A DNA stretch of 64,000 nt, taken from NCBI RefSeq assembly GCF_029910235.1, contig NZ_CP112874.1:3472001-3536000 (forward strand), read 5' to 3'. The DNA is from Pseudanabaena galeata CCNP1313. Its GTDB lineage: Bacteria > Cyanobacteriota > Cyanobacteriia > Pseudanabaenales > Pseudanabaenaceae. Positions 1-64,000 of the stretch are shown one piece after another (the first letter of the stretch is position 1; every line of letters begins with the position of its first letter). A model generated the notes under the pieces. That model was not told where the DNA came from and made no database searches. It worked only from the letters and a program-made list of their open reading frames with translations. Both the position numbers and the translations under genes were made by a program.

Positions 1-2
1 GA

Positions 3-224
3 TTAGGAGGCGATTTACTTCAGTTTAATAACATCGCTGCTATTGATGTGAGTACTGTTGGTGGCAACACTCAGTTCCTCTTGGGTGATGGTGTTACTGG
101 TAATGTTGGATTTGCAAGTGGTTCCCTCTTGCTTACCTTGAATGGAGTCACTGGATTTACATCTAGCAATATCAATGACAACATCTTAGCTGGTTCCATT
201 CCTACGTCCTTTAACTTCAGCTAA
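3..224 (+). CDS. C-terminal end of a repetitive, probably exported protein (partial)
   Basis: The reading frame is open from the window edge and stops at TAA 222-224, leaving about 73 residues. The peptide is rich in Gly, Asn, Thr and Ser with hydrophobic beta-strand periodicity (LLQFNNIAAIDVS, TQFLLGDGV, GSLLLTLNGV). It has almost no Lys and no Cys. This composition fits the end of a large surface or RTX-like secreted protein, but no diagnostic motif is visible. A strong terminator follows at once, so it ends its transcript. A type I exporter operon lies 14 kb downstream; any link between the two is only a guess. Confidence 0.6.
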   Translation, partial: LGGDLLQFNNIAAIDVSTVGGNTQFLLGDGVTGNVGFASGSLLLTLNGVTGFTSSNINDNILAGSIPTSFNFS

Positions 225-263
225 GCTCTTTTAGATGAGCAAAGCTCCTAAGCTTTATAAGTC

Positions 264-307
264 TTAAAACATCCTGTCCGTAAATGGACAGGGTGTTTTA
301 TTTTTTT
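264..307 (+). terminator. Rho-independent terminator
   Basis: Inverted repeat TAAAAC-TCCTGTCC / GGACAGG-GTTTTA with a 6-nt loop, running into a T-rich tract at 298-307. It lies 40 bp after the stop of the partial CDS. Confidence 0.85.
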
Positions 308-380
308 GCGATCGCCACCCACACCATAAAATAGCGATCGCATTCTCACAAATTAGCGATCGCCACAACCTAACCTATTG

Positions 381-1204
381 CTAGTTGTTAATATTTTTGA
401 GCCAATTGCATAAATCTTCTAAACTTTGTAAATCAAATAAAGCTTCACTCAATACATCTAATAGTTCTGGCTCTAGTTGAAATAAAAGAACTTTAATTTC
501 ATCGGGGATAGTTCCTAGTCTACGAGAAAGTTGTTTTAGCAGAAGCGATCGTTTACCCTCTTGAATACCTTGAGCCATACCTTCTTCTCGGGCTGTTTCA
601 ATGACCCCATTCATGTCTCGATAATACTTTAAGCTGTTTTCATAGGACTCTCTTTCAGCTTGAGAAAAACTAGCAATTTGTGCAACTTCAAACAATTGCA
701 AGAATACATTCTCTTGCAATTGTAAGGGTGGATCTTCTAAATCGGGTAGATGTTTCAGTAAAAATAGCCACTTATCAAAATGGTCATTTAGTTGATCAAT
801 TGTCTTTTTAAAATTTGGTAATTCCAGATAAATAGACTTTAGTTTCTCGTAGAAAACCTTACAAATTTGATCTTTTAGTTCAACGACATGTAAAAAACTA
901 TCATCGTTTTTATCTTCATCAAAAATAAAGTCTAAAATGCCGATGGTATAGATTGGCTCTAACTTATAATTCCAACTGCCTTTTTGTGATTGTTCTTGAA
1001 TGGGAAAAGAGGCGTAGTAAATGCTGCGATCTTTAAAGTAATTATGCTTGGCTTTCTGCATTTCAACAATGAACTTCTCGCCTTTTTCACTTTCGCAGTA
1101 AAGATCGAAGACGGCTTTGCGATCAATGGGCGTATTGCCAAGATTTTCGGTGCTACGATAGATAAGATCTTTGACTCGATGTTGAGATGGTAGTATTACA
1201 TTAA
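381..1204 (-). pseudogene. Rpn/PD-(D/E)XK nuclease family gene, 3' part (split by IS)
   Basis: This is the Rpn (TIGR01784, recombination-promoting nuclease / 'putative transposase') family. The family core is readable here: VFDLYC (acidic residue), then FIVEMQKAK (the E-x-Q-x-x-K end of a PD-(D/E)XK site), then DRSIYYASFPIQEQ, a typical GILDFIF segment, and the C-terminal region with GMAQGIQEGKR. An internal ATG at 1061 would give 226 residues but omits the conserved acidic residue. The frame is open from 1204 and joins the 5' fragment at 2467-2575 if the IS and one TTAA are removed. The restored gene is 933 nt (310 aa), a normal family length. The gene is therefore broken by a single insertion rather than decayed. 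Confidence 0.88.
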
Positions 1205-2462
1205 CTGAGATCTTGCACCATTCCTAAAAGAGTTAAGTGGGAATGGGTTTGAGAATAATTTCAAAGCCATGACGAGCAGCAATATCGGCACTAATTTGAA
1301 GATACCTGAGAAGTTTCAACCAAAGGACAGAAGGGAATAAAACTGAAAGAGTTAAATCACAAGTAGCTTTCCAGTCCAAGATGGGAGGAATCGACCATTG
1401 ATCAATCCAATGAGCCAAAAGATAAGAAAGCAGAGAGAGGATAAGCCAACGATAAACACCAAGTTTTGTCGATTGCCCAAAACAATGCAAGCCAAAGCGA
1501 TGTTTGATGGTTTTGAAGAATCCCTCAATTGCCCAACGCTTACGCCCTAACATCACCAGATAAGCACCAGAATAAGGATGAGAAGAGACAACAAAACGTA
1601 ACTCCCGTTTACTATCGGCTCTTTTGAGCCAGAACCAAGAGATCGTCAAAGGCTGAGTTAGCCCTTCTAGCAAAATTTGTTGTCCACGTTTGCCATGACG
1701 ATAAAGTTGTTTGACGGTGCGTCCATCTTGAAGTTTACGATTGTTGCGGACACCGACAACGATGCGCCAAGACTTGGCTCGGACTGCATTGAAAAACTTC
1801 ACTGTACTAAACTCAGTATCGGCAAGGACAATCACAGTCCTGCCTTGGGTTAGTTGCTTGGGGACTGTCCTCAATAACTTACAAGCTAACTCAGAGGGAC
1901 TGGGGTATCCTTTACCTCGCCATACTCTAAAACTCCATGGCACGCGCCACTCTCCATAGACCAGATACAGTACAACCAGATGTAGTCCTCGCTTGCCGTT
2001 TAGTATTCTCACCCATGGGTCGGGTTCATCTTTGGTGGGATTACTCAAATGTAGAAACTTGCCACATTTTTCTAGGGTCGTCAAGTCTATCAGTATCTTT
2101 AATGGCACTTGTTTCGATGGACGATGCTTGGCGATTTGTCCCAAAATAGCCTGACGTGTCGCTCGAATTAGTCCTCTTGTTGACCAGTTATAGTGGTTGA
2201 GAAATCGACTCAACGCACTCGCTGATTTTATCTGTGTATGTTCTGGATAGGGATGTCCTTGTGCTTCGAGGAATAGTCCCAATATTGCATTGAGACTTGC
2301 TTTTTGATACACACTTGGCATCAAACACAGAAGGCTATAAACTAGCCCTTGGGCGTGCTTAACGATGCTTTCCATGATCGTTATTTAATTTACTACTACG
2401 CCCTTTTTTTCACATTTTTGCTCTTTCTGCAACCCCTTTTCTTGAATGGTGCAAGATCTCAG
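1205..2462 (-). mobile_element. IS701-like (IS4 superfamily) insertion sequence, complete
   Basis: Terminal inverted repeats of 19 bp are perfect: CTGAGATCTTGCACCATTC at 1205-1223 and its reverse complement at 2444-2462. The element is flanked by TTAA on both sides (1201-1204 and 2463-2466), read as a 4-bp target duplication of the YTAR type known for IS701 members. It is 1258 bp long with one transposase gene and sits inside an Rpn nuclease gene. Family assignment rests on the transposase and target type; an ISfinder search would settle the name. Confidence 0.88.
1233..2375 (-). CDS. IS701-like DDE transposase
   Basis: A 380-residue transposase that fills the element between its inverted repeats. 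Candidate catalytic residues are D97 (LIDLTTLEK), D186 (VLADTEF) and E284 in RWAIEGFFKTIKH, which resembles the Y-(2)-R-(3)-E-(6)-K signature of the IS4 superfamily. The frame is intact and ends 28 bp inside the right end. With perfect ends and a clean target duplication the element looks recent and possibly active. A degraded relative is visible at about 14178-14280. Confidence 0.9.
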   Translation of the reverse strand: MESIVKHAQGLVYSLLCLMPSVYQKASLNAILGLFLEAQGHPYPEHTQIKSASALSRFLNHYNWSTRGLIRATRQAILGQIAKHRPSKQVPLKILIDLTTLEKCGKFLHLSNPTKDEPDPWVRILNGKRGLHLVVLYLVYGEWRVPWSFRVWRGKGYPSPSELACKLLRTVPKQLTQGRTVIVLADTEFSTVKFFNAVRAKSWRIVVGVRNNRKLQDGRTVKQLYRHGKRGQQILLEGLTQPLTISWFWLKRADSKRELRFVVSSHPYSGAYLVMLGRKRWAIEGFFKTIKHRFGLHCFGQSTKLGVYRWLILSLLSYLLAHWIDQWSIPPILDWKATCDLTLSVLFPSVLWLKLLRYLQISADIAARHGFEIILKPIPT

Positions 2463-2466
2463 TTAA

Positions 2467-2575
2467 GGAAGTCAATCAATAGATTTTTATTTGGCTCTGT
2501 TCCAAATAGTCGCTTGAAGCCAAAGTCGGTGAGTGGGTTGATGTAGCGATCGCCGCTAAGACGTGGATAAAACAT
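2467..2575 (-). pseudogene. Rpn-family nuclease gene, 5' part (split by IS)
   Basis: Reading the minus strand from ATG at 2575 gives MFYPRLSGDRYINPLTDF followed by GFKRLFGTEPNKNLLIDFL, the conserved N-terminus of Rpn/TIGR01784 proteins. The frame runs to the TTAA where the IS701-like element is inserted and continues at 1204 in the same frame after in-silico excision. This stretch encodes about 36 residues. Confidence 0.85.
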
Positions 2576-2689
2576 GGTTAACCATTTGTTGATGGGAGCT
2601 ATGGCTCAGCACTATTTTAACAGATCCCAAAACTCGCGCTCTCGTCTTTACTCTCATCAATCAGCGATCGCCACCCACACCATCAAACA

Positions 2690-2869
2690 GCGAATCTTTG
2701 GTTAGCTTGTCCTATTTGTAATAGTCATAAAGCTGGCAAGATTGAGGCGATCAATCTATTTACGGATGAGGTTGTAGCGCTATTCAATCCGCGTACTCAA
2801 GTTTGGGTGGAGCATTTTACTTGGACTGAGAATGATATTGGTATTCTCGGTAAGATTCCAACGGAATAG
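2690..2869 (+). pseudogene. HNH endonuclease, C-terminal fragment
   Basis: One frame reads NLWLACPICNSHKAG, then AINLFTDEVVALFNPRTQVW and HFTWTENDIGILGKIPTE before a TAG at 2867-2869. CPICNSHK and LFNPR-x5-HF are the second zinc knuckle and tail of the small cyanobacterial HNH endonuclease family. The first half (C-x2-C and EH-I motifs) is missing, and the frame closes upstream. The fragment lies between the Rpn start and a DUF433 gene in a gap that otherwise holds no gene. Confidence 0.75.
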
Positions 2870-2950
2870 GCAAAGGTGAGGGTTTTGAGCTAATGAGCAG
2901 TTTGATTATGTATGATGGAATTGATAAGTCAAGTTGAATTTTTAGAAAAT

Positions 2951-3145
2951 ATGAAAGAACAAGATTTGTTGAATCGGATCTGCGCTAGTCCTAGAGTGAT
3001 GGTGGGGAAGCCAGTCATTAGAGGGAATCGGTTATCTGTTGAATACATTCTAAATCTGCTGGCTCATGGTGCAACGGTGACGGAGATTTTGGATGAGTAT
3101 GAAGGTTTGGTTGAGGCGGATATAAGGGCTTGTTTGATTAAATAA
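2951..3145 (+). CDS. DUF433 antitoxin-like protein, C-terminally shortened
   Basis: DUF433 proteins are small DNA-binding proteins usually paired with a DUF5615 PIN-like toxin. The sequence carries the family core SPRVMVGKPVIRGNRLSVEY and the LAHGATVTEILDEYEGL helix. I chose the ATG at 2951 (MKEQDLLNRI) because homologs normally begin there; an in-frame ATG at 2912 would add 13 residues. It ends at ACLIK, where relatives continue for 10 or more residues, so it seems cut at the 3' end. The stop overlaps the tail of the convergent HigA-like gene by 8 bp. No toxin partner sits next to it, so it looks like an orphan. Confidence 0.7.
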   Translation: MKEQDLLNRICASPRVMVGKPVIRGNRLSVEYILNLLAHGATVTEILDEYEGLVEADIRACLIK

Positions 3146-3431
3146 CTGGCTGGACGGTCAGCTTATATCCAAGCGCTTTAGCAACTTTTGTCACTGTCGC
3201 AAAACTAGGATTACCATCAGGGGATAATGCCTTGTATAGCCCCTCTCTTGTTAAGCCTGATTCTTTTGCTAACTGAGTCATGTTCTTGGCGCGAGCGATA
3301 ACACTAAATGCATGGATGATCACGTTAGGAGCATCACCTGCTTCTTCAAGACAAGCTTCCAAATATAATTGAATATCTTCTTCTGTTTTTAGATGTTCTG
3401 CTGAGTTCCATCGAGTAGTGGTGATAGCCAT
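3138..3431 (-). CDS. HigA-type antitoxin (addiction module antidote, TIGR02684-like)
   Basis: A 97-residue protein with a helix-turn-helix: ARAKNMTQLAKESGLTREGL, then YKALSPDGNPSFATVTKVAKAL. This is the hallmark of the XRE-type antidotes paired with HigB/RelE-like killers. It lies 3 bp downstream of the toxin-like gene at 3435-3728, the usual toxin-first order of HigBA-type modules. It should bind the toxin and repress the shared promoter. The frame is intact. Confidence 0.85.
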   Translation of the reverse strand: MAITTTRWNSAEHLKTEEDIQLYLEACLEEAGDAPNVIIHAFSVIARAKNMTQLAKESGLTREGLYKALSPDGNPSFATVTKVAKALGYKLTVQPVI

Positions 3432-3434
3432 AAT

Positions 3435-3728
3435 TTAATCCTCCAATTGTTTAACTAGTTCCTTAGCTTTATTTATGTCAGAAGTCTGAGTGCTTTTATC
3501 GCCGCCACATAGAAGTATCACAAGGATTGAACCTCTCTGCACAAAATACACTCTATAGCCAGTGCCGTAAAATATTCGCATTTCGCTTACTCCTTGTCCA
3601 ACTGGAGCAACATCACCAAAGTTTCCCATTTCCATGCGATCGATACGGGCTTGTATGCGGGCTTTGGCTTTTTTGTCTCTTAATTTGACAAACCAGTTGA
3701 CGAATATTTCTGTCTGGCGAACTTCAAT
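3435..3728 (-). CDS. HigB/RelE-like killer protein with no standard start codon
   Basis: The frame reads IEVRQTEIFVNWFVKLRDKK, then ARIQARIDRMEMGNFGDVAP, GVSEMRIFYGTGYRVYF and LCGGDKSTQTSDI. This is the complete TIGR02683 (addiction module killer) family sequence. However, the codons where ATG is expected are ATA (3729-3731) and ATT (3726-3728), a stop lies two codons further upstream, and no ATG, GTG or TTG occurs before the internal ATG at 3635. A start at 3635 would give 66 residues lacking the first third. Either translation begins at a rare ATT/ATA codon or the toxin lost its start codon while the antitoxin stayed intact. Confidence 0.65.
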   Translation of the reverse strand: MEVRQTEIFVNWFVKLRDKKAKARIQARIDRMEMGNFGDVAPVGQGVSEMRIFYGTGYRVYFVQRGSILVILLCGGDKSTQTSDINKAKELVKQLED

Positions 3729-3787
3729 TATGTGTTAACTGTAGTTCACAGTGTAGAAAGTGTCAATCGTCAAAACAAGATTGTGAT

Positions 3788-3828
3788 AACTGTGATCGCG
3801 CCAATCTCATTTCACAAACTGTGATCGC
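3788..3828. repeat. Two direct repeats AACTGTGATCGC
   Basis: AACTGTGATCGC occurs at 3788-3799 and 3817-3828 in the gap upstream of the HigBA-like pair. They could be regulatory sites or a chance pairing around HIP1-like GATCGC. I see nothing else in this gap. Confidence 0.3.
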
Positions 3829-3948
3829 CTAAACAACCGAGTAAAGCCGCTAAGCCTATTCTTGAAAAGTCATCTTGATAAGCAAGGCGATTCTATGAAG
3901 TTATACTGTATTTAATCAATCAAAATTTAGTGTTGTCTACGAGGCAAT

Positions 3949-4362
3949 ATGTCTGAGTCGATCGCCTTAGAACTTCCCGAACCTTTGGCAAAAAAAGTTA
4001 AGGAAATTGCTGCACTCAATCGTCAGGGGATTGAGGAAATGCTGATTGAATGGATCGATCGCACTATTAATGAGATTCCCATAGAGGCACTGCCTGATGA
4101 ACAGGTTCTGGCTCTTTGTAATTTGCAAATGGGTGGACAGCAGCAAAGGGTTTTTAGTGATTTACAAGCTCGAAATAGTGAAGGGTTGCTTAATGCACAG
4201 GAAGTTAAGAAGCTAAATGAGTTAATGCAGGTTTATCGGCATGGTTCGGTACGGAAAGCTAAGGCATTGCAGGTTGCGGTGATGCGCGGATTAATCTCTA
4301 GCAAAATTGCTCTTAATCTCGAATCAAACAGCGATCGCCTATCTCAAAAACTAATTAAATAG
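3949..4362 (+). CDS. Hypothetical protein with RHH-like N-terminus
   Basis: A 137-residue soluble protein that I cannot assign to a named family. The N-terminus (ALELPEPLAKKVKEIAALN, then a helix ending in EWIDRTI) resembles the strand-helix-helix of ribbon-helix-helix antitoxins. The middle is Gln-rich and helical, and the C-terminus is basic. It starts with ATG at 3949 and ends in a HIP1-rich gap. The setting among TA modules suggests an antitoxin-like role, but that is inference only. Confidence 0.6.
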   Translation: MSESIALELPEPLAKKVKEIAALNRQGIEEMLIEWIDRTINEIPIEALPDEQVLALCNLQMGGQQQRVFSDLQARNSEGLLNAQEVKKLNELMQVYRHGSVRKAKALQVAVMRGLISSKIALNLESNSDRLSQKLIK

Positions 4363-4407
4363 TAATCGCCTATCAATTATAGAGAGACAGATATAAAATC
4401 GTGAACT

Positions 4408-6328
4408 TTATATCTTTTCAAGTAGTTCCAATGTCTTTCTAATATCAGGCAATAATTCATTTCTAGTGATTTCTTTTAAAGGATTGTTGCCAGACTCACC
4501 ATGATGAATAGGGCTTGAAATATCGTTTAAATCTCGCAATGTTCTAATGATAGCGCTATCTAATTTTCCAAGATTTTTTAATTCATCTATCATTTTGCCT
4601 AACGTATTTATATTCTTGGATCGTAAGTGTCGAAAATACTTAAATTGTAAAGCTGTTTCTAGACATAGGCGGATCATTTCCTGAGCGTTATGTGTAGAAC
4701 AATGGTCTTGCTCTAAATAAGTCTCCAAGCTTTCAATTCTTTTTTGTTGCAGATTTTTACGATGCTCAGTCACATCAAAATTAGATAAGCAACTCCCATG
4801 TATTCTGTCCTTTTTTAATGTAAGGGTTCTAGCTCCAGAAAGATTGTCACAAAGTAAAAATAAGAAATCTTTGTTATGCGTCAATATAATTGCCTGACCG
4901 ATGCTGTCTGACAAATCTCTAATGAGACGAGCCGTTAGATTTTTTCGATGCTCATCTAAACTTGATAGAGGATCGTCAAATACAACTACCTTCTTATCCA
5001 AGTTAGGTTGATTTTTCAACCAATTAACAAAGAAGGCAAGACTTAGAGTGTTTTTCTCTCCTTCGCTTAAAGTATTGTGAAAACAGGGATTATCTCCTCG
5101 TACTTGTAAAGGCACTTGAGTTTCATTGATAACAATTTGAAATTCAGCATATGGTTGTTTTGAACGATTATCAACTTGTTCAATGAAACGATCCAATCGG
5201 AAATCCACCCCTAACTCATTTAGAGTATCGTTCACGCTCGCTTGATACTTGTGAAAAACTGTTGTCGAATAACTGGCAAGCTTATTGGTCAAAGTCTTTA
5301 TGTCCAATGTAATTTTGTGGAATTCACTTTCCAATTCCTGATAATCTTTGCACCAGTTCTTCTCATCTTGAGAAAATCGCTTCAAGCTTTTTTCTAACTG
5401 GCTTTTGAGTATATTTAGATCAGATGATGTTGAACCAGAAATTGATGCCAGATAAGCTTTAATACTATCTGCTCCGCGTCTGTACGTTTGATTAACTACT
5501 TCAATTTCACCTTTTAAGTCACAAAAGATAGTATCTAGTTGCAGTGCTTCATCATCTGACTGGCTCAAGTTTATATTGTGCAGCTTTTGTTCAAGCGTAT
5601 TTTGGACTTTCTCTTTTAAAGATTCAAATTTACGAATAAAACTAGAGAAATCTGGTTGCGACATTTGGTCTACATCTACATATTTTCTGAAGTTCTCCAC
5701 CGCATCTTTCGCTTTAGCGTATTTACTCTCCAACTGTAGTAATTCAGCGCGTGGATTCCATTGATTTATTTCTGCTAAACACGTTTTGATCATTTCAAGT
5801 GAATCTCTATGGGATTGATCAAAGTACTTGCGATAAGCATCCAGTAAATCATGAGCAGACTCAAGATTTTGCCCACAAAATGGACAGGTGTCTAATGTTT
5901 GTTCCAAAGCTTGCAGAAGAAAAGTATCAGCTAGTTCAGGTTTCGCTGTGTGTCTACTAATATGAGCTTTTACAAGTTGTTCAGCTTCATCATGGATGCT
6001 TGAAAAAGATAGGTTATATATTTTCAAAAAATCAGGTTTTAACTCTGGGCAGACAAGTTTTCCTAATGATGTATAACCACGCAACTTTTCTTCTTCATTC
6101 TTTGCTTCGATTTGTCGTTTAATATTTTCTAATTGAACCAATATAACATCGTTCTCAGAGTCTGATATTACAAGATAGTCATCACGGTTAGTCAGTTTTT
6201 GGCGCTTTTCTAATTCCTTTTGCTTATCGTCAAAGAGCTTTTTTAACTGCTTTTCACGCTCTTTTGCAATAGTCAATTCTTTGCTAATACTCAAGCCTTC
6301 CGCACCTATCACTATTGTGTGAATACTT
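4408..6328 (-). pseudogene. PrrC/RloC-like AAA_13 ATPase gene, 3' part (split by IS30)
   Basis: This holds most of an AAA_13-domain ATPase, the family that includes the anticodon nucleases PrrC and RloC. Visible here are a CPFCGQNL CxxC that looks like a zinc hook flanked by coiled coil, the ABC signature LSEGEKNTLSLAFF, Walker B VVVFDDPLSSLD and the H-loop ILTHNKDF. The tail has RTLRDLNDISSPIHHGE, reminiscent of the R...H tails of HEPN-like effectors, but no nuclease motif is certain. Walker A is in the 5' part at 7419-7798. Joining the two parts after removal of the IS30 and one CTT gives 2301 nt (766 aa). As the sequence stands, the ATP site is split between two open reading frames. Confidence 0.85.
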
Positions 6329-7415
6329 CGCCAATTCAAGGATGAAATGCAACACCTAGAGATCTTTGCGTAAAGGGACTCATAAGGATATTCTGATATT
6401 AATCACAATAATTAGGATACCCTCATGAGCTTTGTCCATCTTACCACCACAGAAAGAAGTGAACTGTATAAACTAAGAGTAATTGAGCAATTATCTGTAT
6501 CAGAGATAGGTCGTCGCTTGAAGCGAAACAAAAGTACGATTTCAAGAGAGTTATCGCGCAATACAGACGAGCGACAGATTGGCTATTTGCCAGATACTGC
6601 GGTTGCCCTGATGAAAGCAAGACGGAAACAAGCAAAGGCAAGATTTCAGAGCATCAGTGCTGAGACGATCGCCGAAGTCAAACAACGGTTAGAGCAACAC
6701 CACAGCCCAGAGCAACTAGCAGGGAGAATGGAAAGGGAGGGGCTAGGTAAAATCAGCTATGAGACGATTTATCTGATGATCTATGCAAACCATCAAGAGA
6801 TGGGAATATATCAACAATATCTGAGGCAGAAGCAAAAGCAACGAAGGCGCAAAGGTCGCCATCAGAAGCGAGGTGGCATTCCCAATAGGGTAGGGATAGA
6901 GAATCGACCGAAGATTGCAGATTTAAAAACAGAGATTGGACATTGGGAAAGTGATACGGTAATCGGGTGCAACCACACAGGTATCGTAGTTACGCATGTT
7001 GATAAAGCATCGAAGTATTTACTTGCTGGACTAGCTAAGAACAAGACGATGGACGAGATAAACAGAGTGACATTCAATCTATTTGAGCCTATAGAATCAA
7101 CATCTCGAAAGACAATGACCTTTGATAATGGAAGAGAATTCTGTGGGCATGAGAAGCTATCTGAAAGATTGAAACTAGAGACCTTCTTTGCGAATCCATA
7201 TCATTCATGGGAACGTGGATTGAATGAACACACCAATGGATTAATTAGAGAGTTCTATCCCAAAAGTACAAACTTTAAAATCGTGAAAGAAGAGGACTTT
7301 CAGAAGGCAGTGAATTTGATCAATCACAGACCCAGAAAATCACTTGACTATCGTACTCCTTACGAAGTATTCTTTGCTTCATCAGAACCCGTTGCATTTC
7401 ATCCTTGAATTGGCG
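6329..7415 (+). mobile_element. IS30-family insertion sequence, complete
   Basis: Perfect 25-bp terminal inverted repeats lie at 6329-6353 and 7391-7415 (outer bases CGCCAATTCAAGGATGAAAT). They are flanked by the 3-bp direct repeat CTT (6326-6328 and 7416-7418), the expected target duplication size for IS30. The 1087-bp element holds one intact transposase and interrupts the AAA_13 ATPase gene. Perfect ends suggest a recent insertion. Confidence 0.92.
6425..7408 (+). CDS. IS30-family transposase
   Basis: A 327-residue protein with the IS30 plan. It has an N-terminal helix-turn-helix (LSVSEIGRRLKRNKSTISRE), then a DDE integrase core with D177 (GHWESDTVIG), D234 (MTFDNGREF) and E268 in ERGLNEHTNGLIREFYPK. 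The C-terminus (NHRPRKSLDYRTPYEVF) is the family ending. The stop codon lies inside the right inverted repeat. The sequence is intact and full length. Confidence 0.95.
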   Translation: MSFVHLTTTERSELYKLRVIEQLSVSEIGRRLKRNKSTISRELSRNTDERQIGYLPDTAVALMKARRKQAKARFQSISAETIAEVKQRLEQHHSPEQLAGRMEREGLGKISYETIYLMIYANHQEMGIYQQYLRQKQKQRRRKGRHQKRGGIPNRVGIENRPKIADLKTEIGHWESDTVIGCNHTGIVVTHVDKASKYLLAGLAKNKTMDEINRVTFNLFEPIESTSRKTMTFDNGREFCGHEKLSERLKLETFFANPYHSWERGLNEHTNGLIREFYPKSTNFKIVKEEDFQKAVNLINHRPRKSLDYRTPYEVFFASSEPVAFHP

Positions 7416-7418
7416 CTT

Positions 7419-7798
7419 TGCTTATGTCCCGACTCAACCCTTTGAACAAAAAGATTATCATATACAAACTGCTGATCAAAAACTAGAATCTCAGGAGGAT
7501 AAGCTATTCCATTATGCTTCCATCCATTTTTATAAATAGAGGAGGCAGTACTATTAACATAAGATAAAACTATCTCTTGTTCAATTACAGCATCATTCGC
7601 ATTCTGCAAAGATTTGCGTTCTAAGATTTTTGTGGAATCACGACTACCAAGAGATTTTAGAATTGCAGCGATAGTAGTTTTTCCGTAACCATTCAAGGCG
7701 TAAATAATGGTATTTTTAGCAAATTCAACTTTTGACTTAGGGTTTTCAAAATTTTTAAAAGCACCAACTCCTCTGATAACCTTAAAACTTTTGAGCAT
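7419..7798 (-). pseudogene. PrrC/RloC-like AAA_13 ATPase gene, 5' part
   Basis: Starting from ATG at 7798 (MLKSFKVIRGVGAFKNF), this part carries Walker A (IIYALNGYGKTT, residues 32-42) and ends near VFDQQFVYDNLFVQRVESG, a block typical of AAA_13 proteins. The next codons, CAT AAG CAA AG, continue as T ATT CAC ACA in the 3' part once the IS30 is removed, giving HKQSIHTIVIG. Read as it stands, the frame runs 10 codons into the IS and stops. PrrC and RloC proteins cleave host tRNA upon phage infection; a defence role here is an inference from family. Confidence 0.83.
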
Positions 7799-7894
7799 TT
7801 TTTTACCTTGATTTGAAGTGAATTATATTCGACGGAAACGCACTTAACGACTGAATTGATTGATAACGAACCTCTTTTCATAAAGATATCATAA

Positions 7895-7981
7895 TTTTAA
7901 GCGCTTTTTTACACACTTTTGCTAAATGTTTTGAAACTAACTCACCTTGTCATATTTGCGACAAAATAGCAGATAAAAAAC
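7895..7981 (-). pseudogene. Diverged 3' fragment of the gene at 8162-8446
   Basis: This stretch aligns without large gaps to 8181-8268, the 3' part of the 94-aa hypothetical gene. Shared words include GAAACTA, CACCTTG and ATTTGCGACA. No start or full frame remains. It abuts a MazF fragment, marking a recombination scar. Confidence 0.6.
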
Positions 7982-7985
7982 TACT

Positions 7986-8087
7986 GATAAACAACGCTTA
8001 GTCAAAAGAATGGGTGTAGTCTCCGATAACCTCATGGGATATGTGGATAACGCAATTCAAATTAGTTTAGGATTGATTGAACTATAG
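7986..8087 (+). pseudogene. MazF 3'-terminal fragment
   Basis: These 34 codons (DKQRLVKRMGVVSDNLMGYV, then DNAIQISLGLIEL-stop) nearly repeat the C-terminus of the intact MazF at 9907-10275. Similarity continues through the following 44-bp repeat and ends near 8145. This is an ectopic copy of the mazF end plus its downstream repeat, without a start codon. Confidence 0.85.
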
Positions 8088-8096
8088 AATTAGTTA

Positions 8097-8140
8097 GCGA
8101 TCGCCTATACGCTTAACCATGAGATGACAAGGCGATCGCC
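8097..8140 (+). repeat. HIP1-bounded 44-bp TA-island repeat, copy 1
   Basis: Begins GCGATCGCCTATACGCTTAA and ends GATGACAAGGCGATCGCC, so each end is a HIP1 octamer. Near-identical copies lie at 10285, 11056 and 11838, all in the same orientation. Confidence 0.85.
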
Positions 8141-8161
8141 TTCTTACAATCAGACAAAATG

Positions 8162-8446
8162 TTAAGAAATTTCTAAAAACTTCCTAAGTGCATTTTTATA
8201 TACTTTTGGTAAACGTTTGGAAACTACCCCACCTTGCTGTATTTGCGACAGAACAGCAGGAGAAAAACGACACTTTGGTACACGGCTACCCACACAGATC
8301 ACCCTAGCCAACTGCTCAACATCCATCTCACGAGCATCCAGATAATTTATCACCGACTCCCGTTTAACAAAATTGGGAATACCTTCTGTATCAGGTTGAA
8401 GAATACAACTAAGATCAGATTTGGCTCTGCGCGTAGTCACATTCAC
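8162..8446 (-). CDS. Hypothetical basic 94-aa protein
   Basis: I do not recognise this family. The 94-residue protein is basic, with no signal peptide or membrane segment. It ends with a Lys/Arg-rich helix (SKRLPKVYKNALRKFLEI). The middle (RESVINYLDAREMDVEQLAR, and later FSPAVLSQIQQGG) could form a small helix-turn-helix. It follows the Panacea gene on the same strand, but a hairpin with a T-run separates them, so it is probably transcribed alone. A decayed copy of its 3' end lies 200 bp away. Confidence 0.55.
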   Translation of the reverse strand: MNVTTRRAKSDLSCILQPDTEGIPNFVKRESVINYLDAREMDVEQLARVICVGSRVPKCRFSPAVLSQIQQGGVVSKRLPKVYKNALRKFLEIS

Positions 8447-8528
8447 AAATAAGTATTTATCGGCAGAGGTTTTAGCGATCGCAATATAATATAAAGATGT
8501 TGATCGTTCGGAGGTGTCTCTAACAAAA

Positions 8529-8557
8529 AAGCATCACCCAAATTAACGTTGATGCTT
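8529..8557 (-). terminator. Terminator after the Panacea gene
   Basis: AAGCATCA (8529-8536) pairs with TGATGCTT (8550-8557). A run of A on the plus strand at 8525-8530 gives the T-tract for minus-strand transcripts. It lies 5 bp past the Panacea stop. Confidence 0.7.
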
Positions 8558-8561
8558 GTCA

Positions 8562-9122
8562 TTACGCACTCAAAACCTCATCTAAATAAGCCTCTCTTGC
8601 CGCTTCTTGCCTTATCGCCGCAATCTCCTCAATAGTCTTGCCCATAAACCTCAGCACATCATCAACCACAATCGGAATACGCGAACCATCAGGATCTTTC
8701 CATTCAGGTAGATCGTGCGTCCATTCGGCAACATCAAAAGGATTAAGATGCCCAAAAGTTTGGTAAACCTCATGGATAATTTCCTCCTCTTCTTCACAAA
8801 GATCGTCAGTGCTAGGATCTGCTAACAGATAGACATTGTGGTTGACATCACGGACAGAAATAAACTGTTTCCAAAGTGGCAAAGCCCCATCAACAGACTT
8901 TCCTTTAATCAGATCATACACACCACTCAGAACAGGACCATAATCCATCGAGAAATAACAATCTCCAGTAATTGTTTGTTCTATACGTTCTAAAGCTATG
9001 CGATCGGCAATATAAAGCATCTTCAATAAACCTAGATATTTCATAGGCTTACCATGCAACTTTAAAAACATTGCTGCGGCTTCAACAGCTTTTTGAGGAT
9101 GAAACCGAAATAAAATCGCCAT
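8562..9122 (-). CDS. Panacea-domain (DUF4065) antitoxin-like protein
   Basis: A 186-residue Panacea/SocA-like protein. The family signature is seen in the N-terminal half: AAAMFLKLHGKPMKYLGLLK, then MLYIADRIALE, and FSMDYGPVLSGVYDLI. An acidic stretch (CEEEEEIIHEVYQTFG) follows. Panacea domains are known as modular antitoxin domains that neutralise diverse toxins or act as proteolysis adaptors. Here it is downstream of an XRE-type gene on the same strand (102-bp gap), with no obvious toxin in the pair. A second copy at 12782-13229 is broken. Confidence 0.85.
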   Translation of the reverse strand: MAILFRFHPQKAVEAAAMFLKLHGKPMKYLGLLKMLYIADRIALERIEQTITGDCYFSMDYGPVLSGVYDLIKGKSVDGALPLWKQFISVRDVNHNVYLLADPSTDDLCEEEEEIIHEVYQTFGHLNPFDVAEWTHDLPEWKDPDGSRIPIVVDDVLRFMGKTIEEIAAIRQEAAREAYLDEVLSA

Positions 9123-9224
9123 AACTGGTTTCCTGCTCTTACGGCTTTCAATACTATTATAAAACTTTAACCTTTCAATGAATACCTAAAATTACCTACC
9201 TCAAAATAAATCTGGGATATATTC

Positions 9225-9548
9225 CTAAGCGGCTTTAGCCAAATCCCTTGTTTGGATTTTAATAGAAGCACTTTCTAAACTGCTAAAAGTAAACTCAGTT
9301 CTAAATCCGAGCTTATCTAACATGGAAAAAAGCATATCCAAAGTAAACTTATCAATTTTTCCATTCACAATATCAGATACACGCGGCTGAGTAACCGCCA
9401 ACCTTTCAGCCGCTTCCTTTTGCGTCCAACCTCTATGATCAATTATGTCTCTAATCATGATCGTCAAGTCAGCCTTCAAAACCGACTTACTAGCAACTTC
9501 AGGCTCCTCGATCGCATGAAACGGACTTTCGTAAGACTTAATCGCCAT
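9225..9548 (-). CDS. XRE/HigA2-like helix-turn-helix protein, copy 1
   Basis: A 107-residue protein of the HTH_37 type. It has an N-terminal SYESPFHAIEEPEVASKSVL segment followed by the HTH core RGWTQKEAAERLAVTQPRVS and DIVNGKIDKFTLDMLFSML. Such proteins are usually antitoxin-repressors of HigB/RelE-like toxins. Here the partner downstream is a Panacea protein instead. An AT-rich palindrome 30 bp upstream is a candidate operator. It is nearly identical to the protein at 13332-13655. Confidence 0.85.
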   Translation of the reverse strand: MAIKSYESPFHAIEEPEVASKSVLKADLTIMIRDIIDHRGWTQKEAAERLAVTQPRVSDIVNGKIDKFTLDMLFSMLDKLGFRTEFTFSSLESASIKIQTRDLAKAA

Positions 9549-9576
9549 ATTTTTTTACATATAAGTACTACTAAAT

Positions 9577-9594
9577 TATACAAAATTTTATATA
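9577..9594. promoter_or_regulatory. AT-rich palindrome, candidate XRE operator
   Basis: TATACAAAATTTTATATA is an 18-bp palindrome with one mismatch, in the divergent gap between the XRE gene and the MazE-like gene. The same site, perfect, precedes the second XRE copy at 13691-13708. Conservation beside both copies supports a regulatory role. Confidence 0.5.
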
Positions 9595-9682
9595 ATAAGT
9601 CAAATATAGATTTAGCGATCGCTTATACCCTTAGCCAACAATATGAGTTAGCATAATACACATAGCCAATGTGTACCCATAT

Positions 9683-9925
9683 ATGTATCAACGCATTAAC
9701 ATCACATTACCCAACGAAACACTACAGCTACTCGATCGCATCGCACCAAAAGGCGATCGCAGTCACTTCATTGACCAAGCCGTTAAGTACTACATCAACG
9801 CCGAAGCAAAAAAAAATCTGCGGGAAAAGCTTAAACAGGGCGCATTGCGTCGTGCAGATCGAGACTTAGGGATTACTCAAGACTGGTTTAATATCGATGA
9901 GGAATCATGGCAAAACGGAAAATAG
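9683..9925 (+). CDS. Ribbon-helix-helix antitoxin of a MazEF module
   Basis: About 80 residues beginning MYQRINITLPNETLQLLDRI, a ribbon-helix-helix DNA-binding N-terminus, followed by RSHFIDQAVKYYI and a charged C-terminal toxin-binding tail. I prefer ATG 9683; an in-frame GTG at 9671 would add four residues. Its 3' end overlaps the mazF start by 19 bp, so the two are translationally coupled. It should neutralise MazF and autorepress. Confidence 0.85.
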   Translation: MYQRINITLPNETLQLLDRIAPKGDRSHFIDQAVKYYINAEAKKNLREKLKQGALRRADRDLGITQDWFNIDEESWQNGK

Positions 9926-10275
9926 AATTTCCCAAGAGAGGCGAAATCTATTTGGTTAACTTTGACCCTACCATTGGCTCAGAAATTCAAAAAACTAGAC
10001 CTGCCCTCATTCTTCAAAATGACATTTCCAATCAATACAGCCCCATCACCATCGTTGCTGCCATCACATCCCAGTTCGACCCTGTGACATATCCCACAGA
10101 AGTTTTAATCAATCCTCCTGAAGGTGGGCTAACCGTAACATCCGTAGTTCTTCTCAATCAGATTCGTTCCATTGATAAACAACGCTTAGTCAAAAGAATG
10201 GGTATCGTCTCAGATCACCTCATGGGGTATGTGGATAATGCAATTCAAATTAGTTTAGGATTGATTGAACTATAG
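9907..10275 (+). CDS. mazF: MazF/PemK-type endoribonuclease toxin
   Basis: A 122-residue toxin with the MazF fold motifs: FPKRGEIYLVNFDPTIGSEI, then QKTRPALILQND, and later VVLLNQIRSIDKQRL. MazF toxins cut mRNA at short sequences. The Arg in KTRPALI and the Thr/Ser region around ITSQ are the usual active-site surroundings. The gene is intact and coupled to the upstream antitoxin. Its 3' 102 bp plus the following repeat are also present as a fragment at 7986-8140. Confidence 0.92.
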   Translation: MAKRKIEFPKRGEIYLVNFDPTIGSEIQKTRPALILQNDISNQYSPITIVAAITSQFDPVTYPTEVLINPPEGGLTVTSVVLLNQIRSIDKQRLVKRMGIVSDHLMGYVDNAIQISLGLIEL

Positions 10276-10284
10276 AATTAGTTA

Positions 10285-10328
10285 GCGATCGCCTATCCAC
10301 TTAATCATGAGATGACAAGGCGATCGCC
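10285..10328 (+). repeat. HIP1-bounded 44-bp TA-island repeat, copy 2
   Basis: Starts GCGATCGCCTATCCACTTAA and ends GATGACAAGGCGATCGCC. It is followed by GCTTACAATAAACAC, whose TACAAT at 10344-10349 could be the -10 of the next TA module. Confidence 0.85.
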
Positions 10329-10378
10329 CTTCACCAGATTGCTTACAATAAACACAGTTCTAATCAACTGAAATCGCC

Positions 10379-10708
10379 ATGACCATTCAAGAAATCGAAC
10401 ATCAATTTCTCAACATATCACTCGCCGACCGAGCCGTGATCGTCCAACGCCTCACCAAAACCTTAAGCAAAAGCGGCAAAGGCATCACCAAAACAGCAGG
10501 TGTTTGTGGTGGTGAAGCTTGCATTGCAGGAACCCGAATAGCAGTTTGGTTACTAGTCGAAGCCCAACAACTTGGCATCACCGAAGCCCAACTACTACAG
10601 GACTATCCCCACATCACCGCCGCCGATCTCGTCAACGCATGGACTTATGCCGAAGCCTATCCCGAAGAAATTGCTGCCGTAATTCTTGCAAATAACGAGG
10701 CAGCCTAA
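10379..10708 (+). CDS. DUF433 antitoxin, module A
   Basis: A 109-residue DUF433 protein. It has an N-terminal helical arm (IQEIEHQFLNISLADRAVIV) and the core TAGVCGGEACIAGTRIAVWL, then LVEAQQLGITEAQLLQDYPH. DUF433 is a winged HTH-like domain found as the partner of DUF5615 toxins. The toxin gene starts 3 bp downstream, so the two form an operon. A diverged inverted pair lies at 11885-12556. Confidence 0.85.
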   Translation: MTIQEIEHQFLNISLADRAVIVQRLTKTLSKSGKGITKTAGVCGGEACIAGTRIAVWLLVEAQQLGITEAQLLQDYPHITAADLVNAWTYAEAYPEEIAAVILANNEAA

Positions 10709-10711
10709 CCA

Positions 10712-11053
10712 ATGGCACGACTATATGCAGACGAGCAATTTCCACGGTTAGTCAGCCAACTACTTCGGAATATAGGACATGACGTTTTGACAGTCCAAGA
10801 AGCTGGCAATGCAAACTTAGGCATTCCTGACGATCAAGTATTAGCCTTTGCAATTAGCAACAATCGGGCAGTCGTCACCATCAATCGCCTAGACTTTATC
10901 AAATTACATCGCGCTAGTTCCGAACATTTGGGAATTATTATCTGTACCAACGACAGCGATCGCCCTCGCATGGCAACTCGAATTAATGAAGCGATCACTA
11001 CTCAAGAATCTCTACAAGGTAAACTTATTAGAGTTGTGCGCCCATCAAGGTAG
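10712..11053 (+). CDS. DUF5615 PIN-like toxin, module A
   Basis: A 113-residue DUF5615 (Mut7-C-like PIN) protein. Recognisable blocks are LYADEQFPRLVSQLLRNIGH with the first acidic cluster (D-E), DVLTVQEAGNANLGIPDDQV, AVVTINRLDFIKLHR and the end GKLIRVVRPS. PIN-like proteins are metal-dependent RNases; the conserved Asp and Glu residues would hold the metal. It is translated with the DUF433 gene. It is about equally long as, but clearly diverged from, its counterpart at 11885-12226. Confidence 0.85.
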   Translation: MARLYADEQFPRLVSQLLRNIGHDVLTVQEAGNANLGIPDDQVLAFAISNNRAVVTINRLDFIKLHRASSEHLGIIICTNDSDRPRMATRINEAITTQESLQGKLIRVVRPSR

Positions 11054-11055
11054 GA

Positions 11056-11099
11056 GCGATCGCCTATACGCTTACCTATGAGATGACAAGGCGATCGCC
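11056..11099 (+). repeat. HIP1-bounded 44-bp TA-island repeat, copy 3
   Basis: Starts 3 bp after the DUF5615 stop with GCGATCGCCTATACGCTTAC and ends GATGACAAGGCGATCGCC. It separates the DUF433-DUF5615 module from the PIN module. Confidence 0.85.
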
Positions 11100-11122
11100 T
11101 TTGACAAGCTTACTACAATGAA

Positions 11123-11536
11123 TTAACTTAGCTGTTTCACCATTTCATCAGGCGACATAATCGGAACTGGAGAACCAACAAAACCCGCAACATCACGAGT
11201 AATGATCGCATTTAAACCTGCCCTCATTGCCGCCGCAACCTGCACAGCATCCTCAAAATCAGATAGCCCCAAATCCACCGCTTGTTGGATTACCCCACGA
11301 GCTACCGCACAAACTTCCATTAAAATCAATAACTTCGAGATCGTAGCGATCGCTATTTCCGCACTTTTAGTATGACGTTTTACCAAATAGTGAATATCTG
11401 TAACAGTCATAGCCGAAATAAACCCTTGAATCTTCCCTAGTTCCACTGCCTCGAAAAGATAAGCAGCATTTTCGATAAAGGGAACACGCGCCAACACCGT
11501 ATCTAGTATAACATTTGTATCAAATAAGACCTTCAT
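11123..11536 (-). CDS. PIN-domain (VapC-like) RNase toxin
   Basis: A 137-residue PIN-domain protein. It begins MKVLFDTNVILDTVLARVPF, the D-T-N motif, and continues with a helical middle and LGLSDFEDAVQVAAA, which supplies the central acidic residues. ITRDVAGF near the end supplies the last Asp. VapC toxins are metal-dependent RNases, often tRNA-cleaving. Its start codon overlaps the antitoxin stop (TAATG), so the pair is coupled. Confidence 0.9.
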   Translation of the reverse strand: MKVLFDTNVILDTVLARVPFIENAAYLFEAVELGKIQGFISAMTVTDIHYLVKRHTKSAEIAIATISKLLILMEVCAVARGVIQQAVDLGLSDFEDAVQVAAAMRAGLNAIITRDVAGFVGSPVPIMSPDEMVKQLS

Positions 11537-11757
11537 TACTTCTGCAAGAGCCTTGTTTCTAAAATAGATTTAACCTCTTCATCCGTAGGTGCAGGCGCAT
11601 TAGTCTTCGCAATACCCACTAAACTTGATGCAATGCCCTTATATCTGTTCACCAATGGAGGTTTTGACCGCAGGGATTTCATTAAGATATCGATTAATTC
11701 CCAACGATCATCTTCGGGAAGCGTTAGTACTTGTTCGTGAAGTGTCTGAAAAGTCAT
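11536..11757 (-). CDS. Antitoxin of the PIN module
   Basis: About 73 residues beginning MTFQTLHEQVLTLPEDDRWE, a short amphipathic helical protein of the kind found before cyanobacterial PIN toxins. I take ATG 11757; an in-frame ATG at 11799 would add a 14-residue leader that does not look conserved. The gene overlaps the toxin by 1 bp. I cannot name a DNA-binding fold with confidence. Confidence 0.75.
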   Translation of the reverse strand: MTFQTLHEQVLTLPEDDRWELIDILMKSLRSKPPLVNRYKGIASSLVGIAKTNAPAPTDEEVKSILETRLLQK

Positions 11758-11837
11758 AGCATTTAAGCCATAGAATGAATTTACATAAGATTGCAACAAA
11801 TTGTCTTACGTCTCTTCCAGCATTCCGCCAAAATTTA

Positions 11838-11881
11838 GCGATCGCCTATGCACTTAACCATGAGATGACAAGGCGATCGCT
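11838..11881 (+). repeat. HIP1-bounded 44-bp TA-island repeat, copy 4
   Basis: Starts GCGATCGCCTATGCACTTAA and ends GATGACAAGGCGATCGCT. It lies between the PIN module promoter side and the tail of the inverted DUF5615 gene. Orientation matches the other three copies although the genes around it are on the minus strand. Confidence 0.82.
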
Positions 11882-11884
11882 AAT

Positions 11885-12226
11885 TTAAACAGATGGACGT
11901 ACCACCCGAATCAACTTCCCCCGCAACGATTTCTCTGCTCTCACCGCCTCATCAATCCGTGCCGCAAACTGTTCCCAATTACGATTATTCGTACAAACAA
12001 CAATCCCGCAATGTGAATCATCACGCCGATGCAAGCGGATAAAATCAATTCTATTGACAGTCAAAATTGATCGCTCTTGACCTACAGCAAACGCCAACAC
12101 CAGATCATCAGGTATCCGTTGATTAGCATTACCCGCTTCTTGCACCGTCAAAACATCATGCCCTAAATTTCTCAATAATTCCGTAACTTGAAAGGGAAAC
12201 TGCTCATCCGCATAAAAACTTGCCAT
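11885..12226 (-). CDS. DUF5615 PIN-like toxin, module B
   Basis: A 113-residue homolog of module A: FYADEQFPFQVTELLRNLGH, DVLTVQEAGNANQRIPDDLV, SILTVNRIDFIRLHR and the ending GKLIRVVRPSV. Acidic residues at the expected metal-binding positions are retained. It follows its DUF433 partner by 3 bp on the minus strand. Divergence from module A is spread along the length, which suggests an old duplication or separate arrival. Confidence 0.85.
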   Translation of the reverse strand: MASFYADEQFPFQVTELLRNLGHDVLTVQEAGNANQRIPDDLVLAFAVGQERSILTVNRIDFIRLHRRDDSHCGIVVCTNNRNWEQFAARIDEAVRAEKSLRGKLIRVVRPSV

Positions 12227-12229
12227 CCC

Positions 12230-12556
12230 CTAATCCGCCTCATTCTGTTCAATTACCAAATCAATCTCATCCGCATGAGCCGCCGCATATACCCAAGCAT
12301 TCGCTAAATCCGTAGCCGTAATCGTTGGATAGCTCGTTAACAAATCAACATCGCTATATCCAAGACGGCGAGCCTCTACCAGCACCCAAACAGGAATTCT
12401 GGTATTCACAATGCAAGCCTCTCCACCACAAACCCTTGGTGTTTTTTCAATTCCCTGCCAATTGCTACCAAGACTTTGAGCAAGTAACTGAATCACCTGC
12501 ACCTTTTCACTAGGTCTGAGGGCAAGAAGTTGCTTTTCTAGCTCTTTGACGATCAC
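12230..12556 (-). CDS. DUF433 antitoxin, module B
   Basis: A 108-residue DUF433 protein with IVKELEKQLLALRPSEKVQV and the core TPRVCGGEACIVNTRIPVWV, then LVEARRLGYSDVDLLTSYPT. It is first in a two-gene operon with the DUF5615 toxin. It should bind toxin and promoter DNA like its module A relative, which shares the VCGGEACI motif. Confidence 0.85.
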   Translation of the reverse strand: MIVKELEKQLLALRPSEKVQVIQLLAQSLGSNWQGIEKTPRVCGGEACIVNTRIPVWVLVEARRLGYSDVDLLTSYPTITATDLANAWVYAAAHADEIDLVIEQNEAD

Positions 12557-12614
12557 AGATGCAAATCCTCATAATGTTTTGGCTAACTATATTCACCATT
12601 CTACATCCTATCTA

Positions 12615-12754
12615 AGAAACCATTTAAGAATTACTTTCTGCGGTCAAAAGCTCTAAGAGATCCCCCTCAATCCCCCTTAAAAAGGGAAGGATTAAATTCT
12701 CCCTGCTTTTTAAGGGGGGCTGGGGGGGATCTAGACAATTCTTAAATAGTTTCT
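12615..12754. repeat. MITE-like GATCCCCC repeat, copy 1
   Basis: A 140-bp non-coding element. Terminal inverted repeats AGAAACCATTTAAGAATT and AATTCTTAAATAGTTTCT pair with one mismatch. Inside are GAGATCCCCCTCAATCCCCC and its imperfect inverse (GGGGGGATCT). Copies 2 and 3 lie in the secretion operon in the opposite orientation. No ORF is inside, so movement would need a transposase in trans. Confidence 0.85.
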
Positions 12755-12781
12755 AACAGCCAATGAACATAAACTTACCAA

Positions 12782-13229
12782 TCATTCCGCACTCAAAACC
12801 TCATCCAAATAAGCCTCTCTTGCTGCCTCTTGCCTTATCGCCGCAATCTCCTCAATAGTCTTGCCCATAAACCTCAGCACATCATCAACCACAATCGGAA
12901 TACGCGAACCATCGGGATCTTTCCATTCAGGTTGATCGTGCGTCCATTCGGCAACATCAAAGGGATTAAGATGCCCAAAAGTTTGATAAACCTCTTGGAT
13001 GATTTCCTCTTCTTCTTCACAAAGATCGTCAGTGCTAGGATCGACTAACAGATAGACATTGTGGTTGACATCACGGACAGAAATAAACTTCTACCAAAAA
13101 AGCTATGCGATCGGCAATATAAAGCATCTTCAATAAACCTAGATATTTCATAGGCTTACCATGCAACTTTAAAAACATTGCTGCGGCTTCAACAGCTTTT
13201 TGAGGATGAAACCGAAATAAAGTCGCCAT
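12782..13229 (-). pseudogene. Panacea-domain gene, second copy with internal deletion
   Basis: Nearly identical to 8562-9122 at both ends, but about 120 bp corresponding to 8873-8992 are missing and replaced by a short junction around 13089-13104. The reading frame from ATG 13229 goes off after IADRIA and stops, while the C-terminal half (TDDLCEEEEEIIHE to the stop) persists in another frame. The copy is dead as a full-length Panacea protein. Confidence 0.85.
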
Positions 13230-13331
13230 AACTGGTTTCCTGCTCTCACGGCTTTCAATACTATTGTAAAACTTGAACCTTTCAATCAATACCTAAAATT
13301 GCCTACCTCAAAATAAATCTGGGATATATTC

Positions 13332-13655
13332 CTAAGCGGCTTTAGCTAAATCTCTTGTTTGGATTTTAATAGAAGCACTTTCTAAACTGCTAAAAGTAAA
13401 CTCAGTCCTAAATCCGAGCTTATCCAACATTGAAAAAAGCATATCCAAAGTAAACTTATCAATTTTTCCATTCACAATGTCCGACACACGAGGCTGAGTA
13501 ACTGCTAACCTTTCAGCCGATTCCTTTTGTGTCCAACCTCTATGATCAATTATGTCTCTAATCATGATGGTCAAGTCAGCCTTCAAAACCGACTTACTAG
13601 CAACTTCAGGCTCCTCGATCGCATGAAACGGACTTTCGTAAAACTTGATCGACAT
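13332..13655 (-). CDS. XRE/HigA2-like helix-turn-helix protein, copy 2
   Basis: A 107-residue protein differing from copy 1 by only a few residues (for example MSIKF for MAIKS and QKESAERL for QKEAAERL). The HTH core RGWTQKESAERLAVTQPRVS is intact. Its Panacea partner downstream is broken, so it survives alone. It could still repress both XRE promoters through the shared palindrome. Confidence 0.85.
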   Translation of the reverse strand: MSIKFYESPFHAIEEPEVASKSVLKADLTIMIRDIIDHRGWTQKESAERLAVTQPRVSDIVNGKIDKFTLDMLFSMLDKLGFRTEFTFSSLESASIKIQTRDLAKAA

Positions 13656-13690
13656 AGTTTTGGATTACATATACCTAAATGCCACCGAAT

Positions 13691-13708
13691 TATATAAAAT
13701 TTTATATA
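13691..13708. promoter_or_regulatory. Perfect 18-bp AT palindrome, candidate XRE operator
   Basis: TATATAAAATTTTATATA, perfectly palindromic, 36 bp upstream of XRE copy 2. It matches the site at 9577-9594 and lies in the same sequence context. Confidence 0.5.
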
Positions 13709-13789
13709 ATAAGTCAAATATAGATTTGGCGATCGCCCATAACGAGCTTGCTACAATAAACACAACTCACATTCATCAAATCATAGCCA

Positions 13790-13926
13790 ATGCAAATTAT
13801 CCTAGAAGTCCCCGATCGCCTCGGTGAAAAACTGAAGAATCTGAACTCGATCGCTACTTGCTCTTAGAGCATTGGGTAAGATTATCTAAAGCCCATGCAT
13901 ATAGGCAATTACAGAAATCAGCATGA
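13790..13926 (+). pseudogene. Small partner gene of the HNH endonuclease, frameshifted
   Basis: ATG 13790 begins MQIILEVPDRLGEKLKNLNS, which stops after 25 codons. A second frame continues DRYLLLEHWVRLSKAHAYRQ and LQKSA, ending in TGA that overlaps the HNH start (ATGA). It reads as one small antitoxin-like gene with a frameshift or short internal deletion near 13850. I cannot name the family. Confidence 0.55.
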
Positions 13927-14222
13927 GCTACGTATCAGTTCCCCTGCGTCGGCTAGTCACCCAACGCGCTGAAGAACAGTGCGAGTATTGTCAATATCCT
14001 CAAGCAGCTTCATTCTTTACTTTTGAAATAGAACATATCATTGCTGAAAAGCACGATGGCATTACCGAAGACGAAAATCTAGCTTTAGCTTGCCCTTGCT
14101 GCAATCGTTTCAAAGGTACTGACCTCGTTTCCATCGATCCTGAGATAAAGCAGTTAACTCCATTTTTTAATCCTCGTATGACCACAACCACTCGCCAAGC
14201 CTTTGCTCAGACTGCATTTTAA
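13923..14222 (+). CDS. HNH endonuclease, 3' end replaced by IS debris
   Basis: A 99-residue frame with CEYCQYPQAASFFTFEIEHI, then IAEKHDGITEDENLALACPCC and NRFKGTDL. It has two C-x2-C knuckles and the EH...N...H-like HNH core of the small cyanobacterial HNH family. The normal tail (FNPR-x5-HF) stops at FFNPR. The following 14 codons come from IS-derived sequence beginning near 14178. The catalytic core is complete, so a truncated enzyme might still fold. The C-terminal piece at 2690-2869 is the part missing here. Confidence 0.75.
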   Translation: MSYVSVPLRRLVTQRAEEQCEYCQYPQAASFFTFEIEHIIAEKHDGITEDENLALACPCCNRFKGTDLVSIDPEIKQLTPFFNPRMTTTTRQAFAQTAF

Positions 14223-14280
14223 AACTTGACTGTGCAAAACTCAGTGTCTGCAAGAACAATCACTGCCGTCAGCAGTCAGG
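14178..14280 (-). mobile_element. Degraded IS701-like transposase fragment
   Basis: This stretch aligns with about 1755-1845 inside the intact IS701-like transposase: both share CGCCAAG, ACTGCATT, AACTCAGT and CAAGAACAATCAC-like words at the same spacing. Only about 100 bp remain, without ends. It overwrote the 3' end of the HNH gene. Confidence 0.7.
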
Positions 14281-14311
14281 GTATTTGAAAAATCAAACTT
14301 CTCAAGTACTT

Positions 14312-15859
14312 TTATCTGACAAATTTAAGTTTTTCGGTATTTGTGACAAAGAAATCTGTGAATAGGCTCATGACCGTGCGATCGCGGATTTTGATATTTG
14401 CAGTTAGAGACATGCCTGACTGCAAATTAATTTTGCGTCCATTCGTCTCTAGGTATTGCTTCTCAAGCTGCACCTTTGCAGGAAATCGATAGGTCGGATT
14501 GGCTTGATCAGGGGGTAAAGCATCGGAACCAATCGAGATTAATTTGCCTTTCACATCGCCAAACTCGGTGAAAGGGAAAGAGTCAATTCTGACATCTACC
14601 GCCATTCCTTCTTTCACAAAACCAATGTCTTGATTGCCAATAAACACCTTCACTATGAGCATCTCATCTGGCACGATTTTTAAGACAACTTCTCCAGCAT
14701 TCGGGTTTGCTACATATCCCAGCCCTGCTTTCAGGTCAAATACTGTGCCAGATGCTGGTGCGCGGAGCTCTTGGTTTTTGAGGATCACTTCTGCTTGCTG
14801 GATTTGACCTTCTATTTCTGCAAGTCTCTTAGTATTGTCCACTAGGGCTTTGGTAAATTGACTATCGATTTCGGCAATACGTTTTGTATTGTCGGCAATT
14901 TGGCTAGTCAATTCCTTGCGGGTAATGTCAAAGGTATTATTCAGTCGCGCTTGTCCCTCTGCGATCGCTGACTGAATTCGCTGCTCTTCCAGTGACAACT
15001 GCTGAATTTCTGACTCCAAAGCGATTACCTGTTGTTGTTGTTTGAGGTATTGGACACGGGAAATCGCTCCTTCTTTAACAGCAGCTTCCAGATCGCCAAG
15101 AATTTTGGTATCGATCGCCAAGGTGTTTGCTTTGCTAGCGCGGTTAATCCGAGTTTGATTTAACTGTTCGAGCGATTGAGCAATACTTGCTTCAGCAGCT
15201 TGCGATCGAGAGTCTAGTTCTGCTCTTGAAGCGATGAGACGATCCTGCTGATCGCCTGTTAAATTTGCACCACTCCCATTAACCTGCATCCGATACAGTT
15301 CCATTTCTGTCATTAAGGCTTCGCGATTTCGAGCTAGGGCAAAAAATTCTACAGGGACAGCACTCACTGTTGCTCCATCAATTCCTGAAGTTTTCCCATT
15401 AAGGACTTCGCGATAAAACTGATTTTCTTGCTGGAGATTTTTGCGTAATTTTTGCAATGATTCAAGCTGAGACTTCGCTACAGTTTCATCAATTCGCAAT
15501 AGTACTTCGCCTTCTTTGACTTTCTGTCCATCTTTAATCAATACTTCCTTAAGTACACCATTAGCAGGAATACGTACTTCCTTAACTGCTCCCTGTGGTT
15601 CGAGTTTACCCTGAGCAGGGATTGATTCTTCGATTTTTGCGACGGAAGCCCAAATAATTGCCACCGTCACTGAGCCAACTAATGTCCATAAAATCGCAGG
15701 AATCCATTTAGGTGACTGGCTTAAGGCTAGGGGTTGATCGAAATTACTTTTTTTGACGATCGCGCTAGTAGGTTTCTCCAGAACATCATTGGAGACTATA
15801 TCTTCGGGAGAGATCTTTGCTAATTTTGGAGTTGGTTGATTGCCGTTATTATTTGTCAT
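14312..15859 (-). CDS. HlyD-family membrane fusion protein of a type I secretion system
   Basis: A 515-residue periplasmic adaptor. A cytoplasmic N-terminus is followed by one membrane helix (about 53-75, WIPAILWTLVGSVTVAIIWA), then a biotinyl-lipoyl half (ANGVLKEVLIKDGQKVKEGE). A long coiled coil spans about 115-350 (many Leu/Gln/Glu heptads), then the second lipoyl half (LRAPASGTVFDLKAGLGY) and a beta-barrel end. It would link the inner-membrane ABC exporter to a TolC-like outer membrane channel. It is the last gene of the PpiC-ABC-HlyD operon, with a MITE-like repeat in the gap before it. Confidence 0.92.
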   Translation of the reverse strand: MTNNNGNQPTPKLAKISPEDIVSNDVLEKPTSAIVKKSNFDQPLALSQSPKWIPAILWTLVGSVTVAIIWASVAKIEESIPAQGKLEPQGAVKEVRIPANGVLKEVLIKDGQKVKEGEVLLRIDETVAKSQLESLQKLRKNLQQENQFYREVLNGKTSGIDGATVSAVPVEFFALARNREALMTEMELYRMQVNGSGANLTGDQQDRLIASRAELDSRSQAAEASIAQSLEQLNQTRINRASKANTLAIDTKILGDLEAAVKEGAISRVQYLKQQQQVIALESEIQQLSLEEQRIQSAIAEGQARLNNTFDITRKELTSQIADNTKRIAEIDSQFTKALVDNTKRLAEIEGQIQQAEVILKNQELRAPASGTVFDLKAGLGYVANPNAGEVVLKIVPDEMLIVKVFIGNQDIGFVKEGMAVDVRIDSFPFTEFGDVKGKLISIGSDALPPDQANPTYRFPAKVQLEKQYLETNGRKINLQSGMSLTANIKIRDRTVMSLFTDFFVTNTEKLKFVR

Positions 15860-15913
15860 GATCTTTTTACCTTTATTTTATGGTTGGTCTTAAGTGATGA
15901 TTGGACTTGAGCC

Positions 15914-16054
15914 TGTTAAGAATTGCTTTAGATCCCCCCCCAGCCCCCCTTAAAAAGAGGGGGGAGAATTTTCTTCTTCCCCCTTTTTAAGGGGGATTGA
16001 GGGGGATCTCTTAGAGCTTTTAGCTCCAGAAAGTAATTCTTAAATGGGTTTTAA
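15914..16054. repeat. MITE-like GATCCCCC repeat, copy 2
   Basis: Opposite orientation to copy 1. It begins TTAAGAATTGCTTTAGATCC and ends AAGTAATTCTTAAATGGG with the GGGGGATTGAGGGGGATCTC arm inside. It fills the gap between the ABC and hlyD genes and reaches the ABC stop codon. Confidence 0.85.
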
Positions 16055-18999
16055 GAATCACCTGCTGCTTCTTGTTGGCGATATAAACAGAAATAGCGAT
16101 CTTGCAAAGCCATTAACTCTAAATGAGTTCCCTGTTCAGCAACCCTTCCTTTGTCCATCAACAAAATCAAGTCAGCACTATGGATCGTAGCAAGGCGATG
16201 GGTAATAAAGAAAACCGTGCGTCCGCGAAACTCCTCAGCAAGATTTAGACAGACCTGACGCTCAGTATTGTAATCAAGAGCGCTAGTCGCTTCATCAAGA
16301 ATCAGTAATTGCGGTTTTTGCAGAATAGTACGAGCGATCGCAATCCTTTGTCTTTGTCCACCAGAAAGAGAAGCTCCCCGCTCCCCTACCCGTGACTCGT
16401 AACCTTGAGGGAGTTGCATAATGAAGTCATGGGCGCAAGCAGTTTGTGCGGCAGCCACAATCTCATCGGGCGTAGCATCAGGATTGGTCAACGCAATGTT
16501 TTGCTGCACCGTGCCATCAAATAGCAAGGTATCTTGCAAAACGACACCTATCTGTCGCCGCAATGAATAAAGCTCTACTTTGCCAATATCATACTCATCG
16601 ATAAAAATTCGACCAGCCTCAGGTTCATAGAGCCGCGACATTAACTTAGTCAGGGTACTTTTACCCGCTCCACTAGTACCGACAACGCCGACAAATTGAC
16701 CATGAGGAACATCTAAATTAACGTTATTTAGCTGCAAAGGTCCATTGGGATTAAAACGGAAATTAACATTCTCATAGCGCACTGCTCCTTTAATTGCAGG
16801 CATTGGAATATTGCGCCGACCTGCTTCTTCTTGTTCTTGGGGATGATTAATAATATCGCTGAGGCGTTCCAATGAAAGGGCGGTTTCTTGGAAGTTTTGC
16901 CAAAGTTGAATCAAACGTAAAAGAGGCGATGTCGTATAACCCGCAATAATCCGAAACGCGATTAGCTGTCCTAGAGATAGCTTGCCATCTAGAACCAAGA
17001 AAGCGCCAACCCATAGCAGAAATAGGTTAGAGAACTGATTTAAAAACTGACTCATGGAACCCGCAGTTGTGGAAGTTACGACAGTCTTAAATCCATCGGA
17101 AACATAGCGGGCATAACGACGTTGCCATTCCCACCGTGACTGCAACTCGATACTTTGCGCCTTAACAGTCTGAATACCTGAAACAACTTCCACTAAATAG
17201 GACTGAGTTGCAGCATTACGTTCAGCTTTACTGCGAAGCTGCGTCCTGACGATCGGGGCAACGATAAAGGTCAGTAGTGCAAACAATGGTACGGTTCCCA
17301 ATGCTACCAAAGTCAAGAGCCAGCTATAGCAAATCATCACCACGATATAGACGAAGGAAAATACCGCATCAAGAACAACGGTAAGGGCTGTTCCTGTCAA
17401 AAATTGACGAATATTTTCCAGTTCACCGATACGGCTCGATAGTTCCCCCACCGATCGCTTCTCAAAATAGCGCAAAGGTAATCTGACCAGATGATCAATG
17501 GTTTCGGAACCGAGGGTTAAGTCAATGCGATTAGTTGTATTTACAAACAAGTAGGTTCGCAGTGCAGTAATTAAGGCTTCAAAGAAAGCGATCGTTAAGA
17601 GCAGGATGCCTAGAATATTTAAAGATGGCAGAGAATTTTGCAGAATTACTTTATCAATAATTACTTGGGTGATCAGAGGATTTGCCAGTCCCAATAACTG
17701 CACAAAGAAGGAGGCAACCAAAACGGTAATTAAGGGATTGCGATAACGCTTGAGGGATGGCAAAAACCAAGATAGACCAAATTTTTGCTGGGGAGTATCC
17801 TTAGTCGGTAGAATTAGCAGAATCTGTCCCGATTCGCCCCAAAGATCGGCAAATTGAGCAGTTTTCTTAAAGACAATTCCCTGTTCAGGAATACCTAGTA
17901 CCTGTTCGCGATCGCTAGTTTTGTAAAGCACCGCAAAGGTATCTTGCCAAGGTAATAAAGCTGGCGTGGGAACCTGACTAATGGCACTCGCAGGAATCGT
18001 TACCAACTGTCCATTTAGTCCCATTAGCTCAGCGATCATGCCGCATAACTGCAAAGAGATGCTTTGAGAACGATCATATTGACTAACGATCGCTCGTTTG
18101 ATCACATGTCGATTAAAGGGCATACTCCAATATTTAGCTAACATCTCAAAACAAGCCACTGAAGCATCAATGGGACCACGCCCATAGATATATGGATAGT
18201 CTTGAGGCTTATGATCGCCGCGATCGCTAACAGTCGGCAAATCAGGAGCATAGGGAATATCGAAGGCGGTAGGATGGGCTGGTAATTCGGTCACTATTTC
18301 CGTAGCAACGGCAAAATCATCGCGCAAGCCAATTAAACGCAAATAGCTAGACTCTGGAATCTCAAAAACAGTGCGATTTGGTTCAACTCTTGTTCCCAAA
18401 GGAATTGTGATATTTTGTCCACCGCTAACGAGCCACACAAAATCAGGATCAAGCGGCGGAATTGAATTTTTCCCCTCAGGTAAAGTCAGAACTCGCGCAT
18501 CTTGCCATGCATTACGAGCCTGCTCTATAAAATCTTTAGGAGACTGAGCACGGCGATCCATCTCGATCGCAAATAGATCAAATACTTCTGCTGGTGAAAC
18601 TTGGGAGATAAAAGCCTTCTTAAAAGTAGGATAGCGATCGCAAAGTTGTAAAAAATCTGTGGCATCTAAGGATAAAAAAGTACTTTCAACAGAAGCGATC
18701 GCCGTTTCGCAGGGCAAATCACGGATCAAACTCGCCCATCCGATTGCCGCGCCAGTTTTGAGGGTTTCTAGAGTCCTAGGTGATGTCGCCTTTGGTATTT
18801 GAGCCAATAGCCTTGCTTGCCCTTCCCATAGAAATAATACTTGCGCTGGCATAGTCTCTCGACGCAGTATCAACTGTCCCATCCGATAGCGCAAGGGCTG
18901 AAGGCGATCGCTTATTTCTTTGACGATCAAGAGCTCAAGATTTTGGAATAGGGGGATACGCTCAATGAGATCTTGGATAGCATTACTGTTGGCAAACAT
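16051..18999 (-). CDS. Type I secretion ABC exporter with N-terminal CNB and C39-like domains
   Basis: A 982-residue fused permease-ATPase. Residues about 10-150 resemble a cyclic-nucleotide-binding (CNB) fold (LFQNLELLIVKEISDRLQPL, GAAIGWASLI). About 265-395 is a C39 peptidase-like domain, but the catalytic Cys is absent: GPIDASVACFEML where active enzymes have D-C-G. About 415-690 holds the membrane helices. The NBD has Walker A GTSGAGKST (774-782), signature LSGGQ (878-882), Walker B LLILDEAT (about 898) and H-loop ITHR. A dead C39-like domain fits HlyB-type exporters, which do not cut a leader. It is the middle gene of the operon. Confidence 0.92.
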   Translation of the reverse strand: MFANSNAIQDLIERIPLFQNLELLIVKEISDRLQPLRYRMGQLILRRETMPAQVLFLWEGQARLLAQIPKATSPRTLETLKTGAAIGWASLIRDLPCETAIASVESTFLSLDATDFLQLCDRYPTFKKAFISQVSPAEVFDLFAIEMDRRAQSPKDFIEQARNAWQDARVLTLPEGKNSIPPLDPDFVWLVSGGQNITIPLGTRVEPNRTVFEIPESSYLRLIGLRDDFAVATEIVTELPAHPTAFDIPYAPDLPTVSDRGDHKPQDYPYIYGRGPIDASVACFEMLAKYWSMPFNRHVIKRAIVSQYDRSQSISLQLCGMIAELMGLNGQLVTIPASAISQVPTPALLPWQDTFAVLYKTSDREQVLGIPEQGIVFKKTAQFADLWGESGQILLILPTKDTPQQKFGLSWFLPSLKRYRNPLITVLVASFFVQLLGLANPLITQVIIDKVILQNSLPSLNILGILLLTIAFFEALITALRTYLFVNTTNRIDLTLGSETIDHLVRLPLRYFEKRSVGELSSRIGELENIRQFLTGTALTVVLDAVFSFVYIVVMICYSWLLTLVALGTVPLFALLTFIVAPIVRTQLRSKAERNAATQSYLVEVVSGIQTVKAQSIELQSRWEWQRRYARYVSDGFKTVVTSTTAGSMSQFLNQFSNLFLLWVGAFLVLDGKLSLGQLIAFRIIAGYTTSPLLRLIQLWQNFQETALSLERLSDIINHPQEQEEAGRRNIPMPAIKGAVRYENVNFRFNPNGPLQLNNVNLDVPHGQFVGVVGTSGAGKSTLTKLMSRLYEPEAGRIFIDEYDIGKVELYSLRRQIGVVLQDTLLFDGTVQQNIALTNPDATPDEIVAAAQTACAHDFIMQLPQGYESRVGERGASLSGGQRQRIAIARTILQKPQLLILDEATSALDYNTERQVCLNLAEEFRGRTVFFITHRLATIHSADLILLMDKGRVAEQGTHLELMALQDRYFCLYRQQEAAGDS

Positions 19000-19081
19000 A
19001 GTCGTTAACTTATAAGGAGCTTAAGGAGCAAAAACAGGGTTGTAAAAATAATGATTTTCAAAGAGAAATATAAGGATGTTT

Positions 19082-19224
19082 AGAAATCATTTAAGAATTG
19101 TCTAGATCCCCCCCAGCCCCCCTTAAAAAGGGGGGAGAATTCAAATTCTTCCCCCTTTTTAAGGGGGATTGAGGGGGATCTCTTAGAACTTTTGACCGCA
19201 GAAAGTAATTCTTAAATGGGTTCT
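19082..19224. repeat. MITE-like GATCCCCC repeat, copy 3
   Basis: 143 bp with ends AGAAATCATTTAAGAATT and AATTCTTAAATGGGTTCT. It is in the same orientation as copy 2 and sits between the PpiC-like and ABC genes. Confidence 0.88.
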
Positions 19225-19233
19225 TAATCATCA

Positions 19234-19950
19234 TCAGGATTTTTTCGGCGAATTTTCTTCTTGTAAAAGCTCTTCAAAAAGTTGGTTGAGAAGCAGTTGA
19301 GTTGTCTGATCGTCAAACTGAGCAGGCACAAACTTTTCTAGTCGTAAAATCACAAACCATTCTTCTAAAGGAAAAGGTGGATGGACTTGCTGGGGAAGAC
19401 TATGCCGCAATCTTTCCGCGATCGCGGGAGGCAGTTTATTAAGCAATAGTGGTCCAATCATGCCACCTGTTTGCGCTTCTACACCCTGAGAATATTGAGC
19501 TGCAATCTCTGCAAAAGTCTGTTCACCATCTTGAATCCGAAAAAATAGTTCTTGCAAGATCTCAGGATTTTTATGGCGAATCAGCGAATAGATCACGCGA
19601 TCTAAGCTGGTTCTACGATTTAGAAAAGTTGATTCGAGACGATTTGCCCAAGTCTGATGCTTAAATTTTTCGACCTTAAACTCACGTAGGGCGATCGCCT
19701 TTAGTTGCTCGTCAGTAAGACTATAAGCCTGACAATAATTTTGAATAGCTTCTTGCGAAACTAACTTATAGCGCTGCTGAAATTGTTGCAGAGCCAGATT
19801 AATTTCTTCGGGTTCAAGGGTAATAGCCGCGATCGCGCGATCGATCGCTAGTTCTCGCTTAAAATTTGGTAACAAGCGATAAATCGCTAAAAGCTCCCCA
19901 AAATTTCCTTCCTCAATTTTGAGATTGTCAGTAGCCAAGTAACCCACCAT
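19234..19950 (-). CDS. PpiC/parvulin-type peptidyl-prolyl isomerase
   Basis: A 238-residue protein with a helical N-terminal part (SurA-like) and a C-terminal parvulin domain. The parvulin motifs are FAEIAAQYSQGVEAQTGGMI, then GPLLLNKLPPAIAERL. No signal peptide is visible, so it is probably cytoplasmic or carried with the substrate. Cyanobacterial exporter operons often hold such an isomerase beside the ABC and HlyD genes, where it may keep cargo unfolded or act on it before export. It is first in the operon. Confidence 0.85.
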   Translation of the reverse strand: MVGYLATDNLKIEEGNFGELLAIYRLLPNFKRELAIDRAIAAITLEPEEINLALQQFQQRYKLVSQEAIQNYCQAYSLTDEQLKAIALREFKVEKFKHQTWANRLESTFLNRRTSLDRVIYSLIRHKNPEILQELFFRIQDGEQTFAEIAAQYSQGVEAQTGGMIGPLLLNKLPPAIAERLRHSLPQQVHPPFPLEEWFVILRLEKFVPAQFDDQTTQLLLNQLFEELLQEENSPKKS

Positions 19951-20012
19951 AATTTCTTAGAGACAAATATCACAATTCAACCCCTCAATGCTGTAGTGGT
20001 TTGAACATGACA

Positions 20013-20063
20013 GTCCAAATAAAATAAAGGCGGCGCAAAGAGCCGCCTTTATTTTATTTGGAC
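20013..20063. terminator. Perfect 22-bp-arm hairpin (GCGC-core family)
   Basis: Arms 20013-20034 and 20042-20063 are perfect inverses; the core is GGCGGC-GCAAAGA-GCCGCC, flanked by A/T-rich arms. It lies upstream of the PpiC gene with no gene ending beside it, so it may not be a plain terminator. Confidence 0.6.
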
Positions 20064-20085
20064 TTTGAGTGAAAACAATATTAAT

Positions 20086-20202
20086 TTAACGTCAGTTCGA
20101 CGAAAGCGAAAAAAGGTAAGAATCGCTAAGCGATTCTTACCTTTTTTCGCCATTTGCGGCGTGCTTCGCACGCCGCAAATGGCTATATCGAACTCACGTT
20201 AA
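20086..20202. repeat. Composite palindrome family A, copy A1
   Basis: Outer arms TTAACGTCAGTTCGA (20086-20100) and TCGAACTCACGTTAA (20188-20202) enclose two perfect hairpins. Hairpin 1 is 20106-20150 (GCGAAAAAAGG...), hairpin 2 is 20149-20183 (GCCATTTGCGGCGTGC-TTC). A1 plus the neighbouring B1 repeat fill most of the 458-bp gap before the DprA-like gene. Confidence 0.85.
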
Positions 20203-20204
20203 TT

Positions 20205-20304
20205 TATATATAGCGATCCTAAATGATTTGTAAGATTTGAAGGGTTATGAGAGTGCGCCCCTTCGGGGCGCACTCTCACAACCCATTTAGGATCGCTATA
20301 TATA
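20205..20304. repeat. Composite palindrome family B, copy B1
   Basis: Outer arms of 20 bp (TATATATAGCGATCCTAAAT and its inverse at 20285-20304) are perfect. They enclose the hairpin TGAGAGTGCGCCCC-TTC-inverse at 20248-20278. A related copy lies at 58566-58659. Confidence 0.85.
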
Positions 20305-20408
20305 TTTCAGGACAGTCGCATCTTGATTAACTCTATAGTTTGCTTCTCTAGGGTTAAGTGATATTGTGTAAGTATTCGTTCAGTAAGTAGTAATCGAGAG
20401 GGATTTGT

Positions 20409-20912
20409 TTGACTCAGTCAATTAATCTACCCAAGCTAGACGACTTTTTGCAAGAGCTAGCCACGATACAGCAGCAAGGCTCAAAGCGAATTGCGTTTTT
20501 AGGCTCCCGCCATGTGCCATTAACTCACCAACTGCTGATCGAACTGCTCAGCTATGCCTTGGCTCTATCTGGCAACAGTATTATTACCTCTGGGGCAACA
20601 GGTACAAATTTTGCTGCGATTCGGGGAGCTTTGCGAGCCGACCCCAATTTGTTGACCGTAATTTTGCCTCAAAGCCTTGATAAACAGCCCTATGAATCTC
20701 GCGAACAGCTAGAAAATGTGATTCATTTAATTGAGCATAGTGAAAATGATACGTTGCCTTTAGCTGAAGCAAGTAGCCGTTGTAATCAAGAAATCATTTC
20801 CAAGTGTCAGCAACTGATTTGCTTTGCGTTTCATGGCAGTGAGACTCTATTACAAACCTGTCAGGATGCTGAGGAGCAACGAAAGGTTGTCACTCTATTT
20901 TATTTTGATTAG
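20409..20912 (+). CDS. SLOG-fold DprA-like protein
   Basis: A 167-residue protein of the cyanobacterial 'DNA recombination-mediator protein A' group. The Rossmann-like nucleotide-binding motifs are KRIAFLGSRHVPLTHQLLIE and IITSGATGTNFAAIRGALRA, the latter being the GxxxG-type glycine loop of DprA/SLOG proteins. It lacks the C-terminal winged helix of full DprA. The start is TTG 20409 with GAGAGG 8 nt upstream; no ATG fits. The stop codon lies within a 12-bp direct repeat that flanks a hairpin. Confidence 0.8.
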   Translation: MTQSINLPKLDDFLQELATIQQQGSKRIAFLGSRHVPLTHQLLIELLSYALALSGNSIITSGATGTNFAAIRGALRADPNLLTVILPQSLDKQPYESREQLENVIHLIEHSENDTLPLAEASSRCNQEIISKCQQLICFAFHGSETLLQTCQDAEEQRKVVTLFYFD

Positions 20913-20975
20913 CTCCAAACCAATTTTTTGTGGCGCGGCTTTGCCGCGCCACAAAAAATTGGGTTTTGATTAGCT
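20903..20975. repeat. Hairpin flanked by 12-bp direct repeats
   Basis: TTTTGATTAGCT occurs at 20903-20914 and 20964-20975. Between them is a perfect hairpin with 20-bp arms (20920-20939 and 20943-20962, core GGCGCGGC-TTT-GCCGCGCC). The first direct repeat contains the stop codon of the DprA-like gene. The layout looks like an insertion with a target duplication. Confidence 0.75.
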
Positions 20976-21004
20976 GTTTAGCCAGTAGTTTATAAGCGAA
21001 GATT

Positions 21005-21553
21005 ATGAGTAAAACAATTAAAGGTAAGGTATTTGTATTGGATGACAATATCGATACTGACCAAATTATTCCTGCGGAATATCTCACACTTGTACCATCT
21101 AAGCCCGATGAGTATGAAAAATTGGGTAGCTATGCGATGATTGGACTACCCGATCGCTACGATCGCTTTATTGCTGAAGGTGAGAGCAAAACAGTTTATT
21201 CGATCATTGTGGCTGGTGAAAACTTTGGCTGTGGTTCTTCGCGAGAACATGCACCGATCGCCCTTGGTGCTGCGGGTCTAGAGGCAGTGGTTGCCCAGTC
21301 CTATGCCAGAATTTTCTTTCGTAACTGTACGGCGACAGGTGAGCTATATCCTTGGGAGTCAGAGGATCGCTTGGTTGCTCACTTTAAAACTGGTGAAGAA
21401 GCAACCATTGATTTTGACAATGACCTAATTATTAATGAGACGACTGGAGAAACTTATTCACTCAAGTCTCTTGGAGATGTCCGCCCCGTCATTGATGCGG
21501 GTGGTTTATTTGATTATGCTCGACTAACAGGCATGATTCCTACTCGTGTATAA
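21005..21553 (+). CDS. leuD: 3-isopropylmalate dehydratase small subunit
   Basis: A 182-residue small subunit of the aconitase family, with DDNIDTDQIIPAEYLTLV, the signature GENFGCGSSREHAPIALG and ARIFFRNCTATGELYPW. With LeuC it isomerises 2-isopropylmalate to 3-isopropylmalate in leucine synthesis. leuC is not in this window, as is common in cyanobacteria. It starts 29 bp after a hairpin and is followed 5 bp later by a ferredoxin gene, so the two may be cotranscribed. Related small subunits of homoaconitase-type enzymes cannot be fully excluded. Confidence 0.9.
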   Translation: MSKTIKGKVFVLDDNIDTDQIIPAEYLTLVPSKPDEYEKLGSYAMIGLPDRYDRFIAEGESKTVYSIIVAGENFGCGSSREHAPIALGAAGLEAVVAQSYARIFFRNCTATGELYPWESEDRLVAHFKTGEEATIDFDNDLIINETTGETYSLKSLGDVRPVIDAGGLFDYARLTGMIPTRV

Positions 21554-21558
21554 AACCT

Positions 21559-21930
21559 ATGTCCTACCACATTCGCATTCACGATCGCCAAAACGATAAA
21601 CTCTATGAAGCTGATATCGAAGGCGATCGCTATATTCTTGACTCTTTAGAAGATCAAGGTATTAAACTGCCTTTTTCCTGCTTGAATGGTGCTTGTACAG
21701 CTTGCGCGATGCGGGTCAAGTCAGGGCAAATCGATCAACATGAGGTAATCGGTTTATCCAAAACCTTACAAGATGAAGGATACGCACTTATTTGCTCAGG
21801 TTATGCCCTATCAGATTTAGATCTAGAAACCCAAGATGAGGATGAAGTCTATCGGTTACAGTTCGGCAATTTCTTTGCCAAACGCAAGCGCCATTGGTTT
21901 CAGTTTGGTATTCCCATTGATCATGACTAA
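21559..21930 (+). CDS. [2Fe-2S] ferredoxin, plant type with C-terminal extension
   Basis: A 123-residue ferredoxin with cluster ligands in LPFSCLNGACTACAMRV and a fourth Cys in YALICSGYAL (C-x4-C-x2-C plus distal C). The fold is complete, and a C-terminal tail (NFFAKRKRHWFQFGIPIDHD) is longer and more basic than photosynthetic PetF. It probably carries electrons to a specific partner. It follows leuD by 5 bp; a hairpin closes the unit. Confidence 0.92.
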   Translation: MSYHIRIHDRQNDKLYEADIEGDRYILDSLEDQGIKLPFSCLNGACTACAMRVKSGQIDQHEVIGLSKTLQDEGYALICSGYALSDLDLETQDEDEVYRLQFGNFFAKRKRHWFQFGIPIDHD

Positions 21931-21933
21931 ATT

Positions 21934-21962
21934 GCATAAAGGGCGCGAAGCGCCCTTTATGC
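21934..21962 (+). terminator. Hairpin after the ferredoxin gene
   Basis: GCATAAAGGGCGC-GAA-GCGCCCTTTATGC, perfect 13-bp arms, 3 bp after the stop codon. The downstream T-run is weak. Confidence 0.65.
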
Positions 21963-21970
21963 TTTAAATT

Positions 21971-22558
21971 ATGCCTATGAATTCTAAAGCAGGGAAAAAA
22001 GACGCGATCGCCCAATCATCTCCGCGTACATTTATTTGGGTTGTACTGTTAGTTGTTTTTTTGACGATTGCTAATATAGCGATCGCCTTTATGCAGCCCA
22101 AGGAACAGATCAATGGCGAAATCTGGATTATCAATCGAGTTGTCAGTGGTCAGACAGTCGAGGCAACAGTTGTGAGTAATCCAAATATGACCGTGCAGCG
22201 AGTGCGACTGCTTGGGATGAGTGCGCCACTCAAAGAGCAATCTCCTTGGGGCGATCGCGCTCGTCAGCGTCTATCGGATTTAATCAAAGAGCAGAAGGTG
22301 ATTTTAGAGTTTGATGTCAAGCAAAAAGATAACTCAGATCGCCTGCTTGCCTATATTTGGAAAGATAATTTATTAGTTAATCAATATTTAGTAGCCGAAG
22401 GGTTGGCGATCGCTGATTCCTATTCGCCCAATGTTAAATACGACGCAAGGATCAGTCGCGCCCAATCTAAAGCAAGATTACAAGAGCTAGGAATTTGGGA
22501 CACCCAAAATCCATTACGCCTCAGTCCTAGAGACTTTCGCCGCCAATTAAGTAATTAA
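21971..22558 (+). CDS. Membrane-anchored SNase-like (thermonuclease fold) protein, probably inactive
   Basis: A 195-residue protein. One membrane helix at about 22-44 (FIWVVLLVVFLTIANIAIAF) precedes an SNase domain (VRLLGMSAPLKEQSPWGDRA, VILEFDVKQK, SDRLLAYIWKDNLLVNQYLV, EGLAIAD). In staphylococcal nuclease the motif is R35...D40-T-P-E43...R87. Here the Arg positions are kept, but D40 reads Ser and E43 reads Leu (SAPL), so calcium-dependent cleavage is doubtful. It may bind nucleic acid or protein instead. Confidence 0.8.
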   Translation: MPMNSKAGKKDAIAQSSPRTFIWVVLLVVFLTIANIAIAFMQPKEQINGEIWIINRVVSGQTVEATVVSNPNMTVQRVRLLGMSAPLKEQSPWGDRARQRLSDLIKEQKVILEFDVKQKDNSDRLLAYIWKDNLLVNQYLVAEGLAIADSYSPNVKYDARISRAQSKARLQELGIWDTQNPLRLSPRDFRRQLSN

Positions 22559-22588
22559 AAAGCGGCGCTTCACACCGCCTTTTAATTA
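22552..22588. terminator. Hairpin overlapping the SNase-like stop codon
   Basis: TAATTAAAAAGCGG pairs with CCGCCTTTTAATTA (one mismatch). The left arm contains the last Asn codon and the TAA stop. Confidence 0.6.
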
Positions 22589-22602
22589 ACGCGAACGGGA
22601 AG

Positions 22603-22640
22603 TCCCGCACTCTATCCGTTTACAAGGATGAGTGACGGGA
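22603..22640. other. Hairpin near the left side of the TnpB element
   Basis: TCCCGCACTC pairs with GAGTGACGGGA around ATCC/GGAT. It is preceded by GGGAAG, as in right ends of IS605-type elements, so it could be the left end of this TnpB element or the relic right end of another. Confidence 0.4.
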
Positions 22641-22732
22641 TGAAAGTGAGCCAGAAATAAATTGAGCGACAGCGAATCAATAGAAGTTATCTATGCCATA
22701 ATTAGCTTATCAGTATTCTATAATCTTGATAA

Positions 22733-23926
22733 ATGTATAAAGCATACAAATACAGAATCTATCCCACAAGCGAGCAAGAAACCTTGCTTGCAAAGTCTTT
22801 TGGCTGTGCGAGATGGTTCTGGAACTATGCCTTAAACCTATGTCAAGAAACCTACAAAACTACTGGTAAAGGGCTAACTAGAGGATGTATACAAGGCTTA
22901 CTCCCTGCACTCAAGAAAGAATATGAATGGCTAAAAGAGCCGTACTCTCAATGCTTGCAAGTAGTCGCATTGAATCTATCCACTGCCTACAAAAACTTCT
23001 TTGATAAGAGGGCAATGTTGCCTAAATTCAAATCAAAGCATGGTAGGCAGTCAATTAGTTATCCCCAAAACGTCAAGTTTGATGGCGACAAGATTAATCT
23101 ACCTAAGATCGGGTTGGTACACTGTCAGCGTCATCGCGACTTTGAAGGTGATATCAAAACCGTCACTGTTTCTCGTAATCCTGATGGTAAGCATTTTGTA
23201 TCTGTCTTGGTTGACGATGGCAAAGCTAGTCCTGAATTAGTACCAGTGGACAAAGCTATTGGTTTTGACGTTGGATTAACTCATTTTGCGATTACCAGTG
23301 ACGGATCTAAGTTTGATAATCCTAGATTCTTTATCAAACATCAACACAACTTAAAGCGCAAACAACAAAAGCTATCCAAGAAAAAGAAGGGTAGTCAAAA
23401 CCGTAAAAAGGCAAGATTGGCAGTGGCAAAAGTTCACTCCAAAATTGCTAGATGTCGCGAAGATTTTCTGCACAAACTATCCCGCAAGATAGTCAACGAA
23501 AACCAAGTTATTGCAGTGGAAAATCTCAACATTAAGGGCATGGTCAAGAATCACAACTTAGCCAAAGCGATTAGCGATGTTGGATGGGGTATGTTCTGCA
23601 CAATGCTTAAATACAAGGCTGAAAGCGAAGGAAGGCAATATATCGAGATTGATCGATGGTTTCCTAGCTCCAAGACTTGCCATGTATGCCTAAATCGGAT
23701 TGACAACCTCAGTCTTGATGTCAGGGCATGGACTTGTAGGCATTGTGGTACTCACCATGACCGTGATGTAAATGCAGCGATCAATATTAGGAATGAAGCC
23801 TTGCGGATTATCTCGTTAGGAACTAGCGGGTCTGCCTGTGGAGGGGATGTAAGTCGATCTGGTAAAACTTCGGTTTTGTTGGACGCTATCCCCGTTGAAT
23901 CAGGAAGCCAGCGCTGTACCGCCTAA
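22733..23926 (+). CDS. tnpB: TnpB, RNA-guided nuclease of the IS200/IS605 group
   Basis: A 397-residue TnpB with an N-terminal YKYRIYPTSEQETLLAKSFG segment and a RuvC-like nuclease whose residues are D in AIGFDVGLTHFAIT, E in VIAVENLNIKGM and D in HHDRDVNAAINI. The zinc ribbon is C-x2-C...C-x2-C (CHVCLNRI, CRHCG). TnpB uses an RNA from the element's 3' end to cut DNA at the donor site. No TnpA is next to it, so the element would need help in trans. All catalytic residues are in place. Confidence 0.93.
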   Translation: MYKAYKYRIYPTSEQETLLAKSFGCARWFWNYALNLCQETYKTTGKGLTRGCIQGLLPALKKEYEWLKEPYSQCLQVVALNLSTAYKNFFDKRAMLPKFKSKHGRQSISYPQNVKFDGDKINLPKIGLVHCQRHRDFEGDIKTVTVSRNPDGKHFVSVLVDDGKASPELVPVDKAIGFDVGLTHFAITSDGSKFDNPRFFIKHQHNLKRKQQKLSKKKKGSQNRKKARLAVAKVHSKIARCREDFLHKLSRKIVNENQVIAVENLNIKGMVKNHNLAKAISDVGWGMFCTMLKYKAESEGRQYIEIDRWFPSSKTCHVCLNRIDNLSLDVRAWTCRHCGTHHDRDVNAAINIRNEALRIISLGTSGSACGGDVSRSGKTSVLLDAIPVESGSQRCTA

Positions 23927-23936
23927 GCGGTCAGCG
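23912..23936 (+). ncRNA. Right-end hairpin, likely 3' scaffold of the TnpB guide RNA
   Basis: CGCTG-T-ACCGC...GCGGT-CAGCG forms a stem overlapping the tnpB stop codon (23924-23926). IS605-type guide RNAs (omegaRNA) end at such a right-end structure; the guide would begin just after TAGTTCAC. The exact end cannot be fixed here. Confidence 0.45.
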
Positions 23937-23959
23937 TCTGGTAGTTCACTTACTGGAAA

Positions 23960-24424
23960 TTATTCCTCACTGGTAGCTAGACTGTAATTTGTACCAGTAA
24001 AGTCAGCACCGTTCACGTTGGCATTTTTGAAGATGGCATTGTTAATATTTGCTCTGCGTAAGTTCGCATGGATTAACACAGCGTTAGTAAAATTAGCACC
24101 CTTTAAATTGGTGTCATCGAGAATAGCATTGGTCAAAAAAGCTTTGGTGAGATTTGCTGTTTCTAGCTTTGCACCTGTAAGATCAGCACCCTCCAAATTA
24201 GCATTGGTGAGATTAGCCCCACTTAAGTTTGCTCCCATGAGAGATGCGCCGATTAAGTGCGATTGGCTCAAATCAGTACCTGCAAGATTTGCGTTAGTTA
24301 AATCGCAACCTGCACATTGTTTGGTTTGCAGTAGTTGTTGAACTTGGACAGGATCAAAAGCCTCTAAAGGCATAGCCCACCCAATTCCAATCACAGCCAA
24401 AATTGCAAATAATTTAGTTTTCAT
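23960..24424 (-). CDS. Secreted pentapeptide-repeat protein
   Basis: A 154-residue protein with a signal peptide (about 1-22, KTKLFAILAVIGIGWAMPLE). A short CAGCDLTNANL start is followed by about 20 tandem A(D/N)LXX repeats (NLAGTDLSQSHLIGASLMGA and on), which form a right-handed beta-helix. The two Cys in QCAGCDL are typical of this cyanobacterial subgroup. Function is unknown; the location would be thylakoid lumen or periplasm. Confidence 0.85.
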   Translation of the reverse strand: MKTKLFAILAVIGIGWAMPLEAFDPVQVQQLLQTKQCAGCDLTNANLAGTDLSQSHLIGASLMGANLSGANLTNANLEGADLTGAKLETANLTKAFLTNAILDDTNLKGANFTNAVLIHANLRRANINNAIFKNANVNGADFTGTNYSLATSEE

Positions 24425-24604
24425 TTTGCCCTCCTCATATAAAAGGAATGCGATACATCTATTATCGCTGCAATTACTTTCAGATTCGTTCTATGGGTTT
24501 TGTCGTCACTATTCTTTACCTCAAAAAGCAGAATTAGTAACAAACAATAAACCAAATCCAGATTGCCGCACGGCACTCTGGGTTTTAAGTTTACTTATGC
24601 TTAA

Positions 24605-24757
24605 TTAACGTGAGTTCGGGATAAGCTACAAAATTTTAAAAGCCAAAACAGTAAAAGCCTCGCGAAGCGAGGCTTTTACTGTTTTGGCTCCTAGAGAGGG
24701 TTCGCAGCGCGAACCCTCTCTAGGAGCTAGTTTGAAATTAACCCGAACTGAGGTTAA
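24605..24757. repeat. Composite palindrome family A, copy A4 (different inner hairpins)
   Basis: Outer arms TTAACGTGAGTTCGGG (24605-24620) and CCCGAACTGAGGTTAA (24742-24757) match the ends of A1 and A2. The two inner hairpins are unrelated to theirs: 24641-24689 (AGCCAAAACAG...CTCGC-GAA) with 23-bp arms and about 24687-24727 (core GGTTCGC-AGC-GCGAACC). This fills the 404-bp gap before miaA together with the next hairpin. Confidence 0.8.
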
Positions 24758-24765
24758 TTACGTTA

Positions 24766-24808
24766 ATACGAATTCTCAAAATGGTGTAGCCATTTTGAGA
24801 ATTCGTAT
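24766..24808. repeat. Perfect hairpin with 19-bp arms upstream of miaA
   Basis: ATACGAATTCTCAAAATGG and its inverse, with loop TGTAG. It sits 20 bp before the miaA start, where it could affect leader RNA folding. Confidence 0.7.
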
Positions 24809-24828
24809 AAAAATATTATGCTGAACCA

Positions 24829-25743
24829 ATGATGGAATCGATAAAACAATCTGTTGGTTTAATTGTAATTTTGGGAGCAACAGCGACTGGTAAGACTAGT
24901 CTAGCGATCGCACTCGCCAAGCACCTAAACGCGCCAATTCTAAGTGCGGATTCGCGCCAAGTTTACCGTCATTTTGATATCGGTACGGCAAAACCAAATA
25001 TCGAAGAACGTCAAGGCGTACCCCATTACTTGATTGATATTATCGAACCCGACCAAACTTTGACATTGGCAGATTATCAAGATCAGGCGCAAACTTTAAT
25101 AGCAAAGTTTCATGCTGAGGGAATTACGCCGATTTTAGTCGGTGGCTCAGGCTTGTATATTAAGGCAATTACCGCAGGGCTAAAAATTCCTAGAGTAGCG
25201 CCTCAGCCTGAACTGCGATCGCAGTTTGAGGAACTTGGACAAAATTACTGCTATCAAGTTCTAAAGCAGGTTGATCCTATGGGAGCTACCAAAATCCATG
25301 CCAACGATCAAATTAGAACTTGGCGATCGCTAGAGGTTTTTTATGTAACAGGTCATCCCCTCTCAGAGCAACAATATGAGCAACCACCCAGTTATCCAAT
25401 TGTGCAGATTGGTTTAGATTGTCAAGATCTCGATGCTTATCGCAAGTTAGTCAGCGATCGCACTGAACAGATGTTCCTAAATGGTTGGTTAGATGAAATT
25501 CGTGATTTGCAAAAGCTTTATGGAAAGGATTTACCGCTTTTAAAAACTTTGGGCTATGGTGAGATGTCTGACTATTTAGACAATAAAACCGATCTAGAAA
25601 CTGCCAAGTTATTAACCGTGACCCATACTTGCCAATTTGCTAAACGTCAACGCACATGGTTTCGCGGTTCGGGTAATGGGAATTTACCAATTCATTGGTT
25701 GCGATCGGGAAGTACTTGGGAAGATGCGATCGCACAGTTATAA
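24829..25743 (+). CDS. miaA: tRNA dimethylallyltransferase
   Basis: A 304-residue MiaA. It has the P-loop LGATATGKTSLAIALA (about 16-23), the substrate motif SADSRQVYRHFDIGTAKPNI, IDIIEPDQTLTLADYQDQA, VGGSGLYIKAI and the C-terminal FAKRQRTWFRG. The enzyme adds dimethylallyl to A37 of tRNAs that read UNN codons. The start is ATG 24829 (a second ATG follows directly). It converges with pilC; one palindrome terminates both. Confidence 0.95.
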   Translation: MMESIKQSVGLIVILGATATGKTSLAIALAKHLNAPILSADSRQVYRHFDIGTAKPNIEERQGVPHYLIDIIEPDQTLTLADYQDQAQTLIAKFHAEGITPILVGGSGLYIKAITAGLKIPRVAPQPELRSQFEELGQNYCYQVLKQVDPMGATKIHANDQIRTWRSLEVFYVTGHPLSEQQYEQPPSYPIVQIGLDCQDLDAYRKLVSDRTEQMFLNGWLDEIRDLQKLYGKDLPLLKTLGYGEMSDYLDNKTDLETAKLLTVTHTCQFAKRQRTWFRGSGNGNLPIHWLRSGSTWEDAIAQL

Positions 25744-25773
25744 AAAAAGCCCTGCGTAGCAGGGCTTTTTTTA
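25741..25773. terminator. Bidirectional terminator between miaA and pilC
   Basis: A perfect palindrome: TAAAAAAAGCCCTGC-GTA-inverse. It includes the miaA stop and abuts the pilC stop; A and T runs flank the GC stem on both sides. Confidence 0.9.
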
Positions 25774-26982
25774 TTATTTGATTTTGTCCATAATCGAGAA
25801 AATCGGTAAGTACATCCCGACAATAATCGAACCGACCATTCCACCTAAGACAACGATCATCAATGGTTCCATTAAACTTGTGAGAGCCTTGACCGCTTCT
25901 TCAACTTCATTCTCATAAAAGTCAGCGACCTTCATAAGCATCTTGTCGATTTCACCAGTTTCTTCGCCAATACTGACCATTTGCAAAGCCATTACAGGGA
26001 ATACTTCCGTTTTTTCCATCGCAGGTGCAATTTGACCACCTTCTCTCACGGCATTTCTTGCTGAGTCGATCGCATTAGAAATCACCAAATTACCTGCGGT
26101 TTCTGCCGTAATTTCCAGTGAAGCCAAAATTGGTACGCCTGCACGAGAGAGTGAGCCAAAAGTCCGCGCAAATCGAGCTACGGCTGTCTTCACTACAAGA
26201 TCGCCAAACAAAGGCAACTTCAAGAAAACACCATCAAGGTAAAGTTTGCCAGCAGGAGTAGCATAAACACGGTTGTAAACAAAACTAAGAGCAAAGATAG
26301 TAATGGGAATAATCGCTACCGATGGACTCTTTAAAAAGTTACTGATATTTACCAATATTTGTGTAAATGCGGGTAATTCACCACCTAAGCTCTTGAATAC
26401 GCCATCAAATACGGGAATGATGAAAATACACATCGCTAAGAAGATTAAAACAGCGATCGATGTAACCACAATTGGATAGGTCATCGCTGATTTGATTTGG
26501 TTATTTAAGCGGGCCGAATCTTCCAGTAATGTGGCTAGACGAGCTAAAACATCATCTAGCACACCACCAGTTTCACCAGCTTGCACCATCGCACAATACA
26601 ACTTGTCGAATACCTTCGGGTGCTTACGCAGTGCGTCCGAGAAGTTAGTACCTTGCTGCACATCGTCCAGAACTTCGGTTAGGGCAATTTTGAGTCTAGG
26701 GTTGGCACATTGATCGCACATTACCCCTAAACCACGCACCATTGATACACCAGCATTAACCAAGGTTGCTAATTGTCGGGAGAACAAAGCTAAGTCCTTG
26801 ACGGTCACTTTTTTCATCGTGAAGCCAGCGAAATCAAAGCCACCTTTCACTTCTTTGATATCTTGAACAACAAAGCCTTTTTGCTTCCAAGTTTCACGGG
26901 CTTCTTTGACTGTTACAGCAACCATTGTCTGCTGTACCGATCTGCCTTGGGAGTCCTTGAGTGTTCCCTTAAACTTTGCCAT
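25774..26982 (-). CDS. pilC: Type IV pilus inner-membrane platform protein PilC
   Basis: A 402-residue T2SSF/PilC protein. It has two GspF-type repeats: VKDLALFSRQLATLVNAGVS...MCDQCANPRL, and AVARFARTFGSLSRAGVPIL...EKTEVFPVMALQMVSIGEETG. Three membrane segments lie near 170-200, 220-240 and 375-395. PilC forms the platform turned by the PilB and PilT motors. It follows pilT by 44 bp in the order pilB-pilT-pilC, the usual cyanobacterial layout. Confidence 0.95.
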   Translation of the reverse strand: MAKFKGTLKDSQGRSVQQTMVAVTVKEARETWKQKGFVVQDIKEVKGGFDFAGFTMKKVTVKDLALFSRQLATLVNAGVSMVRGLGVMCDQCANPRLKIALTEVLDDVQQGTNFSDALRKHPKVFDKLYCAMVQAGETGGVLDDVLARLATLLEDSARLNNQIKSAMTYPIVVTSIAVLIFLAMCIFIIPVFDGVFKSLGGELPAFTQILVNISNFLKSPSVAIIPITIFALSFVYNRVYATPAGKLYLDGVFLKLPLFGDLVVKTAVARFARTFGSLSRAGVPILASLEITAETAGNLVISNAIDSARNAVREGGQIAPAMEKTEVFPVMALQMVSIGEETGEIDKMLMKVADFYENEVEEAVKALTSLMEPLMIVVLGGMVGSIIVGMYLPIFSIMDKIK

Positions 26983-27026
26983 TATTGAACCTCATTTGAT
27001 AGGAATTATGGATTGAAAACTATGGG

Positions 27027-28187
27027 TTAACCGCTAATTGACCGCGATTTGATCATGTCTGGCGATCGCAAATCTCCAGTTGCTTTTCGCTTCATTACAG
27101 GAGCAGGATTTGGTCCAACTACACGCAATAATTCTTCAGGACGCGAAGTCTTCGACATTGCTGCTTCAAAGGTAATGTCGCCATCCATATATAACTTTGC
27201 CAACACCGATTCAAGAGTTTGCATTGATTCTTTACCACCTGTTTGGATAAAGCCATACATTTGTGCAGTTTTACCTTCACGGATGAGGTTGGAGATCGCA
27301 GGTGTGACCACCATAATTTCCTGAGCCATCACGCGCCCAAACTGCCCTGGTTGTGGATTATGTCGCTGGACAAGGGTTTGGCTCAATACAGCCACAAGGG
27401 AGTTAGAAAGCTGTACGCGAATTTGTCCCTGTTGCTCAGGTGGGAATACATCCACCATGCGATCTACCGTCTGCGAAGCAGAACTGGTATGTAATGTCCC
27501 AAATACAAGATGTCCTGTTTCGGCGGCGGATACGGCTAACTGAATCGTTTCTAAATCACGCATTTCACCCACGAGAATTACATCTGGATCTTCCCGCAGC
27601 GCCGCTTTTAATGCATTTGCAAAGGTTTTAGTGTCTTCCCCGACTTGACGCTGGTGGATCACACTTTTGACGGATTCATAGACAAATTCAATCGGATCTT
27701 CAACCGTGAGAATATGTTCGGCACGAGTTTTATTGATCGTTTGGATCATTGCGGCTAAGGTCGTGGTTTTACCTGAACCCGTGGGGCCTGTAACTAGCAC
27801 TAGTCCACGCGGCTTTTCACTGAGTTCACGAACAATGGGCGGCAAGTTGAGATCGTCCATATCAGGAATCTTAGAAGAAAGCGCCCGTAGACAAGCAGCA
27901 TAGGTTCCCCGATCTTTATAAACATTCACCCGAAATCTTGCAAGTCCCTTAACCCCATAGGAGCAGTCTAACTCCCAGTTTTGTTCAAGGGCTTTACGCT
28001 GATTGTTATTCAGCATCGCAAAAATCAATCGCTGAGTTTCTTCTGGGGTAAGTGGATCGCGATCGGTACGGGTGAGGTGACCATTAATACGGATGTAAGG
28101 GGGAAGTCCTGCGGAAATGTGGAGGTCAGAACCTTTGCGTTCTACCACCTCTTCCATCAAGTCTTCAATGATGTAGTCCATTACCAT
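27027..28187 (-). CDS. pilT: Pilus retraction ATPase PilT
   Basis: A 386-residue PilT. The N-terminal PAS-like domain (KGSDLHISAGLPPYIRINGH) is followed by the ATPase core: Walker A GPTGSGKTTTLAAM, the Asp box, EDPIEFVYE, Walker B VILVGEMRDLETI and HLVFGTLHT. IREGKTAQMYGFIQTG is the PilT-specific region. It powers depolymerisation of the pilus in twitching and phototaxis and is needed for DNA uptake. The first codons are GTG? no: ATG GTA ATG, so the start could be either Met. Confidence 0.95.
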   Translation of the reverse strand: MVMDYIIEDLMEEVVERKGSDLHISAGLPPYIRINGHLTRTDRDPLTPEETQRLIFAMLNNNQRKALEQNWELDCSYGVKGLARFRVNVYKDRGTYAACLRALSSKIPDMDDLNLPPIVRELSEKPRGLVLVTGPTGSGKTTTLAAMIQTINKTRAEHILTVEDPIEFVYESVKSVIHQRQVGEDTKTFANALKAALREDPDVILVGEMRDLETIQLAVSAAETGHLVFGTLHTSSASQTVDRMVDVFPPEQQGQIRVQLSNSLVAVLSQTLVQRHNPQPGQFGRVMAQEIMVVTPAISNLIREGKTAQMYGFIQTGGKESMQTLESVLAKLYMDGDITFEAAMSKTSRPEELLRVVGPNPAPVMKRKATGDLRSPDMIKSRSISG

Positions 28188-28245
28188 AGCGGGCTATTCT
28201 CCTGATCTAATCTTAATTAAGTGCATGATTCCCTATATAGCCGAT

Positions 28246-28270
28246 AAAAACTGCGCTTCGCGCAGTTTTT
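28246..28270 (-). terminator. Hairpin between pilB and pilT
   Basis: AAAAACTGCG-CTTCG-CGCAGTTTTT lies 3 bp after the pilB stop, with a T-run in the minus direction. It could attenuate read-through into pilT. Confidence 0.75.
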
Positions 28271-28273
28271 ATT

Positions 28274-30286
28274 TTAGAAAGTTCGAGGCGTTGTACAGTA
28301 CGGGCATTCAACTGTTTCGGGTGTGAGCATAGCATCACAGTTGTCACATTCCAGCCCTTTACCGCGTCGGGCGCGTTCTTCTGCTTCACGTCCTTTGTCT
28401 GTATATACGACTCGCAGCACTTCGTCTAGAGTCGTTGCTCCATTTCGCACCAAGTCAAAAGCATATGCCATCAGAGTCTTCATGCCCTCTTGGACAGCAA
28501 TTTCTTTAATTACTTCGGTTGTTGCGCCTTTGTTGATGGCACTTTGCAAGCGTTCGGTCATTTTCATGATCTCATAGACACCTGCTCGACCTTTATACCC
28601 AGACCCACTACATTTTGGACATACTCGTTGTCCAGGTAGCATGGCTTCGCGGTTAACGATGTTGGCTCGATAGAAGGTTTTTTCGAGATCGCTGCTGGGT
28701 AAACCGAAGCGATCGAGTTCTTCTTGGCTAGGGTTATAGGGGATGCGGCAGTTGTCACAGATTCGGCGAAGGAGACGTTGGGCAAGAACACCAATGATCG
28801 CGGTACTTGCCATAAATGGCTCTACGCCCATTTCTTCCAGACGAGCAATACTGCTAGGCGCGTCGTTGGTGTGTAATGTCGTGAGAACTAAGTGCCCTGT
28901 TAGCGCAGCTTCGATCGCTGTTTTTGCTGTTTCTGCATCTCTGGTTTCACCAACAAGGATTACGTCAGGATCTTGTCGTAAGAAGGCACGGAGAATGCTC
29001 GCAAATGTCATTCCCTTTTCACGCAGCACTTGGCACTGGGTCAGACCAGGTAAGTTATATTCAACAGGATCTTCAGCAGTACTGATGTTGATACCAGGAT
29101 CATTACATTCAGCAAGGGTCGAGTATAGGGTGGTAGTCTTGCCTGAACCTGTGGGACCTGTAACCAAGATCAATCCATAGGGACGTTTGGCAAAGCTTTG
29201 CATCAGTTCTAAGCTTTCGGGATCGCTAATCAGTTTATTAAGTCCAAGTTGCGTATTGGAGTTATCCAGAATCCGCAAAACTACTTTTTCCCCATTTTGA
29301 GTGGGACAGGTATTGACGCGGAAATCCACCCGCCGACCTTGGAAGTTGCGCTTCAGTTTGCCATCTTGAGGAACGCGCTTTTCAGCAATATTCAGGTTGG
29401 AGATAATCTTAAAGCGCGAGATAACAGCATTGACGATGTTACGTGGTAAGCGCTTGCCTTCACTCAGGAAGAAGTATTCGCGCAGTACTCCATCTTTACG
29501 AAGACGGATGCAAAGGTCTTTTTCTTGTGGTTCGATGTGGATATCTGAACATCCTTCTTTGAGCGCTTTAACGAGAATTTTATCGACGAGACTGATGATT
29601 GGAGCGGAATTTTCGCCGCCCACCATGAGTTCATCGCCATCATCTGCCCCAGTGATATCTTCACTAAAAACATCATCTTTGATTTGAAGATCTTCGTCGC
29701 TGATTGCTCCTTCAGCCTTAGCACTCTTGTTAACTTGAAATTGGACAATATTGTCAAAGGTGCGATGAAAATCTTCACGGGAGATCACGCGCCGAACGAT
29801 TGTGATGTTTTTAAGTAGGCGAGCAATCTCATTTTGGACTTTGTAGCTGTCGGGAGAGACTACAGCGATCGTAATGCTATTTTCAGTCTTAACTAGCGGC
29901 AATACTTCGCAGTCCCGACAAGTGGAAATTGGAATAATGTTGGAGTCAAGTAAGGTGCTGAGAGTAGGAATGTCAAACTTGTCAATTTCGACATCGGGAT
30001 CGATCGGTTCTAGCCCGTAAAGAACCCGCAGTTCAAAAAGTTGTTGGCGCTTGTAATAGCGGGTAATGTCTGGAGCTAGTTGCTGCCCCAGAATTTGCTC
30101 TAGGACGCTGAGGAATGGAACATTTTGTTCTTGGCTATCTTTGACAGCGCGATCGAACTGGTCTGAGGTGGCATGTCCTGCTTGAATCAGTTTGCTCTCG
30201 AAGGGAGTTCGACCTCCCCGTTTTGCCAGAGCTTTAGTTTTGTTTCTGCTTGCGGCAGTGGTTGGCGCTTGATCTGATGTATTCAT
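28274..30286 (-). CDS. pilB: Pilus extension ATPase PilB
   Basis: A 670-residue GspE/PilB ATPase. An MshEN-like N-terminal domain (about 30-200) precedes SDIHIEPQEKDLCIRLRKDG, Walker A GPTGSGKTTTLYSTL, ISTAEDPVEYNLPG, Walker B VILVGETRDAETA and HTNDAPSSIARL. The internal zinc finger has CDNC and CPKC. A second C-x2-C pair (CDNCDAMLTPETVECPYC) ends the protein as an extra zinc ribbon. It drives pilus assembly and natural competence. It is first in the pilBTC group. Confidence 0.95.
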   Translation of the reverse strand: MNTSDQAPTTAASRNKTKALAKRGGRTPFESKLIQAGHATSDQFDRAVKDSQEQNVPFLSVLEQILGQQLAPDITRYYKRQQLFELRVLYGLEPIDPDVEIDKFDIPTLSTLLDSNIIPISTCRDCEVLPLVKTENSITIAVVSPDSYKVQNEIARLLKNITIVRRVISREDFHRTFDNIVQFQVNKSAKAEGAISDEDLQIKDDVFSEDITGADDGDELMVGGENSAPIISLVDKILVKALKEGCSDIHIEPQEKDLCIRLRKDGVLREYFFLSEGKRLPRNIVNAVISRFKIISNLNIAEKRVPQDGKLKRNFQGRRVDFRVNTCPTQNGEKVVLRILDNSNTQLGLNKLISDPESLELMQSFAKRPYGLILVTGPTGSGKTTTLYSTLAECNDPGINISTAEDPVEYNLPGLTQCQVLREKGMTFASILRAFLRQDPDVILVGETRDAETAKTAIEAALTGHLVLTTLHTNDAPSSIARLEEMGVEPFMASTAIIGVLAQRLLRRICDNCRIPYNPSQEELDRFGLPSSDLEKTFYRANIVNREAMLPGQRVCPKCSGSGYKGRAGVYEIMKMTERLQSAINKGATTEVIKEIAVQEGMKTLMAYAFDLVRNGATTLDEVLRVVYTDKGREAEERARRGKGLECDNCDAMLTPETVECPYCTTPRTF

Positions 30287-30498
30287 AGCCCAAGATTTCC
30301 TAAGAGTTCATTACCCAAGTGAGATTAGATTTTACGATCGCCAAGTAATATGAGGTGCGTTCGCAAAGCCATGTAAGGCGATCATAGCTGTTTGCATAAC
30401 TATATTGGGCAAAAATAGCACAAGTGTTTCATAGTTTTACAAAATAAGCTAAAAATTTGGGCGATCGCCCATAGCCATGTAAGTTTTGCTTTGGGTCA

Positions 30499-30539
30499 AA
30501 AAGATGAGTGGCGGCGCTTCGCGCCGCCACTCATCTTTT
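30499..30539. terminator. Perfect hairpin, GCGC-core family, after the DUF1574 gene
   Basis: AAAAGATGAGTGGCGGCGC-TTC-inverse with 19-bp arms. It lies 20 bp after the DUF1574 stop. The rest of the 30287-30559 gap shows a HIP1 site and nothing else I can name. Confidence 0.75.
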
Positions 30540-30559
30540 GGGTTTTATAGCGCTTTGCG

Positions 30560-32659
30560 CTATTTCCCGTTCTTAGGGAGGACTTGCCATCGGACTTTGG
30601 GGTTTTGAGCAAGCAGTTGAGAGATGGCGATCGCTCCTTTTTTGTTTAAGTGGCTGGGGTCTGAAAAAAGGTCGGATTGATTGATAATCGCTTGGGAAAG
30701 ATCGAGATAGGTAAAGCCTTCACGTAAGGCGAGTTCTTGCATTCGACCATTGAAAATAGCCTCATATTGAGTACGAATTTGATCGAGATAGGTGGCATGT
30801 AAGGGCATATTCACGACCAAAAGCTCAATATTATTGCGGCGACAAAAATCAACTACATTGGCAAAAGCCTCGAATTGGGAGCCATTGGTCTCAAAATTGC
30901 GATAGTCCAGATCGTAATCCCCTGGGACTTGGGGAAATTTTTGAAAATAGGTGTTGGGATCGAAGGTGACATCAAACGCAACAAAGCCTTTGGGGTCAAG
31001 GGCGGTAACGGTGCTGGGCATGGTCGCCGCAATCAGGGCTTCGCTATTACTGAGCATTTGCGTATTGCGATCAAATTTCTGGACTAACGAAGTCCGAATT
31101 TCTTGCCGTTTGGAAAAGGTAGTAAACAGAAGGTCAAAGGATGTGGTGATCGGATTTGGTGATGTGGTAGCGATCGCATTTTGGTTAGCTATAGGCTCAA
31201 GATTCCGATTTTTATCTTTGAGAGTTTCCTGCAATTGCGTATAGCCAACCGAAGCCGTAATTTCCTCATAGGTAAGATCTTTGCGACTACTATTAAAAGC
31301 TCTCAATCCATCAGCCCAAATAATTAGACGCGGTAGTTGAGATGGTGAGAGTATTTGCGTAATTTGCAAGTTCACCACCTTAGCGGTTGCGCCATCAATA
31401 CCGAGATTAAAGACGCTGACATTTTTGTAGCCTTTGGTGATCAGCGTTTTTTCTAAGGTTTTTGGTTCGATGCCCCGTAAAGCCCGCGAACTACCCACAA
31501 TTAAAACTTCAGGCGATCGCTGTTTATTTGTTGTCTGCCAATCAAGAAGAGATAATTTCTCATTGAATAAAGCAATATTAAAATTAGGAGCAGGCTTATT
31601 GGTAAACCCTTTTTCGGGAGAAGTTTCGGGTTGATTTACTGACACATCAATTTTGGAGTCAGCAATGATCAGCTTGGTTGACTGATCGGGTTGAGCATAA
31701 TTACTCAGCGTCCGATCAACCACGATTGTTGTAGCAATACCGATCGCTAAGCTTGCCATACAAGCAGATAAAGAGAGCATTTTCGGTTCAGTCTGCCCTA
31801 GCCATTTCAATCCAAAAATGGCTTGTCCGACCGCAAGTATTTTCGTCCCTGAATATCCACTTAGTTTCTGCCAAGCATTAGCTTCCTCTACATCTTCACC
31901 AATAAACTCAATGCTTTGCTCTTGTTCATTTTCTATCGTTGATAGTTCGTCATCATTAGAGTTCTGTAGACCGATCGCTAGCAAGTCAATTTCAAACGAC
32001 CAACTCGGTTTTTTCTCACCGATGACGCGGCTGGATACTGTCACTGATTGAAAATATTCCGATGCACTCACGGTTCGCAAAGTATTTAACATAGGCAGTG
32101 CGATCTCTGCTTGCAAAATCGCACTGCGCGTCTCACATAGTAAATTGAGACAGTTATTTTGGAGCAGCAACTTCAGCTTAGTTTGAGCAAGTTTTGGGGC
32201 TAGTTGCGGATCTTGACGGAAGCTGGTCAGTAATGCGGCAATAATTTCAGCAGCGATGATTGCCGATGGGGCGATCGGCAAATCCAGTCCCAACGCCCAT
32301 GCATTGCCATGCAACTTCAGACGGTGGATTCCTTCGGCATATAAAACTGAACTTTCTAAATCCTGTGTGCTTGGGGCGATCGCCTCTAATATCTTAGTTG
32401 CACAGTTGACTTCTCGATCTTGACTATAGAGATATAAGCAATCCCCTTTTTGTTTGGTATGGGAAAGTTTGATTCCTGCTAATTCCTCCGTCAAAATGCT
32501 TGGTGAAGATTCCTGTATCAAAGTAGGCTTGATAGTAGGCGCACTCAATTGATGATTGGGCAAACGAGAGGGTTGATTCGCATCCGTACCTGCATCTGTA
32601 CTCGAATCTGGGCTTGGTGTTAGTAGTGGATTTGCATCTAAGGATGATGTTATTTCCAT
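30560..32659 (-). CDS. DUF1574/SGNH-like membrane protein
   Basis: A 699-residue protein. The first about 300 residues are soluble and unassigned. One membrane helix (about 300-320, LSLSACMASLAIGIATTIVV) comes next, then an SGNH-like hydrolase region: VLIVGSSRALRGIEP (block with the Ser), FNLGIDGATAKVVN, and near the end LFSDPSHLNKKGAIAISQLL (D-x2-H). This matches cyanobacterial DUF1574 proteins, probably extracytoplasmic acyl- or sugar-modifying enzymes. Substrate unknown. Confidence 0.75.
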   Translation of the reverse strand: MEITSSLDANPLLTPSPDSSTDAGTDANQPSRLPNHQLSAPTIKPTLIQESSPSILTEELAGIKLSHTKQKGDCLYLYSQDREVNCATKILEAIAPSTQDLESSVLYAEGIHRLKLHGNAWALGLDLPIAPSAIIAAEIIAALLTSFRQDPQLAPKLAQTKLKLLLQNNCLNLLCETRSAILQAEIALPMLNTLRTVSASEYFQSVTVSSRVIGEKKPSWSFEIDLLAIGLQNSNDDELSTIENEQEQSIEFIGEDVEEANAWQKLSGYSGTKILAVGQAIFGLKWLGQTEPKMLSLSACMASLAIGIATTIVVDRTLSNYAQPDQSTKLIIADSKIDVSVNQPETSPEKGFTNKPAPNFNIALFNEKLSLLDWQTTNKQRSPEVLIVGSSRALRGIEPKTLEKTLITKGYKNVSVFNLGIDGATAKVVNLQITQILSPSQLPRLIIWADGLRAFNSSRKDLTYEEITASVGYTQLQETLKDKNRNLEPIANQNAIATTSPNPITTSFDLLFTTFSKRQEIRTSLVQKFDRNTQMLSNSEALIAATMPSTVTALDPKGFVAFDVTFDPNTYFQKFPQVPGDYDLDYRNFETNGSQFEAFANVVDFCRRNNIELLVVNMPLHATYLDQIRTQYEAIFNGRMQELALREGFTYLDLSQAIINQSDLFSDPSHLNKKGAIAISQLLAQNPKVRWQVLPKNGK

Positions 32660-32768
32660 TGGCTATTTGAAGAGGTCAGCAGGATAAAAAATTTGCTACA
32701 AGGTTAGCACGGCGAATTCACAACCAGACAAAAAGTTGTTTTATAAGGCAACATACGGCTTATGTTGC

Positions 32769-33146
32769 CTATTCATCTAAATGCTCAGACACAGATCGAT
32801 AAAGTTCTAAGACATGATGATCGAGGAGTTGGTAATAGACTTTGCGCTTACTTTTACGATAACTAACTAGACGCATTGTGCGTAAAACTCGCAACTGATG
32901 AGATACCGCCGATTCACTCATGCCCACTACGACGGCAAGATCGTGAACGCAAAGCTCTTGCTTCGATAAAACTGAGAGAATCCGCAGACGATTAGGATCA
33001 CTCAACATTCCGAAAAATTCCGCCATGGTTTGTGCTTTCTCGGCTGGCAAAATCTCATTAACTAAATCCTGTAATGCTTCAGGGGCGATCGCATGGAGAT
33101 CGCAAGTCGGCAAGTGATCAAAAGAAAGTGCAGAAGAATTTAGCAT
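32769..33146 (-). CDS. smtB: Zinc-responsive ArsR/SmtB repressor
   Basis: A 125-residue ArsR-family winged HTH. Its recognition region is [20 protein letters not shown], then [13 protein letters not shown]. The alpha5 zinc site of SmtB (D-x-H...H-x2-E) is seen in [19 protein letters not shown]. Without zinc it should bind the operator in the gap and block smtA. It is divergent from a metallothionein gene, exactly as in Synechococcus smt. Confidence 0.93.
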
Positions 33147-33187
33147 CGTTACATTTTACAAAAAAGCGATCGCTTTTGTAATTCGCC

Positions 33188-33217
33188 TTGATATATGAAC
33201 GTATATTCATATATAAT
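33188..33217 (+). promoter_or_regulatory. smtA promoter overlapped by an SmtB operator
   Basis: The inverted repeat ATATATGAACGTATATTCAT (33191-33210, with flanking AT) matches the known SmtB site TGAACA-N-TATTCA. It lies between a -35-like TTGATA (33188-33193) and a -10 TATAAT (33212-33217), 18 bp apart. Repressor binding would cover the promoter. Confidence 0.85.
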
Positions 33218-33243
33218 AAATTCAATTGAATAGGATTAAACAT

Positions 33244-33411
33244 ATGACAACTCTCACAGAAACTAAATGCGCTTGCCCTAAATGTAGTTGCATGGTCTCC
33301 CTAGACACAGCGATCATGGCAAATGGCAAACCCTATTGCAGCAAAGCTTGTGCCGATGGACATCCTGAAGGATCGGCAGGATGTAAAAAGTCTGGTTGCG
33401 GTTGCGGTTAG
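33244..33411 (+). CDS. smtA: Bacterial metallothionein SmtA
   Basis: A 55-residue protein with nine Cys: CACPKCSC, then YCSKACADGHPEG and GCKKSGCGCG. The YCS-x2-CA-x-GH motif is the hallmark of cyanobacterial metallothionein. It binds zinc (and cadmium) in a cluster and buffers excess metal. I start at ATG 33244; an upstream in-frame ATG at 33226 would add six residues and lies closer to the promoter than expected. Regulated by SmtB through the operator upstream. Confidence 0.95.
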   Translation: MTTLTETKCACPKCSCMVSLDTAIMANGKPYCSKACADGHPEGSAGCKKSGCGCG

Positions 33412-33424
33412 ATTTTATTGACAG

Positions 33425-33455
33425 AGAAAACTGGGTGCAAAGCACCCAGTTTTCT
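33425..33455 (+). terminator. smtA terminator hairpin
   Basis: AGAAAACTGGGTGC-AAA-GCACCCAGTTTTCT, perfect 14-bp arms, 14 bp after the stop. Confidence 0.8.
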
Positions 33456-33512
33456 AAATAATGGCGGCACTTTGCGCCGCACCACTAATTCTTTCTTGGG
33501 AAGTGGGTATAT

Positions 33513-33551
33513 AAAAAGGAGCAAGTGGGCTTTACCTACTTGCTTCTTTTT
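33513..33551 (+). terminator. Second hairpin before cysQ-like gene
   Basis: AAAAAGGAGCAAGT pairs with ACTTGCTTCTTTTT (one mismatch), ending in a T-run. It lies 50 bp before the next gene and may be a leader structure. Confidence 0.5.
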
Positions 33552-33601
33552 GGCTTTTGGTTACAGAATAGAAGCAATCATTCGCTTCACCAAAATTCAA
33601 G

Positions 33602-34450
33602 ATGCTGAATTTAAACGAAATTATGTCGCTGGCTCGCCCGATCGCTTGGGGGGCTGGAGATATTCTGATGAAGTACTATCAGGAGCCTCAAGACTTAGAA
33701 ATTAGGTTTAAGGGGGGCGAAGAGGGCAATGTGACTTCCGCAGATTTGGCGGCTAATGATTTCATTTTGAGTCAGTTAAAGCAATCATTTGGCACTGAGA
33801 ACTTTGCCTATCTCAGCGAAGAAACTGAGGACAATATCGATCGCCTTGAGCATGAATGGGTGTGGATCATTGATCCGATGGATGGCACGAGTGACTTCAT
33901 CCGTCGGACTAATGAGTTTGCGGTGCATATTGGTTTGACCTATCGCCAACGTCCTGTCCTAGGACTCGTGGCAACACCTGCTCAGGATCGTCTTTTTCAA
34001 GGCATGTTAGGCAATGGGGCATATATCGAGACTAGAGATGGTTTACAGCAACGTATTCAGGTTTCTAATAAAGTCGATCTCAATCAAATGGTGGTAGTGG
34101 CAAGTCGTAGCCATCGCAATTATCAACTCGAAAGTATTCTCCAGCAATTACCTAAGGCTGCCGAAATTGCGGTTGGTAGCATTGGCGGTAAATTTGCGGC
34201 GATCGCCTCAGGTAATGCTGATGTCTATATCTCGGTTTCGGGGAAGTCTGCACCTAAGGATTGGGACTATTGCGCTCCTGAAATTATTCTGACCGAGGCT
34301 GGTGGACAACTCACCCATGCTGATTTGTCATTGCTGTCTTACAACAATTTGGAACTGCGCCAGTGGGGAACGATCGTGGCGAGTAATGGGCATTGTCATC
34401 ATGAAATTTGTCAGATTAGCCAAGATGCGATCGCGCCGATCAAAAAGTAG
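33602..34450 (+). CDS. Inositol-monophosphatase-family phosphatase, CysQ-like
   Basis: A 282-residue member of the lithium-sensitive phosphatase family. The metal motifs are YLSEETED (E-E), WIIDPMDGTSDFIRRT (the DPxDGTxxF core) and KDWDYCAPEIILTEAGG. CysQ-type enzymes remove the 3'-phosphate of PAP in sulfur assimilation, while near relatives act on inositol or fructose bisphosphate. The SDFIRRTNEFAVHIGL segment favours the CysQ group. ATG 33602 is used. Confidence 0.85.
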   Translation: MLNLNEIMSLARPIAWGAGDILMKYYQEPQDLEIRFKGGEEGNVTSADLAANDFILSQLKQSFGTENFAYLSEETEDNIDRLEHEWVWIIDPMDGTSDFIRRTNEFAVHIGLTYRQRPVLGLVATPAQDRLFQGMLGNGAYIETRDGLQQRIQVSNKVDLNQMVVVASRSHRNYQLESILQQLPKAAEIAVGSIGGKFAAIASGNADVYISVSGKSAPKDWDYCAPEIILTEAGGQLTHADLSLLSYNNLELRQWGTIVASNGHCHHEICQISQDAIAPIKK

Positions 34451-34553
34451 AATGGGCAATGCATATCCTACTTTTTGTAGCAATTATTCAGTAAAGTTAA
34501 CACACTTAGAAATTTAAGGAACAATGGGCTTAAGCCCATTGTCTGAGTTGATT

Positions 34554-34883
34554 ATGAAATTACAAGTAATTTTGATTGGTGCTGCTGTAATCGTTGGCGT
34601 AATGGCTGTTAGCAATCCTAGTAAAGAGCGTTACATCGATTATGCAACCGAGCAGTTTTCGGAAACGGGTAAAACCTCAATTTGTGCTGGAGATAATATT
34701 CCGATCGCGGCTCAGCAATCCTGCAAATTTGTTATCTCTCAGGGAAAAGGTGCGATCAAGTTAGTGGTTGAGAACTCGACTAAGCAGCAAAATTTTGTAG
34801 TATTCAGTCTTTACGAAACTGATATGCCTAACAAAAAAGTAACCACAGTAGGCGCTTTTGGCAATTTCTTCATGTTCAAATAA
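34554..34883 (+). CDS. DUF4359-like small exported protein
   Basis: 109 residues. A hydrophobic N-terminus (MKLQVILIGAAVIVGVMAVS) is a signal peptide or anchor, followed by NPSKERYIDYATEQFSETG, CAGDNIPIAAQQSC and a beta-rich end (FVVFSLYETDMPNKKVTTVG). This matches DUF4359 of cyanobacteria; function unknown. ATG 34554 is preferred over the in-frame ATG at 34524, which falls in a palindrome (CAATGGGCTTAAGCCCATTG). Confidence 0.8.
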   Translation: MKLQVILIGAAVIVGVMAVSNPSKERYIDYATEQFSETGKTSICAGDNIPIAAQQSCKFVISQGKGAIKLVVENSTKQQNFVVFSLYETDMPNKKVTTVGAFGNFFMFK

Positions 34884-34893
34884 AAGTTCAAAT

Positions 34894-34926
34894 AAAAAAA
34901 GGCGGTGCAATGCACCGCCTTTTTTT
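34894..34926. terminator. Bidirectional terminator between the DUF4359 gene and obg
   Basis: AAAAAAAGGCGGTGC-AAT-GCACCGCCTTTTTTT, perfect arms with A/T runs on both sides, serving two convergent genes. Confidence 0.92.
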
Positions 34927-35920
34927 AGGGATTTTGCTGATCGAATTTCTCCAAGGTTTTCCAGACTGATTTCAAAAGTTGATCTAGCCCCTTTTTGGAA
35001 GCCGCCGAAATAGCGAGAATCGGTAGATCAAACTGCGCGGCGATCACCTCCACATCTTCAGGCAACATCGCATCAATCTTATTCAAAGCCAGAATTTGCG
35101 GTTTATCAGCTAAGCCATGCCCATAAGCATCTAGCTCTTCTTGAATGGTGTGATAAGCCGCTAGGGGATCATCTTGAGTGACATCAATCAGATGAATTAA
35201 TAGTTTTGTGCGTTCCACATGGCGCAAAAAGTCATGCCCCAAACCAATACCCTCAGATGCACCTTCGATTAATCCTGGAATATCCGCAAATACAATCCCA
35301 TCACCTGACGGCTTAGAGACTACGCCCAAATTTGGTACAAGCGTGGTGAAAGGATAATCAGCAATTTTGGGACGAGCTGCCGATACAACAGAAATCAATG
35401 TCGATTTACCCGCATTAGGTAAACCAATGATCCCGACTTCGGCAATTAGCTTTAGTTCTAAATAAAGATTAAGTTCTTCCCCTGGTAAACCTGGTAAAGC
35501 GTAGTCAGGGGCGCGATTTTGATTACTCAAAAAGTATTTATTGCCCAAGCCGCCTTTGCCACCTTTTGCCACAAACAAAGTTTGATCAACCTCGGTGAGA
35601 TCGCCTAAAACATCACCTGTCTCTTCATTCATCACCACTGTACCGACGGGGACTTTGATCACGCGATCGCTGCCTTTGCGACCCGTCATATTGCTGGGAC
35701 CACCGCGTTCACCATTTTCCGCCTTAAAAATATTCTCGAAGCGAAAGTCTAGAAGGGTTTGCAGATCGGTTGTTGCTTGTAAGATCACCGAGCCGCCATT
35801 GCCACCATTACCACCCGCAGGACCACCCGCAGGCACATATTTCTCGCGGCGAAATGCAACTAGCCCATCGCCACCATCACCAGACTTGACATGTATCGTA
35901 ACTCGATCAATAAAATGCAT
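34925..35920 (-). CDS. obg: Obg-family GTPase
   Basis: 331 residues from MHFIDRVTIHVKSGDGGDGL. The glycine-rich Obg fold (about 1-155) is followed by the G domain: G1 GLPNAGKSTLIS, G3 FADIPGLIEGASEGIGLGH and G4 ALNKIDAM. Obg acts in late assembly of the large ribosomal subunit and in stress control. I use ATG 35920; an upstream in-frame ATG (35962) adds 14 non-conserved residues. Confidence 0.95.
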   Translation of the reverse strand: MHFIDRVTIHVKSGDGGDGLVAFRREKYVPAGGPAGGNGGNGGSVILQATTDLQTLLDFRFENIFKAENGERGGPSNMTGRKGSDRVIKVPVGTVVMNEETGDVLGDLTEVDQTLFVAKGGKGGLGNKYFLSNQNRAPDYALPGLPGEELNLYLELKLIAEVGIIGLPNAGKSTLISVVSAARPKIADYPFTTLVPNLGVVSKPSGDGIVFADIPGLIEGASEGIGLGHDFLRHVERTKLLIHLIDVTQDDPLAAYHTIQEELDAYGHGLADKPQILALNKIDAMLPEDVEVIAAQFDLPILAISAASKKGLDQLLKSVWKTLEKFDQQNP

Positions 35921-36143
35921 TACTAACTCAATTGCTTGCTCTGTGTAACCAAGACAATCCACTTAACTTGCAGGATCATCTTCACTGGTTTTATCTCTAT
36001 TATGCAGTGATTGCGGTAGTAATAAAACTAGATGTGGCGATCGCTCGTACTTCAAATCTATTAGACTCTACTTCATAATTTACGAATGCGAATTGTAATC
36101 GGATACTTTTCACGATAGAACACCAATTAAGCGATCGCCTAAA

Positions 36144-36258
36144 TTAACGTCAGTTCGACGAAAGCGAAAAATGGTAAGAATCGCTAAGCGATTCTTACCA
36201 TTTTTCGCCATTTGCGTCGTGCTTCGCACGCCTCAAATGGCTATATCGAACTCACGTT
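36144..36258. repeat. Composite palindrome family A, copy A2
   Basis: Near-identical to A1 with outer arms TTAACGTCAGTTCGA / TCGAACTCACGTT. Hairpin 1 differs from A1 by an A-to-T change on one arm and the matching T-to-A on the other, so pairing is kept. Hairpin 2 has two uncompensated mismatches. With the next hairpin it occupies most of the 36000-36428 gap. Confidence 0.85.
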
Positions 36259-36294
36259 GGGTTAAGAAACGGCTCTGCAATTTCTTAACTAGGT

Positions 36295-36353
36295 AAGTAA
36301 ACTAGAAAGCTGTCCCGCCCGCTTAGCGGGCGGGACAGCTTTCTAGTTTACTT
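36295..36353. repeat. Perfect hairpin with 28-bp arms
   Basis: Arms 36295-36322 and 36326-36353 (AAGTAAACTAGAAAGCTGTC...CCCGC) with loop TTA. It lies 76 bp before the tab2 start. Confidence 0.85.
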
Positions 36354-36428
36354 ATTAATATCAGCTCTCGAAGGTGAAGGGAGTATTATGAAAAAAGTCA
36401 ATTTAAACAAGTCAAGTCAAAGCATTTT

Positions 36429-37283
36429 ATGTCGAATATTTGGGAGTTAGATTTTTATTCACGTCCCTTACTGGATAGCAATAATAAAAAAGTTTGGGAA
36501 CTGCTGATCTGCGATCGCGATCGCCAGTTTGAATGGGTGCGAGAATGTCCATCCACAGAAGTCAACTCCGAATGGTTAGCCAAGCAACTCACCGATTGTG
36601 TAAATAGTACTGGACAAACTCCGATTAAGATCCGTTTCTTCCGTCCCAGCATGACCAATATTATTATGCGTGGTTGTAAGCTGGCAGGGATTACTGGACA
36701 AGCGTCGCGTCGCGTATTTACGATGTCAGCTTGGTTAGTGGAGAGAATGGCGAGCATTTATCCTAACCGAGATGGATTTCAAGCCGTTGATCCTAATCCT
36801 TTACCATTGAAAGTATTAGCCGCCCAAGATCCTAAGCCTGTACCTGATGCGCTGATGGGTGAGCGGTGGATCTTGGTGTCACTGAAGGCAGGGGATTTTG
36901 CCGAAGCAAAGGAATGGTCGATGGACTTTAGCGAACTGCTTGATATTAGCCATCTTGATCCCGACACCATTATTTCAGGGATTATTATTATTTCGTCAAG
37001 GGCGACGGCTCTAGCGGCTTGGATGTCGGGTGTTGATCCTGTATTTATCAAGTTTGAGCGCAACTTACTAGGCGATCGCACCCAGATGCAATTAGAGGCA
37101 AGTGCTGATGCCCAATGGGTTTTGGCAAATCTGCAAGCACCCAAGGATAAAGAGGCGATCGCCCAAGGAGCCACCTTTGAGGAAGCCAAACAAAATTCTC
37201 AGGGATTTCACTTCTTAGCAGTACAAACTAGCCCAGATATCGAACATTTTGCGGGATTTTGGATGCTAAAAGAGGTTATATAG
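36429..37283 (+). CDS. Tab2/Atab2-family RNA-binding protein
   Basis: A 284-residue protein of the Tab2 family, with WELDFYSRPLLDSNNKKVWE near the start, IRFFRPSMTNIIMRGCKLAG, ASRRVFTMSAWLVERMASIY and a C-terminal FHFLAVQTSPDIEHFAGFW. In chloroplasts Tab2 binds psaB mRNA and promotes its translation; cyanobacterial homologs are thought to serve photosystem biogenesis. Intact and of normal length. Confidence 0.92.
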   Translation: MSNIWELDFYSRPLLDSNNKKVWELLICDRDRQFEWVRECPSTEVNSEWLAKQLTDCVNSTGQTPIKIRFFRPSMTNIIMRGCKLAGITGQASRRVFTMSAWLVERMASIYPNRDGFQAVDPNPLPLKVLAAQDPKPVPDALMGERWILVSLKAGDFAEAKEWSMDFSELLDISHLDPDTIISGIIIISSRATALAAWMSGVDPVFIKFERNLLGDRTQMQLEASADAQWVLANLQAPKDKEAIAQGATFEEAKQNSQGFHFLAVQTSPDIEHFAGFWMLKEVI

Positions 37284-37325
37284 GCTGTAAAATAAGAAAA
37301 GCCTGATAATTTCACAGGGTATTAC

Positions 37326-38855
37326 ATGAAAGGCAATTGGCTATGGCAGAGGGGAATTGCTCAATTTATTATTCTGAATCTGTTGATAGCAATTGCCTAT
37401 GCTTATGGGGTAAGGATTAGTCATGACTTTGCGACTTTGCCTGGTACAGTCGCTTCAGTTTGGTTTCCTTCAGGGATGACTTTAGCCCTAGTTTATTTAC
37501 TAGGCGATCGCGTCATTTTAGGAATTATTGGTGGCTCTACCTATGCCCTGACATTAGGTTTATTAAAAATCTCATCATTATCGGTTTTTAATCTCGTATT
37601 AATTCTGATTGCTTGTGCTTGTGGAAATGTTCTACAGCCGATGATTGCCACCTATCTAATTAAAAGGTTTTCACCCCACAAACAGATCTTTAGTCATGTC
37701 AATACAGTCGTCCTATATATTTTGGCGGCAGTTTTTTCACCAACTATATCCGCTTTCTTGGGGATTACCAGCCTCTGTATCACTGGAATCATCCCATGGA
37801 CGAGTTATGGCATTAGCTGGATGACTTGGTGGCTCGGTAGTGCGCTGCCACATTTAATCTTTACCCCGACTATATTGCTATGGCAAAACCTTTCTTACAA
37901 AGAGATCTGGACTAAATCTTGGGAGATAGGACTGGGACTGAGTATATTTTTAGGTGTTAGCTGGATTGCTTTTGTGAGTGGCTATCCCTTGGCTTATCTA
38001 TTTCTGCCAATTCTGATTTGGACAGTGTTTCGGTATGGTAGTTTTTTTGCGAGCTTATTAGTGAGTATCGTTTCCCTAATTGCAATTTTAGCTACGGCAA
38101 AAAATCATGGTCTCTATATTCCCAATGAACCCAATGCATCTTTGTTGCTACTGCAATCTTTTATGGCGGTGCTGGCTTTAACATCGTTAATTCTTTCGGC
38201 TGTCATTGATGAGAAAAAAGCAGCCCAGCTATCACTCAAACAAGCAATGGAAAATCTTGAATTGCAAGTGATTGAGAAAACTACAGAATTACAACGCAGT
38301 GAAGCTCTTCTTAAAAAGGCAAACTTTGAATTAGAAAAGTTGGTGAATATTGATGGATTGACCCAAGTTGGTAACCGTCGATGTTTTGACGATCGCCTGA
38401 AAATGGAATGGCAAAGACTGAGCCGAGATGTACAACCAATCTCTTTGATCTTATTTGATATTGATTATTTCAAACTCTATAACGATCTTTATGGACATCA
38501 AATGGGTGATGCTTGTTTAACGGCGATCGCCCAAACCGTTAAACAAGTTTTATCTCGTCCTGCCGATCTAGTAGCTCGCTATGGCGGTGAAGAGTTTGTC
38601 ATAATTTTACCAAATACCGATATTCAAGGTGCATTGATAGTTGCGGAGCAGATTCGGATTGCGATTACAAATTTAGGTATTGTTCACCAAAGTTCTAGTA
38701 TCAGCGATATAGTTACGATTAGTCTTGGCGTTGCTAGTCTGCTACCAAATTCTAAGCAAGAGCTAGCAACACTGATCAAGCAAGCCGATACCGCGCTTTA
38801 TCGTGCCAAACAGCAGGGACGCAATCAGTCTGTAGTTTTCTCTGATAGCGCTTAG
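37326..38855 (+). CDS. MASE1-GGDEF diguanylate cyclase
   Basis: A 509-residue protein. The first about 300 residues hold eight or so membrane helices of the MASE1 sensor (VASVWFPSGMTLALVYLLGD). A short coiled coil (LELQVIEKTTELQRSEALLK) leads to a GGDEF domain with VNIDGLTQVGNRRCFDD, LFDIDYFKLYNDLYGHQMGD and the active loop ARYGGEEFVIILP. It should make c-di-GMP. It follows tab2 by 42 bp. Confidence 0.92.
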   Translation: MKGNWLWQRGIAQFIILNLLIAIAYAYGVRISHDFATLPGTVASVWFPSGMTLALVYLLGDRVILGIIGGSTYALTLGLLKISSLSVFNLVLILIACACGNVLQPMIATYLIKRFSPHKQIFSHVNTVVLYILAAVFSPTISAFLGITSLCITGIIPWTSYGISWMTWWLGSALPHLIFTPTILLWQNLSYKEIWTKSWEIGLGLSIFLGVSWIAFVSGYPLAYLFLPILIWTVFRYGSFFASLLVSIVSLIAILATAKNHGLYIPNEPNASLLLLQSFMAVLALTSLILSAVIDEKKAAQLSLKQAMENLELQVIEKTTELQRSEALLKKANFELEKLVNIDGLTQVGNRRCFDDRLKMEWQRLSRDVQPISLILFDIDYFKLYNDLYGHQMGDACLTAIAQTVKQVLSRPADLVARYGGEEFVIILPNTDIQGALIVAEQIRIAITNLGIVHQSSSISDIVTISLGVASLLPNSKQELATLIKQADTALYRAKQQGRNQSVVFSDSA

Positions 38856-38877
38856 CACTCAAACTTCGTAAATTGCT

Positions 38878-39888
38878 ATGTCACATCTTCGCCAAAACGT
38901 GATTACTAAAGACTGGGTGATTTTTGCTACAGAGAGAGCGAAGCGCCCCCATGAATTTGTGCGATCGCATGACGATATTCCTCCAGAACTACCGATTTAT
39001 AGACATAGCTGTCCTTTTTGTAAAGGCAATGAAAATCCATCGGAAATCGAATATTTACGCATAGAGGACGAACGCGGTTGGCGAGTGAGGATTATCCCGA
39101 ATAAGTATCCTGCGCTTTCTCCCATAGGCGATCGCATTCGTCATAGTGAAGGTATTCATCGCTCGATTACAGGTATCGGCTATCACGAAGTCTTGATCGA
39201 ACATCCTGATCACAATGCGACGATCGCCCTAATGGATATTAGTGATGTGATTAATATCCTCAGTGCTTATCGTCAGCGCTATAACGTTATTAGTGAAGAT
39301 AAGCGCATTGAGAGCATCATCATCTTTAAAAATCATGGTGAGAGCGCAGGGACATCTTTAGAGCATCCCCATTCACAAATTACTGCCACGCCTGTTGTGC
39401 CTTCCCAGATTCGCTATCGGATGGTCGAAGCAACTAGTTATTTTGATGATATGGGCGAATGTTTATTTTGCTATACGCTCCGAGATGAGTTAAAGGCAAA
39501 GGAGCGAATTGTTTTAGAAACAGAACATTTTGTCACGTTCATTCCCTATGCGGCGCTTTCGCCTTTCCATCTGTGGGTATTTCCCCGTAAACATGTTTCC
39601 TGCTTTGGTGATATTACCGATACTGAATTAGAGGATCTTGCCTATAGTCTAAAAACAGTTCTAGCTAAGCTCTACTATGGTTTAAATAACCCCGCTTACA
39701 ATTATACAATTCGCTCTATGCCCACCGATGAGAGGCAATCTGACTATTTCCATTGGTATTTAGCGATCGTGCCGCGAGTAACTAGGGCAGCAGGCTTTGA
39801 GCTAGGTAGTGGCATGTATATTAATCCAGCGATGCCAGAGGATAGCGCTAAATTTTTGCGAGAGATCGATGTGTCTTCTCAAATTTAA
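38878..39888 (+). CDS. galT: Galactose-1-phosphate uridylyltransferase family protein
   Basis: A 336-residue GalT-type nucleotidyltransferase of the HIT superfamily. It has a CPFC-type zinc site (HSCPFCKGNE), IPNKYPAL, the active-site block ESAGTSLEHPHSQITATPVV (HPH) and a second half with FHWYLAIVPRVTRAAGF. The enzyme moves UMP between UDP-glucose and galactose-1-P, or acts as an ADP-glucose phosphorylase-like enzyme; sequence alone does not decide. It starts 22 bp after the cyclase gene. Confidence 0.85.
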   Translation: MSHLRQNVITKDWVIFATERAKRPHEFVRSHDDIPPELPIYRHSCPFCKGNENPSEIEYLRIEDERGWRVRIIPNKYPALSPIGDRIRHSEGIHRSITGIGYHEVLIEHPDHNATIALMDISDVINILSAYRQRYNVISEDKRIESIIIFKNHGESAGTSLEHPHSQITATPVVPSQIRYRMVEATSYFDDMGECLFCYTLRDELKAKERIVLETEHFVTFIPYAALSPFHLWVFPRKHVSCFGDITDTELEDLAYSLKTVLAKLYYGLNNPAYNYTIRSMPTDERQSDYFHWYLAIVPRVTRAAGFELGSGMYINPAMPEDSAKFLREIDVSSQI

Positions 39889-39900
39889 AAACCTTTGCTT

Positions 39901-39995
39901 ACTCCCTTCCCAGTGAAAGAATAGACGTGGCGGCGCTTCGCGCCGCCACGCTATTTCTTGGTTTTATATGTCTATTTCTTCGGTGGGAAGGGAGT
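39901..39995. repeat. Nested inverted repeat after galT
   Basis: Outer arms ACTCCCTTCCCA and TGGGAAGGGAGT (perfect 12 bp) enclose a GCGC-core hairpin at 39926-39950 (CGTGGCGGCGC-TTC-inverse). Confidence 0.75.
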
Positions 39996-40003
39996 AGCTC
40001 AGG

Positions 40004-40064
40004 TCTAAAGCCGAAAAGAGAAAGGGCGGCGCTAAGCGCCGCCCTTTCTCTTTTCGGCTTTAGA
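40004..40064 (-). terminator. 29-bp-arm palindrome overlapping the htrA-like stop
   Basis: Arms 40004-40032 and 40036-40064 are perfect inverses (TCTAAAGCCGAAAAGAGAAA...GGCGC, loop TAA). The right arm includes the stop codon and 2 nt of the last codon of the protease gene. Confidence 0.85.
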
Positions 40065-41085
40065 ATTTGATTTGATAGTTGGTAATACCTGTAGTTCTGG
40101 CTACGGTCAGAAGTGCAACCGATGGACGCTGAGCCAGATAATCAACAATTTGTTTCGCATCGCTGAGCGGTGCGCCATTTAATCCAATCAAGCGATCGCC
40201 ACGTTTTAAACCCATAAGACTTGCCAGAGAGTTAGGGCGCACTTCATAAACAGTGAGGCTCGCTGGATTGAGAATCACTCCTAATTGAGGTCGTTCTGTT
40301 AATCGTGCAGTTTGTGCCGAGGCGATCGCTGGAGTCTTGGTTTGGGGAGATAGGGCAGGTGCTGATTTCGTCTGAGAACTAGGAAGACTAGCGACAGTAT
40401 TGGGCTTGATGAGCGCCGCGCTACGGGTGAGAAATTCTTTGGCGATGGGGGCGCTTATGGCAAAGCCAATTCCTGTATTGGAGCGTCCATCGGGGCTAAG
40501 AATCGCTTTATTTACACCAATCATTTCACCACGAGAGTTGAGCAAGGGTCCCCCAGAGTTCCCAGGATTGAGTCTGGCATCGGTTTGCAGATCGCCATTG
40601 GTTGCGACACGGCTGAGAATGCCAGTGGTGAGCGTACCTGACAATCCAAAGGGGCTACCGATCGCAAATACTCTTTGACCGACCAGAATACTTTCGCGAT
40701 CGGCAAATACTAGGGTAGGAAAGCGATCGCTAGAGTTAATCCGCACTAAAGCCAAATCATTTTTGCGATCGACCGTAAGGACTTGTCCGTTATAGGTTTT
40801 CCCTTCAGTATTGATAATTCTGACCTGACCATTTTTTGCGTCACGAATGACATGCTCATTGGTAATTACTAAGCCTTCAGGGGTAATGATGCTGCCTGAG
40901 CCAGTGCTATTCGCCGCTTTGATGGTTACTACCGCAGGATTTGCTGACCGATAGACTTCCATCGTAATCTTTTCTTCAGGCTCAAAATCCTTGGGTGCGG
41001 CGGATACGGTGGTGACTCTGCCAAAGCTGGGAATGCTAATTAATAAGGCGGTTATCACACTCAAGGCGATCGCTTTGGGTTTCAT
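40060..41085 (-). CDS. HtrA/Deg-family serine protease
   Basis: A 341-residue exported protease. A signal peptide covers about 1-30. The trypsin-like domain has the triad H78 (VITNEHVI), D110 (DRKNDLALV) and S177 (GNSGGPLL). A linker (about 225-260, rich in Ser, Ala, Pro, Thr) leads to one PDZ domain (LGVILNPASL...GLKRGDRLIGLNG). It should degrade or refold misfolded proteins in the periplasm or lumen. Cyanobacteria carry HtrA, HhoA and HhoB; which one this is cannot be told here. Confidence 0.9.
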   Translation of the reverse strand: MKPKAIALSVITALLISIPSFGRVTTVSAAPKDFEPEEKITMEVYRSANPAVVTIKAANSTGSGSIITPEGLVITNEHVIRDAKNGQVRIINTEGKTYNGQVLTVDRKNDLALVRINSSDRFPTLVFADRESILVGQRVFAIGSPFGLSGTLTTGILSRVATNGDLQTDARLNPGNSGGPLLNSRGEMIGVNKAILSPDGRSNTGIGFAISAPIAKEFLTRSAALIKPNTVASLPSSQTKSAPALSPQTKTPAIASAQTARLTERPQLGVILNPASLTVYEVRPNSLASLMGLKRGDRLIGLNGAPLSDAKQIVDYLAQRPSVALLTVARTTGITNYQIKF

Positions 41086-41241
41086 TGGCTTCTCTGCTGT
41101 CTGTATAATTCCTGTTCTGTCAATTTTGACGCGAGTTGCGATCGCACAGTTCCGATTAATGTTTAAGCCATTTGTCGCAGATTAAAGCGCTTGGCGCTGT
41201 AATCCCCAATTGTGAGAGTAGTGCTTTGCGCCGCCATTCTG

Positions 41242-41350
41242 TTCTAAGACCCTCACCCCCCAGCCCCCTCTCCCGCAGGAGAGGGGGAGTAAGACTAATT
41301 TCTTGTTCCCCTCTCCTGCGGGAGAGGGGCTAGGGGTGAGGGTCTTAGAA
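41242..41350. repeat. Repeat element with CCCCTCTC arms
   Basis: TTCTAAGACCCTCACCCC and GGGGTGAGGGTCTTAGAA form long outer arms around the inner inverse CCCCTCTCCCGCAGGAGAGG / CCTCTCCTGCGGGAGAGGGG. This 109-bp MITE-like sequence fills the gap between the protease gene and the next CDS; it is common in style in cyanobacteria. No ORF inside. Confidence 0.8.
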
Positions 41351-41431
41351 ACTTCCGATTAACATCAGTTGTTAATACAAAGGAGTAGAATATAGATATA
41401 AGCAACTTCCTATTTAGGAGGTAATGCAATT

Positions 41432-41962
41432 GTGTCTAGCAAGAACAATCTCCTCAAGTTCTGCGGCGTGATTTTGGTAGCTGTCTCTATGGGTTTATTC
41501 CTCTCTAGTGACAAAGCTAATTCTCAAAATGCGATCGCCACGCTATCAAATGGCAACTATCAGTTTTGTAGTCAACCGCAACCCCAAGATTGGCGCAATG
41601 GCGTAGGAGTCTGTTTTAATTTTGTCAAAACAGGCGATCGCGTGGATGGATATTATGGCTACCCCCATACGGATGACTTAATCTGTGTTCGCGGTGAAGT
41701 GAGAGGTAGTCTAGTGACAGGCGAAGCTCTAGCAATGTCTTGGGGTGGTAGTCAATGGATTGGGATTCCAAGCACTAAATTTAATTGGGATCAAGAAGGG
41801 CGCTTGTCTCTCCAAGATGGCAAAGTCATTCGTACTGCTATGGATCGAGGCGGAAAGACTGAATGGATTTTGTTTAATGATGCAAAGCTGAATACTGAGG
41901 GATTTTATCAATATCAACAGCCGCTCATGACTTCTCCAACACAACTGTGTGGATGGAAATAA
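41432..41962 (+). CDS. Secreted hypothetical protein
   Basis: A 176-residue protein of unknown function. A signal peptide (about 1-31, LLKFCGVILVAVSMGLFLSS) precedes a beta-rich domain with conserved-looking GNYQFCSQPQPQDWRNGVGV and CFNFVKTGDRVDGYYGYPHT, plus a C-terminal Cys (QLCGWK). Five Cys in the mature part could form disulfides. The start is GTG 41432, set by a perfect Shine-Dalgarno AGGAGGT (41416-41422), 9 nt upstream. A nearby ATG (41424) is out of frame. Confidence 0.75.
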   Translation: MSSKNNLLKFCGVILVAVSMGLFLSSDKANSQNAIATLSNGNYQFCSQPQPQDWRNGVGVCFNFVKTGDRVDGYYGYPHTDDLICVRGEVRGSLVTGEALAMSWGGSQWIGIPSTKFNWDQEGRLSLQDGKVIRTAMDRGGKTEWILFNDAKLNTEGFYQYQQPLMTSPTQLCGWK

Positions 41963-42070
41963 TTTACAGCAAGTTTCATGACCTAACTAACTCCAAGCTT
42001 TTGTTCTCATCAAGCGATGTGATGAGTCGATCGCGTAGTTAACTTTTGTAATGACATTAACAGCATTCTC

Positions 42071-42097
42071 TTGAGAACTTGTTGATAAATCTATAAT
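42071..42097 (+). promoter_or_regulatory. Candidate pflB promoter
   Basis: TTGAGA (42071-42076) and TATAAT (42092-42097), 15 bp apart, 73 bp before the pflB ATG. The spacing is short, so this is tentative. Confidence 0.3.
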
Positions 42098-42169
42098 GGA
42101 ATAGAAAGATAAATTGATTTTAATTAAATTGATTTTAATCTTTCGCAAAAAAAATTGGAGATTAAAGCA

Positions 42170-44398
42170 ATGTATGTAGAATGGCAGGGCTTTACGGAAG
42201 GCAGTTGGACAAGAGAAATTAACGTTAGGGATTTTATCCAAAAGAATTACACTCCCTATGAAGGATCTACCGAATTTCTAGTTGCACCAACCGCAAGAAC
42301 ACAGCAGCTTTGGCAGGAAGTCTTGGAACTAATGAAGCTAGAGCGCGAAAAAGGGGTATTGGATGTTGATACAAAGATTCCTACCGCGATCGCAGCCCAT
42401 GATGCGGGATATATTGATCGCGAACTAGAACAAATTGTGGGTTTACAAACCGATAAACCTCTAAAACGCGCCATCATGCCCTATGGCGGTATTCGTGTGG
42501 TTAAGGCTGGACTAGAAGCCTATGGTTATCAACTTGATCCCCAAACGGAAGAAGTTTTTACTAAATATCGTAAAACCCATAATGATGGTGTGTTTGACGC
42601 TTATACCAGTGAAATGCGAAAGGCAAGGAAATCGGGGATCATTACAGGTTTACCTGATGCCTATGGACGGGGACGGATCATTGGTGACTATCGCCGTGTG
42701 GCTCTATACGGGGTCGATCGCCTGATTGATGACAAAAAGACCCAGAAAGAATCTCTCGAATTAGATGTAATGGACGAAGAAACCATTCGTCTGCGTGAAG
42801 AACTCTCCGAACAAATTCGCGCTTTGTTTGAGCTAAAGGAAATGGCGGCTAAGTATGGCTTTGATATCGGTCGCCCTGCATTGACCGCAAAAGAAGCTGT
42901 GCAATGGCTGTATTTTGGCTATCTAGGTGCTGTCAAAGAACAAAATGGGGCTGCGATGTCCCTCGGTCGAGTTTCAACGTTTTTAGACATATATTTCGAG
43001 CGGGACTTGCGGAATGGTCTAACCACAGAAATTGAATTGCAAGAACTGATCGACCATTTTGTGATGAAGCTACGCATGGTAAGATTCTTGCGTACACCTG
43101 ACTACAATGCTCTGTTCTCAGGCGATCCCACATGGGTTACTGAAGTGATTGGCGGAATGAGTGCCGATGGTCGGACTTTAGTTACCAAATCTAGTTATCG
43201 ATTTTTGCATACGCTCTCAAATTTGGGGGCAGCTCCTGAGCCTAACTTAACGGTGCTTTGGTCAGAACATTTGCCTGAAAACTTCAAACAGTTTTGCGCC
43301 AAGATTTCCAGTGACACCAGTTCCATCCAGTATGAAAATGACGACTTGATGCGTCCCATTTATGGTGATGACTACGCGATCGCCTGTTGTGTGTCAGTAA
43401 TGCGAATTGGTAAGCAGATGCAATTCTTCGGGGCGAGGGTCAACCTTGCGAAGACTTTGCTCTATGCGATTAACGGTGGTAAAGATGAGAAGTCTGGGGA
43501 TCAAGTTGCGCCAAACTTCGCACCAATTACCAGTGAATATCTGGATTATCAAGAAGTTAATGATCGCTTGCAGCAAATGATGGGCTGGCTGGCGAAGGCA
43601 TACATCAATACGCTCAATGTCATTCACTATATGCATGACAAGTATTGCTACGAGCGGATCGAAATGGCGCTGCACGATCGCGATGTCTATCGAACCATGG
43701 CTTGTGGAATCGCTGGTTTGTCCGTAGTGACGGACTCGCTCTCGGCTATTAAATATGCCAAGGTGAAAGTGATTCGCAACGAGCAGGGCTTGGCAGTAGA
43801 TTACGAAACTGAAGGAGACTATCCTAAATATGGCAATAACGATGATCGCGTAGATAATATGGCGATCGACATCGTGGCAAGGTTCATGAATGAAATTCGC
43901 AAACATCCTACCTATCGCCATGCAGTGCCTACTCAATCCGTGCTGACCATTACTTCCAATGTGGTCTATGGCAAGAAAACAGGTAACACTCCCGATGGAC
44001 GGAGGGCTGGCGAACCCTTTGCCCCCGGAGCTAATCCGATGCATGGACGCGATATTTGCGGCGCAATCGCCTCGCTCTCATCGGTTGCTAAGCTCCCCTA
44101 TAGCGATTGTCAAGATGGTATCTCCAATACTTTCTCGATTGTGCCAATGGCTCTTGGTAGACAGGAAAGCGATCGCACTAATAATCTGGTTGGTTTGCTA
44201 GATGGCTATTTCCATGATGGCGGCCATCACATTAATGTGAATGCTCTGGATCGCAATACTTTACTGGATGCGATGGATCACCCTGAAAACTATCCACAAC
44301 TGACGATTCGGGTGTCGGGCTATGCGGTGAACTTCATTAAGCTCACCCGCGAGCAGCAATTGGATGTGATTAAGCGCACGTTCCACGAACGTGTCTAA
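42170..44398 (+). CDS. pflB: Pyruvate formate-lyase
   Basis: 742 residues. The two catalytic Cys are in [12 protein letters not shown], and the glycyl radical site is RVSGYAVNF near the C-terminus. RMAG-type blocks and [11 protein letters not shown] fit PflB. It splits pyruvate with CoA into acetyl-CoA and formate under anoxia. I use ATG 42170 ([13 protein letters not shown]) with GGAG at 42157-42160; the frame extends upstream to a TTG that is not needed. A hairpin then pflA follow. Confidence 0.96.
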
Positions 44399-44400
44399 TC

Positions 44401-44433
44401 TATAAAGAGTGCTGCAAGGCAGCACTCTTTATA
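44401..44433 (+). terminator. Hairpin between pflB and pflA
   Basis: TATAAAGAGTGCTGC-AAG-GCAGCACTCTTTATA, perfect 15-bp arms, 2 bp after the pflB stop. It may lower pflA expression relative to pflB or protect the pflB 3' end. Confidence 0.8.
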
Positions 44434-44453
44434 AAAATTACTTAGGAAATTCT

Positions 44454-45194
44454 ATGTCGGGAATTGGACGCATTCATTCGATTGAAACTTTTGGCACGGT
44501 GGACGGTCCTGGGATCAGATTTATTGTCTTTACTCAAGGCTGTCCCCTGCGCTGTCTCTACTGTCATAATCCAGACTGTCGCAGCGCCCATGATGGCAAA
44601 GAAGTCAGCGTTGATTATTTAATTGACGAGATCAAAAAATGTAAATCCTTCATTCGCAAAGGTGGCGTAACCGTCAGTGGTGGCGAACCTTTGATGCAGC
44701 CTGAATTTACAAGGGAAATATTTAAGCGTTGTCATGAGCTAGGTTTGCATACTGCCCTTGATACATCAGGTTACTGTGCGATCGAGGCAGCAAAATCAGT
44801 TCTCGAAGAAACTGACTTGGTTCTGCTGGATATCAAATCCTATATTCCTGAACTCTATTACAAAGTTACCAATGTTTCTATTGAGCCAACGCTAGCCCTA
44901 GCAAAACATCTCAGCGAAATTGGTAAACCAGTATGGATTCGGTTTGTCTTAGTGCCACATCTCACAGACAACGAGGAAAACATCAATCAACTTGCTGATT
45001 TCATCGCCACTTTGAAAAATATAGAAAGATTGGAAGTTCTGCCATTTCATAAAATGGGGGAATACAAATGGGAGCAGCTAGGCTTACCCTATTCCCTCAA
45101 AGACACACCACCAGCAACACCTGAACTAGTAAAACAGACGGTTGATATATTTCGCGATCGCGGAATTAATGCACTTGGGGCGGTGGGGCTTTAA
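44454..45194 (+). CDS. pflA: Pyruvate formate-lyase activating enzyme
   Basis: 246 residues from MSGIGRIHSIETFGTVDGPG. It is a radical SAM enzyme with cluster motif CPLRCLYCHNPDC (C-x3-C-x2-C), the SAM-binding VTVSGGEPLMQ and HTALDTSGY. It installs the glycyl radical on PflB. The start is ATG 44454 with AGGAAA 7 nt upstream; an in-frame upstream ATG falls in the hairpin. It is the partner of pflB directly upstream. Confidence 0.95.
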   Translation: MSGIGRIHSIETFGTVDGPGIRFIVFTQGCPLRCLYCHNPDCRSAHDGKEVSVDYLIDEIKKCKSFIRKGGVTVSGGEPLMQPEFTREIFKRCHELGLHTALDTSGYCAIEAAKSVLEETDLVLLDIKSYIPELYYKVTNVSIEPTLALAKHLSEIGKPVWIRFVLVPHLTDNEENINQLADFIATLKNIERLEVLPFHKMGEYKWEQLGLPYSLKDTPPATPELVKQTVDIFRDRGINALGAVGL

Positions 45195-45196
45195 TT

Positions 45197-45273
45197 AGCT
45201 TTTAGCTTTTAGCTTTTAGCTTTTAGCTTTTAGCTTTTAGCTTTTAGCTTTTAGCTTTTAGCTTTTAGCTTTT
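45197..45273. repeat. Tandem heptamer array AGCTTTT, 11 copies
   Basis: Eleven perfect units of 7 bp right after the pflA stop. It resembles the heptanucleotide STRR repeats known in cyanobacteria. Confidence 0.95.
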
Positions 45274-45333
45274 TCGTTTGGTAATGGGTGATTGGTGATT
45301 GGTAGCGGATTTTTAATTCTAGTGCAGTAAAAA

Positions 45334-45417
45334 GCTAACAGCTAACAGCTAACAGCTAACGGCTAACAGCTAACAGCTAACGGCTAAAAGCTAACGGCTA
45401 ACGGCTAAAAGCTAAAA
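45334..45417. repeat. Tandem heptamer array GCTAACA/GCTAACG/GCTAAAA, 12 copies
   Basis: Twelve 7-bp units with variable last two bases, roughly the inverse complement of the AGCTTTT array 60 bp upstream. It ends 32 bp before the adhE start. The two arrays could pair into a long imperfect stem. Confidence 0.95.
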
Positions 45418-45448
45418 GCCCAAAAACAAAAATGAGGAGTATTTACAA

Positions 45449-48040
45449 ATGAAAGTTACAAATGTCGAAGAATTGGAATTGTTGATTCAGCGCGTAAAAG
45501 TTGCTCAAGCTGAATATGCTACTTTTACTCAAGAACAGGTCGATCGCATTTTTAAACAGGCTGCTCTAGCGGCAAACGCGGCGCGGATTCCTTTGGCAAA
45601 GGCGGCGGTGAAGGAATCGGGAATGGGTGTAATTGAAGATAAGGCGATCAAGAATCACTTTGCCTCGGAAATGATTTACAACAAGTACAAGAATGATAAA
45701 ACTTGCGGTGTGATTGAATCGGACAAGCATTTTGGCTATGAGCGCATTGCTGAACCCGTGGGGATTTTGGCGGGGATCGTTCCTGTCACCAATCCCACTT
45801 CAACCGCGATTTTTAAATCTTTGATTGCTTTAAAAACCAGAAATGGCATTATCTTCTCGCCCCATCCTCGTGCTAAAGAATGCTCGATCGCTGCTGCTAG
45901 GATCGTTCTTAATGCAGCCGTAGCTGCGGGTGCGCCCCCAGATATTATTGGCTGGATTGATGAGCCGACCGTGCCGCTATCTCAGGCTTTGATGCAAAAT
46001 CCGAATATCAAGTTGATTTTGGCTACGGGGGGACCGGGAATGGTCAAGGCAGCCTATTCTTCGGGACATCCTTCGATCGGTGTGGGGGCTGGGAATACGC
46101 CCGCGATTATCGATGAAACCGCGCATATTCAGATGGCAGTCAGTTCGATCATTCTCAGTAAAACCTTTGACAATGGCACGATTTGCGCTTCCGAGCAGTC
46201 GGTGGTGGTAGTTGATGCAATTTATGAGACGGTGCGAGAGGAATTTATTAAGCGCGGTGCGTATTTTCTTAATGAAACTGAACGAGATCTAGTTCGTAAT
46301 GTAATTCTTACCGATGGACATTTGAATGCGGCGATCGTCGGACAAACGGTAATTAAAATCGCTGAAGTTGCAGGATTTGCGATCCCCGAAAATACGAGGG
46401 TTTTGATTGGAGAAGTTGAAGCAATTTCTAAAGAAGAACCCTTTGCCTATGAGAAGCTTTCGCCAATCCTTGCCATGTATCGCGCTCAGGATTTCCATGA
46501 TGCTGTGGACAAAGCTGAGAAGCTAGTTTTATTTGGAGGGCATGGACATACTTCGGTTCTATATACCGCCGCTAGTAATCAAGACCATATCCGCTATTTT
46601 GAGCATAAGCTGGAAACATCGCGAGTGTTGATTAATACCCCCGCTTCACAAGGGGCGATCGGAGATTTGTATAATTTCCGTCTCGATCCTTCGCTAACAT
46701 TGGGTTGCGGTAGCTGGGGCGGTAACTCGATTTCTGCAAACGTGACTCCTCACCATTTACTGAATATCAAAACCGCCGCCGAACGTCGCGAAAATATGCT
46801 CTGGTTTCGCATCCCACCAAAAATTTACTTCAAAGCTGGCTGCTTGCCTGTCGCTTTGCGGGATCTCATGGGCAGACAACGCGCATTGATCGTCACCGAT
46901 CGCCCTTTGTTTGAATTAGGCTTAACCAAAGAAGTCACCGATAGCTTAGAAGAAATCGGTATCGCTCACTATACTTTTTATGATGTCGAACCCGATCCTT
47001 CCCTTGCCACAGTCCGTAAGGGTTTAGCGATCTGCAACAGTTTCCATCCTGATGTAATTATTGCCTTTGGTGGTGGTTCGCCGATGGATGCCGCCAAAAT
47101 CATGTGGCTGATGTACGAACATCCCGATATCGAATTTGAAGGCTTGGCGATGCGATTTATGGATATTCGCAAACGGGTGTATGAACTTCCTCCTTTGGGT
47201 GCAAAAGCGATGATGGTTGCAGTTCCCACCACGTCGGGAACTGGTTCGGAAGTTACGCCTTTTGCGGTCGTCACCGATGAGAAAACAGGCATTAAGTATC
47301 CGCTTGCCGACTATGCCCTGACCCCCAATATGGCGATCGTCGATCCTGAATTGACGATGAATATTCCCAAACGCTTAACGGCTTATGGCGGTATTGATGC
47401 CCTCACCCATGCGATCGAGTCTTACGTTTCCGTACTTGCCTCGGAATATACCAATGGCTTAGCTCTGGAAGCAATTCGTTTGTTGTTCAAATATCTACCT
47501 AGCGCTTATAACAATGGAGCCAAAGATCCCAAAGCAAGGGAAAAAGTGCATTACGCCGCTACGATCGCAGGCATGGCTTTTGCCAATGCCTTCTTAGGAG
47601 TATGTCACTCGATCGCCCACCAATTGGGCGGCACTTGTCATATTGCTCACGGGCTAGCCAACGCGCTGATGATCTCCCATGTGATTCGTTACAACGCCAC
47701 CGACACGCCCTTTAAGCAAGCGATCTTTTCTCAAAATAAGTATCCCAATAGTAAATGGCGCTATGCCCAGATTGCTAATTACCTAAATTTGGGTGGTGAT
47801 ACCGATGATGAGAAGGTGGAATTATTGATCGCGGCGATCGAAGATCTTAAGCGTCAAGTGGATATTCCTGCCACGATTAAAGATGCTCTCTTGGAGCAAG
47901 GTACGGGTGAAGAATTCTTCATGACCCATGTAGAAGATATGGCTGATCATGCCTTTGACGATCAATGTACGGGTGCGAATCCTCGATATCCCTTAATTGC
48001 TGATCTTAAGCAGTTAATGATCCAAGCTTATTATGGCTAA
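45449..48040 (+). CDS. adhE: Bifunctional aldehyde-alcohol dehydrogenase
   Basis: An 863-residue AdhE. The N-terminal aldehyde dehydrogenase half (about 1-440) has the catalytic Cys in NGTICASEQSVVV, plus GAGNTPA. The C-terminal iron alcohol dehydrogenase half has GGGSPMDAAKIMW, FAVVTDEKTGIKYPLADYAL and the iron ligands in ALTHAIESYVS...CHSIAHQLGG...HGLANA. It reduces acetyl-CoA to ethanol, regenerating NAD+. It forms a fermentation unit with pflB-pflA. The leader carries a GAGGAG Shine-Dalgarno. Confidence 0.96.
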   Translation: MKVTNVEELELLIQRVKVAQAEYATFTQEQVDRIFKQAALAANAARIPLAKAAVKESGMGVIEDKAIKNHFASEMIYNKYKNDKTCGVIESDKHFGYERIAEPVGILAGIVPVTNPTSTAIFKSLIALKTRNGIIFSPHPRAKECSIAAARIVLNAAVAAGAPPDIIGWIDEPTVPLSQALMQNPNIKLILATGGPGMVKAAYSSGHPSIGVGAGNTPAIIDETAHIQMAVSSIILSKTFDNGTICASEQSVVVVDAIYETVREEFIKRGAYFLNETERDLVRNVILTDGHLNAAIVGQTVIKIAEVAGFAIPENTRVLIGEVEAISKEEPFAYEKLSPILAMYRAQDFHDAVDKAEKLVLFGGHGHTSVLYTAASNQDHIRYFEHKLETSRVLINTPASQGAIGDLYNFRLDPSLTLGCGSWGGNSISANVTPHHLLNIKTAAERRENMLWFRIPPKIYFKAGCLPVALRDLMGRQRALIVTDRPLFELGLTKEVTDSLEEIGIAHYTFYDVEPDPSLATVRKGLAICNSFHPDVIIAFGGGSPMDAAKIMWLMYEHPDIEFEGLAMRFMDIRKRVYELPPLGAKAMMVAVPTTSGTGSEVTPFAVVTDEKTGIKYPLADYALTPNMAIVDPELTMNIPKRLTAYGGIDALTHAIESYVSVLASEYTNGLALEAIRLLFKYLPSAYNNGAKDPKAREKVHYAATIAGMAFANAFLGVCHSIAHQLGGTCHIAHGLANALMISHVIRYNATDTPFKQAIFSQNKYPNSKWRYAQIANYLNLGGDTDDEKVELLIAAIEDLKRQVDIPATIKDALLEQGTGEEFFMTHVEDMADHAFDDQCTGANPRYPLIADLKQLMIQAYYG

Positions 48041-48058
48041 GCTTCGCTAAAGCCAATC

Positions 48059-48099
48059 AAGCAAATCACGACCGAGCAAGGCTCGGTCGTGATTTGCTT
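48059..48099. terminator. Bidirectional terminator between adhE and lpxA
   Basis: AAGCAAATCACGACCGAGC-AAG-inverse with 19-bp arms. It abuts the lpxA stop codon. Confidence 0.85.
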
Positions 48100-48941
48100 T
48101 AATCCCGATCTTCTTCGATGCGACTTGCACCTTTTTCATAGAGCTTACAAATGCCTCGACGACTATTCTTGATGAAACTACAAAATAATTGAATATCAGG
48201 ATTGTTGGCGAATTCGGGATCTGACTCTAGAAATTCGATCGCTTGAGTTCGATTGCGATCGGACTTATAGATCACTTCATAGGCGGAGAGAATAGAGCGG
48301 CGGCGATCGTGGCTAAACCCATTGCGGCGTAAACCAAGGCGATTGAGTCCAAATACCATATTTGTGTCCACAGCCATGCAGTAGGGAGGCACATCCATGC
48401 CAAGGCGAGTTTGTCCACGAATCATCGCATAGGAACCGATGCGCGTAAATTGATGTACTACTGAGTCCCCACCCATAAAGGCATAGTCATGTACTTCCAC
48501 ATAACCTGCCAACAACACATTATTTACTAAAATTACGCGATCGCCGATCGCACAGTTATGAGCTACATGAGCGCCTGTAAAAAACAAATTATCATTGCCA
48601 ATGGTTGTGGCTGAGCCTTCCTTAGTGCCGCGATTGACCGTCACATATTCTCGCAACACATTGCGATCGCCGATTTCCACAAAACTAATTGCGCCTTTGT
48701 AAGAAGTATCCTGAGGCTCCGAGCCAACGATCGCACCATAGCCAATTTGGTTGTCATTGCCGATTTTAGTATGCCCTGTGATGATTGCTCTAGCGCGAAT
48801 CTCGCAGCGATCGCCAATCTCCACAAATTCGTCAATAATGACATCGGCTCCAATAGATGTACCCTCACCAATTTTGGCATGGGGATGAACGATGGCGCGA
48901 GGATGGATCGTGATATTAGGATTTGGTTTGGTGTTTGGCAT
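48099..48941 (-). CDS. lpxA: UDP-N-acetylglucosamine acyltransferase
   Basis: A 280-residue left-handed beta-helix protein. Hexapeptide repeats begin HPRAIVHPHAKIGEGTSIGA; the catalytic His is in GAHVAHNCAIGD, and GDSVVHQFTRIGSYAMI and GLNRLGLRRNGFS are the LpxA signatures. It starts lipid A synthesis with a 3-hydroxyacyl-ACP donor. Other lpx genes are not in the window. The C-terminus has the usual helical acyl-group part. Confidence 0.93.
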   Translation of the reverse strand: MPNTKPNPNITIHPRAIVHPHAKIGEGTSIGADVIIDEFVEIGDRCEIRARAIITGHTKIGNDNQIGYGAIVGSEPQDTSYKGAISFVEIGDRNVLREYVTVNRGTKEGSATTIGNDNLFFTGAHVAHNCAIGDRVILVNNVLLAGYVEVHDYAFMGGDSVVHQFTRIGSYAMIRGQTRLGMDVPPYCMAVDTNMVFGLNRLGLRRNGFSHDRRRSILSAYEVIYKSDRNRTQAIEFLESDPEFANNPDIQLFCSFIKNSRRGICKLYEKGASRIEEDRD

Positions 48942-49022
48942 TGAAATAGCGGTCTATATGCTGGGGCGCTAGAAAACAATCAATAGTCTATCGCAATCAT
49001 TGGCAAAGTACCCAGAATTTGA

Positions 49023-49053
49023 AGATTTGCCGCGCCGTAGGCGCGGCAAATCT
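49023..49053. repeat. Hairpin with GCGCC core
   Basis: AGATTTGCCGCGCC-GTA-inverse, perfect 14-bp arms, upstream of lpxA and downstream of the kinase gene. Confidence 0.7.
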
Positions 49054-49068
49054 CTATGGATAGCCATA

Positions 49069-49113
49069 CCAAAAAATTAGAGGCAGCGCGAAGCGCTGCC
49101 TCTAATTTTTTGG
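49069..49113 (-). terminator. Hairpin after the hybrid kinase gene
   Basis: CCAAAAAATTAGAGGCAGCG...-GAA-inverse, perfect 21-bp arms at 49069-49089 and 49093-49113, 2 bp from the stop. Confidence 0.85.
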
Positions 49114-49115
49114 GT

Positions 49116-52058
49116 TTAGTTTGCTAAGACTCCTAATTTATAGAGTCTTTGGACAATTTCTTCTAGAAGTTGCGTGTAACTATAATTAGTCTTTTGCAGG
49201 ATTTTTTGGAATGAGCCACTTAGACGAATGCAGTCTGCATTTGTTAAATCTTTAGCGGTAATGATGATAATTGGAATTGGTGGAGTGTTATATCGTAGCC
49301 TTAGCAGATGAATAAATTCAAAGCCATCACTATTTGGCATCATCAGATCGAGCAAAATTATTTGAGGTAGTTGATGCATCATTGATTCTAAAGCGACATG
49401 CCCATCTTGAGCCTCTGAAACAACACAACCCTCCTTTTCCAGAATTCGCTTCAACATGGCTCTAGTATTGGAATCATCTTCAATCACTAATACTGAAATC
49501 TTAGAATTTTGCTCAGTACGGTATTTATCAATGATTGAAATCAAGCGATCGCGATCGATCGGTTTAAACAAATAATCATTGGCTCCAATTTCATAGCTTT
49601 GATGGGTTTCGTCATTATCACTAATTGTTAGCAAAATAATCGGAATTCCAGAAGTTAAAGGTTGTGACTTCAATTCCTTCAGCATTTCCCATCCACGCAT
49701 AGAGGGAGTTTGCATATCTACAATAATCGCATCAGGTAAGATTTGATAGACTAATTTCATCGCGTTTTCTCCACTCAAGGATGAGTAGATAGAAACTCCC
49801 AGATGATTAAGAGAGGAATGGGTACTTTGATGAATCATCGGATCATCAGAAATCACTAAGATCGCGGGGTGCTTTTGCTGCGAATCGTCTGCTTTGTTTG
49901 ATAGAGATTGAGGTAATATCGATAAATTAGGCGAGGAATTCTGTCCTTTTGTGGGTAAGTTTTTGATTGCTCTTTCGCAATCTACAGGTAAGCAAATCGT
50001 GAAAGTGGAACCTTGTCCTAATTCGCTGGTTACTGAAATATCACCATTCATCATTTGGCAAAGACGATGACTAATGGCAAGCCCTAGTCCTGTCCCACCA
50101 TATTGCCTTGTTGTGGAGCTATCAGCTTGGTTGAATGGCTGAAACAGTCTTTGTAGATTTGCTGGACTAATTCCTATACCCGTGTCACTAATCGTGAAGC
50201 AAAAAAATTCTCCCTGAACATAATTGTGGCGATTTACCTGAATTTTAATTTCTCCAGATTTTGTAAACTTACAGGCATTACTTAGAATATTTAAGAGAAC
50301 TTGTCGCAGGCGCGTCATATCGGCGCGAATCTCCCCAAGTTGGAGATCGCATTCTATCTCTAGACGATTATTGTTTTTGAGTAACAATGGCTGAATCGTT
50401 TTACTGGTATCGAAAATTAGCATTGGCACATCAAAATCATCGTAATAAATTTCTAATTTACCCGCTTCGATTTTGGTCATATCCAAAATGTCATTAATCA
50501 AATCTAGTAAATGCTTGCCAGAACGATAAATTTTCTGGAGATCATCCTTAAAATCATCTAATCCCAATAAAGCCGCATCTTCCTCCAACATTTCACTGTA
50601 GCCAATGATTGCATTTAGCGGTGTGCGTAACTCATGGCTCATATTGGCGACAAAGGTGCTTTTAGTGCGACTGGCTTCTAAGGCGCGATCGCGAGCCAGT
50701 GCAAGTTCTTCATTCACTAAGCGAAGTGTTTCTTCATCCCGCTTACGACGCATTAATATCCCTAACTGCATGGCGATCGCCCCGATTAAGCCCACTAGTT
50801 GTTGATCGCGATCGTTGGGAATTCTGGTAAAAAAAACCATAATCGAGACTACATTGGTGTCGGCACTGACGGGAATTGCTAAACCCGATCGCAAACCACA
50901 TTCTAAAGCGGGATATTTGCGTAAAAAGTTAGATTCTGCCTCCAGAGAAATATCCCAAATCCACTCTGGTCTTTGATTTTCCCAAACTCTTCCTGGAAAA
51001 CCAAGCCCTGTGGAGAAAGAGATTCTCTCACTGATTTGACGGAAATTTCCCAAGCCATCTATACTGCTGTACCATGCGGGGCTACAGATCAAATGCTCAT
51101 TCCCCGCAGGTATCCATGCTTCACCATAGTCCCATCCCGTAAATTGACAAATTTTGGTGAGAGCAACTTCTAGCGCTGTTTGAAAATCATTAGCAGCACT
51201 AATTTCTAAGGTTAAGCATTGCAATAATTGTGATTCTTCTTCCGCCCGCTTGCGTTGAGAAATATCCTGTACAGTACCTTCAAATCCGATCAGAGTGCCA
51301 TCAAAATTCCTAACTGCGCGTACATTTTCTGAAATCCAGATTTTTGTGCCATCACGGCGATAAACCTGAGACTCAAAATTAGAAACGGTATCATGGGTAC
51401 GCAAAACATTAATAAATTCTTGACGGCGTAATGGATTGACATAAATCTGATTGGCAATATTCGTAACATTACTAATCAGAGACTCCGCCGAAGGATAACC
51501 ATAAATCTGAGCCAACATGGAATTGGCGATCAGATAACGTCCATCAATCGTCGTCTGGAAAATCCCCTCGATCGCATTCTCAAAAATGCCCTGATACCTA
51601 GCTTCAGCATTTTCGAGGTCGTTACGCAGTTTGGAAGTTCTTAATTGCAATAATTTGTGAATTTCGGTCGCCTGCTGCACGACTTCCACTAAATCTTCTA
51701 CCTTGAAAGGCTTAGTAATGTATTTAAAAACTTTTGATTGATTAATTGCTTCCACCAAATCGTCAACATCAGTGTGAGCAGTCAGAATGATTCGTAACGT
51801 ATCAGGATAATGATCTGCAACTTGACTCAAAAACTCAGTCCCCGACATCATGGGCATTCGCTGATCGGAGACGATTACCGCAATGTCTGGTTCATTCGCT
51901 AAAATTGCCAAAGCCTCAAACCCATTTTTAGCTAGCAGGATCAGATGACTTCGATGAAAAATACGTTGAAGCAAGTCTAAGTTATCTTCTTCATCATCCA
52001 CGATCAACAACTTATTGCGTGATTTTTTACTTTGTTTATTTTCTGGTGAACTATGCAT
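49116..52058 (-). CDS. Hybrid histidine kinase: REC-PAS-GAF-HisKA-HATPase-REC-REC
   Basis: A 980-residue cytoplasmic sensor kinase. An N-terminal receiver (about 15-135; Asp in IAVIVSDQRMPMMS) is followed by PAS (about 150-270, GIFENAIEGIFQTTIDGRYL) and GAF. HisKA has the phospho-His block FVANMSHELRTPLNAIIGYS; HATPase has the N-box, G1 ISDTGIGISP and GGTGLGLAIS. Two C-terminal receivers have Asp in DAIIVDMQTPSM and QIILLDLMMPNS. No membrane segment. The signal and output gene are not evident from the neighbours. Confidence 0.93.
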   Translation of the reverse strand: MHSSPENKQSKKSRNKLLIVDDEEDNLDLLQRIFHRSHLILLAKNGFEALAILANEPDIAVIVSDQRMPMMSGTEFLSQVADHYPDTLRIILTAHTDVDDLVEAINQSKVFKYITKPFKVEDLVEVVQQATEIHKLLQLRTSKLRNDLENAEARYQGIFENAIEGIFQTTIDGRYLIANSMLAQIYGYPSAESLISNVTNIANQIYVNPLRRQEFINVLRTHDTVSNFESQVYRRDGTKIWISENVRAVRNFDGTLIGFEGTVQDISQRKRAEEESQLLQCLTLEISAANDFQTALEVALTKICQFTGWDYGEAWIPAGNEHLICSPAWYSSIDGLGNFRQISERISFSTGLGFPGRVWENQRPEWIWDISLEAESNFLRKYPALECGLRSGLAIPVSADTNVVSIMVFFTRIPNDRDQQLVGLIGAIAMQLGILMRRKRDEETLRLVNEELALARDRALEASRTKSTFVANMSHELRTPLNAIIGYSEMLEEDAALLGLDDFKDDLQKIYRSGKHLLDLINDILDMTKIEAGKLEIYYDDFDVPMLIFDTSKTIQPLLLKNNNRLEIECDLQLGEIRADMTRLRQVLLNILSNACKFTKSGEIKIQVNRHNYVQGEFFCFTISDTGIGISPANLQRLFQPFNQADSSTTRQYGGTGLGLAISHRLCQMMNGDISVTSELGQGSTFTICLPVDCERAIKNLPTKGQNSSPNLSILPQSLSNKADDSQQKHPAILVISDDPMIHQSTHSSLNHLGVSIYSSLSGENAMKLVYQILPDAIIVDMQTPSMRGWEMLKELKSQPLTSGIPIILLTISDNDETHQSYEIGANDYLFKPIDRDRLISIIDKYRTEQNSKISVLVIEDDSNTRAMLKRILEKEGCVVSEAQDGHVALESMMHQLPQIILLDLMMPNSDGFEFIHLLRLRYNTPPIPIIIITAKDLTNADCIRLSGSFQKILQKTNYSYTQLLEEIVQRLYKLGVLAN

Positions 52059-52140
52059 GTATGTGGTTACGAAGATGTTTTCACATTAAAATAAGCGACT
52101 AGTCTTAGGCTGATATCTCTAGTAATTTAAACAAAAATAT

Positions 52141-53064
52141 ATGACAAAGATTGTATTAACGGGTGCTACTGGATTTGTTGGAGTGAAATTAGTTGAGCGT
52201 TTACATGCTTTAGATAATCGCATTATCGTTTTAGCGCGTAATTCCCAAAAAGCCAATCAGCAATTTCCCCAAGAATCTTTTCCCAATGTTGAAGTAATTA
52301 GCTACACGCCTTTCAAATTAGGTGATTGGGCTAAGGTGATATCAGGTAGTGATGCGGTAATTAATCTGGCTGGCGAACCCCTCGCTGGTGTGCGTTGGAC
52401 TGATAAACGTAAGCAAGAAATCCGTAATAGTCGTATTTTAACCACAAAAGTGTTGGTTGAAGCGATCGCCCAAGCCGATGTGAAACCACAGGTATTAATT
52501 AGTGGCTCAGCGATCGGTTATTACGGTACAAGTCTAGATAAATCCTTTGACGAATATAGTAATGCAGGTGATGACTTCTTAGCTAATGTCTGCAAGGAGT
52601 GGGAAGCTGCTGCCGATGTTGTTACTGGTCTGGGCGTGCGCCTAGTCAAGCTAAGAACGGGAATTGTGTTAGGTATGGGTGGGGCGATCGGCAAAATGTT
52701 ACCGATTTTTCAAGTTGGTGGCGGCGGCAAAATTGGTACTGGCAAGCAATGGTTTTCTTGGATTCATCGTGATGATCTGGTAGAACTAATCATTTATGCT
52801 GTGAATAATGCTCAGATTACAGGGGTGCTTAATGCGACGGCTCCTAAAGCGGTCACCAATGAAGATTTTACGGTTGCCTTTGCTAAGGCAATTAAACGTC
52901 CTGCCTTTTTACCTGTACCTGCGGCGGCATTGATCTTGGTATTTGGCGAAGGGGCAACGGTATTGCTAGATGGTCAGAGAGTTGTGCCACACAAAGCTGA
53001 GATTAATAAATTTGCATTCCAATATCCAGATATTGATAAAGCACTCGCGCAAATCTTTGCTTAA
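52141..53064 (+). CDS. TIGR01777-family NAD(P)-binding epimerase-like protein
   Basis: A 307-residue protein of the extended SDR group. It has the nucleotide motif LTGATGFVGVKLVERL, AVINLAGEPLAGVRWTDKRK, LISGSAIGYYGTSLDKSFDE with the Y of the YxxxK-like site shifted, and RTGIVLGMGGAIGKMLPIFQ. This matches TIGR01777 (cyanobacterial 'SulA/YfcH-like' proteins linked to division or chloroplast development in plants). The substrate is unknown. The C-terminus (DUF1731-like) is intact. Confidence 0.88.
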   Translation: MTKIVLTGATGFVGVKLVERLHALDNRIIVLARNSQKANQQFPQESFPNVEVISYTPFKLGDWAKVISGSDAVINLAGEPLAGVRWTDKRKQEIRNSRILTTKVLVEAIAQADVKPQVLISGSAIGYYGTSLDKSFDEYSNAGDDFLANVCKEWEAAADVVTGLGVRLVKLRTGIVLGMGGAIGKMLPIFQVGGGGKIGTGKQWFSWIHRDDLVELIIYAVNNAQITGVLNATAPKAVTNEDFTVAFAKAIKRPAFLPVPAAALILVFGEGATVLLDGQRVVPHKAEINKFAFQYPDIDKALAQIFA

Positions 53065-53105
53065 TACCAAAACACAAAATGGCTACGCTATTTTGTGTTT
53101 TGGTA
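53065..53105 (+). terminator. Hairpin after the TIGR01777 gene
   Basis: TACCAAAACACAAAATGGC-TAC-GCTATTTTGTGTTTTGGTA (19-bp arms, one mismatch), starting right at the stop codon. A degenerate relative is at about 55506-55535. Confidence 0.7.
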
Positions 53106-53137
53106 GCTATATCCACCTGTATCAGCACAAATCAAAC

Positions 53138-53184
53138 CCCAAATAGTGTGAGGCGGCGCAAAGCGCCGCCTCACACTATTTGGG
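53138..53184. repeat. GCGC-core hairpin with 22-bp arms
   Basis: CCCAAATAGTGTGAGGCGGC...-AAA-inverse, perfect, followed by GGGTTTTA-type sequence seen after several such hairpins. It lies downstream of the 114-aa gene on the minus strand. Confidence 0.8.
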
Positions 53185-53235
53185 TTTTATGTCCTAAGCA
53201 AAACTTACATTGCTATATATAAGAGATTTCCTTTT

Positions 53236-53580
53236 TTATTCGTCGTCATCTGGTTCAGGTTGATTGTTGATCAGTAAGTCTAAAATGCGCCGATTTTCGG
53301 TTTGTAATCCTTTAAGAATGCGTTGATGTCGGTCTAGTTGTTTTTGTTGCTTAGCAATCATCTCTAAAACTGCATTGCGCTCTTCCCGATCCATTGCCAT
53401 CTGCTGCAACATAGCCTCGACCGCACGAGCATTTGAGTTAGCGATCGCCTTAGTTTCTCTGGTGTCGTTGGCATTCTGAGCCGCGATATCTCTAGTTTCA
53501 GCGATCGCAGTTGAGTTGCGATTAGTAATCTCTAAGGTCTGTGCAATCAGTTCTTGCATTTGTTCAAAAGTCATTGTCAT
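53236..53580 (-). CDS. Hypothetical coiled-coil protein
   Basis: A 114-residue protein, almost all helical, with heptad-like repeats (AIAETRDIAAQNANDTRETK, then AIANSNARAVEAMLQQMAMD) and an acidic end (QPEPDDDE). It has no membrane segment or known motif. Small proteins of this type are common in filamentous cyanobacteria; function unknown. A Shine-Dalgarno GGAGAAAG lies upstream. Confidence 0.7.
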   Translation of the reverse strand: MTMTFEQMQELIAQTLEITNRNSTAIAETRDIAAQNANDTRETKAIANSNARAVEAMLQQMAMDREERNAVLEMIAKQQKQLDRHQRILKGLQTENRRILDLLINNQPEPDDDE

Positions 53581-53689
53581 CAGGTCTTTCTCCTTAGTTG
53601 GATAGCCATGCTTTTAACTCATTGTACTTAGTCCATTTTGGCGAATCAGTATTAAATTCTCCTATAAGTACCCGTGCAAAATAAATTAC

Positions 53690-53738
53690 CAAAACCCGTA
53701 AAGTTGCGCCCCTGCGGGGCGCAACTTTACGGGTTTTG
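53690..53738. repeat. Perfect hairpin with 23-bp arms
   Basis: CAAAACCCGTAAAGTTGCGC...-TGC-inverse in the gap before tRNA-Tyr. No gene ends beside it. Confidence 0.8.
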
Positions 53739-53808
53739 CTTTGTAATTAATTATGCCTAGCTACTTATTCTCATGAAACTAAAAATCATGATTTTTAGAA
53801 TTTGCCTA

Positions 53809-53861
53809 AAAAAACGGCTATTTAATATTGGTCATTGACCAACATTAACTAGCCGTTTTTT
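53809..53861 (-). terminator. tRNA-Tyr terminator
   Basis: AAAAAACGGCTA pairs with TAGCCGTTTTTT; the inner TTGGTCA-T-TGACCAA adds a second stem. It lies 7 bp past the tRNA 3' end on the minus strand. Confidence 0.85.
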
Positions 53862-53868
53862 ATTTAGA

Positions 53869-53949
53869 TGGGCCGAGATGGATTTGAACCAACGTAGCTT
53901 ACGCAGCGGATTTACAGTCCGCCCCCATTAACCACTCGGGCATCGACCC
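53869..53949 (-). tRNA. tRNA-Tyr (GTA)
   Basis: On the minus strand GGGTCGA pairs with TCGGCCC in the acceptor stem. The anticodon arm reads GGACT-GTA-AATCC, so the anticodon is GTA. The D arm (GCCCGAGTGGTTAATGGGGG), a long variable arm and the T loop GGTTCAAATCC are present. CCA is not encoded. Class II length fits bacterial tRNA-Tyr. Confidence 0.93.
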
Positions 53950-54011
53950 TTTGCTTAGTTGTTTTCCAAGCGAATCTAATCATATACACTTATTGCACTA
54001 CTTGCAAGAGG

Positions 54012-54060
54012 AATTTCAAAAAAATCAGAGATGCTAAGCATCTCTGATTTTTTTGAAATT
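54012..54060 (-). terminator. Palindrome overlapping the last codons of the CPBP gene
   Basis: Perfect 23-bp arms 54012-54034 and 54038-54060 (AATTTCAAAAAAATCAGAGA...). The right arm encodes the gene's last seven or eight residues (NFKKIRDA) and the stop sits in the loop. Confidence 0.9.
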
Positions 54061-54903
54061 CTGAAAGCCGATCGCGATCGCGCTTAAAAAAACAATTCCC
54101 ATCACACCTGCGATCGGATTGCCATGAATACCAGTTACCCATTCAGGCACAGCGCCTGTTGGTTTTAGCCAATGGGTCGTATTGACGATGTAATAACACC
54201 AAACCAAGCCACCATGTAAGCCCACTGAGATCCCTAATCTGCCATCACATCTGCGTCGGGCAAGTACTAAAGCAACACTAAGCATCACCAAACCGAGAAA
54301 TTGGCTCCATGTTTCGAGAATTACATTTAGAGGCTTGATAAAGTGCAAAATCGCAAATACTAAACTGCAACCCAGTAAAGCCGTATTTTTGGAATAATCG
54401 CGCTCTAGCTCCGATAGCACCCAACCACGAAATAACATTTCCTCTGCAAATCCCACACCAACAGAAGTCAACAGCCCTGGCAATATTGCCCCTTGCCAAT
54501 CGACAAAATACACGCCGATCGCTGGTAGTAGGTTGTCTGGTAAGGGCTGCTGCCAAGTGACAGTTTGCACTGATAGCCAACCTAGACTCACCTGTAGTCC
54601 AAAGAAAATAATTAGGGTCACGCATCCTAGTCCCAAGCCAAACAAAAAATCGCTGCCATTTTGGCGAGTAAATGACAAACCGTAATAGCGATAGGGATGC
54701 GAATATTTAGCGATTTTGCGTCCCCAGAACCAAATTAATCCCAAAAATCCGCAATACAACAAAATTGTCAGTGCAACCCCAACCGCCTCACCCCAAATTA
54801 AATACATTGGTGCAGCGATCGGTAGCCATAGCACCAATAAAGTTAGTAAAAACAGAATGATGCGGGCTGGTGCTGGATAGGAATTTAAGCGATCGAGATT
54901 CAC
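54034..54903 (-). CDS. CPBP-family intramembrane metalloprotease
   Basis: A 289-residue protein with seven or eight membrane helices. The CPBP (Rce1-like) motifs are AEEMLFRGWVLSEL (EE-x3-R) and AILHFIKPLN (H), with GLHGGLVWCYYI as the last motif. The family includes prenyl-CaaX-like proteases and bacteriocin immunity proteins; the role here is unknown. The C-terminal codons form part of a palindrome. Confidence 0.88.
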   Translation of the reverse strand: MNLDRLNSYPAPARIILFLLTLLVLWLPIAAPMYLIWGEAVGVALTILLYCGFLGLIWFWGRKIAKYSHPYRYYGLSFTRQNGSDFLFGLGLGCVTLIIFFGLQVSLGWLSVQTVTWQQPLPDNLLPAIGVYFVDWQGAILPGLLTSVGVGFAEEMLFRGWVLSELERDYSKNTALLGCSLVFAILHFIKPLNVILETWSQFLGLVMLSVALVLARRRCDGRLGISVGLHGGLVWCYYIVNTTHWLKPTGAVPEWVTGIHGNPIAGVMGIVFLSAIAIGFQNFKKIRDA

Positions 54904-54911
54904 AATAAAAA

Positions 54912-54948
54912 AACAGGTAGGATTTTGTTAATAACAATCCTACCTGTT
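54912..54948 (-). terminator. Hairpin upstream of the CPBP gene
   Basis: AACAGGTAGGATT pairs with AATCCTACCTGTT, with an A-run at 54906-54913 on the plus strand. It ends clpS-side transcription. Confidence 0.7.
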
Positions 54949-54967
54949 AGCGTTTGGCAATGTGAGC

Positions 54968-55000
54968 GTAAAAAGGGAACGCTTAGCGCTCCCTTTTTAC
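54968..55000 (-). terminator. Hairpin directly after clpS
   Basis: GTAAAAAGGGAACGC-TTA-GCGCTCCCTTTTTAC, one mismatch, touching the clpS stop codon. Confidence 0.75.
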
Positions 55001-55282
55001 TTATGACTCTGGCTCCATCGTGCTGGTTAAGCCCTTACTTTGCAGCCCTTCACAATAAAATTCAGCATGTTCTTGTACACAGGTAATTACTAAGGCGCAG
55101 CCACTCGCATGAGCTGCCATCATAATATCGACAGCTTGCGGCTGCGTAAGCCCATTTACGACTTGCATTAAGGTTTCGACGACATATTCCATTGAGTTGT
55201 AATCGTCATTATGTAACAAAACCCGATATCTAGGTGCAATTTTGCGTATGGTTTCGGGACGTTGAATAGTTTCGGTAGACAT
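55001..55282 (-). CDS. clpS: ClpS adaptor protein
   Basis: 93 residues with the ClpS core YRVLLHNDDYNSMEYVVETL and MMAAHASGCALVITCVQEHA, EFYCEGLQSKGL. The D-D pair and the hydrophobic pocket bind N-degrons and hand them to ClpC/ClpP. Cyanobacteria have ClpS1 and ClpS2; I cannot tell which this is. Confidence 0.93.
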   Translation of the reverse strand: MSTETIQRPETIRKIAPRYRVLLHNDDYNSMEYVVETLMQVVNGLTQPQAVDIMMAAHASGCALVITCVQEHAEFYCEGLQSKGLTSTMEPES

Positions 55283-55364
55283 ATTATTAGGTAGCCTCCA
55301 ACAAAGGTTTGCAATCAGAGAAATATACGTTGTTAGATATAGCCTATTGAGGCTTTGAGTAGTA

Positions 55365-55415
55365 CAGAGAAATTTGGGAAAGCGGCTCTCCGCGCCGCTT
55401 TCCCAAATTTCTCTG
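55365..55415. repeat. Hairpin with 22-bp arms upstream of clpS
   Basis: CAGAGAAATTTGGGAAAGCG...-TCTCCGC-inverse, followed by GGGTTTTAGTT. The 455-bp gap 55283-55737 holds this, a second hairpin and nothing else I can name. Confidence 0.8.
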
Positions 55416-55682
55416 GGTTTTAGTTAAGCGCAAAGCGCTGTAATTGCGATATTAGTTTGGAGTATTAAGTAAGATGAAAGTGTTTGCAGATCTGCTTTGG
55501 AGATAATACCAAAGCACAAAATGCGTAGCTATTTTGTGTCTTTAAAACCCTTACTGGGTTTGGGGTTTAACTCACAGAGGTGTCGTCACACTTGTGTGAA
55601 TTGGTAGTAAGACAGTAATAATACTTAATGCTCACTTACATTATAAGTACGAACCCAAAAAATGTGAAGTGGACGGATTTTG

Positions 55683-55729
55683 CCCAAAAGAAAGAGGGGG
55701 ACGCAATGCGCCCCCCTCTTTCTTTTGGG
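55683..55729 (-). terminator. desB terminator hairpin
   Basis: CCCAAAAGAAAGAGGGGG...-AAT-inverse, 22-bp arms with one mismatch, 8 bp from the desB stop. Confidence 0.75.
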
Positions 55730-55737
55730 ATTGGTTT

Positions 55738-56820
55738 TTAATCTGTAATGCGATCGCTGTAATATACGCCACTGCCTGAGTCAGGGACAAATATACAAGC
55801 CTTTTGAGAAGTAAAGAAGGATTTCCAGATTGGCACGTTGGAAACTCGGTAATAGGAGCCTAAAACTGGTTTGATCGCTTCAGTAGCAGTCTTAAGGTGA
55901 TAGTGAGGAATGCCAATAAAGATGTGATGGGCAACATGAGTGCCGATATTGTGGTGGATATCGTTGAAGATTCCATAATCACGATCAATGGTAGAGAGTG
56001 CTCCCTTCAAAAAGTACCAATCTTTACCGCGATACCAAGGAATATCAGCTTCGGTATGGTGTAAGTAGGTAACAAGATCAAGCCACACTACAAAGATCAG
56101 ATAGGGAACGATGTAAAACTTAAACAGAAATAGGAAACCATAGGTAAAACCCAACCATCCTAAAAACCCAACCATCGCTGTAAAGAGGATACTGCTGGTG
56201 AGAATGTCGTTAGTCTCAGATTCACGGAAAAGATCATTGTTGGGAACGAAATGCGAGGCTGTGGGACGCGCAGGAGATCGCTTAAATAAGTACAGAGGAT
56301 AGGCAAATAACAAAGCATCAAAGCGGATAAATTTCCCAATCCAGTCCATCGCCTTGTATTGACTTTCAGTAACTGGATACCAACTTTCATCGGTGTCAAT
56401 ATTAGCTGTATTTTGGTGATGGGTACGGTGGCTGATGCGCCAGCCATGATATGGCACGAGGATCGGAATATGGGTTAGGTGACCAACTAAGTTGTTTAGC
56501 CATTTAATGCGTGAGAAAGAACCATGTCCGCAGTCATGACCGACGACGAAGAAAGCCCAAAACATTGTCCCCGTTGCAAACCAAAAAATTGGATAAAACC
56601 ACCATGCATCTAAGTAAGCAGCAGTGGCGTACAAACCTACGATAATCGCCGCATCGGCAAAAAAATAAGCGAGCGATCGCCATACGTTAGGAGCAAAACA
56701 TTCAGCAGGAATCGCAGATTTTACATCTTGGAAGGTAAACGGAAGCTCAGTTTGAGATATCGAAGATGTATCGGTTAGCGGATTGTCAAGATTGATCCGA
56801 TGAATAGTCGAAGACGACAC
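55738..56820 (-). CDS. desB: Fatty acid omega-3 (delta-15) desaturase
   Basis: A 360-residue membrane desaturase. The three His boxes are HDCGHGS (95-99), HRTHH in YHGWRISHRTHHQNTANIDT (131-135) and HVAHHIFIGIPHYHL near 295. The PYHGWRISHRTHHxNTxNIDxDESW block is typical of DesB/omega-3 types over DesA. It inserts the omega-3 double bond in glycerolipid acyl chains and is usually cold-induced. Four to six membrane segments are visible. Confidence 0.88.
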   Translation of the reverse strand: MSSSTIHRINLDNPLTDTSSISQTELPFTFQDVKSAIPAECFAPNVWRSLAYFFADAAIIVGLYATAAYLDAWWFYPIFWFATGTMFWAFFVVGHDCGHGSFSRIKWLNNLVGHLTHIPILVPYHGWRISHRTHHQNTANIDTDESWYPVTESQYKAMDWIGKFIRFDALLFAYPLYLFKRSPARPTASHFVPNNDLFRESETNDILTSSILFTAMVGFLGWLGFTYGFLFLFKFYIVPYLIFVVWLDLVTYLHHTEADIPWYRGKDWYFLKGALSTIDRDYGIFNDIHHNIGTHVAHHIFIGIPHYHLKTATEAIKPVLGSYYRVSNVPIWKSFFTSQKACIFVPDSGSGVYYSDRITD

Positions 56821-56851
56821 GTATATTTCCCTGTTGTTAAGAAAAATTAAG

Positions 56852-58291
56852 TTAGCTTCTAGATTTTAGCAGTAACTTGGATTCTTCCTCAAAACCAAAG
56901 TTATCAAGTAAAAAAGCCCAGCGATTGCCTTTTACGCAGCTATAAGCTTGCATTTGAGCAATTTTGCTTTGATCCCCCATTTGTTGTTTTAGTTTTTGTT
57001 GCTGGTTATGTAAGCTATGAATTTCATAAATAAAAGGTGTTTTCCATGTGAGATGCCCTGCCCGATGCAACAGCCCCAGAGCGATCGCAGCATCGGGATG
57101 TAATTTGGCAACTTCCGCGAAATTCCCTTGTTTCGGGAGCTTGGGCAAAAGGGCGAGAGCTTGTTGTTGGATTTTTTGCTGCTGTTGTAAGAAAAAATTT
57201 ACCCTTTGGCGATCGCTATCATCGAGTAATCCTGTTGGTTCACTAACTAACATCAATGCCTCCGCAGGTTTGCCATCGCGTCCTGCCCGTCCAATTTCTT
57301 GGATATATTCTGAAAGTGTTAAAGGCGGATGAAAATGTAAGACCCAACGGGTGTCTGGTTTGTTAATGCCTAGCCCAAATGCTGAAGTGCAGATTACAAA
57401 GGGATATTGATTAGTCAGCCATTGCTGCTCGATATGCCGACGCTCTTGGGGTGGCAAGCCTGCATGATAGGCGGCAGTTTTAAACGAGTTTTCTTGTAAC
57501 CAAGTGGCTAACATTTCTGCATCACGACGACTACGCACATAGATCAATCCCGATTGCCCTTTGCGATCGCGGATAAATTTGAGGGCGCGGGATTTGCGTC
57601 CTGCGGGTGTCCATGCGATCGCCACTTGGAGACTGAGTTGGGGACGATAGGGACTGGTACGCACAATCTGGGGATTCTCTAGATTTAAACAAGCTTGCAA
57701 CTCCGCAGTCGTGTCGCGATCGGCGGTGGCTGTAAATGCTGCTAGAGATATGGGTGGGTGATGATCGGGCTTTTGAGCGATCAGAGCCGATCGCACGGCT
57801 CCTAAACGACGATAGCTCGGTCGAAATGAGTCTCCCCACTGCACCAGACAATGGGCTTCATCAAGCATTAGTCCTGAAATTTTTAATTGGCGATCGCTGA
57901 GTTTTTCCCAGACAGGCTCACTCAAGAGGGTTTCTGGTGAAACATAAAGCAAGCTCGTGTTTGGAAGATTTCGCAAAACCTCACGCCGCTCTATTTGTGA
58001 TAAATTGCTATGCAAACAAGCGGCTGGGAGATTTCTCGATTTACAGTCTCGAACTTGGTCTTCCATCAGGGCAAGTAATGGAGAAATCACCAAGGTTAAT
58101 CCTTCGTTGATTACTGCGGGCAATTGAAAACAAATAGATTTGCCGCCTCCTGTCGCCATAATTGCCAAACAATCTTGTTTCCTTAGCAAACTGGTTACTA
58201 CTGTGCGCTGAGATGGGCGCAGATCGTCATATCCCCATATTTTCTGAAATGTTTGTCGAACTTCCGTCCATTCTCTAAATATTTCTGTCAT
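56852..58291 (-). CDS. RecQ-family ATP-dependent DNA helicase
   Basis: A 479-residue helicase. Motif I is IMATGGGKSICFQLPA, the DExH box is LMLDEAHCLVQWGDSFRPSY, motif III is AFTATADRDT, and the C-terminal motifs are ICTSAFGLGINKPD and EYIQEIGRAGRDG. It is shorter than E. coli RecQ: the zinc-binding domain is not obvious and no HRDC domain is present. It unwinds DNA 3' to 5' in repair. Confidence 0.9.
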   Translation of the reverse strand: MTEIFREWTEVRQTFQKIWGYDDLRPSQRTVVTSLLRKQDCLAIMATGGGKSICFQLPAVINEGLTLVISPLLALMEDQVRDCKSRNLPAACLHSNLSQIERREVLRNLPNTSLLYVSPETLLSEPVWEKLSDRQLKISGLMLDEAHCLVQWGDSFRPSYRRLGAVRSALIAQKPDHHPPISLAAFTATADRDTTAELQACLNLENPQIVRTSPYRPQLSLQVAIAWTPAGRKSRALKFIRDRKGQSGLIYVRSRRDAEMLATWLQENSFKTAAYHAGLPPQERRHIEQQWLTNQYPFVICTSAFGLGINKPDTRWVLHFHPPLTLSEYIQEIGRAGRDGKPAEALMLVSEPTGLLDDSDRQRVNFFLQQQQKIQQQALALLPKLPKQGNFAEVAKLHPDAAIALGLLHRAGHLTWKTPFIYEIHSLHNQQQKLKQQMGDQSKIAQMQAYSCVKGNRWAFLLDNFGFEEESKLLLKSRS

Positions 58292-58380
58292 TGTTATTAA
58301 TGAGCCATTAATATAGCGTTTATCATGACTGACGATCTACAAAGGTTTGTTTCCCCGTAGCAATTCTCATTATGAAGCCA

Positions 58381-58422
58381 ATTTTAGTGTTTCCAGCGCT
58401 TTTGGCACTGGAAACACTAAAA
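58381..58422. repeat. Hairpin ATTTTAGTGTTTCCAG
   Basis: ATTTTAGTGTTTCCAG pairs with CTGGAAACACTAAAAT around GCGCTTTTGGCA. It sits at the start of the 823-bp gap between recQ and the GGDEF-EAL gene. Confidence 0.75.
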
Positions 58423-58423
58423 T

Positions 58424-58475
58424 TACGTGAGTTCGATATAGCCATTTGCGGCGTGCTTCGCACGACGCAAATGGC
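58424..58475. repeat. Composite palindrome family A, partial copy A3 (inverted)
   Basis: ACGTGAGTTCGATATA followed by the hairpin GCCATTTGCGGCGTGC-TTC-..., in reverse orientation to A1. Only one end and hairpin 2 are present. Confidence 0.75.
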
Positions 58476-58565
58476 TAAAAATGGTAGTCCCTTCCCACCC
58501 AAGAATTAGTGTTGCGGCAAGAAGCTTCGCCCCTGCTTACCTAATTTAAAATGATTTATGATTAC

Positions 58566-58659
58566 TATATAGCGCTCTTAAATGAGTTGTAAGATTTTGA
58601 GTGTTTTGAGAGTGCGCCCCTTCGGGGCGCACTCTCAAAACCTATTTAGGATTGCTATA
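58566..58659. repeat. Composite palindrome family B, copy B2
   Basis: Imperfect outer arms (TATATAGCGCTCTTAAATGA / CTATTTAGGATTGCTATA) around GAGAGTGCGCCCC-TTC-inverse, the same inner hairpin as B1. The rest of the gap to 59114 is AT-rich with no gene that I can support. Confidence 0.8.
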
Positions 58660-59114
58660 GTACCTACTGCACTTTGCGCTCAAGCCCAAATCAAGAGATT
58701 GTTTGAAATTGTTGCTTTGCGCTCAAACCCAAATAATCTCTTGGGGTTCGGGAACCTACTAATTTGCCTAAAATCTCTAAACAATTACTTAAAAAGCAGT
58801 TAAAAAGCAATTAAAAAGCCATAAACTTACTAGTATTTACTTCACAAACGTTAAATCTGGTTGTATAACCGTAAGTTAGATGACTGTTTTCGACTAACAA
58901 ATTTATATAATTAGAGTTAATATCCTTAAATACTAGTAATCCGCAAAAGTAAAGAAATTCTGATATTAGAAATACATGCGCTTAGAGCATATTTCACTTT
59001 AGCAAGAAACGAATTTTTGTTAAAACTATCGGTTAATGATACTTTTAACACATATGTAATGGTTTATATAACTGCCAATCCTTCTAAAGCTCGTTGTAAA
59101 AGGAAATTATTCAG

Positions 59115-61280
59115 GTGAGACCAGAAGAGTCATCCACTCTTGAGATCAAAGAGATGCTTCATCACGTACTTACGGTTGAAGATCCACAAGGTTTTCGCAA
59201 TTTTCTCTTGAATAATATGACCTATTCTTTGGGACGAAGCTTGGGTAATTCAATAATTCTGCGGTCTAATCTTGTATCTCGCCAACATGCAACTTTGTTA
59301 GCGGTAACCTCAAAGAAGTCTTCATGCTTTTTCCGAATAATTGACGGCAGTATAGATGGAAAACGTAGTACGAATGGGATTTTAATTAACGGTCGAAAGA
59401 GATTTTCGCATATATTATCCCATGGTGATGAAATTCTATTTAGTAAGGATACTAAGGCGGTGTTTCAGGTAATCAGTGCGATTACTAATATTCCCAAAAT
59501 CAATATTTCTCAAAATCAGATTACTAAAAGCAGCTATCCTCATCTAAATAATCAACCCTTTGATGAGACTGAACTGTTTCGGTTTTCTCCTTTACAGTCT
59601 ATTCTTGATCAAGATTTATCAGCGCATGTTCATAAGACTGTAAATCAATTCATTTCATCACCTGAGTTAAACCCGCAACCAATTATTGAGTTAAATCTCG
59701 TTGGCAAAATCTTATATCTTAATCCTGCGGCGTTGACTCAATTTCCTGATCTTGAAGAGAAGAGAATTCGCCATCCTTTGCTGCAAGAACTGTTAGTGCA
59801 GTTAGTGACATTGGTTAATCCTGTCAGCCAATTTTTTGTGCGAGAGGCGATGATCGATGACAAGGTATTTGAAGAAATTATCTATTTTATGCCTTGGAAT
59901 GAGGTCATTCGTATCCACATAGCTGATGTGACTAAACAAAGACAAGCAGAAGCGATTATTGCTTATCAAAGTCATCATGACACATTAACAGGGCTACCAA
60001 ACCGAAAATATTTGCATGAACATTTGGTTGAAGTTATCAACAAGTTAGAAGATAAAGAGCAGCAATTTTCAGTTTTATTTTTGGATATCGATCGCTTTAA
60101 GTTAATAAATGATTCTCTAGGACATAGCGTTGGTGATTTGTTGCTAAAAGCTGTGAGCGATCGCCTCAAGAGTTTGCTGAAGCAGGGTGATTTAATGGTG
60201 CGTTGGGGTGCTGATGAATTTGCGATCGTGGCTATGGAGATTCATTCTACGGATGCCGTTGTTCAATTTGCTGAAGCCATGATTCAGTCTTTGACTTTAC
60301 CTTTTAATTGTGGTGGTCATGAACTCCATATCACTACCTGTATTGGTGCAAGTATTTATCCAGATCATCATACTGAAGTTGAGGGTCTAATTCGGAATGC
60401 AGATATGGCTATGTATCGGGCTAAAGCTGAAGGACAGAATAGTTTTCAGTTCTATGTTCCGAATATGCAGGAGCAGAGTTTTCAGCGCTTGTCCATGGAA
60501 AACAATCTGCGAAGAGCGCTAGAAAACAACGAATTACTTACCTATTATCAACCTCAAATCGATCTTTGCACTGGCAAAATTGTGGGCTTGGAAGTATTGC
60601 TGCGTTGGAAACATGTTTCTTTAGGGTCGATTCCACCGAGTCAATTTATTCCCCTTGCCGAAGAAACAGGGCTAATTACGGCGATCGGATCTTGGGTATT
60701 GCGACAAACTTGCTTACAGGCGATCGCATGGCAAAATATGGGTTTACCGCCGATTCAAGTTGGTGTAAATTTGTCGATCAAGCAACTTCAGCAAAAGGAC
60801 TTTCTATCTTGTTTACAACAAATTCTTGAAGAAACAAATCTTGATCCGCATTTTCTAGAACTAGAAATTACTGAAGGGATCATGATGGATAATGTGGAAG
60901 AAAAAATTATCTTGTTAAATGAATTCCGTCAGATGGGCATTCAGTTGTCAATTGATGATTTTGGAACTGGTTACTCGGCTCTAAGTTATTTGAAAAATTT
61001 GCCCATTGATACGCTAAAAATTGACCGTATTTTTATTGAATACGTTACTCACAGCGCACACGATCGCACAATTGTCGCTTCGATTATTAATTTAGCCCAT
61101 AGTTTAAATTTGAATGTGATTGCTGAAGGTGTGGAAACGATAGAGCAGGTGGATATATTGCGATCGCTTGGCTGCGATCAGATCCAAGGTTATTTTTTCT
61201 ATAAAGCTTTGCCAGCAGACGAAATTGAGGTTTTGTTAAGGGCGCAAGGTGTAACTAAACCGAATAAAATCGAACCATAA
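59115..61280 (+). CDS. FHA-PAS-GGDEF-EAL protein
   Basis: A 721-residue cytoplasmic signalling protein. An FHA domain comes first (about 15-120: YSLGRSLGNSIILRSNLVSR, QHATLL), then a PAS-like segment (about 180-280). GGDEF has LTGLPNRKYLHEHL, LFLDIDRFKLINDSLGHSVG and RWGADEF where GG(D/E)EF is expected. EAL has LEVLLRWKH, LELEITEGIMMDN and SIDDFGTGYSALSYLKNLPI. The EVL variant is common in active enzymes, so a phosphodiesterase with a weakened cyclase is likely. Start is GTG 59115 with AAAGGA upstream; ATG 59154 is the alternative. Confidence 0.88.
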   Translation: MRPEESSTLEIKEMLHHVLTVEDPQGFRNFLLNNMTYSLGRSLGNSIILRSNLVSRQHATLLAVTSKKSSCFFRIIDGSIDGKRSTNGILINGRKRFSHILSHGDEILFSKDTKAVFQVISAITNIPKINISQNQITKSSYPHLNNQPFDETELFRFSPLQSILDQDLSAHVHKTVNQFISSPELNPQPIIELNLVGKILYLNPAALTQFPDLEEKRIRHPLLQELLVQLVTLVNPVSQFFVREAMIDDKVFEEIIYFMPWNEVIRIHIADVTKQRQAEAIIAYQSHHDTLTGLPNRKYLHEHLVEVINKLEDKEQQFSVLFLDIDRFKLINDSLGHSVGDLLLKAVSDRLKSLLKQGDLMVRWGADEFAIVAMEIHSTDAVVQFAEAMIQSLTLPFNCGGHELHITTCIGASIYPDHHTEVEGLIRNADMAMYRAKAEGQNSFQFYVPNMQEQSFQRLSMENNLRRALENNELLTYYQPQIDLCTGKIVGLEVLLRWKHVSLGSIPPSQFIPLAEETGLITAIGSWVLRQTCLQAIAWQNMGLPPIQVGVNLSIKQLQQKDFLSCLQQILEETNLDPHFLELEITEGIMMDNVEEKIILLNEFRQMGIQLSIDDFGTGYSALSYLKNLPIDTLKIDRIFIEYVTHSAHDRTIVASIINLAHSLNLNVIAEGVETIEQVDILRSLGCDQIQGYFFYKALPADEIEVLLRAQGVTKPNKIEP

Positions 61281-61327
61281 AAAAGAGAAGCGGCGCAATG
61301 CGCCGCTTCTCTTTTTTATGGTTCGAT
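61269..61327. terminator. Palindrome spanning both stops of convergent genes
   Basis: Perfect 28-bp arms 61269-61296 and 61300-61327 with loop AAT. Each arm contains ATC GAA CCA TAA, so both genes end in Ile-Glu-Pro-stop. A-run and T-run flank the GC core, giving a bidirectional terminator. Confidence 0.95.
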
Positions 61328-63085
61328 GCTGAGCCACAATCTTAGGTTTAGCTCTTGGTTGGGTGAAGGATTGGTAATTTGGACTAGATCGAAATGATTA
61401 CAGATGGGAGCTTGTAAAGTAACCTCAACAGTATTTAACAAGTCTTGCTGGAAAGTGGTAACGGTAATCGTTTCACCCGATGTGTAATCACGGAGGCGAT
61501 CGCTAAAGTTTTCTGCCGTGACTCGAATTCCTGCGATCGCGATTACCATGTCACCTGTGCTAAGCCCAGCCTTTTGAGCAGGTGAGCCAAACTCAACCTT
61601 CTCAACTTCCGCAAGCCCATTTTTAGTTTTCAGCGTCATCCCCGTGAAGGGAATGTCTTGGCGAGATGTGCGTAATTCTAGTCCGAAGGGTTCGAGATAA
61701 TAGTTATAGTCCAGTTCTTTTGTACCGTAGAGGTAATCATTCCAGAAATTAGATAGGTCAACACCTGCGACGGTCTCGATGACTTCATGGAGTTCTGCTT
61801 CGCTAAAGCCAATCTCTTCTTTCCCAAAGCGCTCCCACATAATCTGCATGACCCGATCAAGCGATCGCAGATTATTAGTTTTAGAACGAATTAGTAAATC
61901 TAGCAGCAGCGATACTAATTCCCCTTTAAGGTAGTAGGAAATTTGGTTGTTGTGGGTATTTGGATCAGGACGATAGAGCTTAATCCATGTGTCAAAACTA
62001 GAATCATAGAGGGATTGAACATTGCGTCCAAAGGTTGTTTGCAGACGAGTAATGGCTTTGCTGACTAGTTTGAGATAATGCTTAGCATCGTAAAGCCCAG
62101 CCCGAAGCGGGAAAATTTGGTCATAATAACTGGTAGTTCCTTCGCTAAACCAAAGTGAACTAGTGTAATTCTCATTGTCGTAATCAAATTTTTCTAGGGC
62201 TTTAGGACGAATCCGTTTTACATTCCATGTATGGAAAAACTCGTGGGCAACGAGATTCATAAACTGGAGATAGCTCTCTTCTTTGCGAAAGCCTAAACGG
62301 TTGTAGAGCAGGACGGTGCTATTTTTATGCTCTAGTCCGCCAAATCCATTGCTAGTATGAAGAATAAAGTCATAGCGATCGTAGGGTAAGCCTCCAAATA
62401 TTTCCGCCTCCACAGCGACGATCGCTGCCGTATCTTTCACAATACGCTGCATATCTGCATTATGTTGTCCCCAGACGACAAAGCTATGGGGTTTATCCAG
62501 AACTGTGAATTCATAGCGCTGATGCATCCCAATCTCAAAGGGACTATCAACTAAAGTGTCAAAATCCTTGGCATAGAAAGTATGCGTAGCATTCTCAAGT
62601 GCTGGTAAAGCTGTCGCAATTTGCCAATTATCTTTGATCTCGCCAATCTCGACGGTATAGGGTTGTTGCTGATGTTCGGTCACGTACATAAATACGGCTG
62701 CACCAGTCAAAAAGGCATGGGTGCGATCGATATGATTAGTACGGACGGTTAATTCATTGCAGAAGATGCGATAACGAATTTTGATGGTTGAATTAATGAT
62801 CGAATTATTGGGATGATCGCTATTAATTGCACATTTCACCTGCCAATGGTTTTTACTGATTTTTTGCCACGAGAGAGGAGTTCCCGACGCATCAGTTGCC
62901 TCAAAATCTTGCAGATGTTTGGCATATTCACGCACCAAATAGGAACCAGGTGTCCAGACTGGCAACTTCAGATCGATAAATTCAGCTTGCCAATCAGCGA
63001 TCGCTAGTTCAACTTCTAACAGATGATTTTCTGGCTCTGGAATCGATAGACGGTAGTTAAATTGGCTGCTAGAAAAGTTTTTCAT
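61316..63085 (-). CDS. M61-family metallopeptidase with PDZ domain
   Basis: A 589-residue peptidase of the glycyl aminopeptidase (M61) family. The N-terminal beta-rich domain (about 1-165) precedes the metalloprotease core with HEFFHTWNVKRIRPKALEKF (HExxH) and the downstream Glu in LWFSEGTTSYYDQ. A PDZ domain lies at about 490-565 (EFGSPAQKAGLSTGDMVIAI). No signal peptide is seen, so cytoplasmic. It probably trims peptides with Gly or Ala at the N-terminus. Confidence 0.9.
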   Translation of the reverse strand: MKNFSSSQFNYRLSIPEPENHLLEVELAIADWQAEFIDLKLPVWTPGSYLVREYAKHLQDFEATDASGTPLSWQKISKNHWQVKCAINSDHPNNSIINSTIKIRYRIFCNELTVRTNHIDRTHAFLTGAAVFMYVTEHQQQPYTVEIGEIKDNWQIATALPALENATHTFYAKDFDTLVDSPFEIGMHQRYEFTVLDKPHSFVVWGQHNADMQRIVKDTAAIVAVEAEIFGGLPYDRYDFILHTSNGFGGLEHKNSTVLLYNRLGFRKEESYLQFMNLVAHEFFHTWNVKRIRPKALEKFDYDNENYTSSLWFSEGTTSYYDQIFPLRAGLYDAKHYLKLVSKAITRLQTTFGRNVQSLYDSSFDTWIKLYRPDPNTHNNQISYYLKGELVSLLLDLLIRSKTNNLRSLDRVMQIMWERFGKEEIGFSEAELHEVIETVAGVDLSNFWNDYLYGTKELDYNYYLEPFGLELRTSRQDIPFTGMTLKTKNGLAEVEKVEFGSPAQKAGLSTGDMVIAIAGIRVTAENFSDRLRDYTSGETITVTTFQQDLLNTVEVTLQAPICNHFDLVQITNPSPNQELNLRLWLSIEP

Positions 63086-63107
63086 GGGTTTTTAATTTAT
63101 CGTTAGC

Positions 63108-63132
63108 ATAGTCGGCGCTTTGCGCCGACTAT
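63108..63132 (-). terminator. Hairpin overlapping the deaminase stop
   Basis: ATAGTCGGCGC-TTT-GCGCCGACTAT, perfect; the right arm includes the TAG stop (complement 63129-63131). Confidence 0.75.
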
Positions 63133-64000
63133 ATCAAATCATCAAGTTCTGCATAGTCGGGCAAAGTTGTATCGATCGCTATGCCATTTCTAAACACAGT
63201 GCGATCGCCTTGGTGGCGAGAGAGTAACTCATTATAGCTACGTGCTTTAAATAGAACCAAATCCGCAACTTGTCCAATTCCAATCTTACCAACATCAGAT
63301 AAGCCCATTAAAGCCGCAGGGCGTGAAGTCACTGACTCGATCCAGTTGTCATAGGGTGTATCTAAATGCGAAATTTTTGTTCCCATGCTGAAAACTTCTA
63401 ATAGATCATGATCGCCAAATCCATAAAAAGGATCGCGGCAATTATCACTGGCTAGGGATACGATCACACCTGCTGCATCAAGTTCCCGCACTAGCGTTAC
63501 CCCACGCCAGCGCGGTGTGCGAGCCGCCACTCGATCTTGTAAATACAGATTGCACATTGGCAAACTAACGATGCCGATATTTGCTTCTTTGATGAGTGCG
63601 ATCGTGGCGTTGGCGGTATCTTCCTCTTGTAATGCCAAACTACAGCAATGACCGCAGACTATTTGCGAACTGAAATTATTTCTTAAACCTGCTTCGGCGA
63701 TATGATGCAAGGTGCGTGACTCAGGGTCATTATTTTCATCGGCATGGAAATCAAGACTGAGGTTCCGTTCGGTAGCCAAGGTCAGAATCCGATCTAAATG
63801 TTGATCTAGTTCTGGAGTCATATGGGCAATGCCACCAAGAATGCAACCTAAGTCAGCGATCGCATCCGCAAATTGTTCTCCTTCCTTAGTTGCAAAATAG
63901 GGGAGTTGCACTAATGACACAGCTTGAAGGGAGATTTTCTCCTTCCATTTTTCGCGCAATTCTTTAAATACTTTAAGGGTTGTCTCAACTTGATGCGGTG
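63129..64000 (-). CDS. Cytosine deaminase-like amidohydrolase (5' end beyond window)
   Basis: The frame is open to the window edge (PHQVETTLKVFKELREKWKE precedes the first internal start), so the N-terminus is missing. Visible motifs are LSLDFHADENNDPESRTLHH (metal/substrate His), SQIVCGHCCSLALQ (GH), SLASDNCRDPFYGFGDHDLL (catalytic Asp, SDN) and GIGQVADLVLFKAR. This is the amidohydrolase subtype of cytosine deaminase. It would turn cytosine into uracil, though related enzymes act on isoguanine or other pyrimidines. Confidence 0.85.
   Translation of the reverse strand, partial: PHQVETTLKVFKELREKWKEKISLQAVSLVQLPYFATKEGEQFADAIADLGCILGGIAHMTPELDQHLDRILTLATERNLSLDFHADENNDPESRTLHHIAEAGLRNNFSSQIVCGHCCSLALQEEDTANATIALIKEANIGIVSLPMCNLYLQDRVAARTPRWRGVTLVRELDAAGVIVSLASDNCRDPFYGFGDHDLLEVFSMGTKISHLDTPYDNWIESVTSRPAALMGLSDVGKIGIGQVADLVLFKARSYNELLSRHQGDRTVFRNGIAIDTTLPDYAELDDLI

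Follow-up and report, generated by a model that had tools for sequence, protein, structure and literature searches.

Two unrelated genes that converge in a Pseudanabaena genome end in the same three residues, and a perfect palindrome spans both of their ends. This common end is very probably the outcome of a template switch at a terminator-like hairpin that corrected a quasi-palindrome, and so would have moved gene ends between the neighbours, and in opposite directions in the source genome (labelled G000) and its sister G018. The window, which is the whole stretch of 64,000 nucleotides analysed, corresponds to G000:C1:3472001-3536000, and its features are collected in Table 1.

Table 1. Features of the window that bear on the shared gene ends (positions are counted from the first letter of the window)
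Feature	Position	Strand	Remark
FHA-GGDEF-EAL (c-di-GMP) gene, 721 aa, tail ...NKIEP before the stop	59115..61280	+	likely donor of the common end in G000; IEP also in G001, G007 and G009
Left palindrome arm: codons ATC GAA CCA, stop TAA (61278-61280), A tract, G+C core	61269..61297	+	
Right palindrome arm: identical letters on the - strand; last three M61 codons and stop (61316-61318)	61299..61327	-	
Terminator-like core: G+C stem flanked on both strands by a leading A tract and a trailing T tract	61277..61319		
M61 glycyl aminopeptidase-like gene, 589 aa, tail ...LSIEP before the stop	61316..63085	-	likely recipient
Perfect palindrome 25+1+25, overlapping the coding end of the gene at 54034-54903 by 25 nt	54011..54061		
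Rce1-like (CAAX endopeptidase family) gene, 289 aa, C-terminus ...FQNFKKIRDA partly inside the palindrome	54034..54903	-	

The two arms of the palindrome are 100% complementary over 29 nt each with a spacer of 1 nt, and each arm holds the TAA stop together with 9 coding nt of its own gene, GGDEF-EAL on the left and M61 on the right. The sequence-only reading of this DNA had taken the arms through both stop codons, which is correct, at a length of 28, which has to be replaced by the measured 29. It had also named a c-di-GMP protein and an M61 peptidase that both end in Ile-Glu-Pro, in agreement with the tails (...TKPNKIEP and ...LWLSIEP) and with the Pfam domains: FHA, GGDEF and EAL were matched in the former protein, and Peptidase_M61_N and Peptidase_M61 above the cut-off in the latter, where a PDZ match fell below Pfam's cut-off. 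Folded as RNA, the palindrome reaches -49.2 kcal/mol (z = -11.4), and none of 200 shuffles was equally stable. The terminator scan flags the core on the - strand only, with the T tract inside the symmetric arms; since the arms are symmetric, the + strand carries the same terminator-like core, which is possibly a bidirectional intrinsic terminator as judged from its letters.

That the genes share their ends by chance or through an assembly artefact is extremely improbable. Two-residue matches do arise between convergent partners (about 0.4 are expected in 116 pairs), but 20 dinucleotide shuffles of 400 kb of G000 gave altogether 2 palindromes with an arm of at least 14 nt, and the longest shuffled arm was 15 nt against the 29 nt found here. 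Hence, the palindrome is not a product of chance, as had been argued earlier for two unrelated genes, and related palindromes lie at this site in separate assemblies of three species.

The origin of the tail could be followed through the orthologs. Of the 26 genus genomes searched for the two genes, 25 carry M61, and these same 25 carry the GGDEF-EAL ortholog; G021 has only more distant GGDEF-EAL relatives. The GGDEF-EAL protein ends in IEP in four genomes (G000, G009, G001 and G007), in IEPA in G019, in IEPAQ in G011, in LEP in G013, and differently in the remaining 18 of the 25. The M61 protein ends in IEP in G000 only, in IES in G009 and G018, and in neither in the other 22, 12 of which end in SI or NI. 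Outside the genus, IEP was found at none of the 25 M61 tails read in other families (M61 was matched in 58 non-genus genomes). The GGDEF-EAL genes of G001 and G007 have the IEP end although their hairpins sit elsewhere in the gap. As IEP thus occurs in GGDEF-EAL orthologs that lack this palindrome and not in M61 orthologs, it is the GGDEF-EAL gene to which the tail is native, whereas M61 has it newly, most likely by copying from the former. The M61 genes of the near outgroups all end in Ser-Ile, written AGC ATC TAG in G019 and G011 and AGT ATT TAG in G024, and the palindrome boundary in G000 coincides exactly with the ATC codon found in G019 and G011 as well; the ATT of G024 at this position counts against the main explanation. 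The presence of IES on the M61 protein of both sisters implies that the transfer of IEP may have needed more than one step.

The site itself varies across the genus. The two genes are convergent neighbours by position in 20 of the 25 genomes, and the intergenic site was read in 18 of these, G013 and G002 being left out. In 5 of the 18 (G000, G018, G019, G015 and G010) the GGDEF-EAL stop falls inside a perfect arm of 8 nt or more, and in 2 of these (G000 and G018) both stops do; the rest have hairpins within the gap, hairpins imperfect at the stop, or none. The centres of the hairpin differ in length across the species compared. In G020 the gap holds an insert, itself containing a palindrome of 24+24 nt, which interrupts a hairpin that is intact in G015.

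The closest comparison is offered by G000, G009 and G018, which form one clade with a support of 100 in a tree built from both proteins with their tails removed; the branching inside this clade has a support of 33. Both arms of G000 read ATCGAACCATAAAAAAGAGA, which is the GGDEF-EAL version. In G018 both arms read CGAATCATAAAGAATAG, the M61 version, from CGAAT inwards, and its GGDEF-EAL gene has lost 10 nt relative to G000, so that the tail reads NHKE instead of NKIEP. G009 is mixed, with ATCGAACCATAAAAAAGAGA on one arm and ATCGAATCATAAAGAAGAGA on the other (2 mismatches in 20 nt with an insert set aside), and G000 and G018 are uniform for opposite versions. The insert in G009 (G009:C201) is about 140 bp long, lies between copies of a 12-bp direct repeat and splits the right arm; it resembles a small non-coding mobile element. 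The arms of G000 and G018 differ in 4 of 23 columns, by two G/T transversions and two transitions, and since both sets of arms are perfect, each of the four differences is present on both sides.

In G018 the GGDEF-EAL gene seems, from these alignments, to have received a copy of the M61 end, in the direction opposite to that in G000. The end in G018 could also have come about through a deletion between CGAA repeats of the GGDEF-EAL gene followed by substitutions, which takes more steps. With a support of 33 for the inner order, the M61 ancestor of the trio ended either in IES, which was corrected to IEP in G000, or in IEP, which decayed; likewise, G009 could be a decayed perfect palindrome instead of a precursor quasi-palindrome.

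The proposed course of events would start from a hairpin of presumed terminator function between the convergent genes, the ends of which would already have been partly inverted repeats of each other. During DNA synthesis, in replication or repair, the growing strand would fold back on itself or switch strands at the hairpin, and one arm would be replaced by a copy of the other, whether by hairpin-primed or by template-switch synthesis. In the G000 lineage, the GGDEF-EAL end would have been copied onto the M61 end as far out as the ATC codon present in both, whereby M61 would have gained, or been corrected to, Glu-Pro and both proteins would end in IEP. For G018 the copying would have gone the other way: starting at the shared CGAAT, the M61 end would have overwritten the GGDEF-EAL end in that lineage and turned NKIEP into NHKE. 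Such arm-to-arm copying accounts for the observed features in the fewest steps.

The same paired differences could be read as compensatory point mutations, in which selection for a strong bidirectional terminator stem would have each substitution matched by its partner. The core does resemble an intrinsic terminator, and several of the paired changes, including two of the four between G000 and G018, are transitions that could pass via a G-U intermediate. However, the 29-nt arms cross stops and codons for which termination should have no need, the two G/T transversions have their partners in the opposite arm, and the 23-nt arm of G018 matches M61 in full, with the 10 nt lost from GGDEF-EAL at the CGAAT that both genes share. 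Moreover, both mismatches stand together in G009, and its two sisters are each of a single version at both positions. Compensation is hence an unlikely account of the site.

Less likely still is the insertion of a palindromic mobile repeat (MITE or REP-like) between the genes, which would have brought both stops and both tails with it. The genome of G000 does hold several dispersed palindrome families with constant tips such as GGCGGCGC, which the inner core of the present palindrome resembles, and Y1 transposase-like genes are present (6 Y1_Tnp matches). Many copies of the same sequence would mark a dispersed repeat of this kind, but a genome-wide search for exact copies of the 33-nt core of the palindrome gave one match, and the outer arm is native GGDEF-EAL sequence that is found in G001 and G007 with the hairpins elsewhere. 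A mobile-element origin was rejected on these two observations.

Arm-to-arm copying thus stands as the preferred reading, and the fate of the earlier proposal can be given with it. That an inverted copying event had placed the 3' end of one gene onto the other is supported by the ortholog tails, and its hairpin-primed step would be one form of the event set out above. The comparison of C-termini that had been suggested points to the GGDEF-EAL gene as donor of IEP and to M61 as recipient. The finding named as fatal to the proposal, IEP on both proteins in distant genomes without the palindrome, was seen for GGDEF-EAL (G001 and G007) and not for M61. The inverted-copying reading is therefore supported with amendments: the transfer may have taken more than one step, it seems able to run either way, the core resembles a terminator, and perfect palindromes abound in the genus.

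A second convergent pair behaves alike. Outside the window, at G000:C1:3672818-3672862, a palindrome of 21+3+21 joins a cytochrome c-like gene (...YLKQL) and an RNase PH gene (...LLQIQL), both identified with Pfam. RNase PH was found in 25 of the 26 genus genomes, and a cytochrome c gene next to it was not found in two of these 25 (G010 and G003). The cytochrome c protein beside RNase PH ends in KQL in 23 of the 23 genomes read, and RNase PH ends in QL in 7 of 25 (G000, G009, G018, G011, G019, G015 and G013). In five genomes the last nine letters, i.e., two codons and the stop, are identical between the two genes, being CAATTATAA in two (G000 and G019) and CAACTATAA in three (G009, G018 and G015); the Leu codon differs synonymously in both genes together, with TTA in both or CTA in both. 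G011 and G013 are one letter off identity. Among the 21 pairs of these five hairpins, 3 changed on both sides and are paired throughout, 1 changed with one unpaired cell, and 17 are invariant. The RNase PH proteins of the outgroups G010, G016, G021 and G023 have, by eye, a Gln near the position of QL, so that only the Leu and the stop may derive from cytochrome c.

A third palindrome of the window (54011-54061) reaches into an Rce1-like gene, relatives of which are present in 24 of the 26 genus genomes; 16 of 19 selected were read. In the sisters G009 and G018 the protein ends in ...FHKK. Five of the 16 tails are of the FHKK/FQKK type (G018, G009, G013, G015 and G004), four of the FxNxKK type (G000, G020, G011 and G019), and seven are of other kinds. 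Within the FxNxKK type, 4 of 23 palindrome pairs changed, every one on both sides; within the FHKK/FQKK type, 1 pair changed on both sides and 1 has an unpaired cell. The palindrome types are discordant with the tree, which was counted against the main explanation, and since they do not follow the tree no direction is claimed for this site. The notion that the Rce1-like tail of the G000 lineage is a copy of its 3' flank was given up, as the palindrome types are scattered over the tree.

Palindromes are abundant in the genus. Perfect palindromes with an arm of at least 14 nt and a loop of at most 10 number 190 in 400 kb of G000 (G000:C1:3280001-3680000, the window included), or 4.75 per 10 kb. 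The count is 116 in 400 kb of 10 other genus genomes (2.90 per 10 kb, ranging from 1.5 to 5.5 by genome), 7 in 394,667 bp of 20 genomes from 17 other families of the class (0.18 per 10 kb), and 1 in 50 kb of E. coli. Arms of at least 20 nt occur 109 times in G000, 65 times in the other genus genomes, once in the other families and not in E. coli. The density in sampled Pseudanabaena is about 16 to 27 times that in the sampled other families of the class, the latter being represented by 15-20 kb each around the M61 gene and the genus samples partly likewise. ExoVII, SbcD and ExoI are nucleases that control hairpins. The loss of such nucleases as a cause of the palindrome richness found no support, for the ExoVII large subunit and SbcD were matched in all five genus genomes of the class sample.

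Over 1.2 Mb of G000 there are 529 palindromes with an arm of at least 14 nt; 48 of that arm length cover one stop, and 4 with an arm of at least 10 nt cover two. With genes called as plain ORFs of at least 90 codons, 116 convergent pairs lie at most 300 nt apart, of which one pair has three common last residues and one has two. At least two residues are hence shared by 2 of the 116 pairs, as against about 0.47 expected with shuffled partners, and tail sharing is by this count a rare outcome of a common structure.

The hairpins also differ between sisters in their loops. The commonest centres in the 400 kb of G000 are A, TTC, GAA, AAA, TTT and T, which make up 117 of the 190. When 35 hairpins of G000 that are syntenic with G018 or G009 were compared, both flanks were found in 29 comparisons; the sister had no perfect hairpin with an arm of at least 12 nt in 12, a dissimilar one in 3 and a similar one in 14, similarity meaning a plain string ratio of 0.6 or more, so that a few of the compared pairs may not be orthologous. 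Among the 14 similar hairpins, none kept the same loop, 6 had its exact inverse and 8 another loop, and the arms were identical over the compared length in 5. The six inverted loops, all at other sites, are two changes of GAA to TTC and four of single bases at three sites. It may tentatively be suggested, at somewhat less than even probability, that palindrome-perfecting is unusually active in Pseudanabaena, where it would rewrite the spaces after genes, overrun stops and keep yielding new C-terminal tails, including swaps between convergent neighbours.

The two genes provide a natural case in which unrelated proteins have common terminal residues that most likely stem from copying at the DNA level, and not from descent or protein selection, and three close species display the mixed state together with both uniform states. 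Two warnings follow for the reading of genomes: alike C-termini in convergent neighbours need not imply a common function, and paired changes in terminator-like stems are no proof of selection. Pseudanabaena is a promising genus for measuring the frequency at which hairpins rewrite coding ends.

Template-switch correction of quasi-palindromes is a known class of mutation, and Ripley is said to have described quasipalindrome-associated template-switch mutation in 1982. What is new here is the passing of C-terminal codons between two genes, the opposite outcomes in sisters and the palindrome density in sampled Pseudanabaena; in the titles and abstract openings of the papers listed, no such transfer of C-terminal codons from one convergent gene to another was reported. 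An imperfect repeat exists at the same site in a relative (G009), and several bases together match the opposite arm in G000 and G018, as is typical of quasi-palindrome correction. According to excerpts of a study on E. coli lacZ reporters, such correction is explained by arm-to-arm copying, and the present case is like it in that an imperfect inverted repeat is perfected with one arm templating the other; unlike the reporters, it is inferred from species comparison, runs across two stops, moves codons between genes and takes opposite directions in sisters (PMC7202029). Similarly, template switching in Saccharomyces cerevisiae, as excerpted, homogenises the arms of inverted repeats with multi-base protein changes and inverted spacers, and the introduction of the same paper mentions that short non-coding repeats of proteobacteria undergo template switching repeatedly (PMC8604942). 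Homogenised arms go with multi-base changes in proteins in both systems, but the yeast changes lie within genes, whereas in Pseudanabaena the two arms are the ends of two different convergent genes. Template switching is also described, in the parts of the source considered, as creating and maintaining RNA hairpins with perfect stems, concerted stem changes and loop inversions (PMC8794818); all of these have counterparts in Pseudanabaena, the loop inversions at other sites than this one, with template switching as the proposed explanation, although the hairpins there belong to microRNA and rRNA genes and the one described here resembles a terminator and extends into coding ends. Protein-coding sequence with perfect inverted repeats inside it is likewise known, from excerpts, in the mitochondria of Nematomorpha, where the repeats reach up to 284 bp (PMC6649704); those of Pseudanabaena are also perfect and coding, but they are short, bacterial and placed at the ends of genes.
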